This document shows, piece after piece, positions 1-64,000 of a DNA stretch of 64,000 bases (position 1 is the first letter of the stretch; the number at the start of each line of letters is the position of its first letter). The position numbers were made by a program, and so were the translations under genes. The notes under the pieces were generated by a model, which made no database searches, was not told the DNA's origin, and was given only the letters and a program-made list of their open reading frames with translations. The DNA comes from Candidatus Sumerlaea chitinivorans (GTDB lineage: Bacteria; Sumerlaeota; Sumerlaeia; Sumerlaeales; Sumerlaeaceae): positions 1,579,144-1,643,143 of the forward strand of contig CP030759.1 of the NCBI GenBank assembly GCA_003290465.1. The letters are read 5' to 3'.

Positions 1-1
1 G

Positions 2-94
2 CTCGAGGAACTCGAGCCAATGCTGGAAGATGTGGTGGTCACGCGTGAACGCGCAAAGGTGGTCCGCTACCTTGGGCATGGGAGGCGATCATGA
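2..94 (+). CDS. C-terminal end of a DUF190 (PII-like) protein, partial
   Basis: An open frame enters from the left edge and ends at TGA 92-94, overlapping the next ATG (91-93) in an ATGA junction, so the two genes are probably translationally coupled. The 30 visible residues (LEELEPMLED then VVVTRERAKVVRYLGHGRRS) line up with the end of the next gene's product (LPELDTMITDGLVTVESVQV and following). This suggests a second DUF190 protein directly upstream. Only the tail is visible, so the family assignment rests on this short match. Confidence 0.55.
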   Translation, partial: LEELEPMLEDVVVTRERAKVVRYLGHGRRS

Positions 95-441
95 AACTAC
101 CTCAGGAAGGCACACTGCTGCGTATCTTCATTGGTGACTCCGACATGTACCAAGGCAAGCCCCTCTACGAAGCAATTGTCTTGAAGGCACGGGAAATGCA
201 TTTGGCCGGCGCCACCGTGCTTAAGGGAATCATGGGGTTTGGCAAGAATAGCCGACTTCATTCTACCAAGCTTTTGGAACTATCAACAGATTTACCGGTG
301 GTGATCGAAATTATAGATACCCAAGAGAACATCTCGCGGTTCCTGCCGGAGCTGGACACCATGATTACCGACGGACTCGTGACCGTCGAAAGCGTTCAGG
401 TCATCAAGTACATTGCACCGGAAAAACGTTCGATCGGTTAG
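91..441 (+). CDS. DUF190 family PII-like protein
   Basis: The 116-residue product matches the DUF190 family: a small protein with a PII-like ferredoxin fold that commonly neighbours crcB. Visible family features are the N-terminal IFIGDSDMYQGKPLYEAIV stretch, the GATVLKGIMGFGKNSRLHS segment around residues 40-58, and the PVVIEIIDTQENISRFLPEL strand-helix near 69-88. No enzymatic motif is seen, and a soluble regulatory or sensing role is inferred from the fold. It overlaps the upstream partial gene by 4 bases and sits 45 bases before the CrcB start, which supports a fluoride-resistance operon. The ligand of DUF190 proteins is not established. Confidence 0.85.
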   Translation: MKLPQEGTLLRIFIGDSDMYQGKPLYEAIVLKAREMHLAGATVLKGIMGFGKNSRLHSTKLLELSTDLPVVIEIIDTQENISRFLPELDTMITDGLVTVESVQVIKYIAPEKRSIG

Positions 442-486
442 GCGGACTTGAGCATCAGCTTGCCGACAATGGAGAAGGAGCGATTC

Positions 487-876
487 ATGCAAGACCTTTT
501 GCCCTATCTATGGGTTGGGGTGGGGGGATTTCTGGGAGCAAACGCTCGCTACGTGATTGGGCGTGTGGTGGGAGCGTGGCTTGGGCCAAGCTTCCCTTAT
601 GCGACATTCTTTATCAATGTGAGCGGTTCGTTCTTGCTTGGCTTCCTGTCAGCGCTTCTGGCAAGCGGCCAACTTCCGCATGCGCGCACTCTGCGCGAGT
701 TTTTCGCTATCGGTTTCTTGGGGGCCTACACAACTTTTTCGACGTTTGAATACGAGACGCGCCAGCTATTCGACGATGGAAGCTGGCTTCTGGCGATGAG
801 CAATATCTTCGGAAGTGTGTTTCTGGGGCTCTTGGGGGTTCACGTCGGAATGGTGTTGGGAAGATCGTGGCGCTAA
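487..876 (+). CDS. crcB: CrcB/FluC fluoride channel
   Basis: Fluc-type membrane channel that exports fluoride as a dual-topology dimer. I start it at ATG 487 (MQDLLPYLWVG) because GAGAAGGAG lies 6 bases upstream; this gives 129 residues, normal for the family. A TTG at 448 would add 13 residues without a good ribosome binding site. Four hydrophobic segments are visible, with the family motifs GGFLGANARY (about residues 12-21), FINVSGSFLLGF (about 39-50) and GAYTTFSTFEYE (about 79-90). It is the last gene of the DUF190-crcB group. A fluoride riboswitch, if any, would lie left of the window. Confidence 0.93.
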   Translation: MQDLLPYLWVGVGGFLGANARYVIGRVVGAWLGPSFPYATFFINVSGSFLLGFLSALLASGQLPHARTLREFFAIGFLGAYTTFSTFEYETRQLFDDGSWLLAMSNIFGSVFLGLLGVHVGMVLGRSWR

Positions 877-883
877 TCGCCGC

Positions 884-2419
884 TTACTCAAGACGGCGAT
901 CCAAGGTGCGGTAATTAATCGCCTCGGCGACATGATGCGACTCGATCGCGTCCGAGTCCTCCAAATCGGCAATCGTACGCGCCACCTTGATAATGCGATC
1001 GTACGCACGTGCACTAAAGCCGAGCGAATTAAGCGCTGCGACCAACATGGAATGCGCGTCGGCTGTTAGGGGACAAAAGCGTTTTAGGTCGCGCGTTCCC
1101 AAATGCGCATTGCAATGGATGCGCGGCAAGCCCGAATAGCGGTGTCGTTGACGTTGGCGGGCCCGATTCACACGCTCGCGAATGCGTTCACTCGGCTCCC
1201 CGCTGCCATGTCGTGTTGCCAATTCTGCAACACTCACGGCTGGCACTTCGATGTGCAAATCAATGCGGTCGAGAAGCGGGCCACTCAGCCGCGACCGATA
1301 CTTTTGGATTTGTTGCGGCGAGCACCGGCAGACTTTCTTTGGATCGGTAGAGTAACCGCAGGGGCAGGGATTCATAGAACCGCAAAGAATAAAACGCGCT
1401 GGGAAGGACAGGCTCATGGACGCACGTGAGATGTTTACGACACCGTCCTCAAGAGGCTGGCGCAACACCTCAAGAACCGTGCGTTGGAACTCAGGCATCT
1501 CATCGAGAAAGAGCACGCCATTGTGGGCAAGGGAGACCTCGCCCGGCCGTGGGATCGCACCGCCGCCCACCATGGCAATATGAGAGATGGTGTGATGAGG
1601 CGAGCGAAACGGCCGCGTGGCAACGAGTGACTCACGCGCACTCACAAGCCCGGCAATCGAATGAATTTTCGTCGTCTCGATGCTTTCTTCGAGCGTAAGA
1701 TCGGGTAGGATCGACGGCAGGCGCTTGGCGAGCATCGTTTTGCCGCTCCCCGGAGGACCGATCATCAGGACGTTATGCCCACCCGCAGCCGCGATCTCGA
1801 GAGCACGTTTCGCAGCCTCCTGGCCTTTCACGTCGCTAAAATCGGCGTCGTAGTGCGCGTTGCGATGAAAAATTTCTGAGGTATTGACGCGGAAGGGGGC
1901 AATTTCGCGAACCCCGTTCAGGTAGTCGACTGCCTCGCGTAAGGAGGCAACGGGAAGAACCTCGACGCCATCCACGACTGCGGCCTCAGCCGCATTGTCG
2001 GAAGGGACGAGCAACGTACGGAAGTTGCTGGCCTTTGCCCCCAAAGCAATCGGCAAAACCCCAGTGACGGGCTTTACAGCACCATCAAGCGAAAGCTCCC
2101 CGATCGCGCAGACGTCTCGCAGTCGCGCAGGGTCGACACGTTCAAGTGCGCCAAGAAGTGCCAAAGCGATCGGCAGGTCGAGAGAAGGCCCTTCTTTGCG
2201 CATGTCGGCGGGAGCAAGGTTCACCACGATGCGCACGGCTGGACAGTGATAACCCGAGTTCGAGAGAGCTGAGCGCACCCGATCCTTGCTCTCTTTCACG
2301 GCGGTGTCAGGAAGCCCCACAATGCCGAAAAACTGCTCCCCCCGAGCAACATCCACCTCGACTTCGACAAGAAACGAATCTATGCCGAAAACCGCCTGAC
2401 TAAAGGCCTTGGCCAGCAT
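884..2419 (-). CDS. comM: ComM/YifB family AAA+ ATPase (Mg-chelatase-like)
   Basis: The 511-residue protein has the full YifB/ComM architecture. There is an N-terminal Lon-protease-like S5 domain (residues about 1-170), then an AAA+ Mg-chelatase ATPase core with Walker A GPPGSGKT at 221-228 and the Walker B-like VLFLDEMPEF near 300. The NPCPCGY...CRC cysteine cluster lies near 350-370, with a C-terminal Mg_chelatase_C region after it. ComM is a hexameric helicase that promotes branch migration during natural transformation in Vibrio and Haemophilus; the family is widespread in non-competent bacteria, so competence here is only a possibility. The gene converges on crcB with a 7-base gap and has no obvious partner. 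Confidence 0.93.
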   Translation of the reverse strand: MLAKAFSQAVFGIDSFLVEVEVDVARGEQFFGIVGLPDTAVKESKDRVRSALSNSGYHCPAVRIVVNLAPADMRKEGPSLDLPIALALLGALERVDPARLRDVCAIGELSLDGAVKPVTGVLPIALGAKASNFRTLLVPSDNAAEAAVVDGVEVLPVASLREAVDYLNGVREIAPFRVNTSEIFHRNAHYDADFSDVKGQEAAKRALEIAAAGGHNVLMIGPPGSGKTMLAKRLPSILPDLTLEESIETTKIHSIAGLVSARESLVATRPFRSPHHTISHIAMVGGGAIPRPGEVSLAHNGVLFLDEMPEFQRTVLEVLRQPLEDGVVNISRASMSLSFPARFILCGSMNPCPCGYSTDPKKVCRCSPQQIQKYRSRLSGPLLDRIDLHIEVPAVSVAELATRHGSGEPSERIRERVNRARQRQRHRYSGLPRIHCNAHLGTRDLKRFCPLTADAHSMLVAALNSLGFSARAYDRIIKVARTIADLEDSDAIESHHVAEAINYRTLDRRLE

Positions 2420-2628
2420 CTGTGGGAGTAAAGCCCCCTCTCATTTCGTTTTTGTAAATCAAGCTTTCGCGCCACGCTAAGACAAGAAAAATTGCCGAAA
2501 GGAAAATGCTCATCGAAATAAACGGGGGAGGACGCGCTTCAGCCCCCCACGCTTCTCCCAAGCACACTCAGGAGTGTGTCTCGGATTCGGGTTGCAGGCG
2601 CGATCTTTCGGCGCCCTAAATTGTCCAC

Positions 2629-3204
2629 GTGGGAACTGACCAACCGACAACTAAAGAACAACTTTTTGCGTTATTGGATTTGCTTCAGCGAGAAGGCGTG
2701 CGAGTGTGGGTCCACGGCGGCTGGGCGTTGGAGGCCCTTTCAGGGGTCAGCCGACCTCACAAGGATATTGATTTGTTGGCTGCGGAAGTAGATCGGGAGC
2801 GGCTACGGCAACTCTTTGCGGATTCGCTTGTCGAGGAAGACGTTCACAAGCTCACTGTCAGCTTCCAAGGCGCTGAGGTGGAGATTACTTTTTTCCAGCG
2901 CGACAAGCGGGGAAAGGCCTACACAATCACCCCACGCATCCTCGCGCGTTGGTCGGAGAGAAGTCTCGGAAATTGTACGGCGGTCCTCGCGGGACGAGAG
3001 ATCCCCATTGTCGACGTAACGGCGCTTTACGTTGAGGTATTCAATACTTTGCGCAAGAAGGGCGATATGCTCGATAAGAACCGTCGTGACCAGGAGATCG
3101 TGCGCAGACTGGTAACTCCCGAGCAAGAAGCGTTCGCGCGACGATATTTCCCCCGGCCAAACACGCGTTGGAATCGCATGCTTCTGCGCTTAGGTCTCTG
3201 GTAG
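2629..3204 (+). CDS. Nucleotidyltransferase-fold protein (aminoglycoside/lincosamide transferase-like)
   Basis: The 191-residue protein carries the signature of the small nucleotidyltransferase superfamily related to ANT(2'')/lincosamide adenylyltransferases: GGWALEALSG at about residues 28-37, followed by RPHKDIDLL with the paired acidic residues (D-x-D). A third acidic residue is likely in AEVEITFF around residue 86. These families move NMP onto hydroxyls of drugs or other small molecules; the substrate cannot be read from the sequence. The GTG at 2629 has no convincing ribosome binding site, so the start is uncertain. It stands alone between comM and the metal importer. Confidence 0.7.
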   Translation: MGTDQPTTKEQLFALLDLLQREGVRVWVHGGWALEALSGVSRPHKDIDLLAAEVDRERLRQLFADSLVEEDVHKLTVSFQGAEVEITFFQRDKRGKAYTITPRILARWSERSLGNCTAVLAGREIPIVDVTALYVEVFNTLRKKGDMLDKNRRDQEIVRRLVTPEQEAFARRYFPRPNTRWNRMLLRLGLW

Positions 3205-3396
3205 CGACTGCGCGCGTGGTAGGTCCTTGGTCGTTGCTTCGTACCGTCCGGTAGTAGTTACATATGCGGGTAGCAGGCTACGCCAATCCGTCAGTTACTC
3301 CCCAATCCAGCAGAGCCCGTCCACGTCGCATCAGAAAACGCAACAGACAAGCGACGATTGACTCGGGAGAACGGAGTGCGTTATTCCCTTTCATCC

Positions 3397-4203
3397 TCAC
3401 GCGGTCACACGGTGTCGGCGCCATCGGCTGAGGACAACCGCGGTCGCATAAGTGGCCGAAGATACCAGCACGATCGTGGCGCCAGTTGGAAGACGGAACC
3501 ACCATGAGAGAAGAAAGCCGCCTACCGCTGCAGCCACGCCAAACGCAACTGACAGAAGCCTGGCTCGCGACATCGAGTCGGCCAGCTCCAGTGCCGCCGC
3601 CGCTGGGTTCGTGAGAAGCGCGTAGAGCAGTAACCCTCCCACGAAGCGCAATTGGAGCGTGATCAAAACCGCCGCAAAGACCATAAAACCCACGAAAATC
3701 GAACGAATTCCCGCCGCAAGGTTGCCCTTGCCACGCACAAACAAAAAGGCATCCAGCGGCCGACGCATCGCGGCCACAAAACTCAGAAACAAAATTCCGA
3801 CGATCACCAGGAGCCAAGCTTCCGTGCGCTGGATGAACAACAGGCTTCCCCAGAGTAGGCCAAGCATGGCCGAAGAATCGGAATGCGAAAGACCAATGCC
3901 AAGGAAAGCCAGCCCCATCGATGAGGAAAGGAGAATACTCGTGAGGACGCCCAGATCGGCCCGCAGCGTTGATGTGGCCAAAGAGCCAAGTCCCACGGCG
4001 GCCAGTACGGCTGCTCCCATGGCAATTGGCAAGGGCGGGAGCCCGAAGAGATCCGCCACAACGGCTCCGGCCATGGCTACATGGGCAATCGCCATGGCCA
4101 ACAGGGGCATATTCGCCCCGACGAGGTAGAGTCCCATCAGACCGGCCGTCGTGCCGCTGGCGACCGCGGTCACGATCCACAACGTCAGCATCGGGCGCCC
4201 CAC
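3397..4203 (-). CDS. Metal ABC transporter permease (ZnuB/MntB family)
   Basis: The 268-residue hydrophobic protein of the ABC-3 permease family moves Zn(II), Mn(II) or Fe(II) across the inner membrane. About eight membrane segments are visible. The family-typical loop around LGVLTSILLSSSMGLAFLGI is followed by MLGLLWGSLLF near residue 110, and the segment ending in LLLYALLTNPAAAA lies near 200. The start overlaps the end of the ATPase gene by 19 bases, consistent with a coupled three-gene operon (binding protein, ATPase, permease). A longer overlapping frame on the same strand shows no membrane character and is not the gene. Confidence 0.9.
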   Translation of the reverse strand: MGRPMLTLWIVTAVASGTTAGLMGLYLVGANMPLLAMAIAHVAMAGAVVADLFGLPPLPIAMGAAVLAAVGLGSLATSTLRADLGVLTSILLSSSMGLAFLGIGLSHSDSSAMLGLLWGSLLFIQRTEAWLLVIVGILFLSFVAAMRRPLDAFLFVRGKGNLAAGIRSIFVGFMVFAAVLITLQLRFVGGLLLYALLTNPAAAALELADSMSRARLLSVAFGVAAAVGGFLLSWWFRLPTGATIVLVSSATYATAVVLSRWRRHRVTA

Positions 4204-5045
4204 GCTCCGCCGTAGAAGCTCTCACTCACGCCTGCGGAATCCCCCTCAGAGGATTCGGCCCCGAACAAGATTTCTGCCCGCTCGCGCAGCTCACGACTGT
4301 CCGACGGCCCAGCGTATACGATCTTGCCACGGTCCAGTAGGAGCACCCTTGTACACGTCGCAGGAATATGATGCGGGTGATGCGTTGTCATCACGATTGG
4401 AAGTCCGTGGCGAGAGTGAATTTGGCCAATCAGCTCCGTCAGCCGGCGCTGCCACGTCAGATCGAGCCCCGTCGTGGGCTCATCCAACAACAGCAGTTCG
4501 GGTTCCTGTACCAAGACGCGTGCAAGCTGAACCTTCTGCTGCTCGCCGCCCGAAAGCTCGCGATAGGGACGCTTGAGCAGGTGCTCGATTCCCATCCCCT
4601 CGGCAGCCGTCGCGATCGCATTACGTTCGGATCGCGTCAGCCACGGCCACCGGTGTCCCCGTGCTAAGAGCCCCATCGCCAAAACATCGAAGGCTGTCAC
4701 AGGTAGGGTCGCATTGAACACCGAGCGTTGGGGAACCAAGCCCACTGTGGCCGCCGCGCGCATTCGTGGGCGTCGAGCGCACGACCACACGTCGCGCCCA
4801 CGCCACGTCACCACACCAGAAGACGGACGCAGGCTCAACGCCAGCAGATGCAGCAGAGTACTTTTCCCCGCTCCATTGGGTCCAAGCACAGCCACCAGCT
4901 CCCCGGCCTGCACTTGAAAATCTACGCCTGTGAGCGCATGCACCTTGCGAAAACGCACGGAGACGTCACGGAGCGCGATCAGGCAATCATCCTGCACCAT
5001 GCACGGGTGGTTGAGAATGATGGCACGCACGGCACCAGCGCTCAT
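4185..5045 (-). CDS. Metal ABC transporter ATP-binding protein (ZnuC/MntB-like ATPase)
   Basis: The 286-residue ATPase powers the neighbouring permease. All ABC motifs are present: Walker A GPNGAGKS (about 55-62), Q-loop VPQRS (about 109), signature LSGGEQQ (about 163) and Walker B LLLLDEPT followed by a switch histidine in MTTHHPHH. The first 15-20 residues precede the normal domain start, so a later initiation codon is possible. However, ATG 5045-5043 overlaps the stop of the upstream binding-protein gene in an ATGA junction, which favours it. The C-terminal extension after residue 250 is acidic and not conserved-looking. Confidence 0.9.
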   Translation of the reverse strand: MSAGAVRAIILNHPCMVQDDCLIALRDVSVRFRKVHALTGVDFQVQAGELVAVLGPNGAGKSTLLHLLALSLRPSSGVVTWRGRDVWSCARRPRMRAAATVGLVPQRSVFNATLPVTAFDVLAMGLLARGHRWPWLTRSERNAIATAAEGMGIEHLLKRPYRELSGGEQQKVQLARVLVQEPELLLLDEPTTGLDLTWQRRLTELIGQIHSRHGLPIVMTTHHPHHIPATCTRVLLLDRGKIVYAGPSDSRELRERAEILFGAESSEGDSAGVSESFYGGAWGARC

Positions 5046-5977
5046 TGGCCACCCCCACTAAGTTTAATGAGATTACTTACGTTGTGCCTAACTAAGGAGT
5101 CGAAGTCCGGCTCTTCGGGAGTCATCGCTGGGAAATTGCTAAAGACCACGAGGGGGACTCTCAAAGCATCCGCAAGGCTGCGTCCGACTTTTCCCGCTTC
5201 CTGAAGGTTTGCAATCACACATTGCACACGCCCTTGCCGAGCCTTTTCGAGGAGTTCTGCGACCTCTTTTGCTGAGCTCGCATCCGCACTTTGCCACACG
5301 GCAACCACGTCCAGACCAAGCCAACGGCAAAACGCGGCTTGGTGGGCCGAAGCGATGACACGCACCCCGCGTACTGGGCGCGCATCGTCCCGCAAGCGCG
5401 ACGCAAGGCGCTCCATGCGCTGCACCGTGGCACTGAGGGCTCGGTCCGCAGCGTCCGATTCAAGCAAGTTCGCACGGACCAAGGCATCGCGCAATTGCCT
5501 ACACGCGTCCGCGTAGGTCTCAGGCACACACAATCCGTCGGCAGGATGAATCAGAACAAGCTGCGTGGAAGCAGGCAGAAACTCCCGCAAGCGGCCGGCA
5601 AGCGATTGCTGAAAATCAAAAAGCACCACCGCCCGTGCACTCCGCAGTCGCACCGCCTCGTCTGGGCGAATGTCGTAGTGGCCCGGGCAAGCTCCGGGCG
5701 GAGCCAAGCGTTCGACCTTCACAGACGTCGAAGCCAAATCCACGAGCGCGCATTCCAGCCACGAGTTGCTCGCCACCCAAAGAGGAGCAGTGGAGTCCGC
5801 TGCACCCTGCGCATGCAGCGGCGATGCCACAATTGCGAACAGCACGCCACCAAAGAAGAGCAGAAACCGCCGTGCTGCCCCCCCGATCCAGCGAAGAGTC
5901 ACAGAAAACGCGAGCGCCGGAACAAGCCAAGCGTGCGGACGCCACGTGTAAGAATCCCTTCCCTTCTTGGGATTCAT
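5042..5977 (-). CDS. Metal ABC transporter substrate-binding protein (ZnuA-like)
   Basis: The product is a periplasmic binding protein of the cluster A-I (zinc/manganese) family and the first gene of the importer operon. Family features are the PGACPGHYDIRPDEAVRL stretch, which supplies the first metal-ligand histidine, the ARAVVLFDFQQSL strand after it, a second histidine in ASAHQAAFCRWLG, and a late acidic region TPEEPDFDSLVRH. The signal peptide appears to be RRFLLFFGGVLFAIVASPLHAQG. I prefer ATG 5977 (AGGGTGG 7 bases upstream) over ATG 6034; a GTG at 5902 would put the signal peptide at the very N-terminus, so the start is uncertain. There is no His-rich loop typical of zinc-specific ZnuA, so the metal is undecided. 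Confidence 0.8.
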   Translation of the reverse strand: MNPKKGRDSYTWRPHAWLVPALAFSVTLRWIGGAARRFLLFFGGVLFAIVASPLHAQGAADSTAPLWVASNSWLECALVDLASTSVKVERLAPPGACPGHYDIRPDEAVRLRSARAVVLFDFQQSLAGRLREFLPASTQLVLIHPADGLCVPETYADACRQLRDALVRANLLESDAADRALSATVQRMERLASRLRDDARPVRGVRVIASAHQAAFCRWLGLDVVAVWQSADASSAKEVAELLEKARQGRVQCVIANLQEAGKVGRSLADALRVPLVVFSNFPAMTPEEPDFDSLVRHNVSNLIKLSGGGQ

Positions 5978-6381
5978 GCTTGAGCCACCCTGGGTCTCGC
6001 CCATGGGCTCCGTAGGTTTTCGCAGGTTTCGCATTTTCCGGCGTTTTCGTTTTCTATCGCGCTTGTGATATTACGATTTTCAAAAACGTGTTACGCACGA
6101 GAAAGGATCCTGTTCAAGAAGATTCCTTTCATGCAGAGACGTTTAGAAGGGGCACGCCCACCTCTTATTGCGTGAGAGGCGCCGGGATGATTCCCGAAGG
6201 CGAAGTCGCCACGGAAGAAAACACTCCGATGGAAGGAGAGCGGGCGTGCTTCTCGCGTGCCAAAAAGGCCGATTTTCCAAGGGGCGCCTCGATCCCCTCT
6301 TCCTGTGGGATCCCCTTTGAATGCTTTTGTCGGGAGCGCAGTAAGATAGATTAGAACAAATGTTCTAATAGTGGGTAAGCC
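5978..6381. other. Intergenic region between metal importer and SOS cassette
   Basis: This holds divergent promoters for the metal importer (minus) and the polymerase cassette (plus). The only clear element is the LexA-type palindrome at 6351-6368. An AT-rich stretch near 6060-6090 is the likely promoter area of the importer; I looked there for a Zur/MntR palindrome and found none convincing. The short open frames here show no recognisable protein features. Confidence 0.5.
6351..6368 (+). promoter_or_regulatory. LexA (SOS) operator upstream of the polymerase cassette
   Basis: The sequence TTAGAACA-AA-TGTTCTAA is a perfect 8-base inverted repeat around two central bases. It contains GAAC-AAAT-GTTC, the core of the Gram-positive-type LexA box. 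It ends 13 bases before the ATG of the Y-family polymerase, so bound repressor would block transcription or initiation. This is visible sequence plus known LexA specificity; no lexA gene is in the window. Confidence 0.85.
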
Positions 6382-7584
6382 ATGATCCGGACGCGAATTC
6401 TCCATCTCGATGCGGACGCCTTCGCTGCCGCAGTCCATCGCCTTGAGGAACCGTCCCTTGTGGGCGTCCCCCTTCTCATTGGCGACGAGGCGGAGGGGCG
6501 CGGGACCGTCCACTGCGTCGCCTACGAGGCGCGGCGACCCGGAATCCGGTCGGGCATGCCCATGGCGCACGTGCGCCGACTTCTTCCGGAGGCGGTGATT
6601 CGTTCTCCCCGTCCTTTGCAATACGAAGCAGCCTCTCGCCGCGTTTTCGAACTCCTTTGCCAGCGGGCCCCTATCGTGGAGCAAGCCTCGCTCGATGACT
6701 TTTACCTCGATCTCACAGGCTGCGAGCGCTGGTGTGGGGGGGATCTCTCGGCATGGGCCACTCGCCTCCTGCGGGATCTTGCCAAGGCCACGGGAATCCC
6801 ATTTTCCGCAGGATTAGCCAGCGACAAGATCACCGCCCGCACTGCCACCCGTGTGGCGAAACCGCAGGGACTCCTTACCGTGGCCCCGGGGCAGGAAGCG
6901 GCCTTCCTTGCCTCTTTGCGATTGGAAGTGCTCCCGGAGCTCCCTCGCGAGCTCTTAGCCAAACTTCGGGAATTTGGGGTGCACCGCCTCGCTGATCTCG
7001 ACCACCTTGGCCAGGAGCGGCTTGAGCTTTTCTTTGGGGCGCGTGGGCGTTGGCTTTGGGCGGCCGCTCACGGCCAATGGCGACCTGCCGTGGTGGCAAG
7101 CCGACTCGACCGCCAAATTCAGCGTGAGTATCGGTTCGAGCCGGACACCACCCACCCCGACCGACTGGAGGCGGCCCTGCTGCTTCTTACAGAACAGCTC
7201 ACCCACGATCTGCGGCGCGAGAACCTGCGCTCGCGTCGGATGTTCCTCACGCTTCTTTACAGCGACGAGCGGACAGAACGCCGCATCGCGACGCTGAGCT
7301 ACGGCTCGAACCAAACTCTGGATTGGTGGCCTCCTCTCCGCCGAGCGCTCAACTCGATGGCCAAGCGGCGGGTTCGCGTCCGGGGCTTGCATCTTTGCGC
7401 CACCGTCGAGAACGGGGAGGCCGTAGCTCTCGACTTCCTTGAAGAGCGCCGCCTCGAACGCCGCCGTGCCCTCTACCACGCGGTGGACCGAGTGCGGGCT
7501 CGGCATGGGTTTGGCGCGCTACTTCCCCCACGCGCCCTTTGCGCCTTCACCCGCAGCACATTCGCAGGAGGGCACAACTCATGA
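6382..7584 (+). CDS. Y-family DNA polymerase (DinB/ImuB type), SOS-controlled
   Basis: The 400-residue translesion polymerase resembles DinB in the palm and finger regions: HLDADAF at 8-14, CVAYEARRPGIRSGMP with the nucleotide-contacting Tyr and Arg near 54-57, and ASLDDFYLDLTG near 101-112. The first catalytic Asp (D10) is kept, while the usual Asp-Glu pair is Asp-Asp. The residue aligned with the steric-gate Phe13 of E. coli DinB is Ala15. Helix-hairpin-helix and little-finger regions follow. Its position directly before dnaE2, behind a LexA box, is that of the imuB slot in mutasome cassettes, yet the catalytic residues look largely intact, so it could be an active DinB-like enzyme. The stop overlaps the dnaE2 ATG. 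Confidence 0.88.
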   Translation: MIRTRILHLDADAFAAAVHRLEEPSLVGVPLLIGDEAEGRGTVHCVAYEARRPGIRSGMPMAHVRRLLPEAVIRSPRPLQYEAASRRVFELLCQRAPIVEQASLDDFYLDLTGCERWCGGDLSAWATRLLRDLAKATGIPFSAGLASDKITARTATRVAKPQGLLTVAPGQEAAFLASLRLEVLPELPRELLAKLREFGVHRLADLDHLGQERLELFFGARGRWLWAAAHGQWRPAVVASRLDRQIQREYRFEPDTTHPDRLEAALLLLTEQLTHDLRRENLRSRRMFLTLLYSDERTERRIATLSYGSNQTLDWWPPLRRALNSMAKRRVRVRGLHLCATVENGEAVALDFLEERRLERRRALYHAVDRVRARHGFGALLPPRALCAFTRSTFAGGHNS

Positions 7585-10500
7585 CCCTAACGCTTGCCCA
7601 AATCGCGAAACACTTCGTCCATCTCCACGTACACAGCTACTATTCCTTTTTTGGCTCGACGCTTTCGCCGGCGGAGATTGTGGAATGGGCGCGCTCGGGA
7701 CAAGTTGTGCCTCCTCCCCCACCTCCGCCCGAGCCGGTGGGAGATGTGTTGTCGCTCGAACGCCATGCTTCCGCGCTTTCCTCGGATTCTCCGGGCAAGG
7801 AAGCACCCTCCGGTGACATCGTTCCTGCGATCGCGCTCACGGATACCAACGCCATGACCGGCCTTGTGGAGTTTTACGAGTTGGCTCGGGCGGCTGGGGT
7901 GAAGCCCTTGCTGGGCCTCGAGCTCACCCAGCCTTATCCCCACGAGCGCGAGCTATTACGGGAGCGCGGCGCCGCCGTCATGCGCTTGCCCAGCGAACGC
8001 GATGAAGAGGAGGAGATCGCCGGGCCCGCTGGCGGATCCACTTCTCCCCTACTTTGTCCGGGGGATTTTTCGCTGCGGTTGGTACTGCTCGCCCGCGATT
8101 TCAAAGGCTACTCGCGGATGTGTGAGTTGGCGACCCAGCGCATGTTGGATCCTGACTTCGACCTTCTCCCAGTGGCTGAGTCGCTGGGACCGCACGTCGT
8201 GGCAATGAGTGATTCGCCCCAACTTCTTACGCGCATGGCGGCAGAGCAGCGCGCTGGGGCGCTTCGCTATGGGATCCTTGTTCCGCTGGCAAGTCGGCGC
8301 CAACGCAACCGCGCGGTGTATGACACAGCCCGTCAGCTCGGTCTCCCCCTCGTCGTGACTTGCGATGTTCGTTCTGCGCACGCGGCTGATCTCCCCCTTC
8401 TCCGACTGCTCACTGCGATGCAGCAGCTCGAAACGCTCGAGCGCCTCCGGAATCGTCCGCTGCCATTTCCAGCCGATGGCACGCTGCTTTCCGGGGATGC
8501 TGTATCCGCGTTTTTCGGGATCACCCGCGGGCACGAACTCGCAAGCGAGCTCGCGCAGGCCATGGCCAATACGCGCGTGATTGCCGAAGCCTGCAATTGC
8601 GAGCTGCCCCTTGGCGAATGGAAATTCCCGCGATTGACAACGACCGAGGAGGCCTCGGCGGCCGAGCTGCGCCAGCGGGCCTTTGAAGGTCTTGTCCACC
8701 GTTACGGTCCTTCTCCGCCCGCGGAGGCTCGCGAGCGACTCGAGCGCGAGCTCGCGATCATCCAGCAATTGCGCTTCACGGACTACTTTCTCATGGTCCA
8801 CCGCATCGTTGAGGAAGCGCAGCGTCGCGGCATCCGCACGCTCGGACGCGGAAGCGCTGCCAACTCGATCGTGACCTACGTGCTGGGCATCTCGCACGTC
8901 TGCCCCATCCGCAACCGTCTTTATTTCGAGCGCTTTCTGAACCCAGAACGTAGTGCGCCCCCGGACATTGACTTGGATTTTCCGTGGGATCGGCGCGACG
9001 AAATTCTTCGCTGGTGCTTTGAGTTCTTCGGCGCCGACCATGTGGCCCTCATTTCCACGATTCAGACGTTGCGCATGCGCCAAGCGGTGCGCGAAGTCGC
9101 AAAAGCACTCGGGCTGCCCGAAAGCGAGATCGAGCGCTTCAATCGCCTCAAGGGCGTGGGTTACGTGCTCGAAGAGCGCGATGCCAAAGGGCAAGTGGTG
9201 CGCACAAACCTCAGCGAGGGCGAGCCATGGCGCAGGATTCTGGCCACAGCTCAGCGCCTGACGGGTTTCCCCCGCCACCTCTCGGTCCACTGCGGCGGCA
9301 TTGTCCTCGCCCCCTGTCGGCTGACCGACTACATCGCCCTCACACGCAGCGCCAAAGGGTTTGTCATCACGCAAATGGACATGAATGGCGTCGAGGCGCT
9401 CGGGCTGGTGAAGATGGATTTGCTGGGCAACCGGTCCTTGGCAGTGCTCGACGATGCGCTCGATGCGGCGGTGGCAAATCCGCGAGCGGCCCTCTTGATG
9501 GCTGCAGGCACACACGCCACTCCCATCCGCTCGACCTCTTCCCCTGAGGAAGGCAGGGCTTCCCCGCACACCGCGGAGCGCCACGCGCGCGAAAGCGAGA
9601 GGCTCGCGCGGGAAGCGGCGCGCATGAAACTGGCGGGGACGCGCCGCGGCACCAGCGTGGCGCTGGCAGGACTCATGCGCGAGTTCGAAAAGGGCGAAGA
9701 GCTCCCGCTTCCCGCCCCTCTCCCTTCCTCACGCTTCGTCCTGCGCAAAGAGATTGAGCGGCTCGAGTTCGTCAGTCGCGATCCCGCCACCCGCGCCCTC
9801 ATTCACGATGGGCGCACGATCGGCTGTTTCTACATTGAATCGCCCGGCATGCGGGCACTCTTCGAGCGGTTGCGCTGCGAGCAATTCGACGAGGTCGTGG
9901 CTGCAAGCTCCATCATTCGCCCGGGCGTGGCCGAGAGCGGAATGATGGAAGCCTACATTGCGCGCCATCGGCTCGCTAAGAGCCACGGCAAGCGCTCGGA
10001 AACGGCGCGCGACGCGGGGGGACCTCACCTCCCGTCCAATGCTTCCAGCCGTGTGCATGCGCTCCTCCTTGAGCTTTTGCCCGAAACCCATGGCGTGATG
10101 GTGTATCAGGAGGACGTCCTGCGCGTGGCGCACGAAGTGGCAGGGATGAGCTATGCGCAGGCCGATTTACTGCGGCGCGCAATGAGCGGCAAAAGCCGGT
10201 CAGCCGAGGCGATGGCCCGTGTGCGCGAAGCCTTCCTCGAGGGCGCCATGCGCCGCCATGGCCTTGAGCGCTCGGAAGCCGAAGAACTCTGGCGGCAAGT
10301 CGAAAGCTTCGCCGGCTATTCGTTCTGCAAGGGGCACTCCGCCGCCTTTGCGGTGCTCAGCTACCAAGTGGCCTATCTGAAAGCCCACTTCCCCGCCGAG
10401 TTTTTTGCGGCAGTTCTCTCGAACGGTGGGGGATTTTATGGTGCAGGAGCCTATCTGGAGGAGGCGCGCCGCTGGGGGCTTCGCACACTTCCTCCGTCGG

Positions 10501-11342
10501 TCAACGAGAGCGCATTCGGATTTACCGGGTGCACGCGATGGGTGCGTGGTTACCGAGCGAGCGGGTGGGTACGCGTAGGGCTGGGGGCTATCCAGCGGCT
10601 TGGCCCAGCGGGTGCGGAGAGAATTGTGCAAGAACGGGCTCGAGCGGGTGCGTTCACTTCCCTGCGCGATTTTCTCCGACGAGTGCGTCCGCAGCCTGAG
10701 CAGGTCCGAGCGTTGGCGCGCGCGGGAGCGCTCGATTGTCTCGGCGGCGCGCGCAATGCCGCCGAATCCTTCCCGCCGCTGCGTCGCCTTGCGCTGCGAA
10801 GGGCTCTGCTCATTGAATTGGAAGAGCTGCTGAGTCGATCCTTTGGGCTGGAGGAGCTCGATCTCGGCGGAGGGACCGAGCCACTGGGCATGCCGGCGCC
10901 CTCCGAGCCCCACGCTGCCGCGCCGACGCCCCGCGAGGCCCTCTGGCAGCTTTGCCAGTGGGAATGGGAAACGCTGGGCTTCATGGTCAGTGGCCATCCC
11001 GTGGATTTTGTGGAAGTGCCGCGCGGGGCCATCGCAGCCCGTGATATTCGCCGGTACGCCGGCGAGCGCGTTCAGATGGTTGGGTGGGCAATCGCCGCGA
11101 AAGTTCTCACTGCCCGCAATTCTGGGAAACCCATGCAAATGCTCACCCTCGAGGATCGTACCGACACCTTCGAAGCCGTTTTGTTTCCGCCCGTCTATGC
11201 GCGTCTTGCCCCGCGCACGGTCAGTTGTGGACCTTATCGTGTGGTGGGAAAAGTGGACATGCGATTGGGCTCCCCCACTCTCGAAGTCCACGACCTTGAG
11301 CTTCTGCCGTGGAGTCTTCCCCGGGCACAAAGAGGCGAATGA
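7581..11342 (+). CDS. dnaE2: Error-prone DNA polymerase III alpha subunit DnaE2
   Basis: C-family polymerase of 1253 residues, the replicative-type partner of the upstream Y-family protein in SOS mutagenesis. I start it at ATG 7581, which overlaps the previous stop (ATGA) and has CAGGAGGG about 8 bases upstream. Visible regions in order: PHP domain beginning FVHLHVHSYYSFF, a proline run near residue 50, palm with GRGSAANSIVTYVLGI, catalytic Asp 462 and 464 in PDIDLDF and Asp 613 in GLVKMDLLG, the fingers with SGKSRSAEAMARVREAF, helix-hairpin-helix, and a C-terminal OB fold near 1140-1240. A charged Ala/Arg/Glu-rich insertion of roughly 90 residues follows Asp613. No imuA is adjacent. The DnaE2 label rests on context and family similarity. 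Confidence 0.9.
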   Translation: MTLTLAQIAKHFVHLHVHSYYSFFGSTLSPAEIVEWARSGQVVPPPPPPPEPVGDVLSLERHASALSSDSPGKEAPSGDIVPAIALTDTNAMTGLVEFYELARAAGVKPLLGLELTQPYPHERELLRERGAAVMRLPSERDEEEEIAGPAGGSTSPLLCPGDFSLRLVLLARDFKGYSRMCELATQRMLDPDFDLLPVAESLGPHVVAMSDSPQLLTRMAAEQRAGALRYGILVPLASRRQRNRAVYDTARQLGLPLVVTCDVRSAHAADLPLLRLLTAMQQLETLERLRNRPLPFPADGTLLSGDAVSAFFGITRGHELASELAQAMANTRVIAEACNCELPLGEWKFPRLTTTEEASAAELRQRAFEGLVHRYGPSPPAEARERLERELAIIQQLRFTDYFLMVHRIVEEAQRRGIRTLGRGSAANSIVTYVLGISHVCPIRNRLYFERFLNPERSAPPDIDLDFPWDRRDEILRWCFEFFGADHVALISTIQTLRMRQAVREVAKALGLPESEIERFNRLKGVGYVLEERDAKGQVVRTNLSEGEPWRRILATAQRLTGFPRHLSVHCGGIVLAPCRLTDYIALTRSAKGFVITQMDMNGVEALGLVKMDLLGNRSLAVLDDALDAAVANPRAALLMAAGTHATPIRSTSSPEEGRASPHTAERHARESERLAREAARMKLAGTRRGTSVALAGLMREFEKGEELPLPAPLPSSRFVLRKEIERLEFVSRDPATRALIHDGRTIGCFYIESPGMRALFERLRCEQFDEVVAASSIIRPGVAESGMMEAYIARHRLAKSHGKRSETARDAGGPHLPSNASSRVHALLLELLPETHGVMVYQEDVLRVAHEVAGMSYAQADLLRRAMSGKSRSAEAMARVREAFLEGAMRRHGLERSEAEELWRQVESFAGYSFCKGHSAAFAVLSYQVAYLKAHFPAEFFAAVLSNGGGFYGAGAYLEEARRWGLRTLPPSVNESAFGFTGCTRWVRGYRASGWVRVGLGAIQRLGPAGAERIVQERARAGAFTSLRDFLRRVRPQPEQVRALARAGALDCLGGARNAAESFPPLRRLALRRALLIELEELLSRSFGLEELDLGGGTEPLGMPAPSEPHAAAPTPREALWQLCQWEWETLGFMVSGHPVDFVEVPRGAIAARDIRRYAGERVQMVGWAIAAKVLTARNSGKPMQMLTLEDRTDTFEAVLFPPVYARLAPRTVSCGPYRVVGKVDMRLGSPTLEVHDLELLPWSLPRAQRGE

Positions 11343-11654
11343 GAAGGGCCACGTCACGGCGATGGGCCGACGACGATACTGTCGGGCACGTGCGCTCTGC
11401 AGGAGTGGAACCTTTGCTTCATCCACCCGGAACAAGGGCGTAGGATCCATGAGGGGCACTGCCGCCCCCTACCTCACGCCCCATCTTAGCGGGACCACCG
11501 CGAATGCCTTGCGGAGATCCCGCGAGTCGGGTCGCGCTGGCGGTAGGCCTAAAATAAAAACTGGGCTGGCGCCCCTCGGCTTGAGGAGCAACCAGCCCGA
11601 ACTTCCAACATCCGCTACGCACCTGCACGGTGCGCGCGGGAACCACTCAGACGA
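11343..11654. other. Intergenic region after dnaE2
   Basis: This lies between convergent genes. The right part contains the terminator at 11550-11600 for the minus-strand exported protein gene. In the left part, GGGGC-ACTGCC-GCCCC near 11455-11470 could form a hairpin for dnaE2 mRNA but has no T run. No coding sequence is supported. Confidence 0.5.
11550..11600 (-). terminator. Rho-independent terminator for the gene at 11655-12479
   Basis: On the minus strand GGGCTGG (11598-11592) pairs with CCAGCCC (11569-11563), with an inner CCTC/GAGG pairing, and is followed by a TTTTTATTTT tract (11560-11551). It begins about 55 bases after the stop codon. Confidence 0.8.
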
Positions 11655-12479
11655 TTAATAGAGCGACCAATCGCCGACCGCTGCGTTCGATGGGGTCACG
11701 TCCGTCCACGACGTCGAAACGCGCAGCTCGTCCACTTCCACAATCTGCGAGGTCACAGCGCTACCCTGCCGGAGCCCGACACGGCCAATGTTGCTGGCGT
11801 CCGTGCCACTTGCGCCCGTGACCGTCGCTGTCGGAGGCGTTGGCTGACCAAGTACAGGATTGATGTAGAGAAGAGCAACGTCGTCGCCCGCTGCTGGGTT
11901 GAATTGATAGGCTGCGACGACGAAGATCGGTGTGCCGGTGTCCTGCTCTCCCGTCTGCCACACCGTGCCGGAATCCGAGCTGTGCGTCCGCATACCCAAC
12001 TGGAACTTGCCAGCCGCACTGCCACGGCGCAAATAAAGCCGGGTACGATAGTCGGTTCCGCCCGCCGGTGCGAACGCGAAGAAATAATCACCAGTGGTGG
12101 TGGTCGTGCCCTCGTTGACGACATTGAGGATCATCGAGGCATAGATCACGCCGCTCGAGACGGTCGTCGCAAGATCCATCCCCGGGTCGATATAGTTGGA
12201 TCCGTTGAGAAGCCGGACCTTGTTGCCTTGCGGCGCGGGTAAGCCAGCAAAGCTCAACGAACCGGTTTGCACTTCTGTCGTGCTCACAGTATTTGAGCCG
12301 ATGGGAATCCACACACCACCATTCACGCCGTTCGTGCCGTTGACCAAGGGCTGGTTCGCCGGATAGTTGAACGGCTCATAGAGCGGCAGCGTGGCTTGGG
12401 CCGAGGCCAGGCTCACAACACCAGTGGAAGCGGCAAGGGCGACAATGATGTAGAGACTCGGCAGAAAGCGTTTTCGCAT
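11655..12479 (-). CDS. Exported protein with lectin-like beta-sandwich features and C-terminal GDWSLY motif
   Basis: The 274-residue product starts at ATG 12479, which has GGAGGT upstream; an ATG 15 bases earlier lies inside that ribosome binding site. It begins with a signal peptide (MRKRFLPSLYIIVALAASTG to about ASAQA). The rest is Ser/Thr/Gly-rich and predicted beta-sandwich-like, with stretches such as GVIYASMILNVVN, YFFAFAPAGG and RLYLRRGSAAGKFQLGMR that recall laminin-G/concanavalin-type domains, but I cannot name a family. It ends in AAVGDWSLY, very similar to the ends of the proteins at 14254 and 16475. The gene is monocistronic, with its own terminator. Likely secreted or surface located; function unknown. 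Confidence 0.75.
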   Translation of the reverse strand: MRKRFLPSLYIIVALAASTGVVSLASAQATLPLYEPFNYPANQPLVNGTNGVNGGVWIPIGSNTVSTTEVQTGSLSFAGLPAPQGNKVRLLNGSNYIDPGMDLATTVSSGVIYASMILNVVNEGTTTTTGDYFFAFAPAGGTDYRTRLYLRRGSAAGKFQLGMRTHSSDSGTVWQTGEQDTGTPIFVVAAYQFNPAAGDDVALLYINPVLGQPTPPTATVTGASGTDASNIGRVGLRQGSAVTSQIVEVDELRVSTSWTDVTPSNAAVGDWSLY

Positions 12480-13192
12480 GACTGTTACCTCCATTTAATT
12501 TGTTGGTTTTCGTTTCCCTTCTTGAGGAAACATAAGCGAATAACAGATTCTCAGGCGGGGATTCAATAAAAAATTGCAGTGTACTCACATTTTACGCTCA
12601 TGTCACTGAATTTACCCCAATTTGACACTTGCGGGAGGCCAGATTCGGTGAACGTCATGCGGAGTTTCCCGATTTCCAGTTCGAGGTTCCCATTCACTGA
12701 ATTTTGAACATCGGCTGCGCCCCACGTCTCGCAGCGGTTCGCACGTCGCCTCCGTTCGCCCAAAATGGAAATATGCGCCTTGTGGAAATGACACACCGAA
12801 CGCAGCGTGGGCATGCTCGAGGCGCTCTGCACGCGTACCTTCCGGAAAGGTCTACGGGGCAGATAGGCCAAGGTTCGGAAATCGCGCGCAAGGCCTCACG
12901 ATTTGTGGCGTGAAGATATGCTTCCAACACCCATCCCCTCTGCTTCAGACTTCAACTCTGCCCATAACTCGTATTCTGGAGATGCACGCGGGCTCCCGTC
13001 CTCGCATGGGGAAGAAGCGAACATCAAACGATCCGCTTTCTGAATCCCTGATCGTTTTTGGTGAAAGAGAAGAGCCCCGACCGCAAAGGGGAAGATCACA
13101 GCCGGGACTCTTGCAGTGTCAGGAAAGCGAAACCTCGCCGCGAATGTCCGTGGCGACCAGATGCGTTTCGCTTTTCAGTACCTGTTGCCCGC
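12480..13192. other. Intergenic region, no supported gene
   Basis: About 710 bases without a convincing coding region; open frames on both strands lack ribosome binding sites or recognisable sequence. The 12480-12560 part is AT-rich and is the probable promoter region of the exported protein gene. Two near copies of AATTCAGTGA (minus strand, around 12604-12610 and 12698-12706) lie about 100 bases apart and might be a decayed repeat or insertion-sequence end. A long inverted repeat at 13123-13175 may end the neighbouring lipoprotein transcript. Confidence 0.45.
13123..13175 (-). terminator. Possible terminator after the lipoprotein gene
   Basis: GAAAGCGAAAC (13123-13133) pairs with GTTTCGCTTTTC (13164-13175), with an inner TCGCC/GGCGA pairing in the loop. 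It lies 18 bases beyond the lipoprotein stop on the minus strand but has no clean T tract, so the call is weak. Confidence 0.35.
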
Positions 13193-13861
13193 CTACGGCG
13201 TAGGGGTGGGTTGCTTGGGCGCAAGCAGACGCCGCTCACGCACATCTGCATCCAGAAGCTTCACCGCTTCATAGAGTTCGGTGTAAAGCCGCTGCTGCTC
13301 CTCGGGGGTTGGCGCATTTGCAACCTTCTCGGCGAGCTTATCCAACGCCTCTATGCGATCGAGCAGTGCCGCTTCCTCCGCATCCGACTGAGTGGCTTGG
13401 ATGCCCTTGTACTTGAGTTCGAGTTCGTTGATCTTGCCGCGCACGGTGTCGATGTGCTGCTTGGGCATGGTGGGGGAAAGGGCGAAGCTGAATTTATCCA
13501 TTTCCTGAAGGACCTCAGAGATCACCGGGGTGCCGGAAGGCGTGACTGCGGGCGCCGGTATCACCGTGGTCACACTGTTGCCTGCCTCACTGGCTGTTGT
13601 CTCTTGGCCGGGCCCAGCAGTAGCGGCAACGGTTGTCTCGCGCGCAGCCCCAGCCACTGTGGTGCGCGGCGTCGGCGTGGCGGGACGCGCCACGGCGTGG
13701 ATCCGGGGGGTAGGTGTCGCTTTCTCCGCGACGGGGGTTTTTTCTGCAGCGCCCGCCTTCCCTTCGCCACTCTGCGGCTTGCTTTCGCAGCCGCTCAGAA
13801 CGATCGCGACCGACGTCAGCAGTGCAAGGGTGCAGAGTCCGTTCATTTTTCGCTCTGTCAT
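13193..13861 (-). CDS. Predicted lipoprotein with Thr/Pro/Ala-rich linker and helical C-terminal half
   Basis: The 222-residue protein has a lipoprotein signal peptide ending in the lipobox LSGC (Cys about residue 25). It is followed by a low-complexity region rich in Thr, Pro, Ala and Val (about 40-115, with repeated ATPTPR-like units) that is probably an extended linker. A Glu/Lys/Ala-rich helical domain runs from about 115 to 215 (VLQEMDKFSF, then TVRGKINELELKYKG and DAEEAALLDRIEALDKLAEK), and the protein ends PKQPTPTP. AGGTGAGG upstream supports ATG 13861. The helical half suggests a coiled-coil or cell-wall-spacing role, but no family is recognised. Confidence 0.75.
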   Translation of the reverse strand: MTERKMNGLCTLALLTSVAIVLSGCESKPQSGEGKAGAAEKTPVAEKATPTPRIHAVARPATPTPRTTVAGAARETTVAATAGPGQETTASEAGNSVTTVIPAPAVTPSGTPVISEVLQEMDKFSFALSPTMPKQHIDTVRGKINELELKYKGIQATQSDAEEAALLDRIEALDKLAEKVANAPTPEEQQRLYTELYEAVKLLDADVRERRLLAPKQPTPTP

Positions 13862-14253
13862 CGTTTCCTCACCTCATCCTCATTTCCGCGTCGAACAATC
13901 TCGGCGCTCTGTTTCGGTGCCATGCGCCTCATCCTTGATTTGCCTGTTCTCGAGGTCAAGTTCGGAACGCATCGCGGAAACCAACCTCGAGTGCATCCGC
14001 TCCCGCTCCCAGACTACTTAGGAGAGCTGAGGGGGCAAAGCAGCTTACTTCTGATTCTCCCTTTGGGGGTATGCGGCCACAGACAACATGAGAAAGTTTC
14101 GGAGGCGGATATTCCGTGGCCAGCAACAAAAGAAAGGGGGATGGGAGTTGAGGCTCCCATCCCACGCCACTTTTTCACCCATTTTATCTCGCGTGGGTCA
14201 GTGCTGCCGCCGGCTAACAGCTGCCCCTCGCAAGAGGGCGCGAATTTCAATGC
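13862..14253. other. Intergenic region with a strong hairpin
   Basis: The right part carries the terminator at 14126-14163 of the beta-helix protein gene; the left part is the promoter region of the lipoprotein gene on the minus strand. No coding sequence is supported: the plus-strand open frame crossing it also runs antisense through the lipoprotein gene and has no recognisable features. Confidence 0.5.
14126..14163 (-). terminator. Terminator after the beta-helix protein gene 14254-15918
   Basis: GGGATGGGAG (14138-14147) and CTCCCATCCC (14154-14163) form a perfect 10-base stem with a 6-base loop. On the minus strand it is followed by CCTTTCTTTTG. It lies about 90 bases after the stop codon. 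Confidence 0.75.
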
Positions 14254-15918
14254 TTAGAACAACGCCCAGTCCGCAACGCCGGCGTTCAGCACCGGCTCAT
14301 CCGCACCGGGGACAGCACCCGACGCAGGACGTGCATTACCGTCAAAGTCCGTGAGAATCGTCGAGGCCGCCACGTTGCCCAAGCCGCCGATCGGCTTGTA
14401 CGCAAAGTGCAGGTCGGCATCCCACGCCGGAGTCGTCAGAGCAGGATCCACGCTCTGGCCACCCGTGGCAGCGGTGTCATAGCCAGCCAACTGCCAGTCC
14501 GTCAAGAGTAAGTAGTCGTTAACTCCAATCCGGCCAATTGCACGCGGCGAAACGATGTTGTTGCCTACGGAGACGACGTTCGTGGGCGAAGCGAGGTAAA
14601 TGCCTGCCGCGGTGCCATCCGCCTCACGGAAGACCACGATGTTGTTGCGGATGACCGCACTTCCGCTGGCTGTGACAGCCGTCGGGAATGAGATTCCTGC
14701 AGCACGACCTCCGGTTGCCCCACTCACGGCGGGGCTTGCGTCGGCATTAATCGAGTTGTGCTCGACCAAGAAGTTCGTCGAAGCGGCAGAGTTCGGTGCG
14801 CAGGAAATCGGACGATAGAGCAGATCTTGCGGAGTTGCGCTCGTGAACGTCATATCCTTGATGATGTTGTTGTAGATTTGCACGTTCGCTACACTCGTGC
14901 CCGTATCAATGAAGATCCCGATCGCACCTTGGGCTGCGGACGTGCTCGGCGTACCGGGCATGCGGATCCGGTTGTTGCGGATCGTAATCGTGCCAATGTT
15001 GCCGTTAAGCACGTTGAACGGGAAGATTCCCGCGTAGGTCACGGTCGTGCCGGTGCCGCTGGTCACGAGGATGTCATTGTTCTCGATCAGCGCGTCATCG
15101 TGGGTCAGGAAAATTCCGCGTTGTTTCCCTTCGATGGTGCAGCCACGAATGGTGACGCTCATCGTATCCCCCGGCAGCATGCCGCCGTTTGCGGTGCTTG
15201 ACGAGTCAACGCCGAAGCCAGTGGTCGAACCAAGAGGCTCGGCATGGAGATAGCAGTTCTCAATCACCAAGTCGTTCGGCGATTTGCTCACCCCGCCAAC
15301 GTTGCCGCCCGCGATGCCAATGCAGTGGCTCGATCCGCTGCTGTCATAGGTGTACACTTTGATGTTCTTGATCACGACGCCGTGGTTGTCGCCCCACACG
15401 CGGATGACACGCAGCATGGGGTCATTGGTGCCGACCGGAACCATGAAGGTGAGGTCGCGGGTGGTGCCACCCGGCGTGTTGGACCCGTCAATGACGTAGT
15501 TGCCGTTCGAGGTGCGGTCGTTTGTGGCATTCACCAGGTTTCCGTTCGTCACACCGATTACGAGGTCCCCATAGATTCCGGCAGGCGCCGTCGGAATCTG
15601 GAAGCGTACCACTGGCTGCGTGGCTGGCGCGGGCTTAATGATAAGCTTGCCGTTCGGCCCGAACGTGTTGCCGAAGTAGGAGGCGGTCGTCTCGGTCAGA
15701 TCGCCGGTGATGAGCAGCGTCCACTCGCGCTCGATGCTCGGCGTGACGGCCGAAAATGCGGCTGCCGCAGCTGCAAGCGATGGGTAATCATCGGTCGGAT
15801 TAGGGCCAACCGTAGCGGTTACAGGCCCACCGCTGGAGTTATCGAACGGAATGGCCCAGCCCATCGCCGCGACGCATGCGAGGGCGGAACCCATTCCGAG
15901 TATTCGTGCATGTTTCAT
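14254..15918 (-). CDS. Exported parallel beta-helix protein with C-terminal ADWALF motif
   Basis: The 554-residue product starts at ATG 15918, with GGAGGG 7 bases upstream. It has a signal peptide (MKHARILGMGSALACVAAMG to about WA). Recurrent strand-turn units with Asn ladders follow, such as NLVIENCYLHAEPLG-like, VTIRGCTIEGKQRGIFL, ALIENNDILVTSG, ITIRNNRIRMPG and VQIYNNIIKDMTF, which is the pattern of right-handed parallel beta-helix (pectate-lyase-like) folds. No catalytic triad can be assigned. The N-terminal region DYPSLAAAAAAFSAVTPSI and the C-terminal PGADEPVLNAGVADWALF are nearly identical in the paralogue at 16475. Likely a surface or secreted adhesin or polysaccharide-acting protein; function inferred only from fold. 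Confidence 0.82.
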   Translation of the reverse strand: MKHARILGMGSALACVAAMGWAIPFDNSSGGPVTATVGPNPTDDYPSLAAAAAAFSAVTPSIEREWTLLITGDLTETTASYFGNTFGPNGKLIIKPAPATQPVVRFQIPTAPAGIYGDLVIGVTNGNLVNATNDRTSNGNYVIDGSNTPGGTTRDLTFMVPVGTNDPMLRVIRVWGDNHGVVIKNIKVYTYDSSGSSHCIGIAGGNVGGVSKSPNDLVIENCYLHAEPLGSTTGFGVDSSSTANGGMLPGDTMSVTIRGCTIEGKQRGIFLTHDDALIENNDILVTSGTGTTVTYAGIFPFNVLNGNIGTITIRNNRIRMPGTPSTSAAQGAIGIFIDTGTSVANVQIYNNIIKDMTFTSATPQDLLYRPISCAPNSAASTNFLVEHNSINADASPAVSGATGGRAAGISFPTAVTASGSAVIRNNIVVFREADGTAAGIYLASPTNVVSVGNNIVSPRAIGRIGVNDYLLLTDWQLAGYDTAATGGQSVDPALTTPAWDADLHFAYKPIGGLGNVAASTILTDFDGNARPASGAVPGADEPVLNAGVADWALF

Positions 15919-16346
15919 GTCGTTTCCCTCCACTGTCGTGTTTAGTGATGTGCATAGAAGTTTGAGGATGGACGCCGCCGGCTGAAGATTGGCGTCCACA
16001 CCTCTTCCTCCACGAGCACAGTTGAGTAAATGACATCTCTCCGGGCATTTTCAACGGAAAATAGCAGAGGGATATTAGTTTTTTGTTAAATTAAGCTGGG
16101 CAATCATTATCGGCAATCCGATGACGTAGGGCCAAGGGCCGCTTTGGTCAGCATGATGGCAGGATTGGTTCCGCCCCGATCCGTGCTTGGGCCGTTGCAT
16201 CGGTCGGACCCCGCTGAAACAGAGCGCGGGGAAAACCGCGCGCTCCGGCGATCGTCGGGAGTTGGGGGCGGAGACTTTTCCCCGTAGCTGTTGCCATTAT
16301 AACTAAGCTATTGCCTCCCACCGGAGTCGCCGTAGGCGCAAAAGCC

Positions 16347-16382
16347 TTTGCGTCTTCGCGTTCTTCGCGTTCTTCGCGCGAG
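16347..16382. repeat. Short degenerate tandem repeat (9-base unit TCGCGTTCT)
   Basis: Four consecutive 9-base units read TTTGCGTCT, TCGCGTTCT, TCGCGTTCT and TCGCGCGAG. They are flanked by two copies of GAGGCCT. The pattern resembles dispersed intergenic tandem elements of the CTTTGCGTC type found in many environmental bacterial genomes; that link is from memory and untested. Confidence 0.5.
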
Positions 16383-16438
16383 GCCTCTCCCTTCGCTTGA
16401 GGCCTTTCCCACACTCGCCCGCGCCACGTGCGGGGAGC

Positions 16439-16458
16439 GGCGCGGATGAAACCGCGCC
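16439..16458 (-). terminator. GC hairpin after beta-helix gene 16475-18133
   Basis: GGCGCGG-ATGAAA-CCGCGCC forms a 7-base perfect stem 17 bases past the stop codon of the minus-strand gene. There is no T tract, so it may be an mRNA 3' end stabiliser rather than a true intrinsic terminator. Confidence 0.35.
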
Positions 16459-16474
16459 GTTCGAGGCAACCGCC

Positions 16475-18133
16475 TTAGAACAGTGGCCAGTCTGCAATAC
16501 CTGCGTTCAGCACAGGCTCGTCGGCACCCGGGAGTGCCCCGGTGGCAGGACGAGGATCGCCATCTACGTCCGTATGAACCGTGGAGCTGGCAACTGTGGC
16601 GAGGCCCGCGATCGGCTTGTATGCGAAGTGGAGATCCTCATCCCATGCCGGAGTCGTCAGCGCCGGATCCACACTCTGGCCACCGCTGGCCACGCTATCG
16701 AATCCCGCTGACTGCCATGCGGAAAACGAGAGGTAATCCGTGGGCCCCACACGGCCAATCGCGCGTGGTGAGACAATGTCATTTCCTTCCGCACCCACGT
16801 TGGCGCCACTACTCAAAAACACCGCCGCGGCATTGCCGTCGGCTTCGCGGAACACGATGAGATTATTGCGCAGCTGCGCCCCGCCAATAGGGCTTACCGA
16901 GGCTAAGAAGCTCACGCCCGCGGCACGGCCTGCCGTGGCAGCGGTCACAACCGTGCTTGCGTCGGCGCGGATCGAATTGTGCTCGATCAGGTAGTGCGTG
17001 GACGCGTTCGCGTTCGGCGTGCACGAAATCGCGCGAAACACGAGGTCGGCTGGGAGCGCACTTGAGAAACTCATCTCGGGAATGAGATTGTTATAGACTT
17101 CCACGACCGCCACACTCGTGGCGGCATCCACCATGATGCCGACGGCGCCTTGTCCGGGCGAGGTGGTGGGGATATTTGGCAGGCGGATGCGATTGTTGCG
17201 AATGGTGAGGGTGCCGAGATTGCCCGTGACCACGTTCGAGGTCGCGATACCTGTGTAGGTGAAGGTGGTTGCAGTTCCGCTGGTGACAAGCACGTCGTTG
17301 TCCTCGATGAGCGCGTCGTTGTGCGTCAAGAGGATCCCGCGGTGCTTGGCCTCAATTTGGCAGCCGCGAATAGTAATGCTCATGGTGTCGGGCGGAAGCA
17401 TGGAGCCGTAAGCGCTGGTTGAGGATTCCACGCCGAATCCGCTCGAGCTGCCGATGGGTTCGGCGTGCAGATGGCAGTTTTCGATGAGGGTGTTTTTCGG
17501 GGACTTGCTCACACCGCCCACGGAACCCGCGGCGAGGCCGATGCAGTGGCCCGCGAGTCCACTATCGTAATTCAGGACGTTCAGATTCTTGATCACGACG
17601 CCATGGTTGTCGCCCCAGATGCGAATGACGCGCTGCATGGGATCGTCGTGTTGTGGGGGGACCATGAAGGTGAGGTCGCGGCTGGTGCCCCCCGGCGCAT
17701 TCGAGCCATCGAGGACATAGTTGCCATTTGAAGCACGATCATTCGTCGCACCCGGCGCAGCGCCATTCGTCAGGCCGATCACGAGGTCGCCGTATATCCC
17801 GACAGGGGCGGAAGGAATCTGGAAGCGTACCACTGGCTGGGTGGCCGGCGCGGGCTTTATGATGAGCTTTCCGTTTAGGCCAAATGCGTTGCCAAAGTAC
17901 GCTGCGGACGACTCGGTGAGATCGCCGGTGATGAGCAGCGTCCACTCGCGCTCAATGCTTGGCGTGACCGCGGAGAAAGCTGCAGCGGCAGCCGCAAGGG
18001 ACGCGTAATCGCCGCCCGGGCCGACGGTGGCGACAGCGGGCCCTCCTGCAGTGGAATCAAACGGAATCGCCAAGGCAGTTGAAGCAAGGGTGGTAAGAGC
18101 GGAGAGTGCGGTAAAAACTCGTTTTGCTTCCAT
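16475..18133 (-). CDS. Exported parallel beta-helix protein, paralogue of 14254-15918
   Basis: The 552-residue product starts at ATG 18133, with GGGGGA 5 bases upstream; earlier ATG codons lack this signal. The N-terminal MEAKRVFTALSALTTLASTA is a signal peptide. The body repeats the same strand-turn units as its neighbour (SITIRGCQIEAKHRGILL, ALIEDNDVLVTSG, LTIRNNRIRLPN, VEVYNNLIPEMSF). Blocks such as AVTPSIEREWTLLITGDLTE and KLIIKPAPATQPVVRFQIP are almost unchanged, so the two genes arose by a tandem duplication. The end reads VLNAGIADWPLF. A right-handed beta-helix surface protein is the best call; substrate and role are unknown. Confidence 0.82.
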   Translation of the reverse strand: MEAKRVFTALSALTTLASTALAIPFDSTAGGPAVATVGPGGDYASLAAAAAAFSAVTPSIEREWTLLITGDLTESSAAYFGNAFGLNGKLIIKPAPATQPVVRFQIPSAPVGIYGDLVIGLTNGAAPGATNDRASNGNYVLDGSNAPGGTSRDLTFMVPPQHDDPMQRVIRIWGDNHGVVIKNLNVLNYDSGLAGHCIGLAAGSVGGVSKSPKNTLIENCHLHAEPIGSSSGFGVESSTSAYGSMLPPDTMSITIRGCQIEAKHRGILLTHNDALIEDNDVLVTSGTATTFTYTGIATSNVVTGNLGTLTIRNNRIRLPNIPTTSPGQGAVGIMVDAATSVAVVEVYNNLIPEMSFSSALPADLVFRAISCTPNANASTHYLIEHNSIRADASTVVTAATAGRAAGVSFLASVSPIGGAQLRNNLIVFREADGNAAAVFLSSGANVGAEGNDIVSPRAIGRVGPTDYLSFSAWQSAGFDSVASGGQSVDPALTTPAWDEDLHFAYKPIAGLATVASSTVHTDVDGDPRPATGALPGADEPVLNAGIADWPLF

Positions 18134-18488
18134 GGAGTCCCCCATCTCGGGAATGCACGTCGGCCGCGAAACAAGAGCCCGAGTCACCGATGGTTGAAGA
18201 CAAACGGATAATTCTCACCAACGTCGGAACCACGATAAGCCGAGGCAACTGGCCCAAGCTCACGGATAACTACACATGCGAATTGCGGCTCTCAACGGTC
18301 AAATGAAATGGCATCAGGCGGCAATTTGGTACTTCAAACTCCATGGCCGGAATGGGCATGGGAGGAAAGCGGCACGCACTTGGTACCGCGCCCTAAAGCA
18401 CACTGTGTGCGCTCTGGCTTGCTCCCTACCCTCGCCGCACGGCCCGCAATGGCAAGGCGCCCCGCGTCGCTTTGCTCGCACCGTCTTG
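18134..18488. other. Intergenic region upstream of beta-helix gene 16475-18133
   Basis: This separates the isocitrate dehydrogenase gene (ending at 18489) from the next minus-strand gene. The only symmetric element noticed is GCACAC-T-GTGTGC near 18399-18411. No T-tract terminator and no coding sequence are evident; the promoter of the beta-helix gene should lie in the left half. Confidence 0.4.
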
Positions 18489-19502
18489 TTAGCTCTGCAT
18501 GGCGGCAATGATGGCTTGCGTGAAGTCGCGGGTGGTGGCGGCGCCCCCGAGGTCGGGTGTGCGGACTTCGGGGCGGGCGAGCGCCGCATGCACGGCGCGC
18601 TCGACGCGGTCGGCGGCGTCGGTTTCGCCAAGCCAGCGCAGCATCATCACGCCGCTGAGGATGAGGGCGGTGGGGTTGGCTATGCCGCGGCCGGCAATGT
18701 CGGGCGCGCTGCCATGGACGGCCTCAAAAATTGCAATCCCCTCGCCGATGTTTGCGGCAGGAACTACTCCGAGACCTCCCACAAGGCCGGCACATAGGTC
18801 ACTGATGATGTCGCCATAGAGGTTTTCGAGCAGGAGCACATCGAACTGAAGGGGATCACGCACAAGTTGCATGCAGAGGTTATCCACAATGATCTCGGCG
18901 TACTGAATATCAGGGTATTCCTTGGCAGCGCGACGGCAGCACTCGAGGAAGAGGCCGTCGGAGAGTTTCATGATGTTGGCTTTGTGGACAGCCGTTACCT
19001 TTTTGCGGCCGTGATTCATTGCATATTGGAAAGCGAAGCGTGCAATGCGCAGGGAGGCGGCTTCGGTGATGACTTTTAGACTCTCCACCACGCCGGGCAC
19101 GACGATGTGCTCGAGCCCCGAGTACAGATCCTCGGTGTTCTCGCGAATGACAACGAGATCCACATTTTCGTATCGGGTCTTGACGGCGGGCAAGGTCTTG
19201 GAGGGCCGAACATTCGCAAAGAGGTCGAGACGCTTGCGAAGCGTGACGTTCGCACTGGTGAACCCGCCGCCGATGGGGGTGGTGATGGGACCTTTGAGGG
19301 CGACTCCATTTTTGCGAATGGATGCGAACACATGTTCGGGCAAGGGGGTCCCGTACTTGACCATCACTTCTCCCCCTGCTTCAAGGGTTTCCCACTCGAA
19401 GGAAATGCCGGTGGCTTCGAGGACGGCGACAGCGGCTTCCGTGACTTCAGGTCCGATCCCATCGCCGGGAATCAATGAGATACGATACGACTTCGTCGGC
19501 AT
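18489..19502 (-). CDS. NAD-dependent isocitrate dehydrogenase-type decarboxylating dehydrogenase
   Basis: The 337-residue product starts at ATG 19502 ([20 protein letters not shown]) with GAGAGGA upstream. It belongs to the isocitrate/isopropylmalate dehydrogenase family, converting isocitrate to 2-oxoglutarate in the TCA cycle if the assignment holds. Substrate-binding elements are [18 protein letters not shown], followed by [13 protein letters not shown]. The metal-binding aspartates lie in [10 protein letters not shown] and [13 protein letters not shown]. The coenzyme segment reads [15 protein letters not shown]: Asp-Ile after Ala-Pro indicates NAD rather than NADP (Lys-Tyr in E. coli Icd). 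3-isopropylmalate dehydrogenase is less likely given the [10 protein letters not shown] and SANVTLRK context. No neighbouring pathway genes. Confidence 0.88.
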
Positions 19503-19672
19503 GCCTAAATTCCTCTCGGTTGCAGAATGGCCTCTGTTGGCAATTGATTTGACCGCGGACCCAGCACCCACGTAAATCAGCGTGCCATGCACTTTAGAAA
19601 TGCGAACCACCACGAGGAAGTTCTCGCAAGAATGAAAATGTGGAAGGGAAGAGTTCGTTGAAGGGGTCGGGT

Positions 19673-21316
19673 ATGGTGCGTGCGGTGTTGCGAGGAGGCG
19701 GGCAACGACGTTTCACGTTGGTGGTGCTTGGCTTTTGCATGGCGGCGCTCGTGGGGTGCATGGGGCGAGACGACAGGGCATCGTCGGGAAGTCCGCTGCA
19801 GGGGGGCAAACGACGTTTGGTGTGGGCCTTGCGGGGCAACGCCGAGGTGACCGACCCGGCGATGGTTGCGGATACGGACAGTGGGTTTGTCGTTGCGCAG
19901 GTGTGTGAGGGGTTGGTGCGCTTCGAAGGGGGGTCGTCGAAGGTGATTCCAGCGCTGGCAGAGAGTGAGCCTGAGATTAGCGCGGATGGCATGCGTTGGA
20001 AATTTCGTCTTCGGCGAGGAGTGACTTTCCATGACGGAACACCTCTAACAGCAGAGGCGGTCCGGTTTTCGTTCATGCGGCAGATGGACCCGAGCCATCC
20101 TTACTACGTGGCGGGGCGGATGACGGCGGCACGGCGACTATTTGGCGATCCGACTACGACGGAATCGGTGATCGTGCGCGACATCGAGACGCCGGACGAC
20201 TGGACAGTGGTCTTCGTGCTGGCCCAGCCGCGAGCTTCCTTCGCGCGCAACCTTGCGGTGCCCCAAGCAGCGATCGTCAGCCCGCGAGCAGTCATGAATG
20301 CAGCGGCTGATGGGCAAACCACTATGGTGGGCACTGGCCCATTTCGGGTGGCAGCCGTGCGGCCGGGTCGCTCCATTGTGTTGGAACGAAACGCACGTTA
20401 CTGGGGGGAGCCGCCGCGGATCGAGTCCGTGGAACTACGCATGATCAGTGAGGCCGTGGAGCGCGAGCGCGCCTTGCGCCAACAACAGTGCGATGTGGCA
20501 GCGGGCTTGCCTCCACAAACTTTGGCCACATTGGCGCGCTCGAAGGAGTTCATGGTGACCACAGCTGCCGGGATGACCGGTTGCGTGTTGCTGCTGAATC
20601 ACGCGGTACCACCTCTGGATTCCGCGCGCGTGCGGCGAGGCGTTGCGCTGGCAATTGGGCGCGAGAAATTGGTCCGTGATTTGCTTTTTGGTTACGGCGA
20701 TGCTGGGTATGGATGGTTGCCACCAGCCATGGTGGAAGCCTCGCGCCCGGACGCTCAGAGCGAAAACTTCGGCGATGTGAACGAGGCCAAACGCTTATTT
20801 GCGGAAGCGGGTGTTCCCGGTGGGTTTACCGTCAAACTCATGGCGCTGGCCGTGCCCCGTGTTTACAATCCCGCGGGGGCCGCTGTGGCGGAAAAGGTGG
20901 CGCAGGACCTGACGGCATGCGGACTAACGGTTATCCTCGAACGGGTCCCGCTGGAGGTTGCCTCGCGAAGAGTGGCGGACGGGGACTATCAAATGGCGGT
21001 GTGGGGTGCAGTGGCATGGAACGGGGACCCAAGCGCGTACTGGGCGGATCTTTTTGGCGATGGACAGACAAATGCGCTGAACTACCGCTCGGGGGAACTT
21101 CATGCCCTGCTGAGGCAATTAGAGACCGAAATCGGGGAGCCGCAACGCAAGGCAACATGCGCACAAATCGAGAAGCTACTCCACGCAGAAATTCCATGCG
21201 TCCCGCTCTTTTATGCGCGGCAGGCAGTGGTGGCAAGACGTGAAGTACGCATCGAACACTTGAATGTGATGGGGCTGACACGGCTGGATAGCGTTAGCAT
21301 GGTCCGGGAGGAGTGA
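19673..21316 (+). CDS. ABC transporter substrate-binding lipoprotein, peptide/nickel (SBP_bac_5) family
   Basis: The 547-residue extracytoplasmic binding protein has the typical DppA/OppA layout. The start at ATG 19673 gives a lipoprotein signal peptide with lipobox ALVGC (Cys 29); an upstream GTG at 19640 lacks a ribosome binding site. Family features: LVWALRGNAEVTDPAMVAD near residue 50, the conserved block with RRGVTFHDGTPLTAEAVRFS, GTGPFRV and the late WNGDPSAYWADLFG. The ligand is probably a peptide or similar small molecule, but the permease and ATPase genes are not nearby, so it is an orphan here. Its stop lies 6 bases before the AddA-like gene, so co-transcription is likely. Confidence 0.87.
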   Translation: MVRAVLRGGGQRRFTLVVLGFCMAALVGCMGRDDRASSGSPLQGGKRRLVWALRGNAEVTDPAMVADTDSGFVVAQVCEGLVRFEGGSSKVIPALAESEPEISADGMRWKFRLRRGVTFHDGTPLTAEAVRFSFMRQMDPSHPYYVAGRMTAARRLFGDPTTTESVIVRDIETPDDWTVVFVLAQPRASFARNLAVPQAAIVSPRAVMNAAADGQTTMVGTGPFRVAAVRPGRSIVLERNARYWGEPPRIESVELRMISEAVERERALRQQQCDVAAGLPPQTLATLARSKEFMVTTAAGMTGCVLLLNHAVPPLDSARVRRGVALAIGREKLVRDLLFGYGDAGYGWLPPAMVEASRPDAQSENFGDVNEAKRLFAEAGVPGGFTVKLMALAVPRVYNPAGAAVAEKVAQDLTACGLTVILERVPLEVASRRVADGDYQMAVWGAVAWNGDPSAYWADLFGDGQTNALNYRSGELHALLRQLETEIGEPQRKATCAQIEKLLHAEIPCVPLFYARQAVVARREVRIEHLNVMGLTRLDSVSMVREE

Positions 21317-21322
21317 AGACGT

Positions 21323-24300
21323 ATGGTGGACAAGTGGACACCCAATCAAAAGCAGGCGATTCAGGCGCGGGGCAACGCCGTGGTCACTGCGGGGGCGGGT
21401 GCAGGCAAGACGCTGGTGCTTGTCGAGCATTACTACCACGTGCTCGTGGAAGCGCATCCCGATTGGCCCATCGAAAGCGTGGTCACGGTCACGTTTACGC
21501 GCAAAGCGGCGGCGGAAATGCTGGCGCGGGTGCGGCGAAAATTCGACGAGGTGCTTGCGGCACCGGGGACGGCCCCAAGCACTCGGCAACGCGTCCAAGA
21601 GCTGCGCGAGCGCTTAAGCCTTGCGCCCATCGGTACGATCCACGCCTTCTGCGCAAGGCTACTCCGCAAGTACTGTTTCGAGTGCCAGAGTGATCCGGAA
21701 TTCGAGGTGCTGGAGGCAATCGCGTACGACCAACTCGTGGATGAGTGCATCGAGGCGACCTTCAACGAGTGGAAACGCATGGAGACGGAAGACGAGCGGG
21801 TGCGGGCACAGAAGCTGCTGCGGCTGATGTCCGTCTTTGGTAACCGCAGCCGGCGATCGCGGGGGGACAGCCTCCGCAAGGTGCTCGCTGAAATGCTGGC
21901 CAATCGCCACACGTTTGAACCCGTGGCCCAGCGCTATTTGGCGGGCGATGAGGCGGCATTGGCGCAAACCATTCAGCAATTCCTTCAGGCGCTCCCCCCA
22001 GAAGAACTACCTGAGAGTGACAAGTCTGAGGCCAGTCAGGAGGAGCAGGAAGCCCTGCGCATCGAGAGAGAGGCCGAAGCGACTGCGACGGTACTTCATC
22101 CACTGGCGGAACTCTACCTTGCAGTGCTCGAGGAGTTTCGGCGCCGCTGCAGCGCCGCAACAAATGCGCGCCGCACGGATTTGATGGACTACGCAGAGCT
22201 CGAACTGCGCGTACGCAATTTGCTGTTGGAAAACCCGCAATTCCGTCAGCGGGTTTACGAGGACATTCATCACCTCATCGTGGATGAATTTCAGGACACG
22301 AGTCAGGTGCAGTGGGAGATCTTTAAGTCGCTGATTTGCGACGCCCAAGGAGCCCTCGCACCGGAGCGATTCTTTGCGGTGGGGGATTTCAAGCAATCGA
22401 TCTATGGTTTCCGCCAAGCCGACTTGCGCGTGCTTCAGGAGGCGAAGGAGCTTGTCTCGCAGGACCCAGACAGGCAATGCATTTCGCTCAATGAGTGCTT
22501 CCGGATGGCGCCTGAGCCGTTGCGGACGGTAAACCGGCTTTTTGCGAATCTGTGGGAACAGTACGCTGAGAAAACGGGCATTGATCCGGCGGACTTGCCG
22601 GTGTTCGAGCCCCTTGTGGGGGTGAGAAATGAGACGCCGGGGAGTGCTTGCCGAATTCATGTGCGGGTCATCGCGGATAAGAGGCCAACGGCTGCTGTCC
22701 GGCGGCAGGGAGAGGCCGCGGTGGTGGCCGAGACGATTCGTTGGCTGTGCGGTGCGGACGGCGGGCAAAAGCTCCATGAGCCCGGAGAGATCGCCATCTT
22801 GGTGCGCAAGCGCGAATTGTTTGGAGGATTTGAAGCAGCATTGCGCGAACTCCAAATACCGTATTTGACAGTTGCTGGTGGAGGGCTCTTTGCGAGACCG
22901 GAAGTGCGCGACGTCGTGGGGGTGTTGCAGGCGGCCTTCGATCCTTACGACGATTTCGCGCTACTGGCGTTTCTGAGGGGAAGTTTAATAAATTGTTCCG
23001 ATGAACTGTTGCTTAAGATCTCCTTGGAAAAAGATGGGTTCGCACGCCGGCACTTATGGACGCGATGCCGAACGGCGTTGGAAGAGAATGCGGGGCCCTC
23101 GGGCGTGCCGCTGACGGCGATCGAGGCTGATCAACTGCGTTTCGCGGTGGAGTTACTCAATGAGATCCACGCGCATTTGGGATTGGTGCCGATTGACGAG
23201 CTGCTGCAGAAAGTCGTGGAACGTACGGCCGCATTGGAGATTTGGCGCCGATGCCCAGACGGGGGGCAGGCGGTCGCGAACATCCAAAGGCTATTGCACA
23301 TTGCTCGGCAGCACCGAACCAGTGACTTAGAAAGTTTCTTGGAATTTGCTGAGCGGCAGGTGGACGCGCGGGAGGGTGAGGAAGAATCCATGCTCGAGGC
23401 TGCGGCGGCCGGGGCTGTGAAAATCATGACCATCCACGCAGCAAAAGGGCTGGAGTTTCCAGTGGTGTTCGTGGCTGGGCTGAGCGAAAATTGGGGCGGC
23501 CGGCAAGATACCGTTCTCTGCGACGGCAAGTGGTTCGCAGTTTCGAAACCCACCCAAACGGGGACCAAGCCCATGCTGTTCGAGTACTTGGAGAAGATGG
23601 AGCAAAGGCGGGAACTGAGTGAGGAATTGCGCGTCCTCTATGTGGCTGCCACCCGCTGCCGAGATCGGCTGTTTTTGTGCTCAAGCGATGCGGAGGGGGG
23701 GCGCTCACATTCTGGGGAAAGCTCGGGCACGAAGAATACCTCAACCAGCTCACGGACAAAAAAAGAAGACACGACTTTTGCAGCCTTCCTGTGCCGTGCT
23801 CTCGACACTCGAAGGCAGGAAGAAGTGGAAGTGGACGGGCTCCCTGGTGCGCTCAGCCACGCACTGGGTGTAACTGATTTCTCGTCGTCAGATGCTGGCG
23901 TTCCGGCGATTCTTGTCCGATGGCAAGATGAGGTTCAGGCATCAAAGCGTCGGGCGGAGAGACAGACGAACGAGTCTGGCATGGATCCCGTACCGATAAC
24001 CACACCAGACTTCGAAGCGGCCGTGCTGGAAAAAGAACGCTTTCTCCGGGAGGAATTTGGATTGACGGAGGTTCAGCAAGACGAGGGGGCAACGCAGGAC
24101 GCTGGCGCGATATGCGGTCCAACGTACGACGTCCCACCTTTCGCACCAGCTATCGTGGGCAGACCAGTTCATCGGGATTTGTTTGTGACGGCATTACTTG
24201 ATTTCTGGGAATGCCCACTACTCTTTTTCAGGCGACGTGTATTGGAAATCGAGGACATGCCTGCAACCGAGGCGGCAAAACAAGGTGAGTTGAGTGGAGC

Positions 24301-24964
24301 CGTCCGCGGGCAACTCATGCATGAAGCGATCGAGCGCCTGCTGCAAGGAAAGGAGAACCTCGGGGCATATCTGACAGAGCGAATTGTGGAGGTAGCTCCC
24401 TTCGAGCTCGAAAAGGCGCGCGAACGTGCCGCCGATTTCGTAACCAGCATTGAGCGCGCTCAAGCTCTGGGGCTGTTCCGAGAAATCGAAGAGGCCGCGG
24501 AGAAACGTTTTGAAACCGCGTATACGATTTGTGAAGAGAACTTTCTAATCACGGCGCGATTTGATTGTGAGTATGTGACGATAGACGGTAGGGTCGAGAT
24601 CGCTGACTTTAAAACGGACACGAAACTCGACGATGCAGGTCTGAACCGATACCGTAAACAAATGATGCTTTACCTGTGGGTGTTGTCGCGGTTCCGTGCC
24701 GAACAGTCGCTGTATCGAGCGCGGTTAATCTTTACGCAGCTCGGTAGATGCGAGGTGATTGAGGCCACTGCAAAAGAACTTGAGGACTTCTGTTGCAGCC
24801 TGCGTGAATTGCTTGCTGAGTACGAACGTTACTCTGAGCGTTTTTGCCGCGGCGATGTGGTCTTTGATGACCAGCTTGTGGAGGCATTGCGAGAATGGTG
24901 TCGGCGGCGCTCCGCCCCCTGCCCCGAGCATTCGCAAGTCGAAAAGGTAGGCGAGCATGCGTAA
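21323..24964 (+). CDS. addA: AddA-like UvrD-family helicase with C-terminal RecB-type nuclease
   Basis: The 1213-residue protein joins a superfamily 1A helicase to a PDDEXK nuclease, the arrangement of AddA, which resects double-strand breaks for RecA. Walker A TAGAGAGKT is at residues 22-30, with TFTRKAAAEML after it, the Walker B region HLIVDEFQDTSQVQWE near 318, GDFKQSIYGFRQAD near 354, and late motifs ITIHAAKGLEF-like (KIMTIHAAKGLEFP near 700) and LYVAATRCRDRLFL. The nuclease domain has GQLMHEAIERLLQG near 994 and EIADFKTD near 1092-1098, with the Asp and Lys of the active site. No addB is adjacent, and the last 8 bases overlap the following TPR gene. Length matches AddA of Firmicutes. 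Confidence 0.9.
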   Translation: MVDKWTPNQKQAIQARGNAVVTAGAGAGKTLVLVEHYYHVLVEAHPDWPIESVVTVTFTRKAAAEMLARVRRKFDEVLAAPGTAPSTRQRVQELRERLSLAPIGTIHAFCARLLRKYCFECQSDPEFEVLEAIAYDQLVDECIEATFNEWKRMETEDERVRAQKLLRLMSVFGNRSRRSRGDSLRKVLAEMLANRHTFEPVAQRYLAGDEAALAQTIQQFLQALPPEELPESDKSEASQEEQEALRIEREAEATATVLHPLAELYLAVLEEFRRRCSAATNARRTDLMDYAELELRVRNLLLENPQFRQRVYEDIHHLIVDEFQDTSQVQWEIFKSLICDAQGALAPERFFAVGDFKQSIYGFRQADLRVLQEAKELVSQDPDRQCISLNECFRMAPEPLRTVNRLFANLWEQYAEKTGIDPADLPVFEPLVGVRNETPGSACRIHVRVIADKRPTAAVRRQGEAAVVAETIRWLCGADGGQKLHEPGEIAILVRKRELFGGFEAALRELQIPYLTVAGGGLFARPEVRDVVGVLQAAFDPYDDFALLAFLRGSLINCSDELLLKISLEKDGFARRHLWTRCRTALEENAGPSGVPLTAIEADQLRFAVELLNEIHAHLGLVPIDELLQKVVERTAALEIWRRCPDGGQAVANIQRLLHIARQHRTSDLESFLEFAERQVDAREGEEESMLEAAAAGAVKIMTIHAAKGLEFPVVFVAGLSENWGGRQDTVLCDGKWFAVSKPTQTGTKPMLFEYLEKMEQRRELSEELRVLYVAATRCRDRLFLCSSDAEGGRSHSGESSGTKNTSTSSRTKKEDTTFAAFLCRALDTRRQEEVEVDGLPGALSHALGVTDFSSSDAGVPAILVRWQDEVQASKRRAERQTNESGMDPVPITTPDFEAAVLEKERFLREEFGLTEVQQDEGATQDAGAICGPTYDVPPFAPAIVGRPVHRDLFVTALLDFWECPLLFFRRRVLEIEDMPATEAAKQGELSGAVRGQLMHEAIERLLQGKENLGAYLTERIVEVAPFELEKARERAADFVTSIERAQALGLFREIEEAAEKRFETAYTICEENFLITARFDCEYVTIDGRVEIADFKTDTKLDDAGLNRYRKQMMLYLWVLSRFRAEQSLYRARLIFTQLGRCEVIEATAKELEDFCCSLRELLAEYERYSERFCRGDVVFDDQLVEALREWCRRRSAPCPEHSQVEKVGEHA

Positions 24965-25631
24965 ACTTTGGGCAACAATCTGCCTGCTGGCTGGGCTTGG
25001 ATTCCTGCTAATTGGCTATTATACCGGAAGCACATATTACGGCCGCCTTTATGATGTGATGGCAAGCCGGGGGGTTCATTCGATCGATGTTTATGAAGCC
25101 CGCCTAAAACGCGCAGTCGGTTACGACCCAACTTATGGGTATGCGCGCGCGAAGCTTGCTCAATATTATCTGCGCCACGGCACGTCGAGTATGGCACTAA
25201 ATGAGCAGCTGAAAGCGATGGAGACGTTCAACTCCGTTCGAAACTTCGCTCAGCTGGGCACAATTTACCTACGATTTGGAAAAGAGAAGGAAGCGAAGGA
25301 GACGTTTGAGCGGGCGGTGCGGATGAATCCGAATTTTATCGAGGGTTGGGAACGTCTCGCTTTACTGGCCCTCAGAGAGGGAGATTCCGAGCGTGTCCAA
25401 GAACTCACAGGTGAAATTTTGCGGCGCGATGTGAAAAACTTAAATGCCTACTACCTTCGCGCGAAGGATTCCGAACAGCGTGGCGACCTAAATGGGGCTC
25501 TTCTCAATTACCAAATGATTTCTGCGGAGTTGTATCGGCGAAAAAGCCCACTGAAGGACGCGATGTTTACTGAGAAAGACATCCGTGAAAAATTGGATCT
25601 TTTGAAAAAGCAGCTGGAGTCGCAAGGTTGA
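24957..25631 (+). CDS. Membrane-anchored TPR protein (surface polysaccharide operon)
   Basis: The 224-residue protein has an N-terminal membrane segment (MRKLWATICLLAGLGFLLIG) followed by tetratricopeptide-type helical pairs, for example VYEARLKRAVGYDPTYGYAR, AQLGTIYLRFGKEKEAKETF with FERAVRMNPNFIEGW, and LALLALREGDSERVQELTGE. It probably sits in the periplasm tethered to the inner membrane as a scaffold. ATG 24957 lies inside the end of addA, so it may be translated by coupling, and its own stop overlaps the TTG of the next gene. Unlike its two relatives downstream, it lacks the C-terminal carbohydrate-binding-like module. Confidence 0.8.
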   Translation: MRKLWATICLLAGLGFLLIGYYTGSTYYGRLYDVMASRGVHSIDVYEARLKRAVGYDPTYGYARAKLAQYYLRHGTSSMALNEQLKAMETFNSVRNFAQLGTIYLRFGKEKEAKETFERAVRMNPNFIEGWERLALLALREGDSERVQELTGEILRRDVKNLNAYYLRAKDSEQRGDLNGALLNYQMISAELYRRKSPLKDAMFTEKDIREKLDLLKKQLESQG

Positions 25632-27100
25632 AAAGCCGCACGGTCGGGAAGCTTATTGTTTTAATTGTTGTCGTGGCCGCAGGTGCGTTTGGCTTTCCCG
25701 CCGCATACCACTGGCTCATCCTCAACAAAGCGCAGTTTTTAATAAATCAACAAAAATGGACAGAGGCGCAGACTCTGATTGAGAGCGTGGATCGGCCGGG
25801 GGAAGTGGCGGGACGTGCTGCGCGGTTGCTTGCAACCGTAAATATGCACACCGGAAGATTTCGCGAAGCGTTAGAGCTTTTGAGTTATCAACCACGCGTG
25901 GCGAGTGTCGTTTTCGATCAAGCGATCTGTCTTTACGAGTTGGATCAGGAAGACCAGGCAAGAGAAGCTTTCAGAGAGGTGTGCCAGAAGGTTGAAGAGT
26001 TGCCCGAGCCGCTGCAGATGTTAGCTGTGGCGGGCTCGGCAATCCTTGGGGGTGAAGTGTTGGCCTTTGAAGAGGAGATGCCCGAGGGGCTTCCCCGTGC
26101 ATACCGAATCGTTTGGCACAGCCTTCAAGCTCGAGCTGCCTTTCAAATGCTGCATTTAGAGAAAGCATTGGATTTGGCCAGAATCGCTCTCTCGCGAGGG
26201 GATCAAAATAACCGGACCCGTCGAATTGCCCTTGCGCTGGCAGCAATGCGCGGCGACTTCGCGCTTGCGCAAAGCTATGCCGATGCGCTCGAGCAGCCGG
26301 TTCCTCTGTTGCAGCAAGCTTTGTCCGAAATGGTGGAGCTCGAGACGCACGTGACAACAAAGAGCATCTCGGTTGAGGTCGCGCAAGCTATACTTAAACA
26401 GCGTCGGGAAATTGCTCGGGGTAAGGCGTGGGTTCTGAGCCAGCTGGGTCAACGACAACCCCAAACCACTGGTGTAGAGGTCGCTTTGGAATGGGTTCAG
26501 CGTGTGCTGGAAACGAACCCAGAGGACTTACTGACAGGGCTTCTCACAGCGGACTTGCTCGCGGCTCTGCACCGAGAACGCGAGGCCTACGCATGGCTCC
26601 AGAGCCTGCTGGCTCGCATGCAGGTCTACCGCGTTTATGTACGGGCGAGGGACTTAGCGGGTGAGCCGTTGGACAACTTGGAGGAACAAGAGCTGTTCGG
26701 GGACTACAGCCGAATCGTCAAATGGGTGTCAGCTGAGGAACTTGTCACTACAGGCGGAATTGCAAAAGAACAGTATTTGGCGTTTTATACGCGTGGGGAG
26801 TGTGGCTTCGAGTTCGAAGCGCCCGCTACGGGGATCTATCGCATTAGCGTCACTGCGAAGGGGGATTGCGCCTTCGGCCTCTGTCCACGAGTAAAGATCT
26901 GGGTGGACAACCAACCTATGGAAGAGATTTACGTTGCTCGCGAAGGATGGGACTGCTACTCGATTGCGAGGTCGATGGAACGAGGGAAGCACTTGATTCG
27001 CATCGAATACATCAATAATTCGGAACGATTGCTTTCAAAAGAAGAAGACCGAAATCTATATATTCACAACGTTATCGTGACAAAAACGGAGAGTGACTGA
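25628..27100 (+). CDS. TPR protein with C-terminal carbohydrate-binding-like beta-sandwich module
   Basis: The 490-residue protein starts at a TTG overlapping the upstream stop (TTGA). Layout: N-terminal membrane anchor (about 8-30), TPR-like helical repeats (about 35-355), then a beta module at about 380-485. The module contains GFEFEAPATGIYRISV, GLCPRVKIWVDNQPMEEIYV, GKHLIRIEYINN and EDRNLYIHNVIV. This pattern (P-x-V-x-I-W-V-D-x-Q, H/E-x-I-x-I-x-Y/F-x-N-D, E/D-D-R-N-L-Y-I) is that of calcium-dependent xylan-binding-type modules (CBM60/CBM36-like family), so binding of the exported glycan is a reasonable inference. The module recurs in the product of 29142-30344. It probably acts at the periplasmic face in polysaccharide assembly. 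Confidence 0.78.
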   Translation: MKSRTVGKLIVLIVVVAAGAFGFPAAYHWLILNKAQFLINQQKWTEAQTLIESVDRPGEVAGRAARLLATVNMHTGRFREALELLSYQPRVASVVFDQAICLYELDQEDQAREAFREVCQKVEELPEPLQMLAVAGSAILGGEVLAFEEEMPEGLPRAYRIVWHSLQARAAFQMLHLEKALDLARIALSRGDQNNRTRRIALALAAMRGDFALAQSYADALEQPVPLLQQALSEMVELETHVTTKSISVEVAQAILKQRREIARGKAWVLSQLGQRQPQTTGVEVALEWVQRVLETNPEDLLTGLLTADLLAALHREREAYAWLQSLLARMQVYRVYVRARDLAGEPLDNLEEQELFGDYSRIVKWVSAEELVTTGGIAKEQYLAFYTRGECGFEFEAPATGIYRISVTAKGDCAFGLCPRVKIWVDNQPMEEIYVAREGWDCYSIARSMERGKHLIRIEYINNSERLLSKEEDRNLYIHNVIVTKTESD

Positions 27101-27101
27101 G

Positions 27102-29138
27102 GTGGATTCACAAATTTCGGGAGCTGAGACGTCGTCTGCGAGTTTGGAGCCAAGTAAAAGCGAGCGCACCCTACTCCCAGATGATGTCATTCGTGAGATT
27201 TTTGTCTACTGGTGGGCCCAACGAGCGTTTGTGCTCAAGGTTCTCGGAATCGTTGGGATCCTAACGATTGCAATTCTGCTCGTCATTCCGAACCGATACC
27301 GAGCCGAAGCAAAAGTAATTATTCTGCCACCGAAGTTCTCCTCGGAGATCCGGACGGAACCACTTTCCGTGATTACCGCTAAGAACCTGCTGCAGAGCGG
27401 TGAACTCGTGGATCAACTCATTACCACGATCCGCAGAGCAAGACCGTACGCTGAGAAATTCCTAAAACAGTACGAGACGCCTGATCGCGCTGCGACGACG
27501 CTCAAGGCATTGGGAGCAACGGGGATTGCTCGCAAACTTGGGAGCGCAGACAGCGATCTGGCAGCTTTTTTCTCGCGGATAAGTGCGGCAGAGCTCTCGG
27601 CATTGGCGAGCTTGGATGAGTCCGAGATCGAGGATTGGACGATCGAGAAGCTAAGCAAGGCCCTTGATTGCGAAGAGATCATAGAAAAGAAAACCGCCGC
27701 CGATGTGAAACTTTCGCCTCTTCTGAACCTTTACGCGGTGGCAAACTCAGGAGTGAAGGCCCAGTTGCTCGTCAACACATGGGCTATGCTCTTTGAAAAG
27801 AAATACGATGAAATTACGAACCAAAAGACGCGTTACCAATACGATTATATCCTCAAGCAGCAGCAAGAAGCCGAGCAAGCCCTCGCGAAACAGCAGCAGG
27901 CGATTGTCGAGTTCAAAGCGGCCAACAACTTGGACCTGATGCTGCGGGAAATCGAAGAATATTCTGCAGACTATAAAGAGTTTCTCAATCGACTGGTGCA
28001 AAAGCGTCACGAACTGGAAAACAGCCGACGCCGATTACAGGAATTGCAAGCACAAGTGGCAGAGCTTACCGACAATGGTGTCTGGGTCGGGGAGATCGAA
28101 GCATCCGCTCTAATGAACGCAAGCGCAGAGACAACTTTGCCACTCACGATTTCCGCTGTGGGGACTTCCCCTTACGCGGAGTCGCGGCGCCGGGTTCTTG
28201 AGTTGCGAAACCGCATCCTTTTTTACTTAGGACAACTCAACAAGTTCCGCAGCCAAGAGCCTGTTGAGTTAGTGGAAAAGGAGTTGGCACAGCTTCAGCG
28301 AGACTACCTTGAGGCGGTGGGAAAACTGCGAGCTGGTGAGGTTCGTCTCAACGTGTTAGAGCGGAGTCTTGCAGCTCTCGAGGAGCGGCTGACGAGCACT
28401 CCTCGTTATCTTATCCTCTTCAAGGATGTTCCGGACCAGAGTGTGGCAGAGGCAATTCGCACAGGCCAGCGACAACAACTTTCCACTCTGGCGGGAGTTC
28501 AATTCCGGAGGGAAGAAATTAATCCCGAGTGGACCCTTCTCACAGAACAAAAACTCAAGCTGGAAGCCGAGTATCTCCAAACAAGCAACGAGGTCACCCA
28601 ACTGCGTGAAAAAGTCGCTCGTTACGAGCGTGAAGCACGTGACCTTCAAGTGAGGCTTTACCAAGCAAGAGTCACTGAGAAGGCATTGCAAGATTCCTTG
28701 GAGATGCGTATCAAGTCGAGTCGCGAACTTCTGCAGAACTATTTGGACGCCCGCAATGCCATCCACAATACGGCGTTGCAGATCGGAATGCTCGAGGCAG
28801 AGATTCGGCAATTAGAAGAGGACACGACGAACACCCGACGCATGGCCGAGGAGGCTCAAAAACGATACAACGAAGCGTCGGCACGCCTACAGCTGCTGGA
28901 GATTCAGCTTCGGGCAGTTCAACGCAATGCGGATCTGCTCACTCAAAAACTCCAAGATGCCCGAATGGCGATTGCGCAGCAAATGAGCGACGTGTCGATC
29001 GCAGCACCTGCAGCCACGCCGACGAAACATTACTTCCCGCCACGAACGATTCTGCTCATTGGAATTTTGTTCCTCACCATGGTGAGTACTCTTGGCATAC
29101 TGGGACGCATTCGTTACGTGGAGCTAAAACGAGCGTGA
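27102..29138 (+). CDS. Wzz/GumC-type polysaccharide co-polymerase, long coiled coil
   Basis: The 678-residue protein has the two-membrane-segment topology of chain-length regulators: TM1 in VLGIVGILTIAILLVIP (about residues 47-63) and TM2 in TILLIGILFLTMVSTLGILG (about 648-667). In between lies a large, mostly coiled-coil domain (about 220-330, 380-430, 480-640). The segment after TM1, NRYRAEAKVIILPPKFSSE, is typical Wzz. No cytosolic tyrosine-kinase domain follows. Start: GTG 27102 has GGAGAG 8 bases before it; a GTG at 27093 in the same frame is the alternative. Neighbouring TPR/carbohydrate-module proteins overlap or nearly overlap, so it likely builds one envelope complex with them. Confidence 0.82.
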   Translation: MDSQISGAETSSASLEPSKSERTLLPDDVIREIFVYWWAQRAFVLKVLGIVGILTIAILLVIPNRYRAEAKVIILPPKFSSEIRTEPLSVITAKNLLQSGELVDQLITTIRRARPYAEKFLKQYETPDRAATTLKALGATGIARKLGSADSDLAAFFSRISAAELSALASLDESEIEDWTIEKLSKALDCEEIIEKKTAADVKLSPLLNLYAVANSGVKAQLLVNTWAMLFEKKYDEITNQKTRYQYDYILKQQQEAEQALAKQQQAIVEFKAANNLDLMLREIEEYSADYKEFLNRLVQKRHELENSRRRLQELQAQVAELTDNGVWVGEIEASALMNASAETTLPLTISAVGTSPYAESRRRVLELRNRILFYLGQLNKFRSQEPVELVEKELAQLQRDYLEAVGKLRAGEVRLNVLERSLAALEERLTSTPRYLILFKDVPDQSVAEAIRTGQRQQLSTLAGVQFRREEINPEWTLLTEQKLKLEAEYLQTSNEVTQLREKVARYEREARDLQVRLYQARVTEKALQDSLEMRIKSSRELLQNYLDARNAIHNTALQIGMLEAEIRQLEEDTTNTRRMAEEAQKRYNEASARLQLLEIQLRAVQRNADLLTQKLQDARMAIAQQMSDVSIAAPAATPTKHYFPPRTILLIGILFLTMVSTLGILGRIRYVELKRA

Positions 29139-29141
29139 TTT

Positions 29142-30344
29142 GTGCCCTTGATAGAGAACGGGGGTAGTCGCGACGTGAAACTACGTCTCGCGATTTTTTC
29201 GATCTTATTTGTTGGCTTCTGGATTGCTGCCCTTAGCATTGAACCGATCGCGTTGCGTTTCTCTTATCTTCAAGTGGAGAATTATGCGTCCATTGTGCGC
29301 AGAGCCATTGCTGCAAAGGACTATCGGCGGGCGGAGCAAGTGCTAAGGCGGCGCATTGACAAAGTCTTCTATGACTTCGATGCACATTACCTGTTGGCTG
29401 AAACCTATGCAGCTCAGGGTTTATACAAAGAAGCAGCTGAGACTATCCGAACTGTACTGAGTAAAGTTCCCGCTGCTCGTGCTAATCCCGTGCGATCCAT
29501 TGGCTACGATGAACCCAAGACCTACTATCTTCTGGCCCGCTACCTATGGCTGGCTGGCCAATATCTCGACGCCGGTGAGATCTCCCGGGCAGCATTAGAT
29601 GCGGGGCATCCGCTTGTCCAAGGTGAGATGACGACCTACCTGAGCGGCAAGGTAGAGAACCCTTCTGCAGCTGAGGCGATCGCGAAACTGGCGATGAAAC
29701 TTAAGGCACCCGAGGCCTTTGCGCAAGCCTTCCGTGTGCTAAAAAGTGGCGGAGAGGAAGCCAGCGCCTACCGCTTACTCGCAGAATGGATGGACAGGGT
29801 GCGCAAGATGCCCGTCGGGGCTGACATGGTTTTGCGAGCAGCCCGATCTTTAGATCCGCAAAACCCATCCTTGGTGCTTGCGCAGTTCATTTGGCTCAAC
29901 AAGTATGGAGGGGATGCCGGGACATCGGAAAGCAAAGCGTTGCTCGAGAGTCTGCGCTCTTCGCCGGGCATTCAGGAAATCGGAACGGGCGCCTTCCGAG
30001 TGACGGAAGGGCAACGGATTACACCGACAACGCTTGTTCTGGGGCGCAATGGTCGCGCGACTGCAAAGTTGGCCACAAGCGTCTTTCGTCCGAAGCGTCT
30101 CACCTTTGTGGCCTCCGGCACGTGGGCAATCGGCTTGTATCCCATCGTCCTTGTCCGGTGCAACGGGAAAGAAGTCCAACGCTTATACGTGGATAACCCA
30201 GACGGTCGCGTTTATGATCTGGAGCTTTGGCCGCAAGGTGCCCCGAAGCAAATTGAACTCGAATTTGAGTTTACGAACGACGCGTTTGAGCCTTACACGC
30301 GAGCCGACCGCAACGTTCAAATCAAACATTTATTCCTTTACTAA
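29142..30344 (+). CDS. Second TPR protein with C-terminal carbohydrate-binding-like module
   Basis: The 400-residue protein has an N-terminal membrane segment (LAIFSILFVGFWIAALSI), TPR-like repeats (about 45-270: RAIAAKDYRRAEQVLRRRID, YLLAETYAAQGLYKEAAETI) and a C-terminal module from about 290. The module parallels that of the gene at 25628: GLYPIVLVRCNGKEVQRLYV, KQIELEFEFTND, then ADRNVQIKHLFLY at the very end. It follows the Wzz-like gene by 3 bases and overlaps the next gene by one base (TAATG). The GTG at 29142 has only a weak ribosome binding site; a GTG at 29175 is an alternative. Role inferred: glycan-contacting scaffold for the co-polymerase. Confidence 0.77.
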   Translation: MPLIENGGSRDVKLRLAIFSILFVGFWIAALSIEPIALRFSYLQVENYASIVRRAIAAKDYRRAEQVLRRRIDKVFYDFDAHYLLAETYAAQGLYKEAAETIRTVLSKVPAARANPVRSIGYDEPKTYYLLARYLWLAGQYLDAGEISRAALDAGHPLVQGEMTTYLSGKVENPSAAEAIAKLAMKLKAPEAFAQAFRVLKSGGEEASAYRLLAEWMDRVRKMPVGADMVLRAARSLDPQNPSLVLAQFIWLNKYGGDAGTSESKALLESLRSSPGIQEIGTGAFRVTEGQRITPTTLVLGRNGRATAKLATSVFRPKRLTFVASGTWAIGLYPIVLVRCNGKEVQRLYVDNPDGRVYDLELWPQGAPKQIELEFEFTNDAFEPYTRADRNVQIKHLFLY

Positions 30345-32650
30345 TGCGAGATTCCGATATGATGCGAATGCGTTTATTGACCCGATGCCTACCGGCTTTT
30401 GCCCTTGCGTGGCTTACTGCAAACCTCGGGGAGGCAAGCTTAGCTCGCTCAGAAAGCGAACGACTTCCTGAAATTGCGCACCGGGAAGAGCGAGTTGGGC
30501 CGGGAAGCACGCACATTCAGGAGTTTCATTCGAGTGGCCCACTGCTCATCAACATTCTTAAGGTGGATCTCAGCTCCACGGGTGTCAAACTGCGCGCAGC
30601 TAAGGGAAAAGGCTCCCTTTTCACGGGGGCAACTGTCTTAGACATGGTTCGGCGTATGGAACGCGCAGGCCAGACGGTTGTCGGAGGCGTGAACGCAGAC
30701 TTCTGGACGAACAGCCCAAGAATGTTCGTACCCGTCAACCTCTTCGTAAGCGAGGGGATGACCCACACACTCCCCCATCAGAAACTGAAAGCCCCTCGAG
30801 CCGTGTTCTGCATCACGGAGAGCGGGAAAGTCGTGATGACTCCCATGCAGGCCAAATTGGAGGTCCGCGCGGGGAAAAGTCGCGCAATCGAGTGCAAGCT
30901 CAACGAATGGGTGACCAGTCGCGGGGCTGTGCTTTTTACTCCCATCGTGGGGGAACCCATTCCGACGAAGCGATTCAGCAAAGCGCTACTTCTCGAGCAG
31001 ATGACTCCGGAGTTTGTTCCGAATCGGCCAGCACGCGCTCGGGTTTTGCGTGCGGTCGAGGGCACAACGGTTAGTCTTACGAGCGGGACGCTCCTACTTG
31101 CGTTTCATCGCGATCAGCTGAGCTTCGCCCGGGAATTGCGGCCGGGCAGCGAACTAGCTCTCCACGTCCGAGTCCCACAAGTGGCAGAGCCGCTAAAGCT
31201 CTGCCTTGGCGGCGGGCCCATGCTCATTAAAAATGGCCGTGTGTACGTGGATTGGAAAGAGGAGAAAATCCTACGCAGTTTCAGCGCCGATCGGCATCCG
31301 CGTACCGCGATTGGTATCGGCGAGGACGGACGGACCCTTTACCTCGTCACCGTGGATGGGCGACAACCACTGCGAAGCATCGGAATGGGGCTGTATGAGC
31401 TCGCGCTTTTCATGAAGAGTCTGGGGTGCCGCGACGCCATGAACTTCGATGGAGGGGGCAGCACCACCATGGTGGTACGCGGTGAAGTTGTGAACAAGCC
31501 GAGCGACCGGTTGGGTCCACGCACTGTCACCAATGCCCTACTCGTGATCTCTGAGGCGAAGCCCGGCTCCCTTGCCTATCTGAAGATTTATCCAACGGAT
31601 GAACTCCTTCTCGTGCCGGCGGGGGCGACGGTGGAACTCAAGTGCCGTGGTTTCGACCAGAACTATAGCCCATTGAAGATTGCAGACGGTTTGCTGACGT
31701 GGACTGCCGACAGTGCGGTCGGAAATCTGGTCACTTCTGGATCCATTTGCCTCCTGCGAGCGACTGATAGCCCTGCAGACGGTGAGGTTGTGGCGACAAC
31801 GTGTACAACAACCACGCAGGAATGTGCGACGGCACGCAAACGCATCCGCGTGGTTCGGATCGATAAACTGGAGGTAGAACCCGAGGTTGTTGTAGTGCAA
31901 AGTCGCGAGTGCGTGCCGTTTGAGATTCGCGCTCAAAGTGGTTCCGTTGAGGTGCCGCTACGCCCCGAGATGGTTGAACTCCTCTTTGATGAAAAGAAGG
32001 TGACAGCGACTCTGAACCAAGTTTGCGGTGTGACAACCGCAGCAACGACGCTCATTGCCCGCGTGGGAAAGGTCGAGAGCCGAATTCCGTGTTATGTGAA
32101 TCTCGTCGAATCGCGGATTGTGGAGAGCTTTGATTCTCCCGTGACCGCCACCGTGTATGGGACCCGTTTCGACAAGAGGAAAACAGCCCTGGTGTGCGAT
32201 CCTAAGCGGGCGCACTCCGGAAGCGGGTGTTTGGCGTTTCGTTACGCCATGACGCGAGGCGGAATCAGCAAGATTGCGTTCCCGTTGAATGTTAGGATCC
32301 CTGGCAGGCCGGCCCGTCTTGGGATGTGGATTTATGGCGACGGTAAGGAAGCGTGGGTGCGTGGCGAAGTTGAGGACGCCGTTGGGAATCGCTTCCTTCT
32401 GGACTTCACAGACGGCAGCACCGGGGTGTACTGGAAAAAAGAATGGCGACGCGTTGTGGCGCCTCTGCATAAGCTCGTGCCTCGCCCCCAAAATCCGGGA
32501 GCGAAACCCCAATTTCCGATTACTCTTCGGGAATTGTACGTAGCTCAGGATCAAGAAGCTCTCAAAGCGCAGGGCGAGCTTCTCTTCGATGAGTTGTGCG
32601 CCGAATATCCACCAAACAGCGCCGCAGACAGCACATCTCCGGTCCACTGA
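30344..32650 (+). CDS. Exported phosphodiester-glycosidase (NAGPA) domain protein
   Basis: The 768-residue protein has an N-terminal signal peptide (MMRMRLLTRCLPAFALAWLT to about GEASLA) and a NAGPA-type phosphodiester glycosidase domain from about 60 to 405. The domain shows VVGGVNADFWTNS near 108, HPRTAIGIGEDGRTLYLVTV near 322 and the hallmark MNFDGGGSTTM near 366. NAGPA-type enzymes cleave sugar-1-phosphodiester links, and bacterial members are common in exopolysaccharide loci. The region 410-590 looks like Ig-type beta domains, and 590-760 (FRYAMTRGGISKIAFPLN, GRPARLGMWIYGDG, LLDFTDGSTGVYWKKEW) is galactose-binding-like. As last gene of the TPR/Wzz operon it may trim, release or modify the exported polymer. 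Confidence 0.82.
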   Translation: MRDSDMMRMRLLTRCLPAFALAWLTANLGEASLARSESERLPEIAHREERVGPGSTHIQEFHSSGPLLINILKVDLSSTGVKLRAAKGKGSLFTGATVLDMVRRMERAGQTVVGGVNADFWTNSPRMFVPVNLFVSEGMTHTLPHQKLKAPRAVFCITESGKVVMTPMQAKLEVRAGKSRAIECKLNEWVTSRGAVLFTPIVGEPIPTKRFSKALLLEQMTPEFVPNRPARARVLRAVEGTTVSLTSGTLLLAFHRDQLSFARELRPGSELALHVRVPQVAEPLKLCLGGGPMLIKNGRVYVDWKEEKILRSFSADRHPRTAIGIGEDGRTLYLVTVDGRQPLRSIGMGLYELALFMKSLGCRDAMNFDGGGSTTMVVRGEVVNKPSDRLGPRTVTNALLVISEAKPGSLAYLKIYPTDELLLVPAGATVELKCRGFDQNYSPLKIADGLLTWTADSAVGNLVTSGSICLLRATDSPADGEVVATTCTTTTQECATARKRIRVVRIDKLEVEPEVVVVQSRECVPFEIRAQSGSVEVPLRPEMVELLFDEKKVTATLNQVCGVTTAATTLIARVGKVESRIPCYVNLVESRIVESFDSPVTATVYGTRFDKRKTALVCDPKRAHSGSGCLAFRYAMTRGGISKIAFPLNVRIPGRPARLGMWIYGDGKEAWVRGEVEDAVGNRFLLDFTDGSTGVYWKKEWRRVVAPLHKLVPRPQNPGAKPQFPITLRELYVAQDQEALKAQGELLFDELCAEYPPNSAADSTSPVH

Positions 32651-32730
32651 CGCGCAGACCCACCGCGGAGGCTGGCATAGTCATGAACACGCTTTCTGCT
32701 GTTGGTGTTTGAGGCATTTGTTGATTCATC

Positions 32731-32760
32731 CGTAAAGTTTAGGTGGAAATTTCCTTTACG
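32731..32760. repeat. Inverted repeat between polysaccharide operon and rnc
   Basis: CGTAAAG (32731-32737) and CTTTACG (32754-32760) are perfect arms around a 16-base AT-rich loop that contains GGAAATTTCC. It could be a weak terminator for the upstream operon or an operator in the rnc promoter; no T tract follows. Confidence 0.35.
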
Positions 32761-32818
32761 TGTGTGGCTCGAGGTGGTGAACAAGAAGATATCATGAAGT
32801 AAGGGAGATGACAACGCA

Positions 32819-33625
32819 TTGAGGATTCTCAAACCTGAGCGGGCCGAAGGCCTGATGCGGTTCCTAAACCGTTATAATCTGCCGATGCAAAATCTCGACT
32901 TGCTCGATCGTGCTCTTACGCACAGTAGCTACGCGTTTGAGCACCAACTACCATATGATAACGAGCGCTTAGAGTTTTTGGGCGACGCAGTCTTGGGGCT
33001 TGTTGTTTCGGAGTATCTTTATCACGAGTTCCCTCGGGCTCGTGAAGGAGTGTTGTCAAAATATAAGGCAACGATTGTGAGCCGTCCGGTCCTTGGGAAA
33101 CGTGCTCAAGAAATGGGAATTGGCGATTTGATTCTGCTTGGCAAAGGGGAAGAAAATGCTGGTGCGCGCGAGCGCCCCACCTTGCTCGGGAGTGCGCTAG
33201 AGGCTGTTGTCGGAGCGCTGTACTTAGAGCTCGGCATCACGGGAATCAAACGGTGGTTGGTGCGCGAAGTCTTTGAGCCGGGGCGCCAAATGTCCCACAC
33301 GGATGAGTATGCGGATTTCAAATCTCTGCTTCAAGAGTGGGCACAGAAAAACTTTCAAACCGTTCCGGAGTATGAAGTGGTCTCCGAGTCGGGACCGGAC
33401 CACAGCAAGACGTTTGAGGTTGTGGTGCGGGTCAATGGAGAAATCTTAGGTCACGGCGAAGGGCCACGGAAAAAAATCGCCGAGAATCAAGCGGCAATGC
33501 GTGCTTACTGGAAGGTGACTCATGCGAACGGCGGCGGAGTTCCCCCAGATGATTTTCCGAGTTTCCTGAACAAATCTACCCCGGCCGAAACCGAAGAACC
33601 GCCACAAGCAGACGTTGGCAATTAG
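32819..33625 (+). CDS. rnc: Ribonuclease III
   Basis: The 268-residue double-strand-specific endoribonuclease processes rRNA precursors and structured mRNAs. The signature NERLEFLGDAVLG lies at 48-60 with its catalytic Glu and Asp; the second active-site helix reads LLGSALEAVVGALYLE, keeping the Glu but with Ser where most bacterial enzymes have Asp (E. coli D114). A double-stranded RNA-binding domain follows at about 162-232 (DFKSLLQEWAQKNFQ, EVVSESGPDHSKTFEVVV, GPRKKIAENQAA). The last 35 residues are an unconserved tail. The start is a TTG with GGGAG 11 bases upstream; ATG 32855 is the alternative and would still leave a complete domain. Confidence 0.93.
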   Translation: MRILKPERAEGLMRFLNRYNLPMQNLDLLDRALTHSSYAFEHQLPYDNERLEFLGDAVLGLVVSEYLYHEFPRAREGVLSKYKATIVSRPVLGKRAQEMGIGDLILLGKGEENAGARERPTLLGSALEAVVGALYLELGITGIKRWLVREVFEPGRQMSHTDEYADFKSLLQEWAQKNFQTVPEYEVVSESGPDHSKTFEVVVRVNGEILGHGEGPRKKIAENQAAMRAYWKVTHANGGGVPPDDFPSFLNKSTPAETEEPPQADVGN

Positions 33626-33743
33626 GGTCCTCGTCGAGGGGTGTCGCACGGTTCTGGCCTGTGCAAATATCAACCGGCGGTTCTTTAGGACCACAGGCTT
33701 GCCTTATCGGATTAGACCGTTTGTCTCGCTCCGCCCGGCCGCT

Positions 33744-36662
33744 TCACTGTTTTGCTTTCTCAAGCTCTTGCAGGGCACGCGCTCGGTAACGCGACACATC
33801 AGGATCGTTGGGATGCTGTCGAAGCAAATTCCACGTAATCGTTGCAACGTAATCCCACTGCCGAGCTGCCTGCAAATACGCAGCAGCCCGCAGCCCCTCA
33901 TCCAATCGGAGTTGGATTTTGCGTTCGCGAGCTAAATTGCCAAGCTGTCCGGCGCCCAGTGCGGTTTCCCCAAACACAAGAAGTCGCAGACGTTGGCGAT
34001 AATACCAAAACTCGGCGCTACCCTCCTGGACATAGAGCAGTGCACGCTTCTGACCAGCACGCCGCGCAAGTTCGTAGCGCAAAACATCGAGCTCTGGGTC
34101 ACGCCCAACAATGGGCAGTAGGCGATCTGCAATTGCCAAGGCCCGTGTGGTTTCCTCGCCGGCCGCGAAGTACAGCATTGCGGCTCTTTGCACGATTTCC
34201 GCACGGGGCTTTTCTTGTAGTAGAGCTTCGATGATTGGTCTCCCTAAGCGGTATCGAGTCTGGAACCACTCGCGTCGCTGCGGGGAAGTGGTTTGCACAT
34301 CAAGCTCGGGGGGTGGCCACAAGGCCTCCATCAGGTAAAGTCGGGCTTTCGTGAGGCGCACACTCCAATGGTCCCCCACCGCTTCGTTAAGTAACCCCAA
34401 CGCCTTCCATGCGGAGGCAAAATTGCCACGCATTGCCATTTCAAGAAGCGGAACCAAGTACTGGGATTCGCCAAAGTCTGGGTCCACCTCGAAAATGCGA
34501 CGTCGCATCGCTGCAGCACGTTCATTGTCCGGAGGGTTGAGGTGATTGTACACTTCCGCGAGCTCGAAGAGCGACGCAACGTCCGCGTTGTTTAGAGAAA
34601 TCGCCCCCTCAAGGGCACGTTTGGCCGACAAGAGGTAGTTATACACATCAGGCTGGAGTCTCCAAAGCATGTGATAGGCTTGCCCAATGAGATAAAAGAT
34701 ATAGTGGTAACGGAGCTCGCCCTTTTCGACGAGATTCGTTGCGTGATTGATGGCAGAGCCATAATTGCGGAACGCGGAGAGTCGCGCGTTCTCAGCTTCT
34801 TTGGTTTGTCCCGCGGCTTGGAGAGCTCGCCACTGGAGGTAATCGAACTGCCCGAGCAGACTGAACGCATGGCTGAGTGCTTCCAGAGCCTCTCCGTTGA
34901 GTGGACTGAGCTTTGTAGCTTTGCGGGCGAGGTCGCGCGCACGAGTTGCGGCCGCGTATTTTGCTGCACTTTCGGAGGGTGGGAGCTGGCGCGCCGTCAT
35001 GGCCCACTTCGATGCATCGCTGGTCAGGATGTCCGCGACAAAATCGCGAAGAAAGAACTCGTATCCGAGAGGGACGAGTAGCCACGTGGCCGCAACTGCA
35101 ACGAGCGCCCCCACCCGATTCCAGCGCAAGCCAATCCGAGGCTGAATGCTCGTAGGAGAATCATTCGTTTGCAGCTGCTCTGTCTGCCCATTCTCGCGCG
35201 GAAACGCATACGCTACTCCTGCCGTCACAACTGCGAGGAAACCAATCGGTGCCACATGAAAGGGAAAATCGAAAAATGCGTGGACCATGACCGCCCCTAG
35301 AGGCCACACCATGCCACCTAAAAGCATTTTTTCTCGCTTCGGAATGGAAGCTCGGTAATGTGTGCGGATGCGTCGTGCGATAAGCCAAACCGCCCAACCC
35401 GCTAACGCAAACCCTACGAAACCACACTCGACCACAAGTTGCAGGTAATCGTTGTGCGCAAGGTCCGTGCGCTTCGCCGTTGTCCCCAACACAGAGTCCG
35501 GATGCTTAAGAAAGTATGCCCCATGGGCTGGGGGATACACATATTGGAAGGAGCCAAGTCCATGGCCCCAGAGTGGGCTTTTTGCAATTAGCGGCAACGA
35601 AACCACAAAAATCCGCAGCCGTGTCTCCTTCAGGAGCTGCGCAGGGCGAAAATCCCTCCGTATGCGCTCGGTGAGGGGCACAGCATGGCGCGCAAGCGGG
35701 TTGACCGTTGGGGCAACGCTCTGAACCAATGCCACCATCAGGATGGCGGCAAGAACTCCCGCGAGGCCGTGCACGAGACGCAACCGGTAACCATGAAGTC
35801 GGGCGATCCAAGTCCCCTCCCCCGCCACCATGAGGGCACCCAGAATCCAAATTGCCCGACTTTGGGCAGCAACGATCACAAAAAGGATAAGAACGACCGT
35901 TAACGCGGCTGCAAGGCGATAAAGCCAGCGTCGCGCAAGAAATACCACTGGTAAAGCAAAGCCGAGAGGAAATAACAGAAACGAAGAAAGGCCAGTGTTG
36001 TGCCCGATCAGCGAGCCAACCCGATTACGTGGATCTTCGAAATTTGGAAGGAACCACCAAGCCAACCCGACGTGCTGCAGGAAAGACACGAAGGCTACGA
36101 TCGCGCCAACCACAATAACCAAGCACACACATTCCCAGACGCGATGAACATTAGGTCGGAGGGCAACGACGACAGAAAAGACGACCACCCCCATTGCGAC
36201 AAGGAACAGCGTCCGAAGCGAATAGTGCACAGTCGGCGAAACCAACAGGACGCCAGCCGCCGCAAAGACAAGGAAGAGGCCACCGGCGACGCCGGGATGG
36301 GATATGTAGCTGCGTACCGCCTCTCGCCAAGAAGTTGGTCTGTCGAAATGAGTGTCTTGCCTATGTAGTCCTATTGTTATGGCAATGTACACAGAGTAAA
36401 ATGCGATGATAGCCAAAGAGATGGCGGCTGCCACCGTCTCCTTGTACACCAACGGTGAATGATTGAACGCAAGTTCGGGGCGGAGCTGCTCAAGATAGAT
36501 CTTCCCGAGTACTCCCCCTCGAATCCCCATGAGATCGAGTTTCCCAAGATAGAAATCCGGAAGGCGCAACGGATACACAAGAGCTGTGCCGGCAACCAAT
36601 GCCATGACAAGCAGCCACAGCAACCGTTCTATTCTTTCCTTCCACATAGCGAACTGCGTCAT
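33744..36662 (-). CDS. O-antigen ligase/polymerase-like membrane protein with C-terminal TPR domain
   Basis: The 972-residue protein has about 12 hydrophobic segments in its first 560 residues and the Wzy_C (O-antigen ligase/polymerase) signature: GHGLGSFQYVYPP followed by AHNDYLQLVVECGFVGF around residues 365-420. After the last membrane segment (VAVAATWLLVPLGYEFFL) comes a roughly 400-residue soluble region with TPR-like helical pairs (TKLSPLNGEALEALSHAFSL, ISLNNADVASLFELAEVYNH, PNDPDVSRYRARALQELEKA). Family members ligate or polymerise lipid-linked glycans at the periplasmic face. It lies opposite rnc and 1.1 kb from the polysaccharide operon, which suggests a shared pathway. The stop-to-stop gap to rnc is 118 bases without a clear terminator. 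Confidence 0.85.
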   Translation of the reverse strand: MTQFAMWKERIERLLWLLVMALVAGTALVYPLRLPDFYLGKLDLMGIRGGVLGKIYLEQLRPELAFNHSPLVYKETVAAAISLAIIAFYSVYIAITIGLHRQDTHFDRPTSWREAVRSYISHPGVAGGLFLVFAAAGVLLVSPTVHYSLRTLFLVAMGVVVFSVVVALRPNVHRVWECVCLVIVVGAIVAFVSFLQHVGLAWWFLPNFEDPRNRVGSLIGHNTGLSSFLLFPLGFALPVVFLARRWLYRLAAALTVVLILFVIVAAQSRAIWILGALMVAGEGTWIARLHGYRLRLVHGLAGVLAAILMVALVQSVAPTVNPLARHAVPLTERIRRDFRPAQLLKETRLRIFVVSLPLIAKSPLWGHGLGSFQYVYPPAHGAYFLKHPDSVLGTTAKRTDLAHNDYLQLVVECGFVGFALAGWAVWLIARRIRTHYRASIPKREKMLLGGMVWPLGAVMVHAFFDFPFHVAPIGFLAVVTAGVAYAFPRENGQTEQLQTNDSPTSIQPRIGLRWNRVGALVAVAATWLLVPLGYEFFLRDFVADILTSDASKWAMTARQLPPSESAAKYAAATRARDLARKATKLSPLNGEALEALSHAFSLLGQFDYLQWRALQAAGQTKEAENARLSAFRNYGSAINHATNLVEKGELRYHYIFYLIGQAYHMLWRLQPDVYNYLLSAKRALEGAISLNNADVASLFELAEVYNHLNPPDNERAAAMRRRIFEVDPDFGESQYLVPLLEMAMRGNFASAWKALGLLNEAVGDHWSVRLTKARLYLMEALWPPPELDVQTTSPQRREWFQTRYRLGRPIIEALLQEKPRAEIVQRAAMLYFAAGEETTRALAIADRLLPIVGRDPELDVLRYELARRAGQKRALLYVQEGSAEFWYYRQRLRLLVFGETALGAGQLGNLARERKIQLRLDEGLRAAAYLQAARQWDYVATITWNLLRQHPNDPDVSRYRARALQELEKAKQ

Positions 36663-36783
36663 CTCGTGAATGACCTTATGTGTCGAATGTCTGTTGAGAA
36701 AAGCAACCGCAACTCGGGATCACTCTTACAATTAAACACTTGTTTCGTTGTCTTCTCACACTCTAGGGGCACCAGATGACTTC

Positions 36784-38994
36784 ATGCCAGATCCTATTCT
36801 CGACAATTTAAATCCTGAGCAGCTTGAAGCTGTGACCGCTCCGGATGGGCCACTGCTAATTGTCGCTGGAGCAGGTAGCGGCAAAACGCGTGTCATAACT
36901 CGGCGAATCGCATACCTGCTGCGGGACCGTCACTATCAACCATGGCAAATCTTCGCGGCAACGTTTACCAACAAAGCTGCGGAGGAGATGAAAAACCGCG
37001 TCGTGCAGCTCGTTGGTGGTAGGCAGCTCGCGCACGAGCTTCCCATCGCAACGTTTCACTCGCTGTGTGCGAGGATTCTTCGCCGTGAGGCCCCGGCCCT
37101 TGGGCTCCCTAATAATTTCATCATCTGCGACGAGCGCGATCAATTGTCGGCGGTCAAACATGTCATGCGTGAACTTGGGATCAAGGACACAGAGGTGAAG
37201 CCGAGCTACGCGCAAGAAATCATCAACCGGTGTAAACTCAACATGCTTGAGCCCGAGGAGGTGGGCCAAGTCATTGAATCACGTCACGAGCAGACACTGG
37301 CGGCAATTTACGAAGCCTACCAAAAGTACATCCGAGCGAGCCACGCACTGGACTTTGAAGACTTGATCTGGATGACGGTGCGTTTGTTTCAGGAGCACCC
37401 TGAGATTCTCGAGCGCTATCAGCAGCGCTATCGTCAGGTGCTCGTGGACGAATATCAGGACATCAACGCGACCCAGTTTCTCTTGGTGCGCCTACTTGCG
37501 GCCGGCCATCACAACATTGCGGTCGTCGGTGACGAGGATCAGACCATCTACTCATGGCGCGGTGCGGACATCGCGCATCTGCTGGAGTTCGAGAAATACT
37601 TCCCTGAGCGACGCATCATCCATCTGGAGCAGAATTATCGCTCCAAGGCGAACATTCTAAGAGCGGCCAGCACGCTGATCGCCAACAACCGCCTACGCTT
37701 CAATAAGACGCTCCGGACAGAAGCCCCGCCGGGCCCGCCAGTAGTCGTGCTCAGCGCAGAAACAGAGTATGGGGAGGCCGAAGCCGTGGCGCACCTCGTT
37801 GCAGCACTCCACCGGCATGCTAGCTTTCAATATAAGGATATCGCGATCTTTTACCGAATTGCCGCTTTGAGCCGCGTTTACGAGGAGAAACTGCGGGAGC
37901 TCAATATCCCCCATCGGGTGGTCGGAGGCGTACGCTTTTACGACCGTGCCGAAATCAAAGACATGCTGGCGTATTTGCAGGTAGTGCAGAACCCCGCGAA
38001 CACCATTGCGCTCTTGCGGATCATCAATTGCCCCAAACGGGGAATTGGGGACAAGTCGCTGGAAAGACTTCTCGACGAAGCCCGTCGTCGCGGCGTCCCC
38101 CTGTACGAGGTTCTGCGCGAGGTGGCCACGTCGGGGCAGTTGGTCTCGGGAACAGCTGCCACAGGCATCCAGCGTTTTGTGCAATCTATTGAAACATGGC
38201 GTGAGTTTGCACACAACCACTCGATTCTTGAACTCTACGAAAAGATCCGCCGAGAAAGCGAATACGATGCCTCGCTTGGCGATCCGGCGCAGCTTGAAGT
38301 GCGAAGTCGCCTCGAGCACCTTGACGAGTTGGCGAACGCAATCACGCAATTTGAGCTGTCGCAACCGAAGGCGACCCTTGCAGACTATCTGGAAAACGTC
38401 AGCTTGGTGAATCCCACCGATGATTTGCGCGACACCCAAAATGCAGTAGCCATGATGACGCTCCACATGGCCAAGGGGCTTGAATTCCGGGTAGTGTTCA
38501 TCGTTGGATGCTCGGAGGGATTACTCCCCTATCGGCGGAGTCAGGAGGAGGGACGGACGGAAGAAGAGCGACGCCTTATGTACGTCGGCATGACACGTGC
38601 GCGTGATTTCCTCGTACTCTGCCACTGTGATTCGCGGGCGGTGTACGGAGAACGACAATTTTCCCCCGCATCGTTGTTTCTTAGCGAGCTCCCTACCAGC
38701 GGGGTTCTCCATGTGCGCGCTGAACAGGCCTCGTTCCGCGAGCTCGCTCTGCTTGCTAATTCCGACGGCTCCTCGGGTGAGATCGCAACCCAAGGGGAGT
38801 TAGAAGAAGCGCCAACAAGTTCCCCACGCTCGCAAGGCCTGTTAGGCCGCCGCGTGAGACATGCCCTCTTGGGAGAAGGCGAAATCATTGGAATCGAGGG
38901 ATCAGGAAGGCAGACGACATACCTGCTGCGCCTTGACGATGGCCAACTCGTGCGGCTCCTCGCCCGCCACGCTCAACTGGAGGTCTGCGGGTGA
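36784..38994 (+). CDS. pcrA: UvrD/PcrA-type DNA helicase
   Basis: The 736-residue superfamily 1A 3'-5' helicase acts in repair and in clearing RecA or stalled complexes. I start it at ATG 36784 (MPDPILDNLNPEQLEAV), matching the normal PcrA N-terminus; a TTG at 36748 would add 12 residues. Walker A GAGSGKT is at 29-35, TNKAAEEMKNRV near 72, VDEYQDINATQ near 223, GDEDQTIYSWRGAD near 254, and the late motifs MTLHMAKGLEF and LMYVGMTRARDFLVL are present. The C-terminal GRRVRHALLGEGEIIGIEG segment is the PcrA-type small barrel that in other species contacts RNA polymerase. Its GTGA junction couples it to the next gene. Confidence 0.93.
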   Translation: MPDPILDNLNPEQLEAVTAPDGPLLIVAGAGSGKTRVITRRIAYLLRDRHYQPWQIFAATFTNKAAEEMKNRVVQLVGGRQLAHELPIATFHSLCARILRREAPALGLPNNFIICDERDQLSAVKHVMRELGIKDTEVKPSYAQEIINRCKLNMLEPEEVGQVIESRHEQTLAAIYEAYQKYIRASHALDFEDLIWMTVRLFQEHPEILERYQQRYRQVLVDEYQDINATQFLLVRLLAAGHHNIAVVGDEDQTIYSWRGADIAHLLEFEKYFPERRIIHLEQNYRSKANILRAASTLIANNRLRFNKTLRTEAPPGPPVVVLSAETEYGEAEAVAHLVAALHRHASFQYKDIAIFYRIAALSRVYEEKLRELNIPHRVVGGVRFYDRAEIKDMLAYLQVVQNPANTIALLRIINCPKRGIGDKSLERLLDEARRRGVPLYEVLREVATSGQLVSGTAATGIQRFVQSIETWREFAHNHSILELYEKIRRESEYDASLGDPAQLEVRSRLEHLDELANAITQFELSQPKATLADYLENVSLVNPTDDLRDTQNAVAMMTLHMAKGLEFRVVFIVGCSEGLLPYRRSQEEGRTEEERRLMYVGMTRARDFLVLCHCDSRAVYGERQFSPASLFLSELPTSGVLHVRAEQASFRELALLANSDGSSGEIATQGELEEAPTSSPRSQGLLGRRVRHALLGEGEIIGIEGSGRQTTYLLRLDDGQLVRLLARHAQLEVCG

Positions 38995-39446
38995 AAGAGG
39001 GATGCCCGAAAATTCTGATTGCCGACGACGTCCCGGAGGTTCGTCAGCTTCTGCGGCTCGTGCTGGAGCCATACTACGACGTGATTGCCGCCAGAAATGG
39101 CGAAGAGGCATGGGAACTCTTCAATGCTGAAAAACCGGATTTGGTCATTTGCGATGTGGTGATGCCGCGGATTGATGGGGTTGAGTTGTGCCGCCGCATC
39201 AAGTGGCAGTCGTTTGCTCCGGAAACGCCCGTTATTATTGTCACGGCAGTTACAAAAGACCGCGAACTACCGGACAACTTCTGGAAGCAGTTTGCAGGGA
39301 GCGACGGATTTATCACAAAGCCATTTTCTCCCGTGCAGGTGCTTGCAATGGTGAGAAAGCTACTCGCGGACGGATGCGAGGCGCCAGAGCATGATCCGAC
39401 TGAGTCCCACGAGTCCAGAGGTGGATACGAGATCGAAGGTCGATGA
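38991..39446 (+). CDS. Single-domain response regulator (CheY-like receiver)
   Basis: The 151-residue protein is a receiver domain without an output domain. The acidic pair ADD lies at 11-13, the phosphoacceptor Asp55 in DLVICDVVMPRIDG, the conserved Thr/Ser in IIVTAV near 83 and the Lys in FITKPFSP near 109. After residue 125 there is only a short polar tail. Its GTG start overlaps the pcrA stop (GTGA), so it is translated from the same mRNA. No histidine kinase or output partner is nearby, so what it controls is unknown. Confidence 0.88.
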   Translation: MKEGCPKILIADDVPEVRQLLRLVLEPYYDVIAARNGEEAWELFNAEKPDLVICDVVMPRIDGVELCRRIKWQSFAPETPVIIVTAVTKDRELPDNFWKQFAGSDGFITKPFSPVQVLAMVRKLLADGCEAPEHDPTESHESRGGYEIEGR

Positions 39447-39514
39447 CTCCTTTCTATAAGCACCACGAGAGAAGTTGGATTCGGCACCATGGGCAAGGTA
39501 CTCTTGTGGAGACA

Positions 39515-40168
39515 ATGAACAGCGCCAGATCTCTCAAAAAACGTTTTTTTCAGTGGCTACGAATTTGCGGCCAAATACTCCTGCTGCTGGGGATGATGAC
39601 CCAAAGTGGGTGCGAGCTCCAGCCGCCCAAAGGGGTGACAGCGTTCCGCTTTGAGGACAAGCGAGAGGTCCAGTCAGCCCAGCTCATCCCGCCGAAGTCA
39701 GACGAGATGCGGGGAGCGATCCGCCTCAAATTCATAGACACGAATTTGTTTCAGACAACTGCCACCCTTGCTCCCGGGCGCTACGGGCTGGTGGTGCGTC
39801 TGGGCGAGGGTCAGTATCTGCGCACAGAGATCGAAATTGTTCCGAACCAGCAACTCTATCGGATTCCCACTTTTACCTCAGTTGCTTCCCCCCCAGTGAC
39901 CCTGGGACCGCGATTGGAGGGAAGGCTCTACGTTCGGGAAGGCAAAATGCCGCACGAAGTCGTGGTGCTTTTCATCAGTCACGACGTTGTGATTCGGCGT
40001 GTGCCCGTGGGCGGAGACGGCCGCTTTAGCGTGGAGGCTCCCGCAAAGGGCTCCTACCGTGTGGAATTGGTTGCGCCATCGGCGCCCGCGTGGATCTGGA
40101 CGACGGATAAGCTTGATCTTTCAGGCGACGTGAACTTGGACCTCGTTGTGATGCGACGCGCATATTAA
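39515..40168 (+). CDS. Predicted lipoprotein with two beta-rich domains
   Basis: The 217-residue protein starts at ATG 39515, 5 bases after GGAG; upstream in-frame ATGs would spoil the signal peptide. The N-terminus (MNSARSLKKRFFQWLRICGQ then ILLLLGMMTQSGC) is a lipoprotein signal with Cys about residue 33. Two beta-sandwich-like stretches follow: ATLAPGRYGLVVRLGEGQYL at about 85-105 and a carboxypeptidase-regulatory-like part (LEGRLYVREGKMPHEVVVLF, GGDGRFSVEAPAKGSYRVEL) at 130-195. I do not recognise a named family. It is probably co-transcribed with the receiver gene and its stop overlaps the stop of the convergent ABC ATPase gene by 4 bases (TTAA). Confidence 0.72.
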   Translation: MNSARSLKKRFFQWLRICGQILLLLGMMTQSGCELQPPKGVTAFRFEDKREVQSAQLIPPKSDEMRGAIRLKFIDTNLFQTTATLAPGRYGLVVRLGEGQYLRTEIEIVPNQQLYRIPTFTSVASPPVTLGPRLEGRLYVREGKMPHEVVVLFISHDVVIRRVPVGGDGRFSVEAPAKGSYRVELVAPSAPAWIWTTDKLDLSGDVNLDLVVMRRAY

Positions 40169-40836
40169 GCAGCACTTAATCGGCCGTGCTCAATTCGAAC
40201 AACGCGGCAGGGGATGGCCTGCGTGAGCTCGCGTTGGTGAGTGACGACCAACTGCGCTTGGCCTTGGGCCGCAAGCTGCGACATGATTTGCCAGATGTCG
40301 CGGGCACGGTCGGGGTCGAGCGACGACGTTGGCTCATCGTAGAGCAAATAGTTAGGCTCCATGGCTAAGGCGCGTGCGATCGCCACTCGCTGCTGCTCTC
40401 CGCCAGACAATTTGTTGGGATGCATGCGAGCTTTTCCATGCAACCCCAGTTTCTCCAAAAGATGTTCCGCCAGCTCGGCAGCTTCCGAGGGCTGGAGTTT
40501 CTTCACGTGAATCGGAGCTAAGGTAAGATTTTCCAAAACCGTGAGATGCGGAAACAGGTGTAACTGCTGAAAAAGAAACCCACACCGTAGGCGTATCTCG
40601 TGGAAACGGTGTGCCAGCTCGGATGGGGTCATGCCGGGACGAACTTCGATTCCATCCACCTCGATCTGGCCATCATCGAATGGTTCCAGCCCGACGATGC
40701 AACGCAGGAGAGTGGTTTTTCCACTCCCAGACGGGCCCAAAAGCACCACCGTCTCACCGCGATTGACCTCCAACGAGACCTCGTCGAGCACCAAGTGATC
40801 GCCGAATTTTTTAGTAAGCTTTTGCACCGAAATCAT
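40165..40836 (-). CDS. Polar amino acid ABC transporter ATP-binding protein
   Basis: The 223-residue ATPase is of the GlnQ/HisP type. Walker A GPSGSGKT lies near 35-42, Q-loop FLFQQ near 90, signature LSGGEQQRVAIARALAMEP near 140-158 and Walker B LLYDEPTSSLDP near 161, followed by switch His in VVTHQ. The start at ATG 40836 (MISVQKLTKKFG) gives the normal domain length and overlaps the permease gene end by 26 bases; longer in-frame starts would add an unrelated 32-residue leader. It ends the binding protein-permease-ATPase operon. The transported amino acid cannot be deduced. Confidence 0.9.
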   Translation of the reverse strand: MISVQKLTKKFGDHLVLDEVSLEVNRGETVVLLGPSGSGKTTLLRCIVGLEPFDDGQIEVDGIEVRPGMTPSELAHRFHEIRLRCGFLFQQLHLFPHLTVLENLTLAPIHVKKLQPSEAAELAEHLLEKLGLHGKARMHPNKLSGGEQQRVAIARALAMEPNYLLYDEPTSSLDPDRARDIWQIMSQLAAQGQAQLVVTHQRELTQAIPCRVVRIEHGRLSAA

Positions 40837-41614
40837 GGTGGGGGTGGATCCGCTTCTCCAGTTTTCTGGCAAGTCGCGCAAGAGGGAACGAAAGCAAAAA
40901 GTAAATGAGAGCGGTGACAACCGCAAAACCAAAGTGTCGTCCGGTCGCCATGGAGGCGGAACGGAAAGTCATCGTGAGTTCGGAAATCGCTAAGATCGAA
41001 ACGATGGAGGTGTCCTTAAACAGTGCGACAAAGTCGTTGGTCACCGGTGGAATCACGAGTCGAAGCGCCTGAGGAAGGACCACGTAACGCACAGCCTGAG
41101 CACGCGTGAGTCCCAAGGCGAGAGCTGCTTCCACCTGAGATCGAGGAATTGCCATGATCCCGCTGCGGTAAATCTCCGCTTCGTAGGCCGCGTAATTCAG
41201 CCCGACACCCAATATGGCAGCAGGAAGGGCGGGAAGCTCAATGCCAAGGTACGGGATCTGTGGCAAACCATAATAAATGAAAAAGAGCTGGATCAAGAGG
41301 GGGGTGCCTCGGATAAACTCGATGTACGCAACCGCGATAGCAGCGAGGGGGCGGGGTGCGTAAAGCCGCACGAGGGCAAGACCTAAGCCAGTAGTCGTTG
41401 CCAAGAGCATGGACAGGACACTAATGAGGATTGTTAGGCACGTGCCCTCCCAAAAACGCGGTGCGAATTTACCGACAAGATCCCAGAAGTCGATTTTCTC
41501 AGTGGTAGCCGCCTGTGCATAGGCAAATTGAACAATAAGGGAAAAAACGAGCACGCAAACCAACCGCTGAGGCCAATGGGACCGATGTGTGGAGGATGCT
41601 GCCGCGCGCGCCAA
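40811..41614 (-). CDS. Polar amino acid ABC transporter permease
   Basis: The 267-residue HisM/GlnP-type permease has an N-terminal hydrophobic leader (QRLVCVLVFSLIVQFAYAQA) resembling a signal peptide, then the permease core with FWEGTCLTILISVLSMLLAT, EFIRGTPLLIQLFFIYYGLP and the EAA-type loop EAALALGLTRAQAVRYVVLP that docks the ATPase. The TTG start lies directly after the binding-protein stop (TAATTG). An added leader of this length is unusual for the family; it could be a fused remnant or a true signal sequence. Confidence 0.88.
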   Translation of the reverse strand: MARAAASSTHRSHWPQRLVCVLVFSLIVQFAYAQAATTEKIDFWDLVGKFAPRFWEGTCLTILISVLSMLLATTTGLGLALVRLYAPRPLAAIAVAYIEFIRGTPLLIQLFFIYYGLPQIPYLGIELPALPAAILGVGLNYAAYEAEIYRSGIMAIPRSQVEAALALGLTRAQAVRYVVLPQALRLVIPPVTNDFVALFKDTSIVSILAISELTMTFRSASMATGRHFGFAVVTALIYFLLSFPLARLARKLEKRIHPHHDFGAKAY

Positions 41615-42442
41615 TTACTTTTTTTCCACCTCCCCGAACAAGGTTCGTTGCTTGTCGTTCCATAAACCCCATTTCTTGAGGATACGCTCCAGCGTCCCGT
41701 CGCGTCGCATTTCTGCTAACACTCGATCGAGCTCATCTCGCAATTTTGGGGAACTCTTGCTGACCGCAATCCCGTAGAATCCATCGCCAAAGGGCTCGCC
41801 AGCAAATCGTAGCTTAGGATTTGGTTTTGCGTAGTAGAGAGCGATGGGATAGTCCAAGAGCACGCCATCGAGTCGTCCAATTGCAAGGTCATCGTATGGG
41901 CGAACGTTGTCGTCGTAGCTGACGACCTCGATGCCGGGAGTGGCTTTGAGAATCCGCTCGGCTGCTGTATTGTTGAGCGTGCCGACACGCTTGCCCACAA
42001 GGTCCTGCAGCGAACTGGTTTGTGTATCGTCCGCACGCACCACCAACTGCTGCGAATAAACGTAGTAGGGGTTGCAAAAATCTACGACTTGCTTGCGGTC
42101 CTCGGTAATCTCAATTCCGGACATCACAAAATCACAATCGCCCCGCTCGAGAGCGGAGAGAAGCATTGCCCAATCCACTTGAACAAACTCAAGCTTGACC
42201 CCCAAACGTCGCGCAAGTTCATCGGCGATCTCCACTTCAAACCCAATTCGTTCCTCGGTGTTTTGAGGATTTCTGAATTCAAACGGAGCACCGCCTGCTT
42301 CGTCGCTGCCCCAGCGGATGACCCCTGATGCGCGAATCTCCTCCCAATCGCGCACGCGGGCCTGGCGCTGACAGCCCACGGCAAAAAGGAGGAACACGCT
42401 AATCGCCCACAGTAGAATGAATTTGTAGCTACGCATTGTCAT
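41615..42442 (-). CDS. Amino acid ABC transporter substrate-binding lipoprotein
   Basis: The 275-residue family 3 extracellular solute-binding protein (GlnH/HisJ type) is the first gene of the operon. The lipobox is LLFAVGC (Cys about 24). Family features include GVIRWGSDEAGGAPFEFRN, IGFEVEIADELARRLG, LLSALERGDCDFVMSGIEIT and LVGKRVGTLNNTAAE, with the ligand-binding Asp late in YPIALYYAKPNPKL. Start choice is uncertain (ATG 42442 or 42436); neither has a good ribosome binding site. The ligand is probably a polar amino acid such as Gln, Arg or His. Confidence 0.88.
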   Translation of the reverse strand: MTMRSYKFILLWAISVFLLFAVGCQRQARVRDWEEIRASGVIRWGSDEAGGAPFEFRNPQNTEERIGFEVEIADELARRLGVKLEFVQVDWAMLLSALERGDCDFVMSGIEITEDRKQVVDFCNPYYVYSQQLVVRADDTQTSSLQDLVGKRVGTLNNTAAERILKATPGIEVVSYDDNVRPYDDLAIGRLDGVLLDYPIALYYAKPNPKLRFAGEPFGDGFYGIAVSKSSPKLRDELDRVLAEMRRDGTLERILKKWGLWNDKQRTLFGEVEKK

Positions 42443-42538
42443 GAGCAGAGCGACGTTATTCCCTTCGTCAAGAATGTCAACCGCTGGAATTGCTAAAAAA
42501 ACCTTGGATGGGGCCACTGTCGCCCAATCGAGAGTTCA

Positions 42539-45500
42539 TCATCCCGACTGAGGCAGAGCATCGTGGTCGGCCCGTTTTGCATACACAGCCCAATACACCA
42601 CCGGGATTACCAACAGGGTGAAAGCCGTCGAAACGAAGAGACCAAATATCAACGACCACGCCAGCCCGCTGAAAATTGGGTCGAGGGTAATGGGCCACGC
42701 GCCGAGCATGGCCGCCCCAGCCGTCAGGAAAATCGGGCGCGCACGCACCGCCACGCTATCCACCAGCGCGCGCCAAAGTGGCACGCCGTGACTCAATCGG
42801 ATATGAATAAAATCAATGAGAATGATCGAATTGCGCACAACGATGCCCGCGAGGGCAATCATACCAATCATCGCAGTCGCTGTAAAGAACACAGGGTTCT
42901 CGAACCCACCCACCGGCCGCGCACTAATCGCGTTCAATAGCCAGAAACCGGGCATGATGCCAATGATGGTGAGTGGGATCGAAAGCATGATGATCACCGG
43001 CATCAGGTACGAGCCTGTGTTATACACAAGCAGGATGTAGATACCGAAGAGTGCGGCTGCAAAGGCAAGACCCAGATCCCGGAAAACATCCACCGTGATT
43101 TTCCACTCTCCCTCGCCGGTCCAGACAGCCCACGTTCCCTTTGGGAGCGGGTTTTTCTTAAGATCACTCTGCATCCCGAGGATGACCTCCGCGGGAGCCC
43201 GCCCAGCCGTTTCAGCAAAGACGTACGCCACGCGATTCAGGTTCTTGTGGTATATGGATTGGTCCTCTTTGGTAAGCACAAACTTGCCAATCTCCCCAAG
43301 CTGGACAAGGTTGCCCTTCATGCCGCGCACGTAAACTGCGGCAAGCCGTTCGATCGAACTGCGGTCCGCCCGAGGCAGACGCAGCTTGATATAGAAAGGG
43401 TTTACCTCGTGGTCGGAGCGAATCATGCTGGGCGTATAGCCTTGCTCAAACGCAGCAAGGGTCGAGGCGATCTCTGCCACGGACACACCACTCAGGGCAG
43501 CTTTCTCGCGATCTACCACGAAAACGTATTTCGGCTGATCGGCCTCCACGGTCGAGTCTGTGTCCACCACCGCCTCTTCGCGGGCTAATCGCTGCCGCAA
43601 TTGCTCCGCGCTCTCCTGCAAGGCTGAATAGGGCAATCCCGGCTCGCCATAGATCTCAGCCGTGATCGTGGCCACGACGGGTGGGCCGGGAGGCACCTCG
43701 ACAAGTTTTACGAGCGCCCCATTGGCGTTGCCGATCTCTTCCAGTCGCTTGCGAAGCCGCAGCAAAATGCCATGGCTTTGCATCTCGCGTTTCTTTTTGG
43801 GTGCAAGATTGACGCGGATATCGGCGTAATAGGGAGCAGTCCGGAAGTAATACTGACGAATCAGACCATTGAAATCCACAGGCGAAGGCACGCCCACGTA
43901 AGTGGTGACGTTGACAACCTCGGGCACAGTCGCAAGGTAGCGAGCCAAGGCGTCGGCGGCGGCGGCAGTCTTCTCCAGCGGCGTGTCTTCAGGCATATCT
44001 ACGACCACTTGGAACTCGTTCTTATTATCGAAGGGAAGCATCTTTAGAGGCACTTTTCGCCACAGAACCAGTAGGCCGCTAAACCCCATCATGCCAACAA
44101 TAAACAAGGCGAGCGCCCAGCGCATCCATCGGTGACGAAGGAACGGCAATAGGGTAGCTGTAAACCACTTGGTGAGTAGAGGTGAGGCCCCTTCTGCCTC
44201 TTCGTGTAATGCGTGGCCGCCGTGCTCCGCAGCGTGCTGAGAGGCATGCTCGGCCTCCTTCTTGAGAATGTGATAGCTCATCCACGGCGTGATCGTGAGG
44301 GCCACAACAAGGGACATGAGCATGGCCAGAGGCACATTCACCGCCATGGGGCGCATGTAGGGGCCCATCATGCCGGTGATAAAGAACATGGGCAAGAACG
44401 ACACGATGACCGCAAACGTGGCTAAAATCACAGGAGGCCGCACTTCGTTGACGGCAAACAGCACGGCGTCCAGTGGAGGACGTTTGCGCATCTTCAGGTG
44501 ACGGTAGATATTCTCGACGTCTACAATCGGGTCATCCACTAATAGCCCTAGTGCGAGAATCAGGGCGAAGAGGGTGACGCGGTTGATCGTGTAACCAAAC
44601 ATGTAGTTCACGATCAGAGTGAGTGAGTAGACAATGGGGATAGCGACCGCGACGATAAACGCTTCGCGCCAACCGAGAGTGAGGGCTAACAGGGCGATCA
44701 CGGTGGCAATGGCAAGGAGGAGGCCGTCCACGAGCTCGTTAACTTTGTCATTCGCGGTTTCGCCATAGTCGCGCGTTACGACGACCTGCACATCGTCCGG
44801 AATGACGGAGCCACGCATTTCTTCGACCGCGCGCTCTACCGCCCGAGCCACCCATACTGCATTTGTCCCTTTCTTCTTGGCCACCGCAAGGGTCACGGCG
44901 GGAAAATCTCCAGCGCATACGAGCGACAAGGTGGTGGGGGCATCAAAGACCGCGCGGGCGTTTCCAATGATCCGGCTGAAATGGGCAGCCGGCCCGAAAC
45001 GAATTCGACAATAAGATTCGGGTTCGTCGGCACCGTCGGTGATCGTCGCTACGTCAGAGAGATAAACCGGGCGATTGTCCACGACTCCGACGACAAGGCG
45101 ACGCAGTTCCTCCGTGGTCCGGATAAACTCACCAACCGTAACCAAATATTGCTGGTTGCCTTGGGCAAAACTGCCGGCTGGCAGGCTCACGTTGGTCGCT
45201 TTCAAGGCGCGTTCAATGTCAGAGATCGCTAAACCGTAGGCGGCGAGCTTACCGGAATCGAGATGCACCAACGCCCGGCGCGGTTGCCCACCCACAATGT
45301 AGGTTCGGCCAGTATTGGGAACGGACTGAACACGGGATTCGGCCTCTTCAGCAATTCGCCGTAGAGCGAACTCATCCAGTTTGCAGCTCGTAAAGGTCAG
45401 GTTGATAATCGGGACGTCGTCGATCTCGACAGGTTTCACCACCCACCCAGCAACGATGGGGGGAGCAAGGTCTTGGTTGGAATATATCTTGTTGTAAAGC

Positions 45501-45856
45501 TTGATCAGACTGCGCTCGCGATCCTGCCCTACATAAAACCGTGCCGTCACCACCGCCATCCCCGGTCGGGAAACCGAGTAGACGTACTCAACGCCATCAA
45601 TCTGGTAGAGGAGTTTCTCGAGGCGCGTGGCAACTTGTTTCTCGACTTCTTGCGCCGAGGCCCCCGGGACCGAAATCAGGACGTCAGCCACGGGGACAAC
45701 AATCTGGGGCTCTTCCTCGCGTGGAGTTACGAGCAAAGCAATGGCACCCACCGCTAATGAAAGAATGATAAACAAAACGGAAAGGTTGCCCCGGAGAAAA
45801 ACTGAAACAATGCGCTGGGTAAAAGGAACGGACCCTTCGTGGTTGTCTTGACTCAT
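42539..45856 (-). CDS. RND efflux transporter (AcrB/HAE family)
   Basis: The 1105-residue inner-membrane proton-driven exporter has two repeats of a large periplasmic loop and about 12 membrane segments. The paired acidic residues of the proton relay are in TM4, GLLVDDPIVDVENIYRH near 440. The region around 535-557 is a cytosolic linker carrying five histidines (AEHASQHAAEHGGHALHEE), absent from classic AcrB. PREEEPQIVVPVADVLISVP after TM1 resembles members sometimes annotated as multidrug or metal exporters, but the charge pattern of CusA/CzcA is not evident, so the substrate is open. It overlaps the adaptor gene by 4 bases; no outer-membrane factor is nearby. Confidence 0.92.
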   Translation of the reverse strand: MSQDNHEGSVPFTQRIVSVFLRGNLSVLFIILSLAVGAIALLVTPREEEPQIVVPVADVLISVPGASAQEVEKQVATRLEKLLYQIDGVEYVYSVSRPGMAVVTARFYVGQDRERSLIKLYNKIYSNQDLAPPIVAGWVVKPVEIDDVPIINLTFTSCKLDEFALRRIAEEAESRVQSVPNTGRTYIVGGQPRRALVHLDSGKLAAYGLAISDIERALKATNVSLPAGSFAQGNQQYLVTVGEFIRTTEELRRLVVGVVDNRPVYLSDVATITDGADEPESYCRIRFGPAAHFSRIIGNARAVFDAPTTLSLVCAGDFPAVTLAVAKKKGTNAVWVARAVERAVEEMRGSVIPDDVQVVVTRDYGETANDKVNELVDGLLLAIATVIALLALTLGWREAFIVAVAIPIVYSLTLIVNYMFGYTINRVTLFALILALGLLVDDPIVDVENIYRHLKMRKRPPLDAVLFAVNEVRPPVILATFAVIVSFLPMFFITGMMGPYMRPMAVNVPLAMLMSLVVALTITPWMSYHILKKEAEHASQHAAEHGGHALHEEAEGASPLLTKWFTATLLPFLRHRWMRWALALFIVGMMGFSGLLVLWRKVPLKMLPFDNKNEFQVVVDMPEDTPLEKTAAAADALARYLATVPEVVNVTTYVGVPSPVDFNGLIRQYYFRTAPYYADIRVNLAPKKKREMQSHGILLRLRKRLEEIGNANGALVKLVEVPPGPPVVATITAEIYGEPGLPYSALQESAEQLRQRLAREEAVVDTDSTVEADQPKYVFVVDREKAALSGVSVAEIASTLAAFEQGYTPSMIRSDHEVNPFYIKLRLPRADRSSIERLAAVYVRGMKGNLVQLGEIGKFVLTKEDQSIYHKNLNRVAYVFAETAGRAPAEVILGMQSDLKKNPLPKGTWAVWTGEGEWKITVDVFRDLGLAFAAALFGIYILLVYNTGSYLMPVIIMLSIPLTIIGIMPGFWLLNAISARPVGGFENPVFFTATAMIGMIALAGIVVRNSIILIDFIHIRLSHGVPLWRALVDSVAVRARPIFLTAGAAMLGAWPITLDPIFSGLAWSLIFGLFVSTAFTLLVIPVVYWAVYAKRADHDALPQSG

Positions 45857-46926
45857 TCTTTGGACCCCTCCGCTGGAATCAGCACGCGGTCTTGGTCGGT
45901 TACCCCAGAAAGAACCTCAACCTTATCGCCGAAGCGGCGGCCAGTCTGGACAAAACGACGTTCCGGACCATGCGAGGTCGGAACAAGGACGTACTCAAGT
46001 TGGCCGACTCGCTCGATCGCCTGAGCAGGAACCGCAAGGATCTTCTCTGTTCCCGTTGGGATGATGAGCCGCCCAAACATACCCGTGTAGAGGCTCCCCA
46101 CGTTGGGGATAAGCACTTTGACAAGCACTGAGCGACTGGCAACGTCGGCCTGCGGCACGATCTCGTCTAAGATCCCGGTTGTGAGCAGGTCATCTGCCCC
46201 AAGGCGAACCGTCACCTCATCTCGAACCTTCAAGAATCGCACGAGTGCTTCACGGACGGGGACTTCGAGTCGCACCAGCGATGGGTCATACAGGGAGAGA
46301 ATGGGTTTGCCGGGCATGGCCATTTCGCCGGTATTCTGATACTTGTCGGTAACAATTCCTGAGACGGGTGCGGTGATTTCCGCATAGGAAAGAGCCACTT
46401 TCGCCTGCTCGTAGGCACGCCGCGCTTGGCCCACGGTTGCCGAAGTGACTTCGACGCGTAAACGGGAGTTATCGGCTTCCTGTGGGGAAATGACTTGACG
46501 CTGCAGGAGTTCCATGTTGCGGGCATGATCCGTCACTGCCTGCCGATAGTTGGCTTCTGCGGCTTTGAGCGCCTGTTCGGCTTGGCCGACGTTTGCTTCC
46601 AAGTCGCGCTTGTCGAGAACCACCAACAGATCGCCTTGTTTGACGTGGTCCCCCGCTGTGACGAGGATCTTCTCGATCACCGCCTGAATACGCGGGGTGA
46701 TGTCCACCTTGTGCCGACTTTGCAGCGTGCCCACGGCTTCCTCGGTCATGGGTACGTCCAGCCGTGCGACAGGAACCACGTTGCCGGCCAATGCGGGGGT
46801 AGATGGAAGAGGGGGAGTGCTTGCGGGAATTTTGCTCTCAAAAGCTCCAGTCTGCCAACCGATGAGGAGGAAGATACCAAGCACAAGAAGGACCGCTACC
46901 ACCAGTTTACGCGTTCGAGGTGCCAT
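45853..46926 (-). CDS. RND efflux periplasmic adaptor (membrane fusion protein)
   Basis: The 357-residue adaptor has an N-terminal membrane anchor (LVVAVLLVLGIFLLIGW), a lipoyl/barrel-sandwich domain split by an alpha-helical hairpin (IEKILVTAGDHVKQGDLLVV, then helices 105-165, then ITAPVSGIVTDKYQNTGEMA), a beta-barrel domain and a membrane-proximal domain ending near 357. It links the pump at 42539-45856 to an outer-membrane channel encoded elsewhere. AAGGTGATCTT precedes ATG 46926, so the start is firm. It is the first gene of the two-gene operon. Confidence 0.92.
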   Translation of the reverse strand: MAPRTRKLVVAVLLVLGIFLLIGWQTGAFESKIPASTPPLPSTPALAGNVVPVARLDVPMTEEAVGTLQSRHKVDITPRIQAVIEKILVTAGDHVKQGDLLVVLDKRDLEANVGQAEQALKAAEANYRQAVTDHARNMELLQRQVISPQEADNSRLRVEVTSATVGQARRAYEQAKVALSYAEITAPVSGIVTDKYQNTGEMAMPGKPILSLYDPSLVRLEVPVREALVRFLKVRDEVTVRLGADDLLTTGILDEIVPQADVASRSVLVKVLIPNVGSLYTGMFGRLIIPTGTEKILAVPAQAIERVGQLEYVLVPTSHGPERRFVQTGRRFGDKVEVLSGVTDQDRVLIPAEGSKE

Positions 46927-47003
46927 AAGATCACCTTTTAAGCCATTCTAATTCATGAGAAAAACGTGAACAGGAATAATACAACATTTTCCCCTCCCAC
47001 TGC

Positions 47004-47038
47004 AAAAAAAATCGGGCGAAGGCTGTTGCCTTCGCCCG
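47004..47038 (-). terminator. Strong Rho-independent terminator after the exported protein gene
   Basis: GGGCGAAGGC (47014-47023) and GCCTTCGCCC (47028-47037) form a perfect 10-base stem with a TGTT loop; on the minus strand it is followed by eight T residues preceded by GA. It lies about 45 bases after the stop codon at 47083. Confidence 0.92.
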
Positions 47039-47082
47039 TAAATTTGCTGCTTACTGCGTCGGTTAAGTTTGCTTACTCAGAA

Positions 47083-47625
47083 TTAGTCCCAAGGATTCGG
47101 GCCGAGGTCGTCGCCCTGAAGGTCGATCATCAGGAAGCCGACCACGAAATCAGCAGCCTCAGCAACGCTGACGGCCGCTTGAGCGCCGATCACGCCAACA
47201 TGCAGATCCGCACCGATTTCGGTTGGATCACGCTGCAGGCAGCCATTGACCATTCCGAGGAATGCAACACCGGCCTCGTCGATGTTCTCTTCGTACATCG
47301 GGAGGATACGGCCCTTCATGCCGAAGCGCGTGGACTCATACTTGCCAAGGCCGACTTCCGCAAGCTCGGTCAGACGAACGTTGACACCATAGCCAACGCC
47401 AACGCCAACGCTCAGACGGAAGATATCGACAAAGTCGAGAACTCGGTTCGGCACATAGTAAAGAATCATGTGCAGAACGTCATTCTTCCCCGACGGCTGG
47501 CCAACCGACGGAGCTGGGCATGGCTTGGAGGGCATTTCGCCACCAGCCATCGAAGGCAGCGGGCACAGAGTCAACGCAGCCGCAGCAGCTACCGACGCGA
47601 ACAGTTTCGCTGTCGTCGAAAACAT
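47083..47625 (-). CDS. Small exported protein of unknown function
   Basis: The 180-residue product starts at ATG 47625 with AAAGGAGA upstream; a GTG two codons earlier sits too close to that site. A signal peptide is clear (MFSTTAKLFASVAAAAALTL then CPLPSMA-GG). The mature part holds GKNDVLHMILYYVPNRVLDF, then FRLSVGVGVGYGVNVRLTEL and AEVGLGKYESTRFGMKGRI, and ends DLQGDDLGPNPWD. The alternating Gly/Val stretches and regular hydrophobic pattern suggest membrane-associated beta strands or amphipathic helices. The VGVGVGYG-RLTELAEVG-Y-RFG-KGR pattern resembles uncharacterised exported proteins of Planctomycetes-type genomes as I recall them, but I cannot name a family. Monocistronic with a strong terminator, so possibly abundant. 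Confidence 0.75.
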   Translation of the reverse strand: MFSTTAKLFASVAAAAALTLCPLPSMAGGEMPSKPCPAPSVGQPSGKNDVLHMILYYVPNRVLDFVDIFRLSVGVGVGYGVNVRLTELAEVGLGKYESTRFGMKGRILPMYEENIDEAGVAFLGMVNGCLQRDPTEIGADLHVGVIGAQAAVSVAEAADFVVGFLMIDLQGDDLGPNPWD

Positions 47626-47649
47626 AACCACAATCTCCTTTCCTCAATG

Positions 47650-47672
47650 AGATTCGATACTGATACGAATCT
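47650..47672 (-). promoter_or_regulatory. Inverted repeat upstream of the small exported protein gene
   Basis: AGATTCG (47650-47656) and CGAATCT (47666-47672) are perfect arms around ATACTGATA. It begins 25 bases upstream of ATG 47625 and just before the ribosome binding site. It could be a repressor operator or a 5' leader hairpin; there is no match to a site I know. Confidence 0.45.
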
Positions 47673-47870
47673 GACGCCTACATAAATACAAGGCAGGGCG
47701 GTGATGCAAGCATAAAAAACACAAAGAGTCGATTTTTTCCACAGCCCAGAGGTTGGCATAAAACCCGACAAATTCAGACGTTTTTCTATTGTCCGGCGAT
47801 TCGAAGATTGGGATGTTTACTTCCGTCTCTGCCCGAAAACGGGTGGCATCTGTTCCTGAGATTTAGAGGC

Positions 47871-49340
47871 ATGAAATCTGACTGCATTCGTGAAGAAGGG
47901 GAAATCCTGCAACGGCTGGCACGCACACGCCTGCTTGTCGTTGGGGATTTGATTTGTGATCACTATATTCGGGGCGTCACCGAACGGACCTCTCCCGAGG
48001 CACCTGTGCCGATCGTGGTCGTACGCGAGGAACATTTCGTCCCCGGCGGCGCGGCAAATGTGGCGAGGAACATTTGCCATTTCGGAGCGCAAGTAAAACT
48101 CGTCGGTGTCGTGGGGCAGGACGATTGGGGACGCCGAATCCTCGAGTCGCTTGGGCAACTTGGCGCGGATTGCTCAGCCGTCCTTTGTGTACCCGACCGC
48201 CCAACCACTATCAAAACGCGGATCCTGAGCCATAATCAGCAGATGCTCCGGGTGGACCGAGAAGAAACTTCTCCCCTGTCGCCGCAAACAGAACAGGAGC
48301 TTATTGACCGAGCGGAAGAGTTGCTCTCCGGGTGCGACGCAGTTATCCTGTCCGACTATGCCAAAGGGGTCCTGACCTCCACCGTGGTCACGCGACTGAT
48401 CGAGGCAGCACGCCGTCAGCAGATTCCGCTTTTTGTGGATCCAAAGGGGCGCGACTACCGCCGTTACCGCAATGCTTTTGGTTTGACTCCCAATGCGCGG
48501 GAAGCCGCGGAAGCAAGTGGGGCGGAGACTTCTACCCTGCAGGGGCTGCTCGAGGCAGCGCACACCATCCGCCAAACAACGAATTGCGATTTGTTGGTGA
48601 TCACCCGCGGAGCGGACGGTTTGGCTCTCTTTTACAAGTCTGAAGCCCCCGAATTGATTCCCTCAGTGGCCCGTGAGGTCTTCGACGTGACAGGAGCGGG
48701 CGACACGTTCGTCGCATTTTTGGCGATGGGGATCGGAGCCCGACTCGCCCCGAGCGAGGCGGCTCGAATCGCGAATGCAGCCGCGGGGATTGTCGTCGGA
48801 AAGTCAGGCGCAGCGACAGTCTCCCAAGAGGAACTCTCGATGGCAATCTCGGGGGACACGTCCTTACGCAAAACCTGCCACGTGGCTGCACTACGCGAGT
48901 TGGGTGAATCCCTTCGCCGGGCTGGGAAAAGAATCGTTTTCACCAATGGCTGCTTCGACTTCATTCACGCGGGGCACGTAGCCATGCTCCAGCAAGCAAA
49001 AGCGCTTGGCGACGTACTTGTGGTGGCGACAAACAGCGACGAAACGATCCACCGTCTCAAGGGAGCGCCACGCCCCATCATTAAGCAGCGCCAGCGTGAG
49101 AAGCTTTTGGCTGCGATTGAAGCGGTGGACTATGTCGTGGTGTTTGAGGAGCCAACGCCACACAAGCTGTTGGAGCTTCTCCGACCCGACTTTCTTGTCA
49201 AGGGACGCAACTACTCCCACGACGAGGTCGAGGGATGGGAGATCGTCGAAAGCTACGGTGGAAAAGTGGTCTTGCTCGACGTCATCGAGGACATCTCCAC
49301 TCGTAAGTTAGTGGAACGTGTCGAGAACCGTGACAAATAG
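47871..49340 (+). CDS. hldE: Bifunctional heptose-7-phosphate kinase / heptose-1-phosphate adenylyltransferase
   Basis: The 489-residue HldE-type enzyme makes ADP-heptose for LPS core. The N-terminal ribokinase-fold kinase has GDLICDHYIRGVTERTSPEA, the sugar-binding GGAANVARN, and GAGDTF with catalytic base Asp278. The C-terminal nucleotidyltransferase has FTNGCFDFIHAGHVAML with HxGH at 366-369, followed by VATNSDETIHRLKG and the late ISTRKLV motif. ATG 47871 gives the usual length; a TTG at 47808 would add 21 residues without support. It stands alone, with other heptose genes elsewhere. Its presence is evidence for a heptose-containing LPS and hence an outer membrane. Confidence 0.93.
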   Translation: MKSDCIREEGEILQRLARTRLLVVGDLICDHYIRGVTERTSPEAPVPIVVVREEHFVPGGAANVARNICHFGAQVKLVGVVGQDDWGRRILESLGQLGADCSAVLCVPDRPTTIKTRILSHNQQMLRVDREETSPLSPQTEQELIDRAEELLSGCDAVILSDYAKGVLTSTVVTRLIEAARRQQIPLFVDPKGRDYRRYRNAFGLTPNAREAAEASGAETSTLQGLLEAAHTIRQTTNCDLLVITRGADGLALFYKSEAPELIPSVAREVFDVTGAGDTFVAFLAMGIGARLAPSEAARIANAAAGIVVGKSGAATVSQEELSMAISGDTSLRKTCHVAALRELGESLRRAGKRIVFTNGCFDFIHAGHVAMLQQAKALGDVLVVATNSDETIHRLKGAPRPIIKQRQREKLLAAIEAVDYVVVFEEPTPHKLLELLRPDFLVKGRNYSHDEVEGWEIVESYGGKVVLLDVIEDISTRKLVERVENRDK

Positions 49341-49377
49341 GTGCGGCACTTGCTCCCGCGCAAGAAGAGAAGCCTCA

Positions 49378-49417
49378 TAAAAAAGCTGCTGCCGCCCGAG
49401 GGGAGTCGGGCGGCAGC
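49378..49417 (-). terminator. Rho-independent terminator after hcp
   Basis: GCTGCCGCCCGA (49388-49399) pairs perfectly with TCGGGCGGCAGC (49406-49417) across a 6-base loop; on the minus strand it is followed by AGCTTTTTTATG. It serves hcp (stop at 49478) and sits between the convergent hldE and hcp genes. Confidence 0.88.
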
Positions 49418-49477
49418 TCACGTTCAAGTTCACGGACCACTCAACGTCTCAGCTTGGGGTCCCTTCAGCTCACCGGA

Positions 49478-50800
49478 TTAGGCAACTGGCACTCCAATTG
49501 CCTCTGCCAGATCCTTGCGCGGGTCCGGGCTGATTCCTTTGAGATCGTACTTCTCCTGAAGTAATCGAAGAACATTCGGCGTGATAAATGCCGGGAGCGC
49601 GGGCCCCAGACGGATGCCCCGGACTCCAAGATAGAGTAGGGTGAGAAGCACTGCCACGGCTTTCTGCTCAAACCAGCTGATGTTGAGGGTAAGCGGCAGA
49701 TCATTGACGCCGCAGCCAAACACTTTTGCGAGAGCAAGGGCCACCTGAATCGCGCCGTAGGCGTCGTTGCACTGCCCCATGTCAAGCAGACGGGGGATCT
49801 CCAACCCGTTGAGTTTGAAGGTACCGTAGTCATTGTCGCGGATGCGGTACTTTCCGCAGCCGAGAGTGAGGATAAGCGTATCAGGCGGAGTAAGCCGTGC
49901 AAACTCGCTGAAATAGTTGCGCCCCGGCTCTGCCCCATCGCAGCCACCGATAACGAAGAACCGTCGGATTTTGCCCGCCTTCACCGCTTCCACAATCTTA
50001 TCAGCCACGTCGAGAAGCACCGTGTAGTGGAACCCAATGGTGGATTTCTTAGTGGGAGTCGGTTTCAGAGGACCGATTTGCTTGGCACGCTCAATGACAG
50101 CTGAAAAATCATTTGTCTTCAGTCTTTTAGCGCCCGGCACCGCCGTCACACGAGTTGTAAAGAAGCGGTCAAGATACGTGTTGTCGGGGCGTGGAATCAG
50201 GACACAGTTGGTTGTGCCGAGGATCGGCCCGCCGAATCGCTCAAACTCATCGCGCTGCTTCTGCCATGCACCACCGTAATGACCCGCCAAGTTGGGGTAC
50301 TTGCGCAGCCCCGGATACATATGGGCGGGCATCATTTCGCCATGGGTGTAAACTTTGATGTCCGTGCCTTTGACCTGTTCCAAGAGGTCGCGGAGATCCA
50401 CCAAATCGTGTCCAGTGACAAGAATTCCGGGACCTTCTTGGATCCCCTCTGTAATTTCGACGGGCGTGGGCTTGCCGAAAGTTTCGACGTGGCCGTCGTT
50501 GAGAAGCTGCATCGTCTTGAGGTTCATCCGGCCACATTCGAGCACCAGCTCGAGCAGGCTCTCGATATCAAAGTTCACGTTGGTGACCGTGGCGAAGAGG
50601 CCCTCTTCGATGAAGGACTCGATCTCTGGGTCGGTTTTTCCGAGCCGACGAGCGTGGTGTTTGTAGGCAGCCATGCCTTTCAGCCCGTAAAGAAGAATCT
50701 TCTGGAGGGATTCCATGTCGGGGTCTTTCCCACAAACTCCGATATCCGTGCAGGCGATTCCTCGGAACGTCTGTTCGCACTGGTCGCAGTACATGCTCAT
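49478..50800 (-). CDS. hcp: Hybrid-cluster protein (hydroxylamine/NO reductase), short form
   Basis: The 440-residue protein has the N-terminal cluster motif CDQCEQT...ACTDIGVCGK, with spacing C-x2-C-x8-C-x5-C, which matches the [4Fe-4S] type of class I and III proteins. Hybrid-cluster ligand regions are seen in ETFGKPTPVEITEGI, FVIGGCDGAEPGRNYFSEF, LTLGCGKYRIRDNDYG and LLDMGQCNDAYGAIQVALAL. Class I proteins are near 550 residues; the 440-residue length fits class III, which lacks about 110 residues of the first helical domain. Hcp proteins reduce NO or hydroxylamine and act in nitrosative stress. AAAGGAG 8 bases upstream fixes ATG 50800. It is transcribed divergently from a Crp/Fnr-type regulator. 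Confidence 0.92.
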   Translation of the reverse strand: MSMYCDQCEQTFRGIACTDIGVCGKDPDMESLQKILLYGLKGMAAYKHHARRLGKTDPEIESFIEEGLFATVTNVNFDIESLLELVLECGRMNLKTMQLLNDGHVETFGKPTPVEITEGIQEGPGILVTGHDLVDLRDLLEQVKGTDIKVYTHGEMMPAHMYPGLRKYPNLAGHYGGAWQKQRDEFERFGGPILGTTNCVLIPRPDNTYLDRFFTTRVTAVPGAKRLKTNDFSAVIERAKQIGPLKPTPTKKSTIGFHYTVLLDVADKIVEAVKAGKIRRFFVIGGCDGAEPGRNYFSEFARLTPPDTLILTLGCGKYRIRDNDYGTFKLNGLEIPRLLDMGQCNDAYGAIQVALALAKVFGCGVNDLPLTLNISWFEQKAVAVLLTLLYLGVRGIRLGPALPAFITPNVLRLLQEKYDLKGISPDPRKDLAEAIGVPVA

Positions 50801-50904
50801 GACGCAAACTCCTTTGAAGAGGTCTTGGAGGCGGAACTTGAGAAACGTCTATCGCGCACTCCGATAATGGGGACAGTGTCAGTGCACTTTTTTATCGCAT
50901 GGGA

Positions 50905-50920
50905 CTTGACGGAGATCAAG
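50905..50920. promoter_or_regulatory. Crp/Fnr-type operator between hcp and its regulator
   Basis: CTTGACGGAGATCAAG contains TTGAC-GGAG-ATCAA, one base from the HcpR-type consensus TTGAC-N4-GTCAA and one from the FNR consensus TTGAT-N4-ATCAA. It lies about 105 bases upstream of hcp and 120 bases upstream of the regulator's likely ATG. The spacing to a clear -10 was not established. Confidence 0.7.
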
Positions 50921-51039
50921 CTAGCAGCATTTGCTGGTCTTCTAAGCTTAGATTGCCGCCCATGCAGCGTGCGGAACAAGTCAAATTGGGTTACAGACGG
51001 TTGAGGCAGCCAGTGGCAGAACACAAAAGTTATGAGCCT

Positions 51040-51711
51040 ATGGATCCAATTGCTGAACTCTCTCGGCTTTTCTTGTTTCGAAATTGGCCCCGTGAGGATC
51101 TCTCGCAACTGTTGCGAGAAGGACGCTTCACAAATCACAGGCAGGGAGATGTGCTCTTTGAGGCTGGCGAAAGCTGCGACCAACTACTTGTCTTAGAAGC
51201 GGGTCGGGTTCAGTTGTTCCGTGTAGCCCCGGATGGTCGGGCGATTCCGCTGCATCTTGTGAATGGCCCCGCGTTGATCGCATGCGCTGCTTTATTTCTC
51301 GATCAATGTTTTCCAGCTTCAGCCCGCGTCGTCTCCCGGGAAGCGCGCCTATTTCGTTATCCCGGCGATTCCTTCCTCAAAATGCTGGAGCGGCGCCCGG
51401 ATCTGTCCCGACGCATGATTGCCGCGCTTGCAACGCGTATCGGCGAACTTGCGGACCGACTCGAAGCTGGCCTCAGTCAAGCAGCGCGGACGCGCGTTGC
51501 GCGCTGGTTGAGCGAACAACCGACTTCCCGCCAGCAGGACGGAAAACGAGTCATTGTCCTAAGTGAACCAAAGAAGGTAATTGCAAACACGCTGAGCATG
51601 ACCCCCGAGACGTTTTCCCGTGAGCTTGCTCATCTTCGGCAGGAAGGCATTATAGAGGTTCATGGGCGAACCATCGTGCTCGCGGATCCAGCGCGGCTGC
51701 TGGAGATCTAA
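51040..51711 (+). CDS. Crp/Fnr family transcriptional regulator, HcpR-like by context
   Basis: The 223-residue regulator has an N-terminal cyclic-nucleotide-binding-like sensor domain (LFLFRNWPREDLSQLL, GDVLFEAGESCDQLLVLEAG, VQLFRVAPDGRAI), a long dimer helix around 120-145 and a C-terminal winged helix with KKVIANTLSMTPETFSRELA as the helix-turn-helix near 180-200. I start it at ATG 51040, where Crp/Fnr proteins normally begin; a longer reading from 50899 would place the operator palindrome inside the gene. No N-terminal cysteine cluster of FNR type is present. Position next to hcp suggests it senses nitrosative or redox stress, as HcpR does with heme; that is inference. Confidence 0.87.
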   Translation: MDPIAELSRLFLFRNWPREDLSQLLREGRFTNHRQGDVLFEAGESCDQLLVLEAGRVQLFRVAPDGRAIPLHLVNGPALIACAALFLDQCFPASARVVSREARLFRYPGDSFLKMLERRPDLSRRMIAALATRIGELADRLEAGLSQAARTRVARWLSEQPTSRQQDGKRVIVLSEPKKVIANTLSMTPETFSRELAHLRQEGIIEVHGRTIVLADPARLLEI

Positions 51712-51820
51712 GAGCGGCGGTCCATGAATTCCTGAGGCTAAGCTTTGTCCCCCGGGATCACGGAGAACACCACACGAATTCCCGCATGTACTCCCGAATT
51801 GGAATCGCAAGCGGCTTCCT

Positions 51821-54800
51821 TCATTCGCCGAGTGGGAATTCGTCACTGCCCGCTTTGCCGGGGGCGCCACAACACTTTTTATACTTTTTGCCGCTGCCAC
51901 ACGGACACGGGTCGTTTCTTCCGACTTTGGGGCCGACCCGAACTGGCCGCGGTGCGGCGACGGGACGGCGCCCGTCTCCCACCCCCTCTTGCTCTTCGAG
52001 GGTTTCCGGCGGCGGAGCAGTTGGAATAACCTCGTCCAAGCGAGCCTTGCGCGCTTCCATTGCGCGAATCTGTTGCTCGGCTGGTTCCGGCTGAACCACG
52101 GGTTGAGTGAGGAAGAAGTGCTCGAGGATGCCCTTGTGGATGCTCACCATCAGCTCTTCGAAGAGCAGGGAGGCCTCTTTTTGATATTCGACCAACGGAT
52201 CGAGCTGGGCATACCCGCGCCATCCGACGTTTTCGCGCAGGTCGTCAATCGCCAACAGGTGGTCCATCCAATTGCTATCGATGTGGCGTAGGATCACCCA
52301 ACGCGCGAGGCGCAGCATAAGCTCATCGCCCAGTTGAGCCCGCTTGGCCTCATACGCCTCTTCGAGCTTAGGCACAATTGCTTGCACAAACATTTCCGCA
52401 TCGAGCCCGCGTAACTCATCGGCTAACGAACGGAAGTCGGCGTAGGGAATGCAGCGCTGCAGATAGTCCAACAGCCCCTCAAGATCCCATTCCTCCGAGT
52501 GGCGGGCCGGATCTCCGAACTCATTGATGGCATAGCGGACCGCGGTCTCGTGAAGTGTCAGAACAACTTCGCGAAGGTTATCGCTGAGAAGCACTTCGCG
52601 GCGTAGGCCGTAAATCGCCTCGCGCTGCTTGTTCATGACGTTGTCGTAGTCGAGGGTGCGTTTACGGATTTCGAAGTTTCGTGCCTCGACCTTCTTCTGG
52701 GCGTTCTCAATGGCCTTCGTGACCCACGGATGCGTAATCGGCTCCCCCTCTTCGATGCCGAGACGATCCATAATGCGCGCAATGCGTTCGCTACCGAAGA
52801 GGCGCATGAGGTCGTCTTCAAGCGAAACAAAAAACTTCGAGCGACCGGGGTCGCCTTGTCGGCCAGCACGGCCTCGCAGCTGACGGTCAATCCGGCGCGC
52901 CTCGTGGCGTTCGGTGCCAAGGACTTGCAGTCCCCCCGTTGGCCGCCCCTTTTCGTCGTAACGGATGACATCGGGGTGTAGCTTGATGTCCGTTCCACGC
53001 CCCGCCATGTTGGTGGCAATCGTCACGGCACGCGGTTGACCCGCAAAACGGATGATCTCCGCTTCGCGCTGGTGGTTCTTAGCGTTCAGAACGTTGTGAG
53101 GGATTTTGCGCCGAGCAAGCATTCTGCTGAGTAGCTCGCTGACCTCCACGGACACCGTTCCGACGAGCACCGGGAGCCCCTGTTCGTGGCATCGAACGAT
53201 TTCCTCTATGACCGCATTGTACTTTTCGCGCTTCGTTTTGTAAACGACGTCATCTTCGTCCACCCGGATGCACGGCTTGTTCGTGGGGATCACGACGACG
53301 TCCATGTTGTAGGTGTGCATGAACTCGTTGGCTTCGGTCTCTGCGGTACCGGTCATGCCCGCGAGTTTCTTGTACATGCGGAAATAGTTCTGGAGCGTGA
53401 TCGTGGCGAGCGTCTGGGTCTCGGGCTCGATCTCCACGCCTTCCTTCGCTTCGACGGCTTGGTGAAGCCCGTCGCTCCACCGGCGGCCCGGCATCAGGCG
53501 GCCAGTAAACTCGTCGACAATGATTACCTTGTTGTCCTGCACGACGTAATCGACATCACGCTCGTAAAGCGAATACGCCCGCAAAAGCTGGGAGATGTTA
53601 TGCAGCTTTTCAGTTTGGACGGCATGCTCGGCGCGCAGAAGTTCTTTGATGTGGTCGCGCTCCGGTTTCGGAATTTCGCTACCGGGAATGACATCCTTCA
53701 CCATGGAATGTGGAATCCGCTGCAGACCATCGTGGCGGGGAATCTCCCACTGAGTCTCCTTGCGGTACGACGCACGTTCCTGAGGTTTGCCGTTCACGAG
53801 GACCCTGCGGCCGTCCACGAGTTCCAGCACATCGAAATCGCCAGCATCGATGGCGGCGATTTCTTCAACGATGTCAGGCAGCTCCCAAAGCTTGGGATTC
53901 GTGGGAGAGAGAGTGGTGCGGCCAAGCTCGGTGAGGTCAACTTGGTGGCCTTTTTCGTCGATGACGTAATAAAGCCGCTCCTCGATTTCCGGCATCTTCT
54001 TGTCGGCCAGAAACTCGAGCTCGATGCGTTCTATCAATGCCTGCACACCTGGCTCCCCGCGCATTTTTAGGAGACGTTTGTGTTTGGGGAGCCCTTTCTG
54101 AACCGTCAGCAAGTTGATCCCAGCTTCACGACTGTTTGGGTCCTCCTTGAGGAGACGCTCGGCTTCATCGAGCAAGCGGTTACATAGCTCGTTTTGCCGC
54201 TTTACGAGCTCGTAGACGAGGGGTTTGATTTCGTTGTAGCGATGCGTGGAGCGATCGACAGGCCCACTGATAATTAGGGGAGTCCGCGCCTCATCGATCA
54301 GGATGTTATCCACCTCGTCGACGATCGCGTAGAAATGGCCGCGCCGCTGGACAATCTGGTCGGCGTCGGTGGCCATGTTGTCGCGCAGGTAGTCAAAGCC
54401 AAATTCGTGGTTGGTGCCGTAAGTGATATCGCACTCGTACTGGGCGCGCCGTTCGGGGGTTCCCGGCTGGGTTTTATCCAGACATCCCACCGTGAGGCCG
54501 AGGAATTCGAAAATCTTGCCCATCCACTCGCTGTCGCGACGGGCGAGATACTCGTTGACCGTAACTAAATGACATCCTTGGCCTGCAAGAGCATTGAGAT
54601 AGAGAGGCATGATTGCGACCAGGGTTTTCCCCTCGCCGGTTGCCATTTCGGCAATCTTGCCTTGGTGAAGAACAATGGCTCCGGCAAGCTGGACGTCAAA
54701 TGGGACCATGTCCCATGTAATCTCGATCCCTGCAGCCATCCACTTCTGGCCCAGATGGCGGCGGCATGCCTCCTTGACTACCGCAAACGCTTCTGGAAGC

Positions 54801-54988
54801 AGGTCGTCAAGGGTTTCGCCCTCCTGCAGCCGCTGGCGAAATTCATCGGTTTTGGCGCGAAGTTCCTCGTCTGTGAGGTCATGGAGTTGCTCGTAAATCT
54901 CGTTGATCTCTCTGACAATTGGCCAAAGACGCCGCATGTCGCGGGTCTGCTTGTTGCCGAATATGCGGGTGAGGAGGTTCCTAAACAT
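51821..54988 (-). CDS. secA: Preprotein translocase ATPase SecA
   Basis: The 1055-residue motor drives protein export through SecYEG. NBD1 Walker A is ATGEGKT at 116-122, with [17 protein letters not shown] near 200 and [20 protein letters not shown] near 225-244. NBD2 contains [15 protein letters not shown] and [20 protein letters not shown]. The C-terminus carries the zinc-binding [17 protein letters not shown] that contacts SecB or ribosomes. The protein is about 150 residues longer than E. coli SecA, mainly in the cross-linking domain (about 245-490), where helical and beta-rich stretches absent from the E. coli protein occur. The ribosome binding site is weak. Monocistronic. Confidence 0.95.
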
Positions 54989-55195
54989 GCCGTTTTATGT
55001 CACCAGTCCGTTTCTTAACCAAAATTGAGCTAACCGGTTGCAATGTTTTGGGCCAGCCGAGATCGTGCAGTCAGCTCCTGATTCACGAGCATTCTCCGCT
55101 GCGTTAGGCGCAAGGAAAGCTCGAAAACTATTCCGCGACCACGCACACGCGAAGGCCGGAAAATGCCGTTACGCTTTACCCAACCGTTGGGCCAA

Positions 55196-56305
55196 TTATT
55201 TAGTATGGGCTGTCGCAGGTGTTCGTGTGTCTTTCGTGGGGACGAGGTTATTCTCGCGCATAACTTCTACGATGTGGTCGTTGACGCGTGCACCAACCAT
55301 TTCGGCAGCAACTCGGAGAGCGTTTTTGATGGCTCGGGCATGCGACGAACCATGCGCGATGATGCAGTTGCCGCGCACGCCGAGCAAAGGTGCACCGCCA
55401 TACTCCGCGTAATCAATCTGGCGCTTAAAATTGCGGAGTGCTGGCATCATCGCCACGGCACCGAGCTGGGAAATAATGCTTTTCTGAACCTGCTGCTTGA
55501 TGCTCTCCATAATGAACTCCGCAACCGCCTCGCCAAATTTCAGCACGATATTGCCCACGAAGCCGTCGCAAACGATTACGTCAAATTTGCCTCGGACGAT
55601 GTCCCGCCCCTCGGCATTGCCTAAGAAGTTCAGATTGGTTTGTCGTAGGAGCTCTTGCGTGGCAAACACAAGTTCATTGCCCTTTGTCGGTTCTTCGCCG
55701 ACAGAGAGGACGCCGACCCGGGGACGTCGGCGATAAAACATGTAATGGGAATAGACACTTCCCATGATCGCAAAATCGCGGAGGTGGCGGGCCTTGCAAT
55801 CTACGTTGGCCCCCACGTCCAGCAGCACGCAAGGCCGTTCAGGATGGGGAATAATGGCTGAGATTGCAGGGCGGCTAATCCCTGGCAGCGTACGCCACTG
55901 TAGGAGCGTCGTCGCCATGGTTGCCCCTGTGTTTCCGGCCGACACCATGCCATGCGCCCGCCCTTCTGAGACGAGCCGGGCCGCCACCGCCACGGACGAA
56001 TTCCGTTTCCGAAGGCTTTCCGAGGGCGCCTCATGCATCGTCACGACTTCAGTCGCGTCCTCAATCTGAATTCGGGGATGCTCCCAGCCATGATCGCGTA
56101 GCAGTGCGCGCAGTTTTCCCGAAGGGCCGGTGCAAATCACAGTCAAAGCTGGATACTGGGTGACCGCTAAGTAAGCGCCTTCCAATAAGACCTGAGGCCC
56201 ATGGTCGCTTCCCATCGCATCCAACGCGATGGTGGTTTCCCCGACGGAACGCATCCGCCGGCGCTGGCGGACGAGCTGACGTAACCGATGGAACTGATTT
56301 GGCAT
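55196..56305 (-). CDS. plsX: Phosphate acyltransferase PlsX
   Basis: The 369-residue enzyme makes acyl-phosphate from acyl-ACP for phospholipid synthesis. It shows TIALDAMGSDHGP after the N-terminal leader, HEAPSESLRKRNSSVAVAAR, the AGNTGATMA loop near 120, VLLDVGANVDCKARHL near 160, and FVGNIVLKFGEAVAEF near 250. The ATG at 56305 has GGAGG 3 bases upstream; ATG 56254 would remove 17 basic residues and remains possible. The last 20 residues are an unconserved polar tail. It follows rpmF in the classic rpmF-plsX arrangement; fab genes do not follow directly. Confidence 0.93.
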   Translation of the reverse strand: MPNQFHRLRQLVRQRRRMRSVGETTIALDAMGSDHGPQVLLEGAYLAVTQYPALTVICTGPSGKLRALLRDHGWEHPRIQIEDATEVVTMHEAPSESLRKRNSSVAVAARLVSEGRAHGMVSAGNTGATMATTLLQWRTLPGISRPAISAIIPHPERPCVLLDVGANVDCKARHLRDFAIMGSVYSHYMFYRRRPRVGVLSVGEEPTKGNELVFATQELLRQTNLNFLGNAEGRDIVRGKFDVIVCDGFVGNIVLKFGEAVAEFIMESIKQQVQKSIISQLGAVAMMPALRNFKRQIDYAEYGGAPLLGVRGNCIIAHGSSHARAIKNALRVAAEMVGARVNDHIVEVMRENNLVPTKDTRTPATAHTK

Positions 56306-56372
56306 AAGCCTCCACAAACAACAAGGCAGTCCTCAGAACGAGAACTGCCATCGCGCGTTTTAAAAACTCGGA

Positions 56373-56570
56373 CTATTCTCCAGCAGTGACGGGTTTGACT
56401 TTCCCATAATGCCGGCCCTTATACTCACCGCACCCCGGGCAAACCTCATGGGGCAAACGCGGATGACCGCATTTGGGGCACTCGGCAAAGCCTTTGATCT
56501 CTTCTAACTTGTGCTGGGCACGCCGCCGGTCTCGTCGCGACGGGCAGTGGCGCCTTCTTGGAACAGGCAT
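56373..56570 (-). CDS. rpmF: Ribosomal protein L32
   Basis: The 65-residue zinc-ribbon form of bL32 has the N-terminal basic MPVPRRRHCPSRRDRRRAQH and a CPKC...CPGC zinc knuckle at about 31-47. GGAGGAAGG lies just before the ATG. It is the first gene of the rpmF-plsX pair, a conserved arrangement linking ribosome and lipid synthesis. Confidence 0.96.
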   Translation of the reverse strand: MPVPRRRHCPSRRDRRRAQHKLEEIKGFAECPKCGHPRLPHEVCPGCGEYKGRHYGKVKPVTAGE

Positions 56571-56652
56571 CGTCCTTCCTCCAAATAAATCCGCGAATCC
56601 TTACAACGTTGTGCTTATACTAAGGACGGTTTGCAAAATTCAGCAAATCGGG

Positions 56653-57123
56653 TCAGCGATAAATGACATGGTCGTCTGCAGAGTCCACGGTCCCATTCGC
56701 ACCCACGGAGCATTTTGCCAGCTCTTCGAGTCTGCCGAGCTCGTATACTCCCCCTGCAGGACACCGTGGCATGAGTTGCTGGACGAATGTGGGATCAAAA
56801 CGCCTTGAGGCATACTGAGGGTACATTTCTCGCAGGACTTCTTCCCACGTCGCGACGCCAGTGGTCGTTGCCCGTTTTTCAGCAACCCTGCGCTTGGCGG
56901 TCTGGATGCGCTGAAGATTCTCGCGGCACGCTTGAGCAGCTTGAACATTCCCCAGCGGCTTGATGGGCACAGGGTTCACTGCGTGGGCGCGCGCCCTGAA
57001 AAACAAGGAGCGAAACCACATCGCCACAGGTCCAGTGTTTGTGCTGAAAAACCACACGCATCCCCCTAACACCGCCACTACCGTCAGGTAGGTAAGCCGT
57101 TGGCGTATTTTGCGAAGTTTCAT
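56653..57123 (-). CDS. Small membrane-anchored protein with pseudopilin-like C-terminal Cys motif
   Basis: The 156-residue protein starts at ATG 57123 (MKLRKIRQRLTYLTVVAVLG) with a membrane segment near 10-28. A basic, helical middle part follows (ACRENLQRIQTAKRRVAEKR, TWEEVLREMYPQY). The C-terminal MPRCPAGGVYELGRLEELAK ends with a second Cys in KCSVGANG. The CPAGG-x-Y-x-[LI]G ... xCSxG pattern is common at the C-terminus of type II pseudopilin-like (prepilin-cleavage/methylation) proteins, where the two Cys form a disulphide. There is no GFTLIE-type prepilin leader here, so it is not a standard pseudopilin. Function unknown; it lies in the same direction as rpmF, 82 bases upstream. Confidence 0.62.
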   Translation of the reverse strand: MKLRKIRQRLTYLTVVAVLGGCVWFFSTNTGPVAMWFRSLFFRARAHAVNPVPIKPLGNVQAAQACRENLQRIQTAKRRVAEKRATTTGVATWEEVLREMYPQYASRRFDPTFVQQLMPRCPAGGVYELGRLEELAKCSVGANGTVDSADDHVIYR

Positions 57124-57468
57124 GCTTGCTACCCGAGATAACGTCTCCAAAAGCGTATGGCGTTATCGCGCCATGTAAGATTAATCTTTCAGCTTTACCA
57201 AATTGTCACGGGGAAAAGAGGGCCTCTTTTCTCCGGTTCGAGGAATGCGTGCGGCATGATCTGCGCACAAGCAACGATGACGCTGTTCTCAGGCGCTGGG
57301 CTGAGCAAGTTGCGGAAAGGCAACTCCAAGTATGACCACGGAAAAGTGGCCCAATACCGTACTTCGACCAAGAGAACGGGTGGGTGCAAAATCATTTGTA
57401 TCGTGACGCCAACTCACCCACTACCGTTTAGCCCTCTCCGGTAGATAGATTTGCAGGAGTGGCTGGGT
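57124..57468. other. Intergenic region with a 19-base near-perfect palindrome
   Basis: About 345 bases between two minus-strand genes. The main element is the palindrome at 57214-57232. The plus-strand open frames are short and lack recognisable features. The promoter for the gene ending at 56653 should lie in the left half. Confidence 0.45.
57214..57232. promoter_or_regulatory. Palindrome GAAAAGAGG-G-CCTCTTTTC
   Basis: Two perfect 9-base arms surround a single base. It could be an operator for the gene starting at 57123 or a mirror hairpin at the end of the Wzz-like gene transcript (stop at 57469). With a one-base centre it favours protein binding over RNA hairpin. No known regulator site matched. 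Confidence 0.45.
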
Positions 57469-58737
57469 TCAGCGGCGCGGCAGCGATATTGTACTTAGGG
57501 AATTCTGAATCAGAAGCCAAACTGTGGTCAAAAGGAATGCAGCCACAGCCGCAATCCCCGCAACAAGCGTACGTTTCGGCCAGACCCGCAGCTCAGGCAA
57601 AACGGGCTGCGATAACACGCGCAAGTCGCCGGCGGTGGGGAGGCCTGTGCCATCCCACTCTCGATAGCTTGCAGCAGCGGTTCGCAATCCGTCGAGGTAG
57701 CGTTGCATGACCTGACGCGTCTGCATTTTCGTGTCAATTTCACGCGTTGCACGACTGAGGGTCTCCTGAAGCGCCGCAACTTGCGACTGAAGCTCGGCAA
57801 TCTCTTTTTCCAATTGCGTGATTGAGCTGCTCAAGAGGCGCTCTTCGGCTTGGAGCTGCGCAACTTCGGTCGAATTGGCGTCGGCGCCGCTCACCTTCAG
57901 TTTCTCAATTTGCAAGCGGACACGCGCAAGACGGCTGACCATTCCCTCAGGCTTGGGGATCGGCTGCTGAATGAGAACTTGGAGATTGGAGGCATCCTGC
58001 ATGCGTGGCTGATAAAGCGGCATCACCTTTTGCAGCTCTGCGGGAGCCAACAGATCCATTTTCTCGGCGAGTAGCTTCTGCTGAAAGGCTAATTCTGCAC
58101 TGGCGCGGGCCTGTTGCGCCTCGGCAGCGCGAATCTCGCTTTCCACCTGTGCAATTTCCGCTGCCACCTTTTCGGCTCGTAGGCGCGCTTCTGCCGTCGC
58201 AAAGTTTCCGAATTTTTCGATCAGCCGCCGCTGCCAAGACTCGAGGAGAAAGCGGGTTTCTTCTCGCCCCCGGAACTCTACTGTCAATTCGATGACGGGA
58301 GAGACTTCTTTCCTTACGGTCGTGTCTTGGAGAATCTCTGTCTTCGCCTCAAACTGCTTTACGAACTTTTCGAAATCACCCGGCTTGCGACCAAACTTCT
58401 GCGTGAAATCATCATAAACAGCTCGCAGCAGTTCGGGATTTTCAGCCAACATCACTACGGTGTTCGGGTTCACTTGGTGTTGGTCATAGTACTGGAAACG
58501 GTTCACGTAAACTATTGCGGACGTCTTGAACTCCTCAGGGACGAACCACATGGCGATATAGGTGAGCACCGCGACCGCCAAAGCGATGCCGACCGGCCAC
58601 CGCTTGTTCTTCCACAAATAGACCAACCGTGGCGCGAACGTGTCCTGCAGTTCATTTCGACGAGTAATTGGCATAGTCAGGACGAGGCTAAGAATTCTCG
58701 AGGCGTTGTCAATGGATTCTCGACGAGGTACCGCCAT
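57469..58737 (-). CDS. Second Wzz-like polysaccharide chain-length protein
   Basis: The 422-residue protein has the Wzz topology: a cytosolic N-terminus, TM1 (VGIALAVAVLTYIAMWFVPE near 49-68), a periplasmic domain with FKTSAIVYVNRFQYYDQHQV and ending in coiled coils (about 185-345: AEKVAAEIAQVESEIRAAEA, EVAQLQAEERLLSSSITQLE), and TM2 near 393-413 (LVAGIAAVAAFLLTTVWLL) after the proline-rich PVLPELRVWPKR. It is shorter than the co-polymerase at 27102. ATG 58737 is tentative (GGGG 4 bases upstream); ATG 58674 is an alternative with no site. No other polysaccharide genes are adjacent. Confidence 0.78.
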   Translation of the reverse strand: MAVPRRESIDNASRILSLVLTMPITRRNELQDTFAPRLVYLWKNKRWPVGIALAVAVLTYIAMWFVPEEFKTSAIVYVNRFQYYDQHQVNPNTVVMLAENPELLRAVYDDFTQKFGRKPGDFEKFVKQFEAKTEILQDTTVRKEVSPVIELTVEFRGREETRFLLESWQRRLIEKFGNFATAEARLRAEKVAAEIAQVESEIRAAEAQQARASAELAFQQKLLAEKMDLLAPAELQKVMPLYQPRMQDASNLQVLIQQPIPKPEGMVSRLARVRLQIEKLKVSGADANSTEVAQLQAEERLLSSSITQLEKEIAELQSQVAALQETLSRATREIDTKMQTRQVMQRYLDGLRTAAASYREWDGTGLPTAGDLRVLSQPVLPELRVWPKRTLVAGIAAVAAFLLTTVWLLIQNSLSTISLPRR

Positions 58738-58893
58738 TTTGCCCCATAACAGAGCAAGAGCGGGGAACCGCAGTTCCTCATGGGCACTAGCATGGCGCGC
58801 CAGACCGAACGGCTGTGCAGCACGAGTTGCTCAGCGAAAGCTCATGATTGGTGTTGACGTGAAACAACCAATTGATGCACCACAGTAGTTTCT

Positions 58894-60951
58894 ATGCCAG
58901 AGCTGACTCCTTTGCCGATCGCCGTACTGCTTCGGCGGATGTTTTGCGAATTCCGCCACCAGCAACAGATCTTCGACCTGCCCTCGTCCAAGTTTTGGCG
59001 CGGGTCCGAAAAGGTGGATCTGAGCGTTCGTTCCCACGGGAAGCCTGCGGCAACACCACTCGGCCCAGCTGCAGGTCCACACACGCAAATGGCCCAGAAT
59101 ATCGTGTTGGCGTTTTTGGGCGGATCTCGGATCATGGAGTTGAAAACCATTCAGATCAACGACCGCCTGACAATTCCGCGGCCATGCATTGACGCGACGA
59201 ATGTCGGGTACAACGTCGAGTTTAGCCAAGAATTGCGCCTTGAGCAATCGCTGGAGGAATACGTCAAAGCATGGATGCTTCTGCGCATCCTCGAGGAAAG
59301 TGAAATTCTGGGTGTGCCGAAGCGCGCTCGGAGTGACAAAAGCGCCGCGGCTGCGGCTGGCCATTTTTATGACTGCATCTTCGACCTCTCATGCGGCTAC
59401 AATCTGGAGGGAATCGCAAGCGAGCGCGTTCAGTGGTTTATCCGCTCAATGATGGACGCCTCTGCAGAGATCGAGCGGCTTCGGGCTCAGATTCCAGACG
59501 AGTTTGCATGGGCGCGGGATCTCCATTACGATCCGCATATCGTAACCACGGCAACGCTTTCCACCTTCCACGGGTGCCCGCCGGACGAGATCGAGGGGAT
59601 AGTCGAGCATCTCCTGAAGGTCAACCATTTGCATGTCGTGGTGAAAATGAACCCGACGATGCTCGGCCGAGAGCGCGTGGAAGAGCTCCTCCATGATGTG
59701 ATGGGCTATCACGAAATTCAGGTGAACCCACATGCTTTTGAGTCCGGCCTGCAGTTTGAGGAGTCCATCGGACTAATTCGGCGTTTACGACGCTTGGGGC
59801 GCTCGCTGGGGCTACAGGTCGGGGTGAAGTTTTCCAACACTTTAGAAGTGCTTAACCACCGCGACTTTTTCCCAAAGACGGAAAAGGTCATGTACCTGAG
59901 CGGTGCTCCGCTTCATCCCATTGCCATGGAACTGGCGCTGCGCTTCCGTGAAGAATACGTGCGGACGGCCGACGATGCGGAGGACGCCGCAGTGCCAATC
60001 TCCTTCTCTGCCGGTGTGGACAAACATAACTTCCCAGACTGCGTGGCATGCGGAATGGTGCCTGTCACCGTTTGCACCGATTTGCTCCGGGTTGGTGGTT
60101 ATGGCCGGCAAGTCGACTACCTCCGCGCGCTCGAGGAGCGCATGGTGGCCAATAATGCTCGGTCTATTCCCGAGTTCATCTGCGTAACAGCGAAGCATGC
60201 TGGAAGCGTGGAGCACTGTGCTCTGGAAAATCATCGCAACATTGCCGCGAGGGTCGTGACCGACGATCGCTACTCACGAGCGCGCAATTCGCTCGTTCCG
60301 AAACGAATCAACTCGAAACTCTGGGTCTTTGACTGCATCGCCTGCGATAAGTGCATCCCCGTCTGCCCGAATGACGCCAATTTCACCTACGATGCCCCCG
60401 GGGTAGAAATCCCGTATAAAATTTATGAGGTGCGCCACGGCGAATTCCACGTCGTCGAAGAGCACACTTTCGCAATCCGCAAGGCGCATCAAATCGCCAA
60501 TTTCGGACCCTTCTGCAACGAGTGTGGCAACTGCGATACGTTTTGCCCTGAATATGGGGGACCTTACGTGGAAAAGCCGACGTTCTTCTTTACAAAAGAG
60601 CAGTGGGAAGAGTGGACGAAGTATGATGGCTTTCTGATTCTCCACCATGAATGGGGCGACGAAATCCGCGGGCGAATTCGACAGCAGGTTTATGCGCTCC
60701 ACATTCAGAGAACCGGAGAGCGTTCCTCCCCGTCCGATACGCGCCATATCTTCGAGTCCCCAGCCGGTTGCGTTGAAATCGATCCCGAACGCGTCGAACC
60801 CGTTCGCCTGATTGGCGCAGGCACAGACAACCGATTGGATCTTGGGATCTATCTCATGCTTAAAACGCTACTGAACGGTGTTCTGTATTCGCGTTCGGTG
60901 AACTACGTGAATGCGCAATTTTCTGATTTGCTGGCAAACTTGTCTGCTTGA
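58894..60951 (+). CDS. YgfK-like Fe-S flavoenzyme lacking the GltD-type middle module
   Basis: The 685-residue protein matches the N-terminal dihydroorotate-dehydrogenase-like half of E. coli YgfK (putative selenate reductase subunit): LGPAAGPHTQMAQNIV near 56-71, IMELKTIQINDRLTIPRPCI near 80-99, SCGYNLEGI near 165-173 and TLSTFHGCPPDEIEGIVEHL near 223-242. It then passes directly to two [4Fe-4S] motifs, Cys 481/484/487/491 (CIACDKCIPVCP) and Cys 541/544/547/551 (CNECGNCDTFCP). YgfK has a FAD/NAD(P)-binding GltD-like module between these parts, near 1030 residues in total; here it is missing. A soluble cytosolic oxidoreductase taking electrons from a separate partner is inferred; the substrate is unknown. 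Confidence 0.82.
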   Translation: MPELTPLPIAVLLRRMFCEFRHQQQIFDLPSSKFWRGSEKVDLSVRSHGKPAATPLGPAAGPHTQMAQNIVLAFLGGSRIMELKTIQINDRLTIPRPCIDATNVGYNVEFSQELRLEQSLEEYVKAWMLLRILEESEILGVPKRARSDKSAAAAAGHFYDCIFDLSCGYNLEGIASERVQWFIRSMMDASAEIERLRAQIPDEFAWARDLHYDPHIVTTATLSTFHGCPPDEIEGIVEHLLKVNHLHVVVKMNPTMLGRERVEELLHDVMGYHEIQVNPHAFESGLQFEESIGLIRRLRRLGRSLGLQVGVKFSNTLEVLNHRDFFPKTEKVMYLSGAPLHPIAMELALRFREEYVRTADDAEDAAVPISFSAGVDKHNFPDCVACGMVPVTVCTDLLRVGGYGRQVDYLRALEERMVANNARSIPEFICVTAKHAGSVEHCALENHRNIAARVVTDDRYSRARNSLVPKRINSKLWVFDCIACDKCIPVCPNDANFTYDAPGVEIPYKIYEVRHGEFHVVEEHTFAIRKAHQIANFGPFCNECGNCDTFCPEYGGPYVEKPTFFFTKEQWEEWTKYDGFLILHHEWGDEIRGRIRQQVYALHIQRTGERSSPSDTRHIFESPAGCVEIDPERVEPVRLIGAGTDNRLDLGIYLMLKTLLNGVLYSRSVNYVNAQFSDLLANLSA

Positions 60952-60986
60952 GCACTTGACCCTCCATAACCACGCAACGAGGTAGT

Positions 60987-63608
60987 GTGTCTGTGACTTT
61001 TCCAGCGATCACCATGCCAGCCGAAGAGGTTTTTTCCGCAGAGGCGCGGGCGAAGCTACTGGGGCTCATCGCTCAAAACCACGGCCAAGAGGTGTTCGTC
61101 GTCGGTACCTGCACTGAGGATGGGAAGGTTGTCGAGGTGGACGCCATGGCTTATGGCAACGCCGAAAGCGTGCCAGCACCTGCGCACGGTGCACGGCCGG
61201 GGCAGGTGACGATTCATAACCATCCCTCAGGAACCATTGAGCCGTCGGAAGCGGACATCAATGTTGCTTCTGAATTGGGAGCTGCTGGCATAGGCTTTTT
61301 GATCGTGGACAACGCGGTCACGCGCGTACGGGTGGTTGTGGAGCCTTATTTCCCTCCTCCGGTCTTGCCCATAGATATCGAGGCGTTAGCTGCTGAGTTC
61401 GGTCCAGAGGGAAGTTTGGCTCGAAGCTTCCGAGATTATGAACATCGCCCTCAGCAGACCGAGATGGTCCGCGCAATCGCGCGGGCTTTCAACGAGGGGC
61501 GCATTGCTGTGGTGGAAGCGGGCACGGGGGTAGGCAAGTCGTTTGCCTATCTCGCTCCCGCAATCCTTTGGGCACAACAAAACCAGACACGTGTCGTGAT
61601 CAGTACGAACACCACGAACCTGCAGGAACAACTCCTCCGCAAAGATATCCCCGAGTTGCAGAAGCTCCTGGGCACAAATGTGCGCGTCGCGCTGGTAAAG
61701 GGACGAAACCGATACTTGAGCAGGAGAAGACTCGCTTTTGCACGGGCGCACCCCGAACTGCTCGACACCACCAAATACGAAGAGCTCGAGCGTCTTGCTC
61801 AGTGGGCCGAAACAACGACCGACGGCACGGATTCCGATCTCTCATTTACTGTGGCGCCGGAAACGTGGGATGCCGTCCAAAGTGATCAGCACGACTGTTT
61901 GCGTGCACTATGCCCGCACTTCTCGCGATGCTTCTTCTATAAGTCCCGTCAAGCAGCGGCAAGCGCTCAGATTATCGTCGCCAATCATCATTTGGTACTC
62001 GCCGACCTTGCGCTACGCATGCAAGCAGACGGTGAGATCGGTGTCGGGATCCTGCCGCCGTACGACTATCTGATTCTCGACGAAGCTCACACGCTTGACG
62101 AGGTTGCCACGGATTACTTTGCGACTTCGATATCCGCTCTTGGAATTCGGCGCCAGTTGGGGAGGTTGCACTCGACCAAGGGAGAGCGCAAGGGGGCTCT
62201 GGCCAGCTTGCAGAGTGAGGTTCTCCGACTGGATCCCAAAGAACGTTACGAGCCAACGGAGACCCTGCATGCGCTTTTTGGGAAAGAGCTCGACCGCGCC
62301 TACATCAGTCTCGTCAATTCATTGGATATCCGTTGGCCCGAGATCGAAAAGCTCTTCAAAGAACTGAGTGAGGGCACGACGAGAACCGCGGGCCGCGAAA
62401 CGCAAATTCGAATTCCACCTCAAAGTGTCCCTTCAGAGGAGTGGAAGGAGAAATGGGCTCATCTGTGTGAACACATCGAGGTCATTCAGGACAATATCCG
62501 AGCGCTTGCCAAAGTGGTGAAGAACATCGTGGGTGCCATGGACGAATACCCGGAGAAAATCCGTAAAGAGCTGCTCGATCTCCGCACACGGATCCATGGC
62601 ACTTACCAAAAACTGCAAGATTATGCCCATGGAATGGAGCTGTTTGCGACGGCTGAGGATGAGCGCTACTGCCGTTGGCTTGGTGCTTCGACTTCCGATA
62701 AACGTTCCCACGTGAGTCTGTGTGTGGCGCCAATTGATATGTCGCCAGCGCTTCGTCAGGGATTGTTCGAAGCAAAAAGAGCCCTGATTCTGACCTCAGC
62801 GACACTGACGTCTGCGGGAAGTTTTGATTTTTTTGCGCGCTACGTTGGCTTGCCATCGCCGAAGACGCCACTGATGCGCGCCTCAGACACGCGTGGTGAA
62901 GACCAACCCACAACCCCTCTGGACAGACGGGTAGACTATGTGATCCTCGACTCTCCCTTTGACTACGCGAACATCTGCTTGCTCGGCGTCCCGACCAACC
63001 TCCCAGACCCAAACGACTCAAGGTTTCTCAGCGAAGCCCTGCCTGTGGTGTCGCGCTCACTTCAAATTACCACAGGCCATGCGTTCGTCCTCTTCACTTC
63101 CTACAAAGACTTGGAAAGCGCGTACAAAGCATTAGCCCCGCAGCTACGTGAGGAGGGGATGACGGTACTGAGGCAGGGGGAAGGATCGAATCACAAAGTC
63201 ATTCAGACATTCTTACGTGCACGCAATCCTGTGCTTTTCGCGACCGCCTCCTTCTGGCAAGGGGTGGATGTGCGCGGCGACAAACTCCAGAACCTGATTA
63301 TCGTTCGTCTTCCGTTCCAGCCGCCTACCAGTCCTATTTTGGAAGCGCGGTGTGAGCTTATGAGAAAAGAGGAAAAGGATCCCTTTCAACTGTTGTCCCT
63401 GCCATACGCAATCATCCGCTTTAAGCAAGGCTTTGGCCGCCTAATTCGCTCGAAAACAGACCGGGGCATTGTGCTGGTCCTCGATTCGCGATTAGTTACC
63501 CGCCCTTACGGAAAAGCTTTTTTGCGCAGTCTACCACCGGTGCGAATTGTGACGGGCAAATCCGACGATGTGTTGGGTGCCCTCAACTCATTCGTTCGAT
63601 CGTGGTGA
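60987..63608 (+). CDS. DinG/XPD-type helicase fused to an N-terminal JAMM (RadC-like) domain
   Basis: The 873-residue protein has an N-terminal JAB/MPN domain (about 10-115) with the metal motif His77-x-His79...Ser87-x-x-Asp90 (IHNHPSGTIEPSEAD) and an upstream Glu in VVEVDAMAYGN. A superfamily 2 XPD/DinG helicase follows: Walker A EAGTGVGKS near 176-184, LDEAHTLDEVA near 365, TSATLTSAGSFDFF near 608, and FKQGFGRLIRSKTDRG near 810 (motif VI). Three of four Fe-S cysteines are present (C304, C309, C315); the first, expected in KGRNRYLxRRR, is Ser245. DinG helicases unwind damaged or structured DNA. The gene follows the YgfK-like gene by 35 bases. Start is a GTG. Confidence 0.88.
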   Translation: MSVTFPAITMPAEEVFSAEARAKLLGLIAQNHGQEVFVVGTCTEDGKVVEVDAMAYGNAESVPAPAHGARPGQVTIHNHPSGTIEPSEADINVASELGAAGIGFLIVDNAVTRVRVVVEPYFPPPVLPIDIEALAAEFGPEGSLARSFRDYEHRPQQTEMVRAIARAFNEGRIAVVEAGTGVGKSFAYLAPAILWAQQNQTRVVISTNTTNLQEQLLRKDIPELQKLLGTNVRVALVKGRNRYLSRRRLAFARAHPELLDTTKYEELERLAQWAETTTDGTDSDLSFTVAPETWDAVQSDQHDCLRALCPHFSRCFFYKSRQAAASAQIIVANHHLVLADLALRMQADGEIGVGILPPYDYLILDEAHTLDEVATDYFATSISALGIRRQLGRLHSTKGERKGALASLQSEVLRLDPKERYEPTETLHALFGKELDRAYISLVNSLDIRWPEIEKLFKELSEGTTRTAGRETQIRIPPQSVPSEEWKEKWAHLCEHIEVIQDNIRALAKVVKNIVGAMDEYPEKIRKELLDLRTRIHGTYQKLQDYAHGMELFATAEDERYCRWLGASTSDKRSHVSLCVAPIDMSPALRQGLFEAKRALILTSATLTSAGSFDFFARYVGLPSPKTPLMRASDTRGEDQPTTPLDRRVDYVILDSPFDYANICLLGVPTNLPDPNDSRFLSEALPVVSRSLQITTGHAFVLFTSYKDLESAYKALAPQLREEGMTVLRQGEGSNHKVIQTFLRARNPVLFATASFWQGVDVRGDKLQNLIIVRLPFQPPTSPILEARCELMRKEEKDPFQLLSLPYAIIRFKQGFGRLIRSKTDRGIVLVLDSRLVTRPYGKAFLRSLPPVRIVTGKSDDVLGALNSFVRSW

Positions 63609-63836
63609 CCCACCAATTTTTTGCGCTTTGCTCACCGAAAACACATGTGGCACGCCGTCCTTTTCAAACACTGGAATCGATCAGAACTGTTCCCCTCCCG
63701 CTCGGCCAGTGTGAATAAAATCAAAGGCTTTGCGCATTTATCGCGCATTGAGAGGCGGGCAACTTGAGCGAGTTCGTACGGCCTGCCCACTGCAAGCTGG
63801 GGAAGTAGAATTCTAAGACGGTTTTCGAGGTTAGCA

Positions 63837-64000
63837 TTGCCAGCGAAAAAAACAACCACGGCTAAGAAAACGACGAAGTCTGCACCTGCAAAAAAGACAC
63901 AGGCTGCGGCAACGACCAAGGCCGCAGCTCGCGCTCGAACCAGCACACGAAAAAAGACTACGGCAGCCGAAGCCTCCGCGGTTCGGGCTCGTATTCGCGA
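63837..64000 (+). CDS. Lys/Ala/Thr-rich basic protein, N-terminal part
   Basis: A TTG at 63837 with GAGG 6 bases upstream opens a frame to the window edge (54 codons). The visible residues are strongly basic and low complexity (PAKKTTTAKKTTKSAPAKKT then ATTKAAARARTSTRKKTT). This is the kind of tail found on histone-H1-like or HU-like DNA-binding proteins and on some DksA/TraR-type proteins. The folded domain lies beyond the window, so the identity is open. A minus-strand frame over the same bases mirrors the repeats and is not considered real. Confidence 0.6.
   Translation, partial: MPAKKTTTAKKTTKSAPAKKTQAAATTKAAARARTSTRKKTTAAEASAVRARIR

Follow-up and report, generated by a model that had tools for sequence, protein, structure and literature searches.

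Organization of the gene run

The question raised by this locus is what five closely packed genes, encoding TPR proteins, carbohydrate-binding modules, a Wzz-like protein and a glycosidase, may contribute to the making of a polysaccharide, and whether they amount to a new assembly machine. The window (the whole stretch of DNA that was analysed, 64,000 nucleotides) belongs to 'Ca. Sumerlaea chitinivorans', probably BY40, whose genome has been described as the first complete one of its phylum (PMC8092238). This genome (G000) is a single contig of 3,289,105 bases, and its gene content was probed by family searches. Inspection of the open reading frames of the window confirmed that all five genes, A to E, are complete at the positions given in an earlier, sequence-only reading:

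24957..25631, + strand: gene A, TPR protein of predicted periplasmic location with a single N-terminal anchor in the membrane (Pfam TPR matches, hydrophobic N-terminus)
25628..27100, + strand: gene B, N-terminal anchor, TPR superhelix (~350 residues) and C-terminal CBM60 (residues ~385-490) (Pfam, AlphaFold, Foldseek)
27093..29138, + strand: gene C, predicted divergent Wzz-type polysaccharide co-polymerase, 681 aa, without a kinase domain (profile matches, two TMs)
29142..30344, + strand: gene D, second TPR-CBM60 protein, with N-terminal anchor, TPR and C-terminal CBM60 (residues ~300-400) (Pfam, TM 16-34)
30344..32650, + strand: gene E, secreted protein of the NAGPA (phosphodiester glycosidase) type with additional domains at the C-terminus (PF09992, phmmer, motifs)
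33744..36662, - strand: Wzy_C ligase/polymerase-type protein, candidate partner outside the run, 12 predicted TMs and C-terminal TPR (PF04932, 54.9 bits; TM prediction)

The genes had been described as joined by overlaps or gaps of at most 3 bases. This was true of C/D (gap of 3) and D/E (overlap of 1), but A and B overlap by 4 bases and B and C by 8. Topology prediction gave N-terminal hydrophobic segments in A, B and D, one such segment at either end of C, and a signal-type N-terminus in E. On this topology, A, B, C and D are all predicted inner-membrane-anchored proteins whose bodies lie in the periplasm.

Upstream of the run, genes for a solute-binding protein and an addA-like helicase-nuclease (19640-24964, + strand) run into A with an 8-base overlap, and they keep this place before A in G029 and G033. 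A second Wzz-like protein (57469-58737, - strand; 422 aa, two TMs) stands alone in a neighbourhood of SecA and other unrelated genes. When the region was scanned for promoters and terminators, the number of sites did not exceed that in shuffled sequence.

Gene C as a predicted divergent co-polymerase

Gene C of the window alone scored 11.7 bits against Wzz, which was under the Pfam cutoff of 25.5. Wzz was nevertheless the sole Pfam family that matched all six C orthologues (best 2.5e-5), and when the C profile was aligned with the Wzz proteins of the phylum by hhalign, a match of 99.9% (E 4.5e-35) was obtained. The alignment took in both TM regions and the stretch before TM2. The predicted TMs of C, at 47-65 and 653-671, flank a long periplasmic coiled coil, and the AlphaFold model has a helical core. 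The model was of low confidence (pTM 0.38); the fold search with it returned generic coiled coils only and matched no PCP structure, and a PDB profile search with C gave no useful match. Judged by its profile and its two TMs, C is predicted to be a divergent Wzz-type polysaccharide co-polymerase (PCP), as had been proposed for the protein between the two TPR-module proteins.

CBM60 modules of B and D

B and D had also been read as TPR proteins ending in the same type of module, and both modules passed the Pfam cutoff of CBM60 (28.2 bits), that of B with 40.5 bits and that of D barely, with 29.0 bits. The AlphaFold model of B (mean pLDDT 89, pTM 0.85) exhibited helices at residues 2-357, followed by beta strands at 363-487. 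A Foldseek search with this model, which served as a check on the fold of the C-terminal module, returned TPR chains and, over a module-sized stretch, CBM35 (2w47, TM 0.65 by target length) and CBM6E; the support for a beta-sandwich CBM fold comes from the model of B and applies to B. Profile searches of the PDB with these modules yielded nothing useful.

In the 3.29 Mb of the own genome, CBM60 modules were found only in B and D, so their pairing around a Wzz is not a matter of chance. The two modules share an N(D/N)...DRN core with a CBM60 carried by a GH10 xylanase. CBM60 was enriched in Sumerlaeota, where it was found in 12 of 40 genomes, compared with 6 of 251 others (E<=1e-6). One CBM60 protein, that of G032, lies among housekeeping genes and was not counted as part of this system. 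The family was also present in proteins unrelated to polysaccharide synthesis, namely the GH10 xylanase and planctomycete cytochrome proteins, and because of the latter, membership of CBM60 is no proof of glycan binding. The planctomycete-type cytochrome/PSD proteins (L118:8060-10507 and L119:8694-11309) are an unexpected place for a carbohydrate-binding module.

Conservation of the run and related loci

Orthologues of C (E <1e-70) were found in six of the eight Sumerlaeaceae genomes, the remaining two being 66% and 80% complete. The order A-B-C-D was kept in all six. E comes directly after D in five of them, and in G035 it lies on another contig. In G029 the E gene consists of two ORFs, possibly as a result of a frameshift in a low-coverage MAG. 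A sequence scan of the genome contigs with C recovered Sumerlaeota members only, and one with E gave no match.

Relatives of the run were observed in other families. In G013, the order is RmlD - GT1 - A - B - Wzz - 13-TM protein - GT1, with the A orthologue at L031:3238-3939 (35% over 127 aa). CBM60 proteins (4/5 with TPR) stand beside Wzz, Wzy or glycosyltransferase genes in four further families, and in one organism that does not belong to the phylum. The gene orders were Wzz - TPR-CBM60 in G037 (with a counterpart of D at L032), TPR - unknown - DUF354/GT - 7-TM+CBM60 - Bac_transf - Wzy in G005, Wzy - TPR - TPR-CBM60 in G008, and TPR-CBM60 - C25 peptidase - Wzy in G016. G187, which lies outside the phylum, has an 11-TM/TPR/CBM60 protein (L120:9096-11930) between Wzy and two GT1 genes. 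A PMT-type glycosyltransferase-CBM60 fusion (L117:6414-8477) adjoins WecG in G136, also outside the phylum. As a tail of membrane glycan-assembly proteins, CBM60 may thus range beyond Sumerlaeota.

These results answered the question whether relatives keep the genes together: they do so across genera, and the TPR-CBM60/Wzz sets lie within polysaccharide loci. The two checks that could have refuted the earlier reading, on the gene neighbourhoods and on the fold of the C-terminal modules, both turned out favourably for it. Because this linkage recurs in G013, the other families and G187, a role of the run in polysaccharide assembly, predicted mainly from such gene neighbourhoods, is well supported. 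It might still be argued that the operon is a loose group of envelope genes, used in another process such as the assembly of glycoproteins or of peptidoglycan-linked polymers. TPR repeats are scaffolds of general use, CBM60 occurs in unrelated proteins, and the genes on either side of the run (such as addA-like, rnc and the solute-binding protein) are unrelated to it. However, the A-B-C(-D) order persisted where the flanking genes differ (G031, G034 and G035), and the relatives of the run were found within polysaccharide loci, so we consider this explanation improbable.

Distribution of OPX and of the other polysaccharide genes

The family search of the single contig of the own genome detected no OPX gene (Poly_export, PF02563), and the idea of an OPX hidden elsewhere in this genome was dropped, none being found. 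OPX was present in 28 of 40 Sumerlaeota genomes and in one of the eight Sumerlaeaceae (G035, which also carries A-B-C); it was absent from G013. Among 20 well-assembled genomes, OPX occurred in 1/7 of the A-B-C carriers versus 13/13 of the non-carriers (Fisher p 1.8e-4, kinship ignored), and since six of the seven carriers belong to one family, one or two events may account for it. The sharper anomaly, which had escaped the sequence-only reading, is that OPX is missing genome-wide and from most of the family.

One reading of this anomaly is that OPX has been replaced. The periplasmic TPR-CBM60 scaffold would then carry the polymer across the periplasm, in a cross between the Wzy-dependent and the synthase-dependent (TPR) types. 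Absence of OPX from six of the seven well-assembled carriers and from none of the 13 non-carriers is consistent with it, as is the role of TPR scaffolds as polymer carriers in synthase-dependent systems. But the carriers may go back to two independent events, A-B-C and OPX occur together in G035, and G016, G037, G005 and G008 combine TPR-CBM60 or CBM60 proteins with OPX. Moreover, all three TPR proteins are inner-membrane anchored, and none of the genes of the run was recognised as coding for an outer-membrane barrel. We therefore regard the replacement as unlikely. There is an equally slim chance that Sumerlaeaceae use an OPX-less, PCP-driven pathway with the inner-membrane-anchored TPR-CBM60 proteins as a periplasmic polymer conduit.

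Within the A-E run, no polymerase, flippase, glycosyltransferase or priming enzyme was found. The own genome contains three priming transferases, in largely housekeeping neighbourhoods, and 11 Wzy_C proteins. Such dispersal of the polysaccharide genes would explain their lack from the run, and the polymerase, flippase and priming enzymes are encoded outside it or are not among the genes recognised. The earlier statement that the run has no glycosyltransferase is correct, but the run is not a complete machine, the polysaccharide genes being scattered.

The Wzy_C/TPR protein downstream of E adjoins the run in G000, G029 and G033; its gene has another location in G031, G034 and G035. It was found in 40/40 Sumerlaeota genomes regardless of A-D, which weakened its candidature as a dedicated operon partner; it appears to be a universal envelope ligase/polymerase of Sumerlaeota. 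O-antigen pathways use Wzz without OPX, so that the run might also belong to an O-antigen-like route. Here A-D would control how long a chain grows, and the WaaL-like Wzy_C/TPR protein would ligate this chain to a lipid carrier in the periplasm. The product would follow the LPS route, OPX would never have been needed, and the TPR-CBM60 proteins would merely tune the co-polymerase or the ligase. The absence of OPX from 7/8 family genomes, the universal Wzy_C/TPR protein that adjoins the run in three of them, and a lipid A acyltransferase gene near the TPR-CBM60 locus of G016 point in this direction. Nevertheless, the Wzy_C/TPR protein is equally present without A-D and is located elsewhere in three of the A-D genomes, and C, with its 681 aa, exceeds the typical length of an O-antigen Wzz. 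The O-antigen-like route is therefore possible but somewhat doubtful.

Gene E

E had been described as a secreted NAGPA-domain protein, and this was borne out: besides its signal-type N-terminus, it scored 131.4 bits against NAGPA (PF09992) in Pfam, phmmer with E matched solved NAGPA proteins, and the signature (HPRTA, VDGRQP and N(L/F)DGGGS) was intact and conserved in eight orthologues. Its standing as an integral part of the run, which had been assumed as well, was not upheld. E is separate from A-D in G035, and full-length orthologues exist in families without A-D and in genomes without C, with no common neighbours recognised in the loci read. The link of E to the A-D run is confined to Sumerlaeaceae. 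As a candidate core subunit E was weakened by these results, and it is at most an associated editor of the product.

A model of the A-D module

The explanation we favour, and hold to be fairly probable, is that A-D make up a periplasmic module, anchored in the inner membrane, that serves polysaccharide assembly, with C as the co-polymerase, TPR proteins as scaffolds and E as an editor. The assembly would be of the Wzy/PCP type. The replacement of OPX and the O-antigen-like route are both narrower versions of this explanation. The kinase-less C would have as its partner a Wzy-type polymerase whose gene lies outside the run, and A, B and D may be attached around C as TPR scaffolds. The CBM60 modules of B and D could contact the growing or finished glycan, and this contact may either set the length of the glycan or hand it on. 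E, as a secreted phosphodiester glycosidase, probably acts on a sugar-phosphate linkage of the product, which it would trim or edit. The gene structure, the domain assignments, the predicted fold of B, the conservation and the neighbourhood of polysaccharide genes in other families are direct results; complex formation, glycan binding, chain-length control and the substrate of E are inferred. As a precedent among TPR scaffolds, the TPR domain of PgaA binds PNAG, its polymer, as well as PgaB, the enzyme that modifies PNAG (PMC9384988). A family of Sumerlaeota that mostly lacks OPX probably builds a surface polysaccharide in a way that has not been described before.

Comparison with known systems

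A literature search on TPR with Wzz and exosortase, on PCP with TPR and CBM, and on vCBM60 retrieved no paper. The closest resemblance of the run to Wzz/PCP-dependent (Wzx/Wzy) assembly is that C is a predicted PCP and that relatives of the run adjoin Wzy, glycosyltransferases, RmlD and a priming transferase. It differs in that the PCP is flanked by anchored TPR-CBM60 proteins and has no OPX in the genome, that C is without a kinase domain, and that the polymerase and glycosyltransferases lie outside the run.

Loci of the XrtA/PEP-CTERM type also have a TPR protein, PrsT, beside Wzz. A scored 41.7 bits against PrsT, which left the cutoff of 312 bits unmet. To our knowledge, the CBM60 modules have no counterpart in these loci. 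An exosortase/PEP-CTERM locus was ruled out, because the own genome is without an exosortase (no PF09721), while the control search was positive in another genome.

E shares the intact signature of NAGPA secreted glycosidases, and differs from them in its extra C-terminal domains and in its genomic link to a PCP operon.

Periplasmic TPR repeats are also a feature of the synthase-dependent proteins PgaA, AlgK, BcsC and PelB, where they are thought to bind the polymer and partner proteins (PMC9384988). In contrast to these, the proteins of the run have an inner-membrane anchor, CBM60 takes the place of the outer-membrane beta-barrel, and a PCP partner that of the synthase; of the synthase-dependent hallmarks, neither the outer-membrane barrel nor the synthase was found in the run. 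Between Wzy/ABC-type export, with PCP and OPX, and synthase-type export, with a TPR scaffold and a barrel, no crossover had been identified as of 2022 (PMC9603273). A PCP that is consistently flanked by TPR-CBM proteins, in hosts without OPX, is a candidate for such a Wzy/synthase crossover. A dedicated glycan-binding module that may contact the chain at the co-polymerase would also bear on how chain length is measured.
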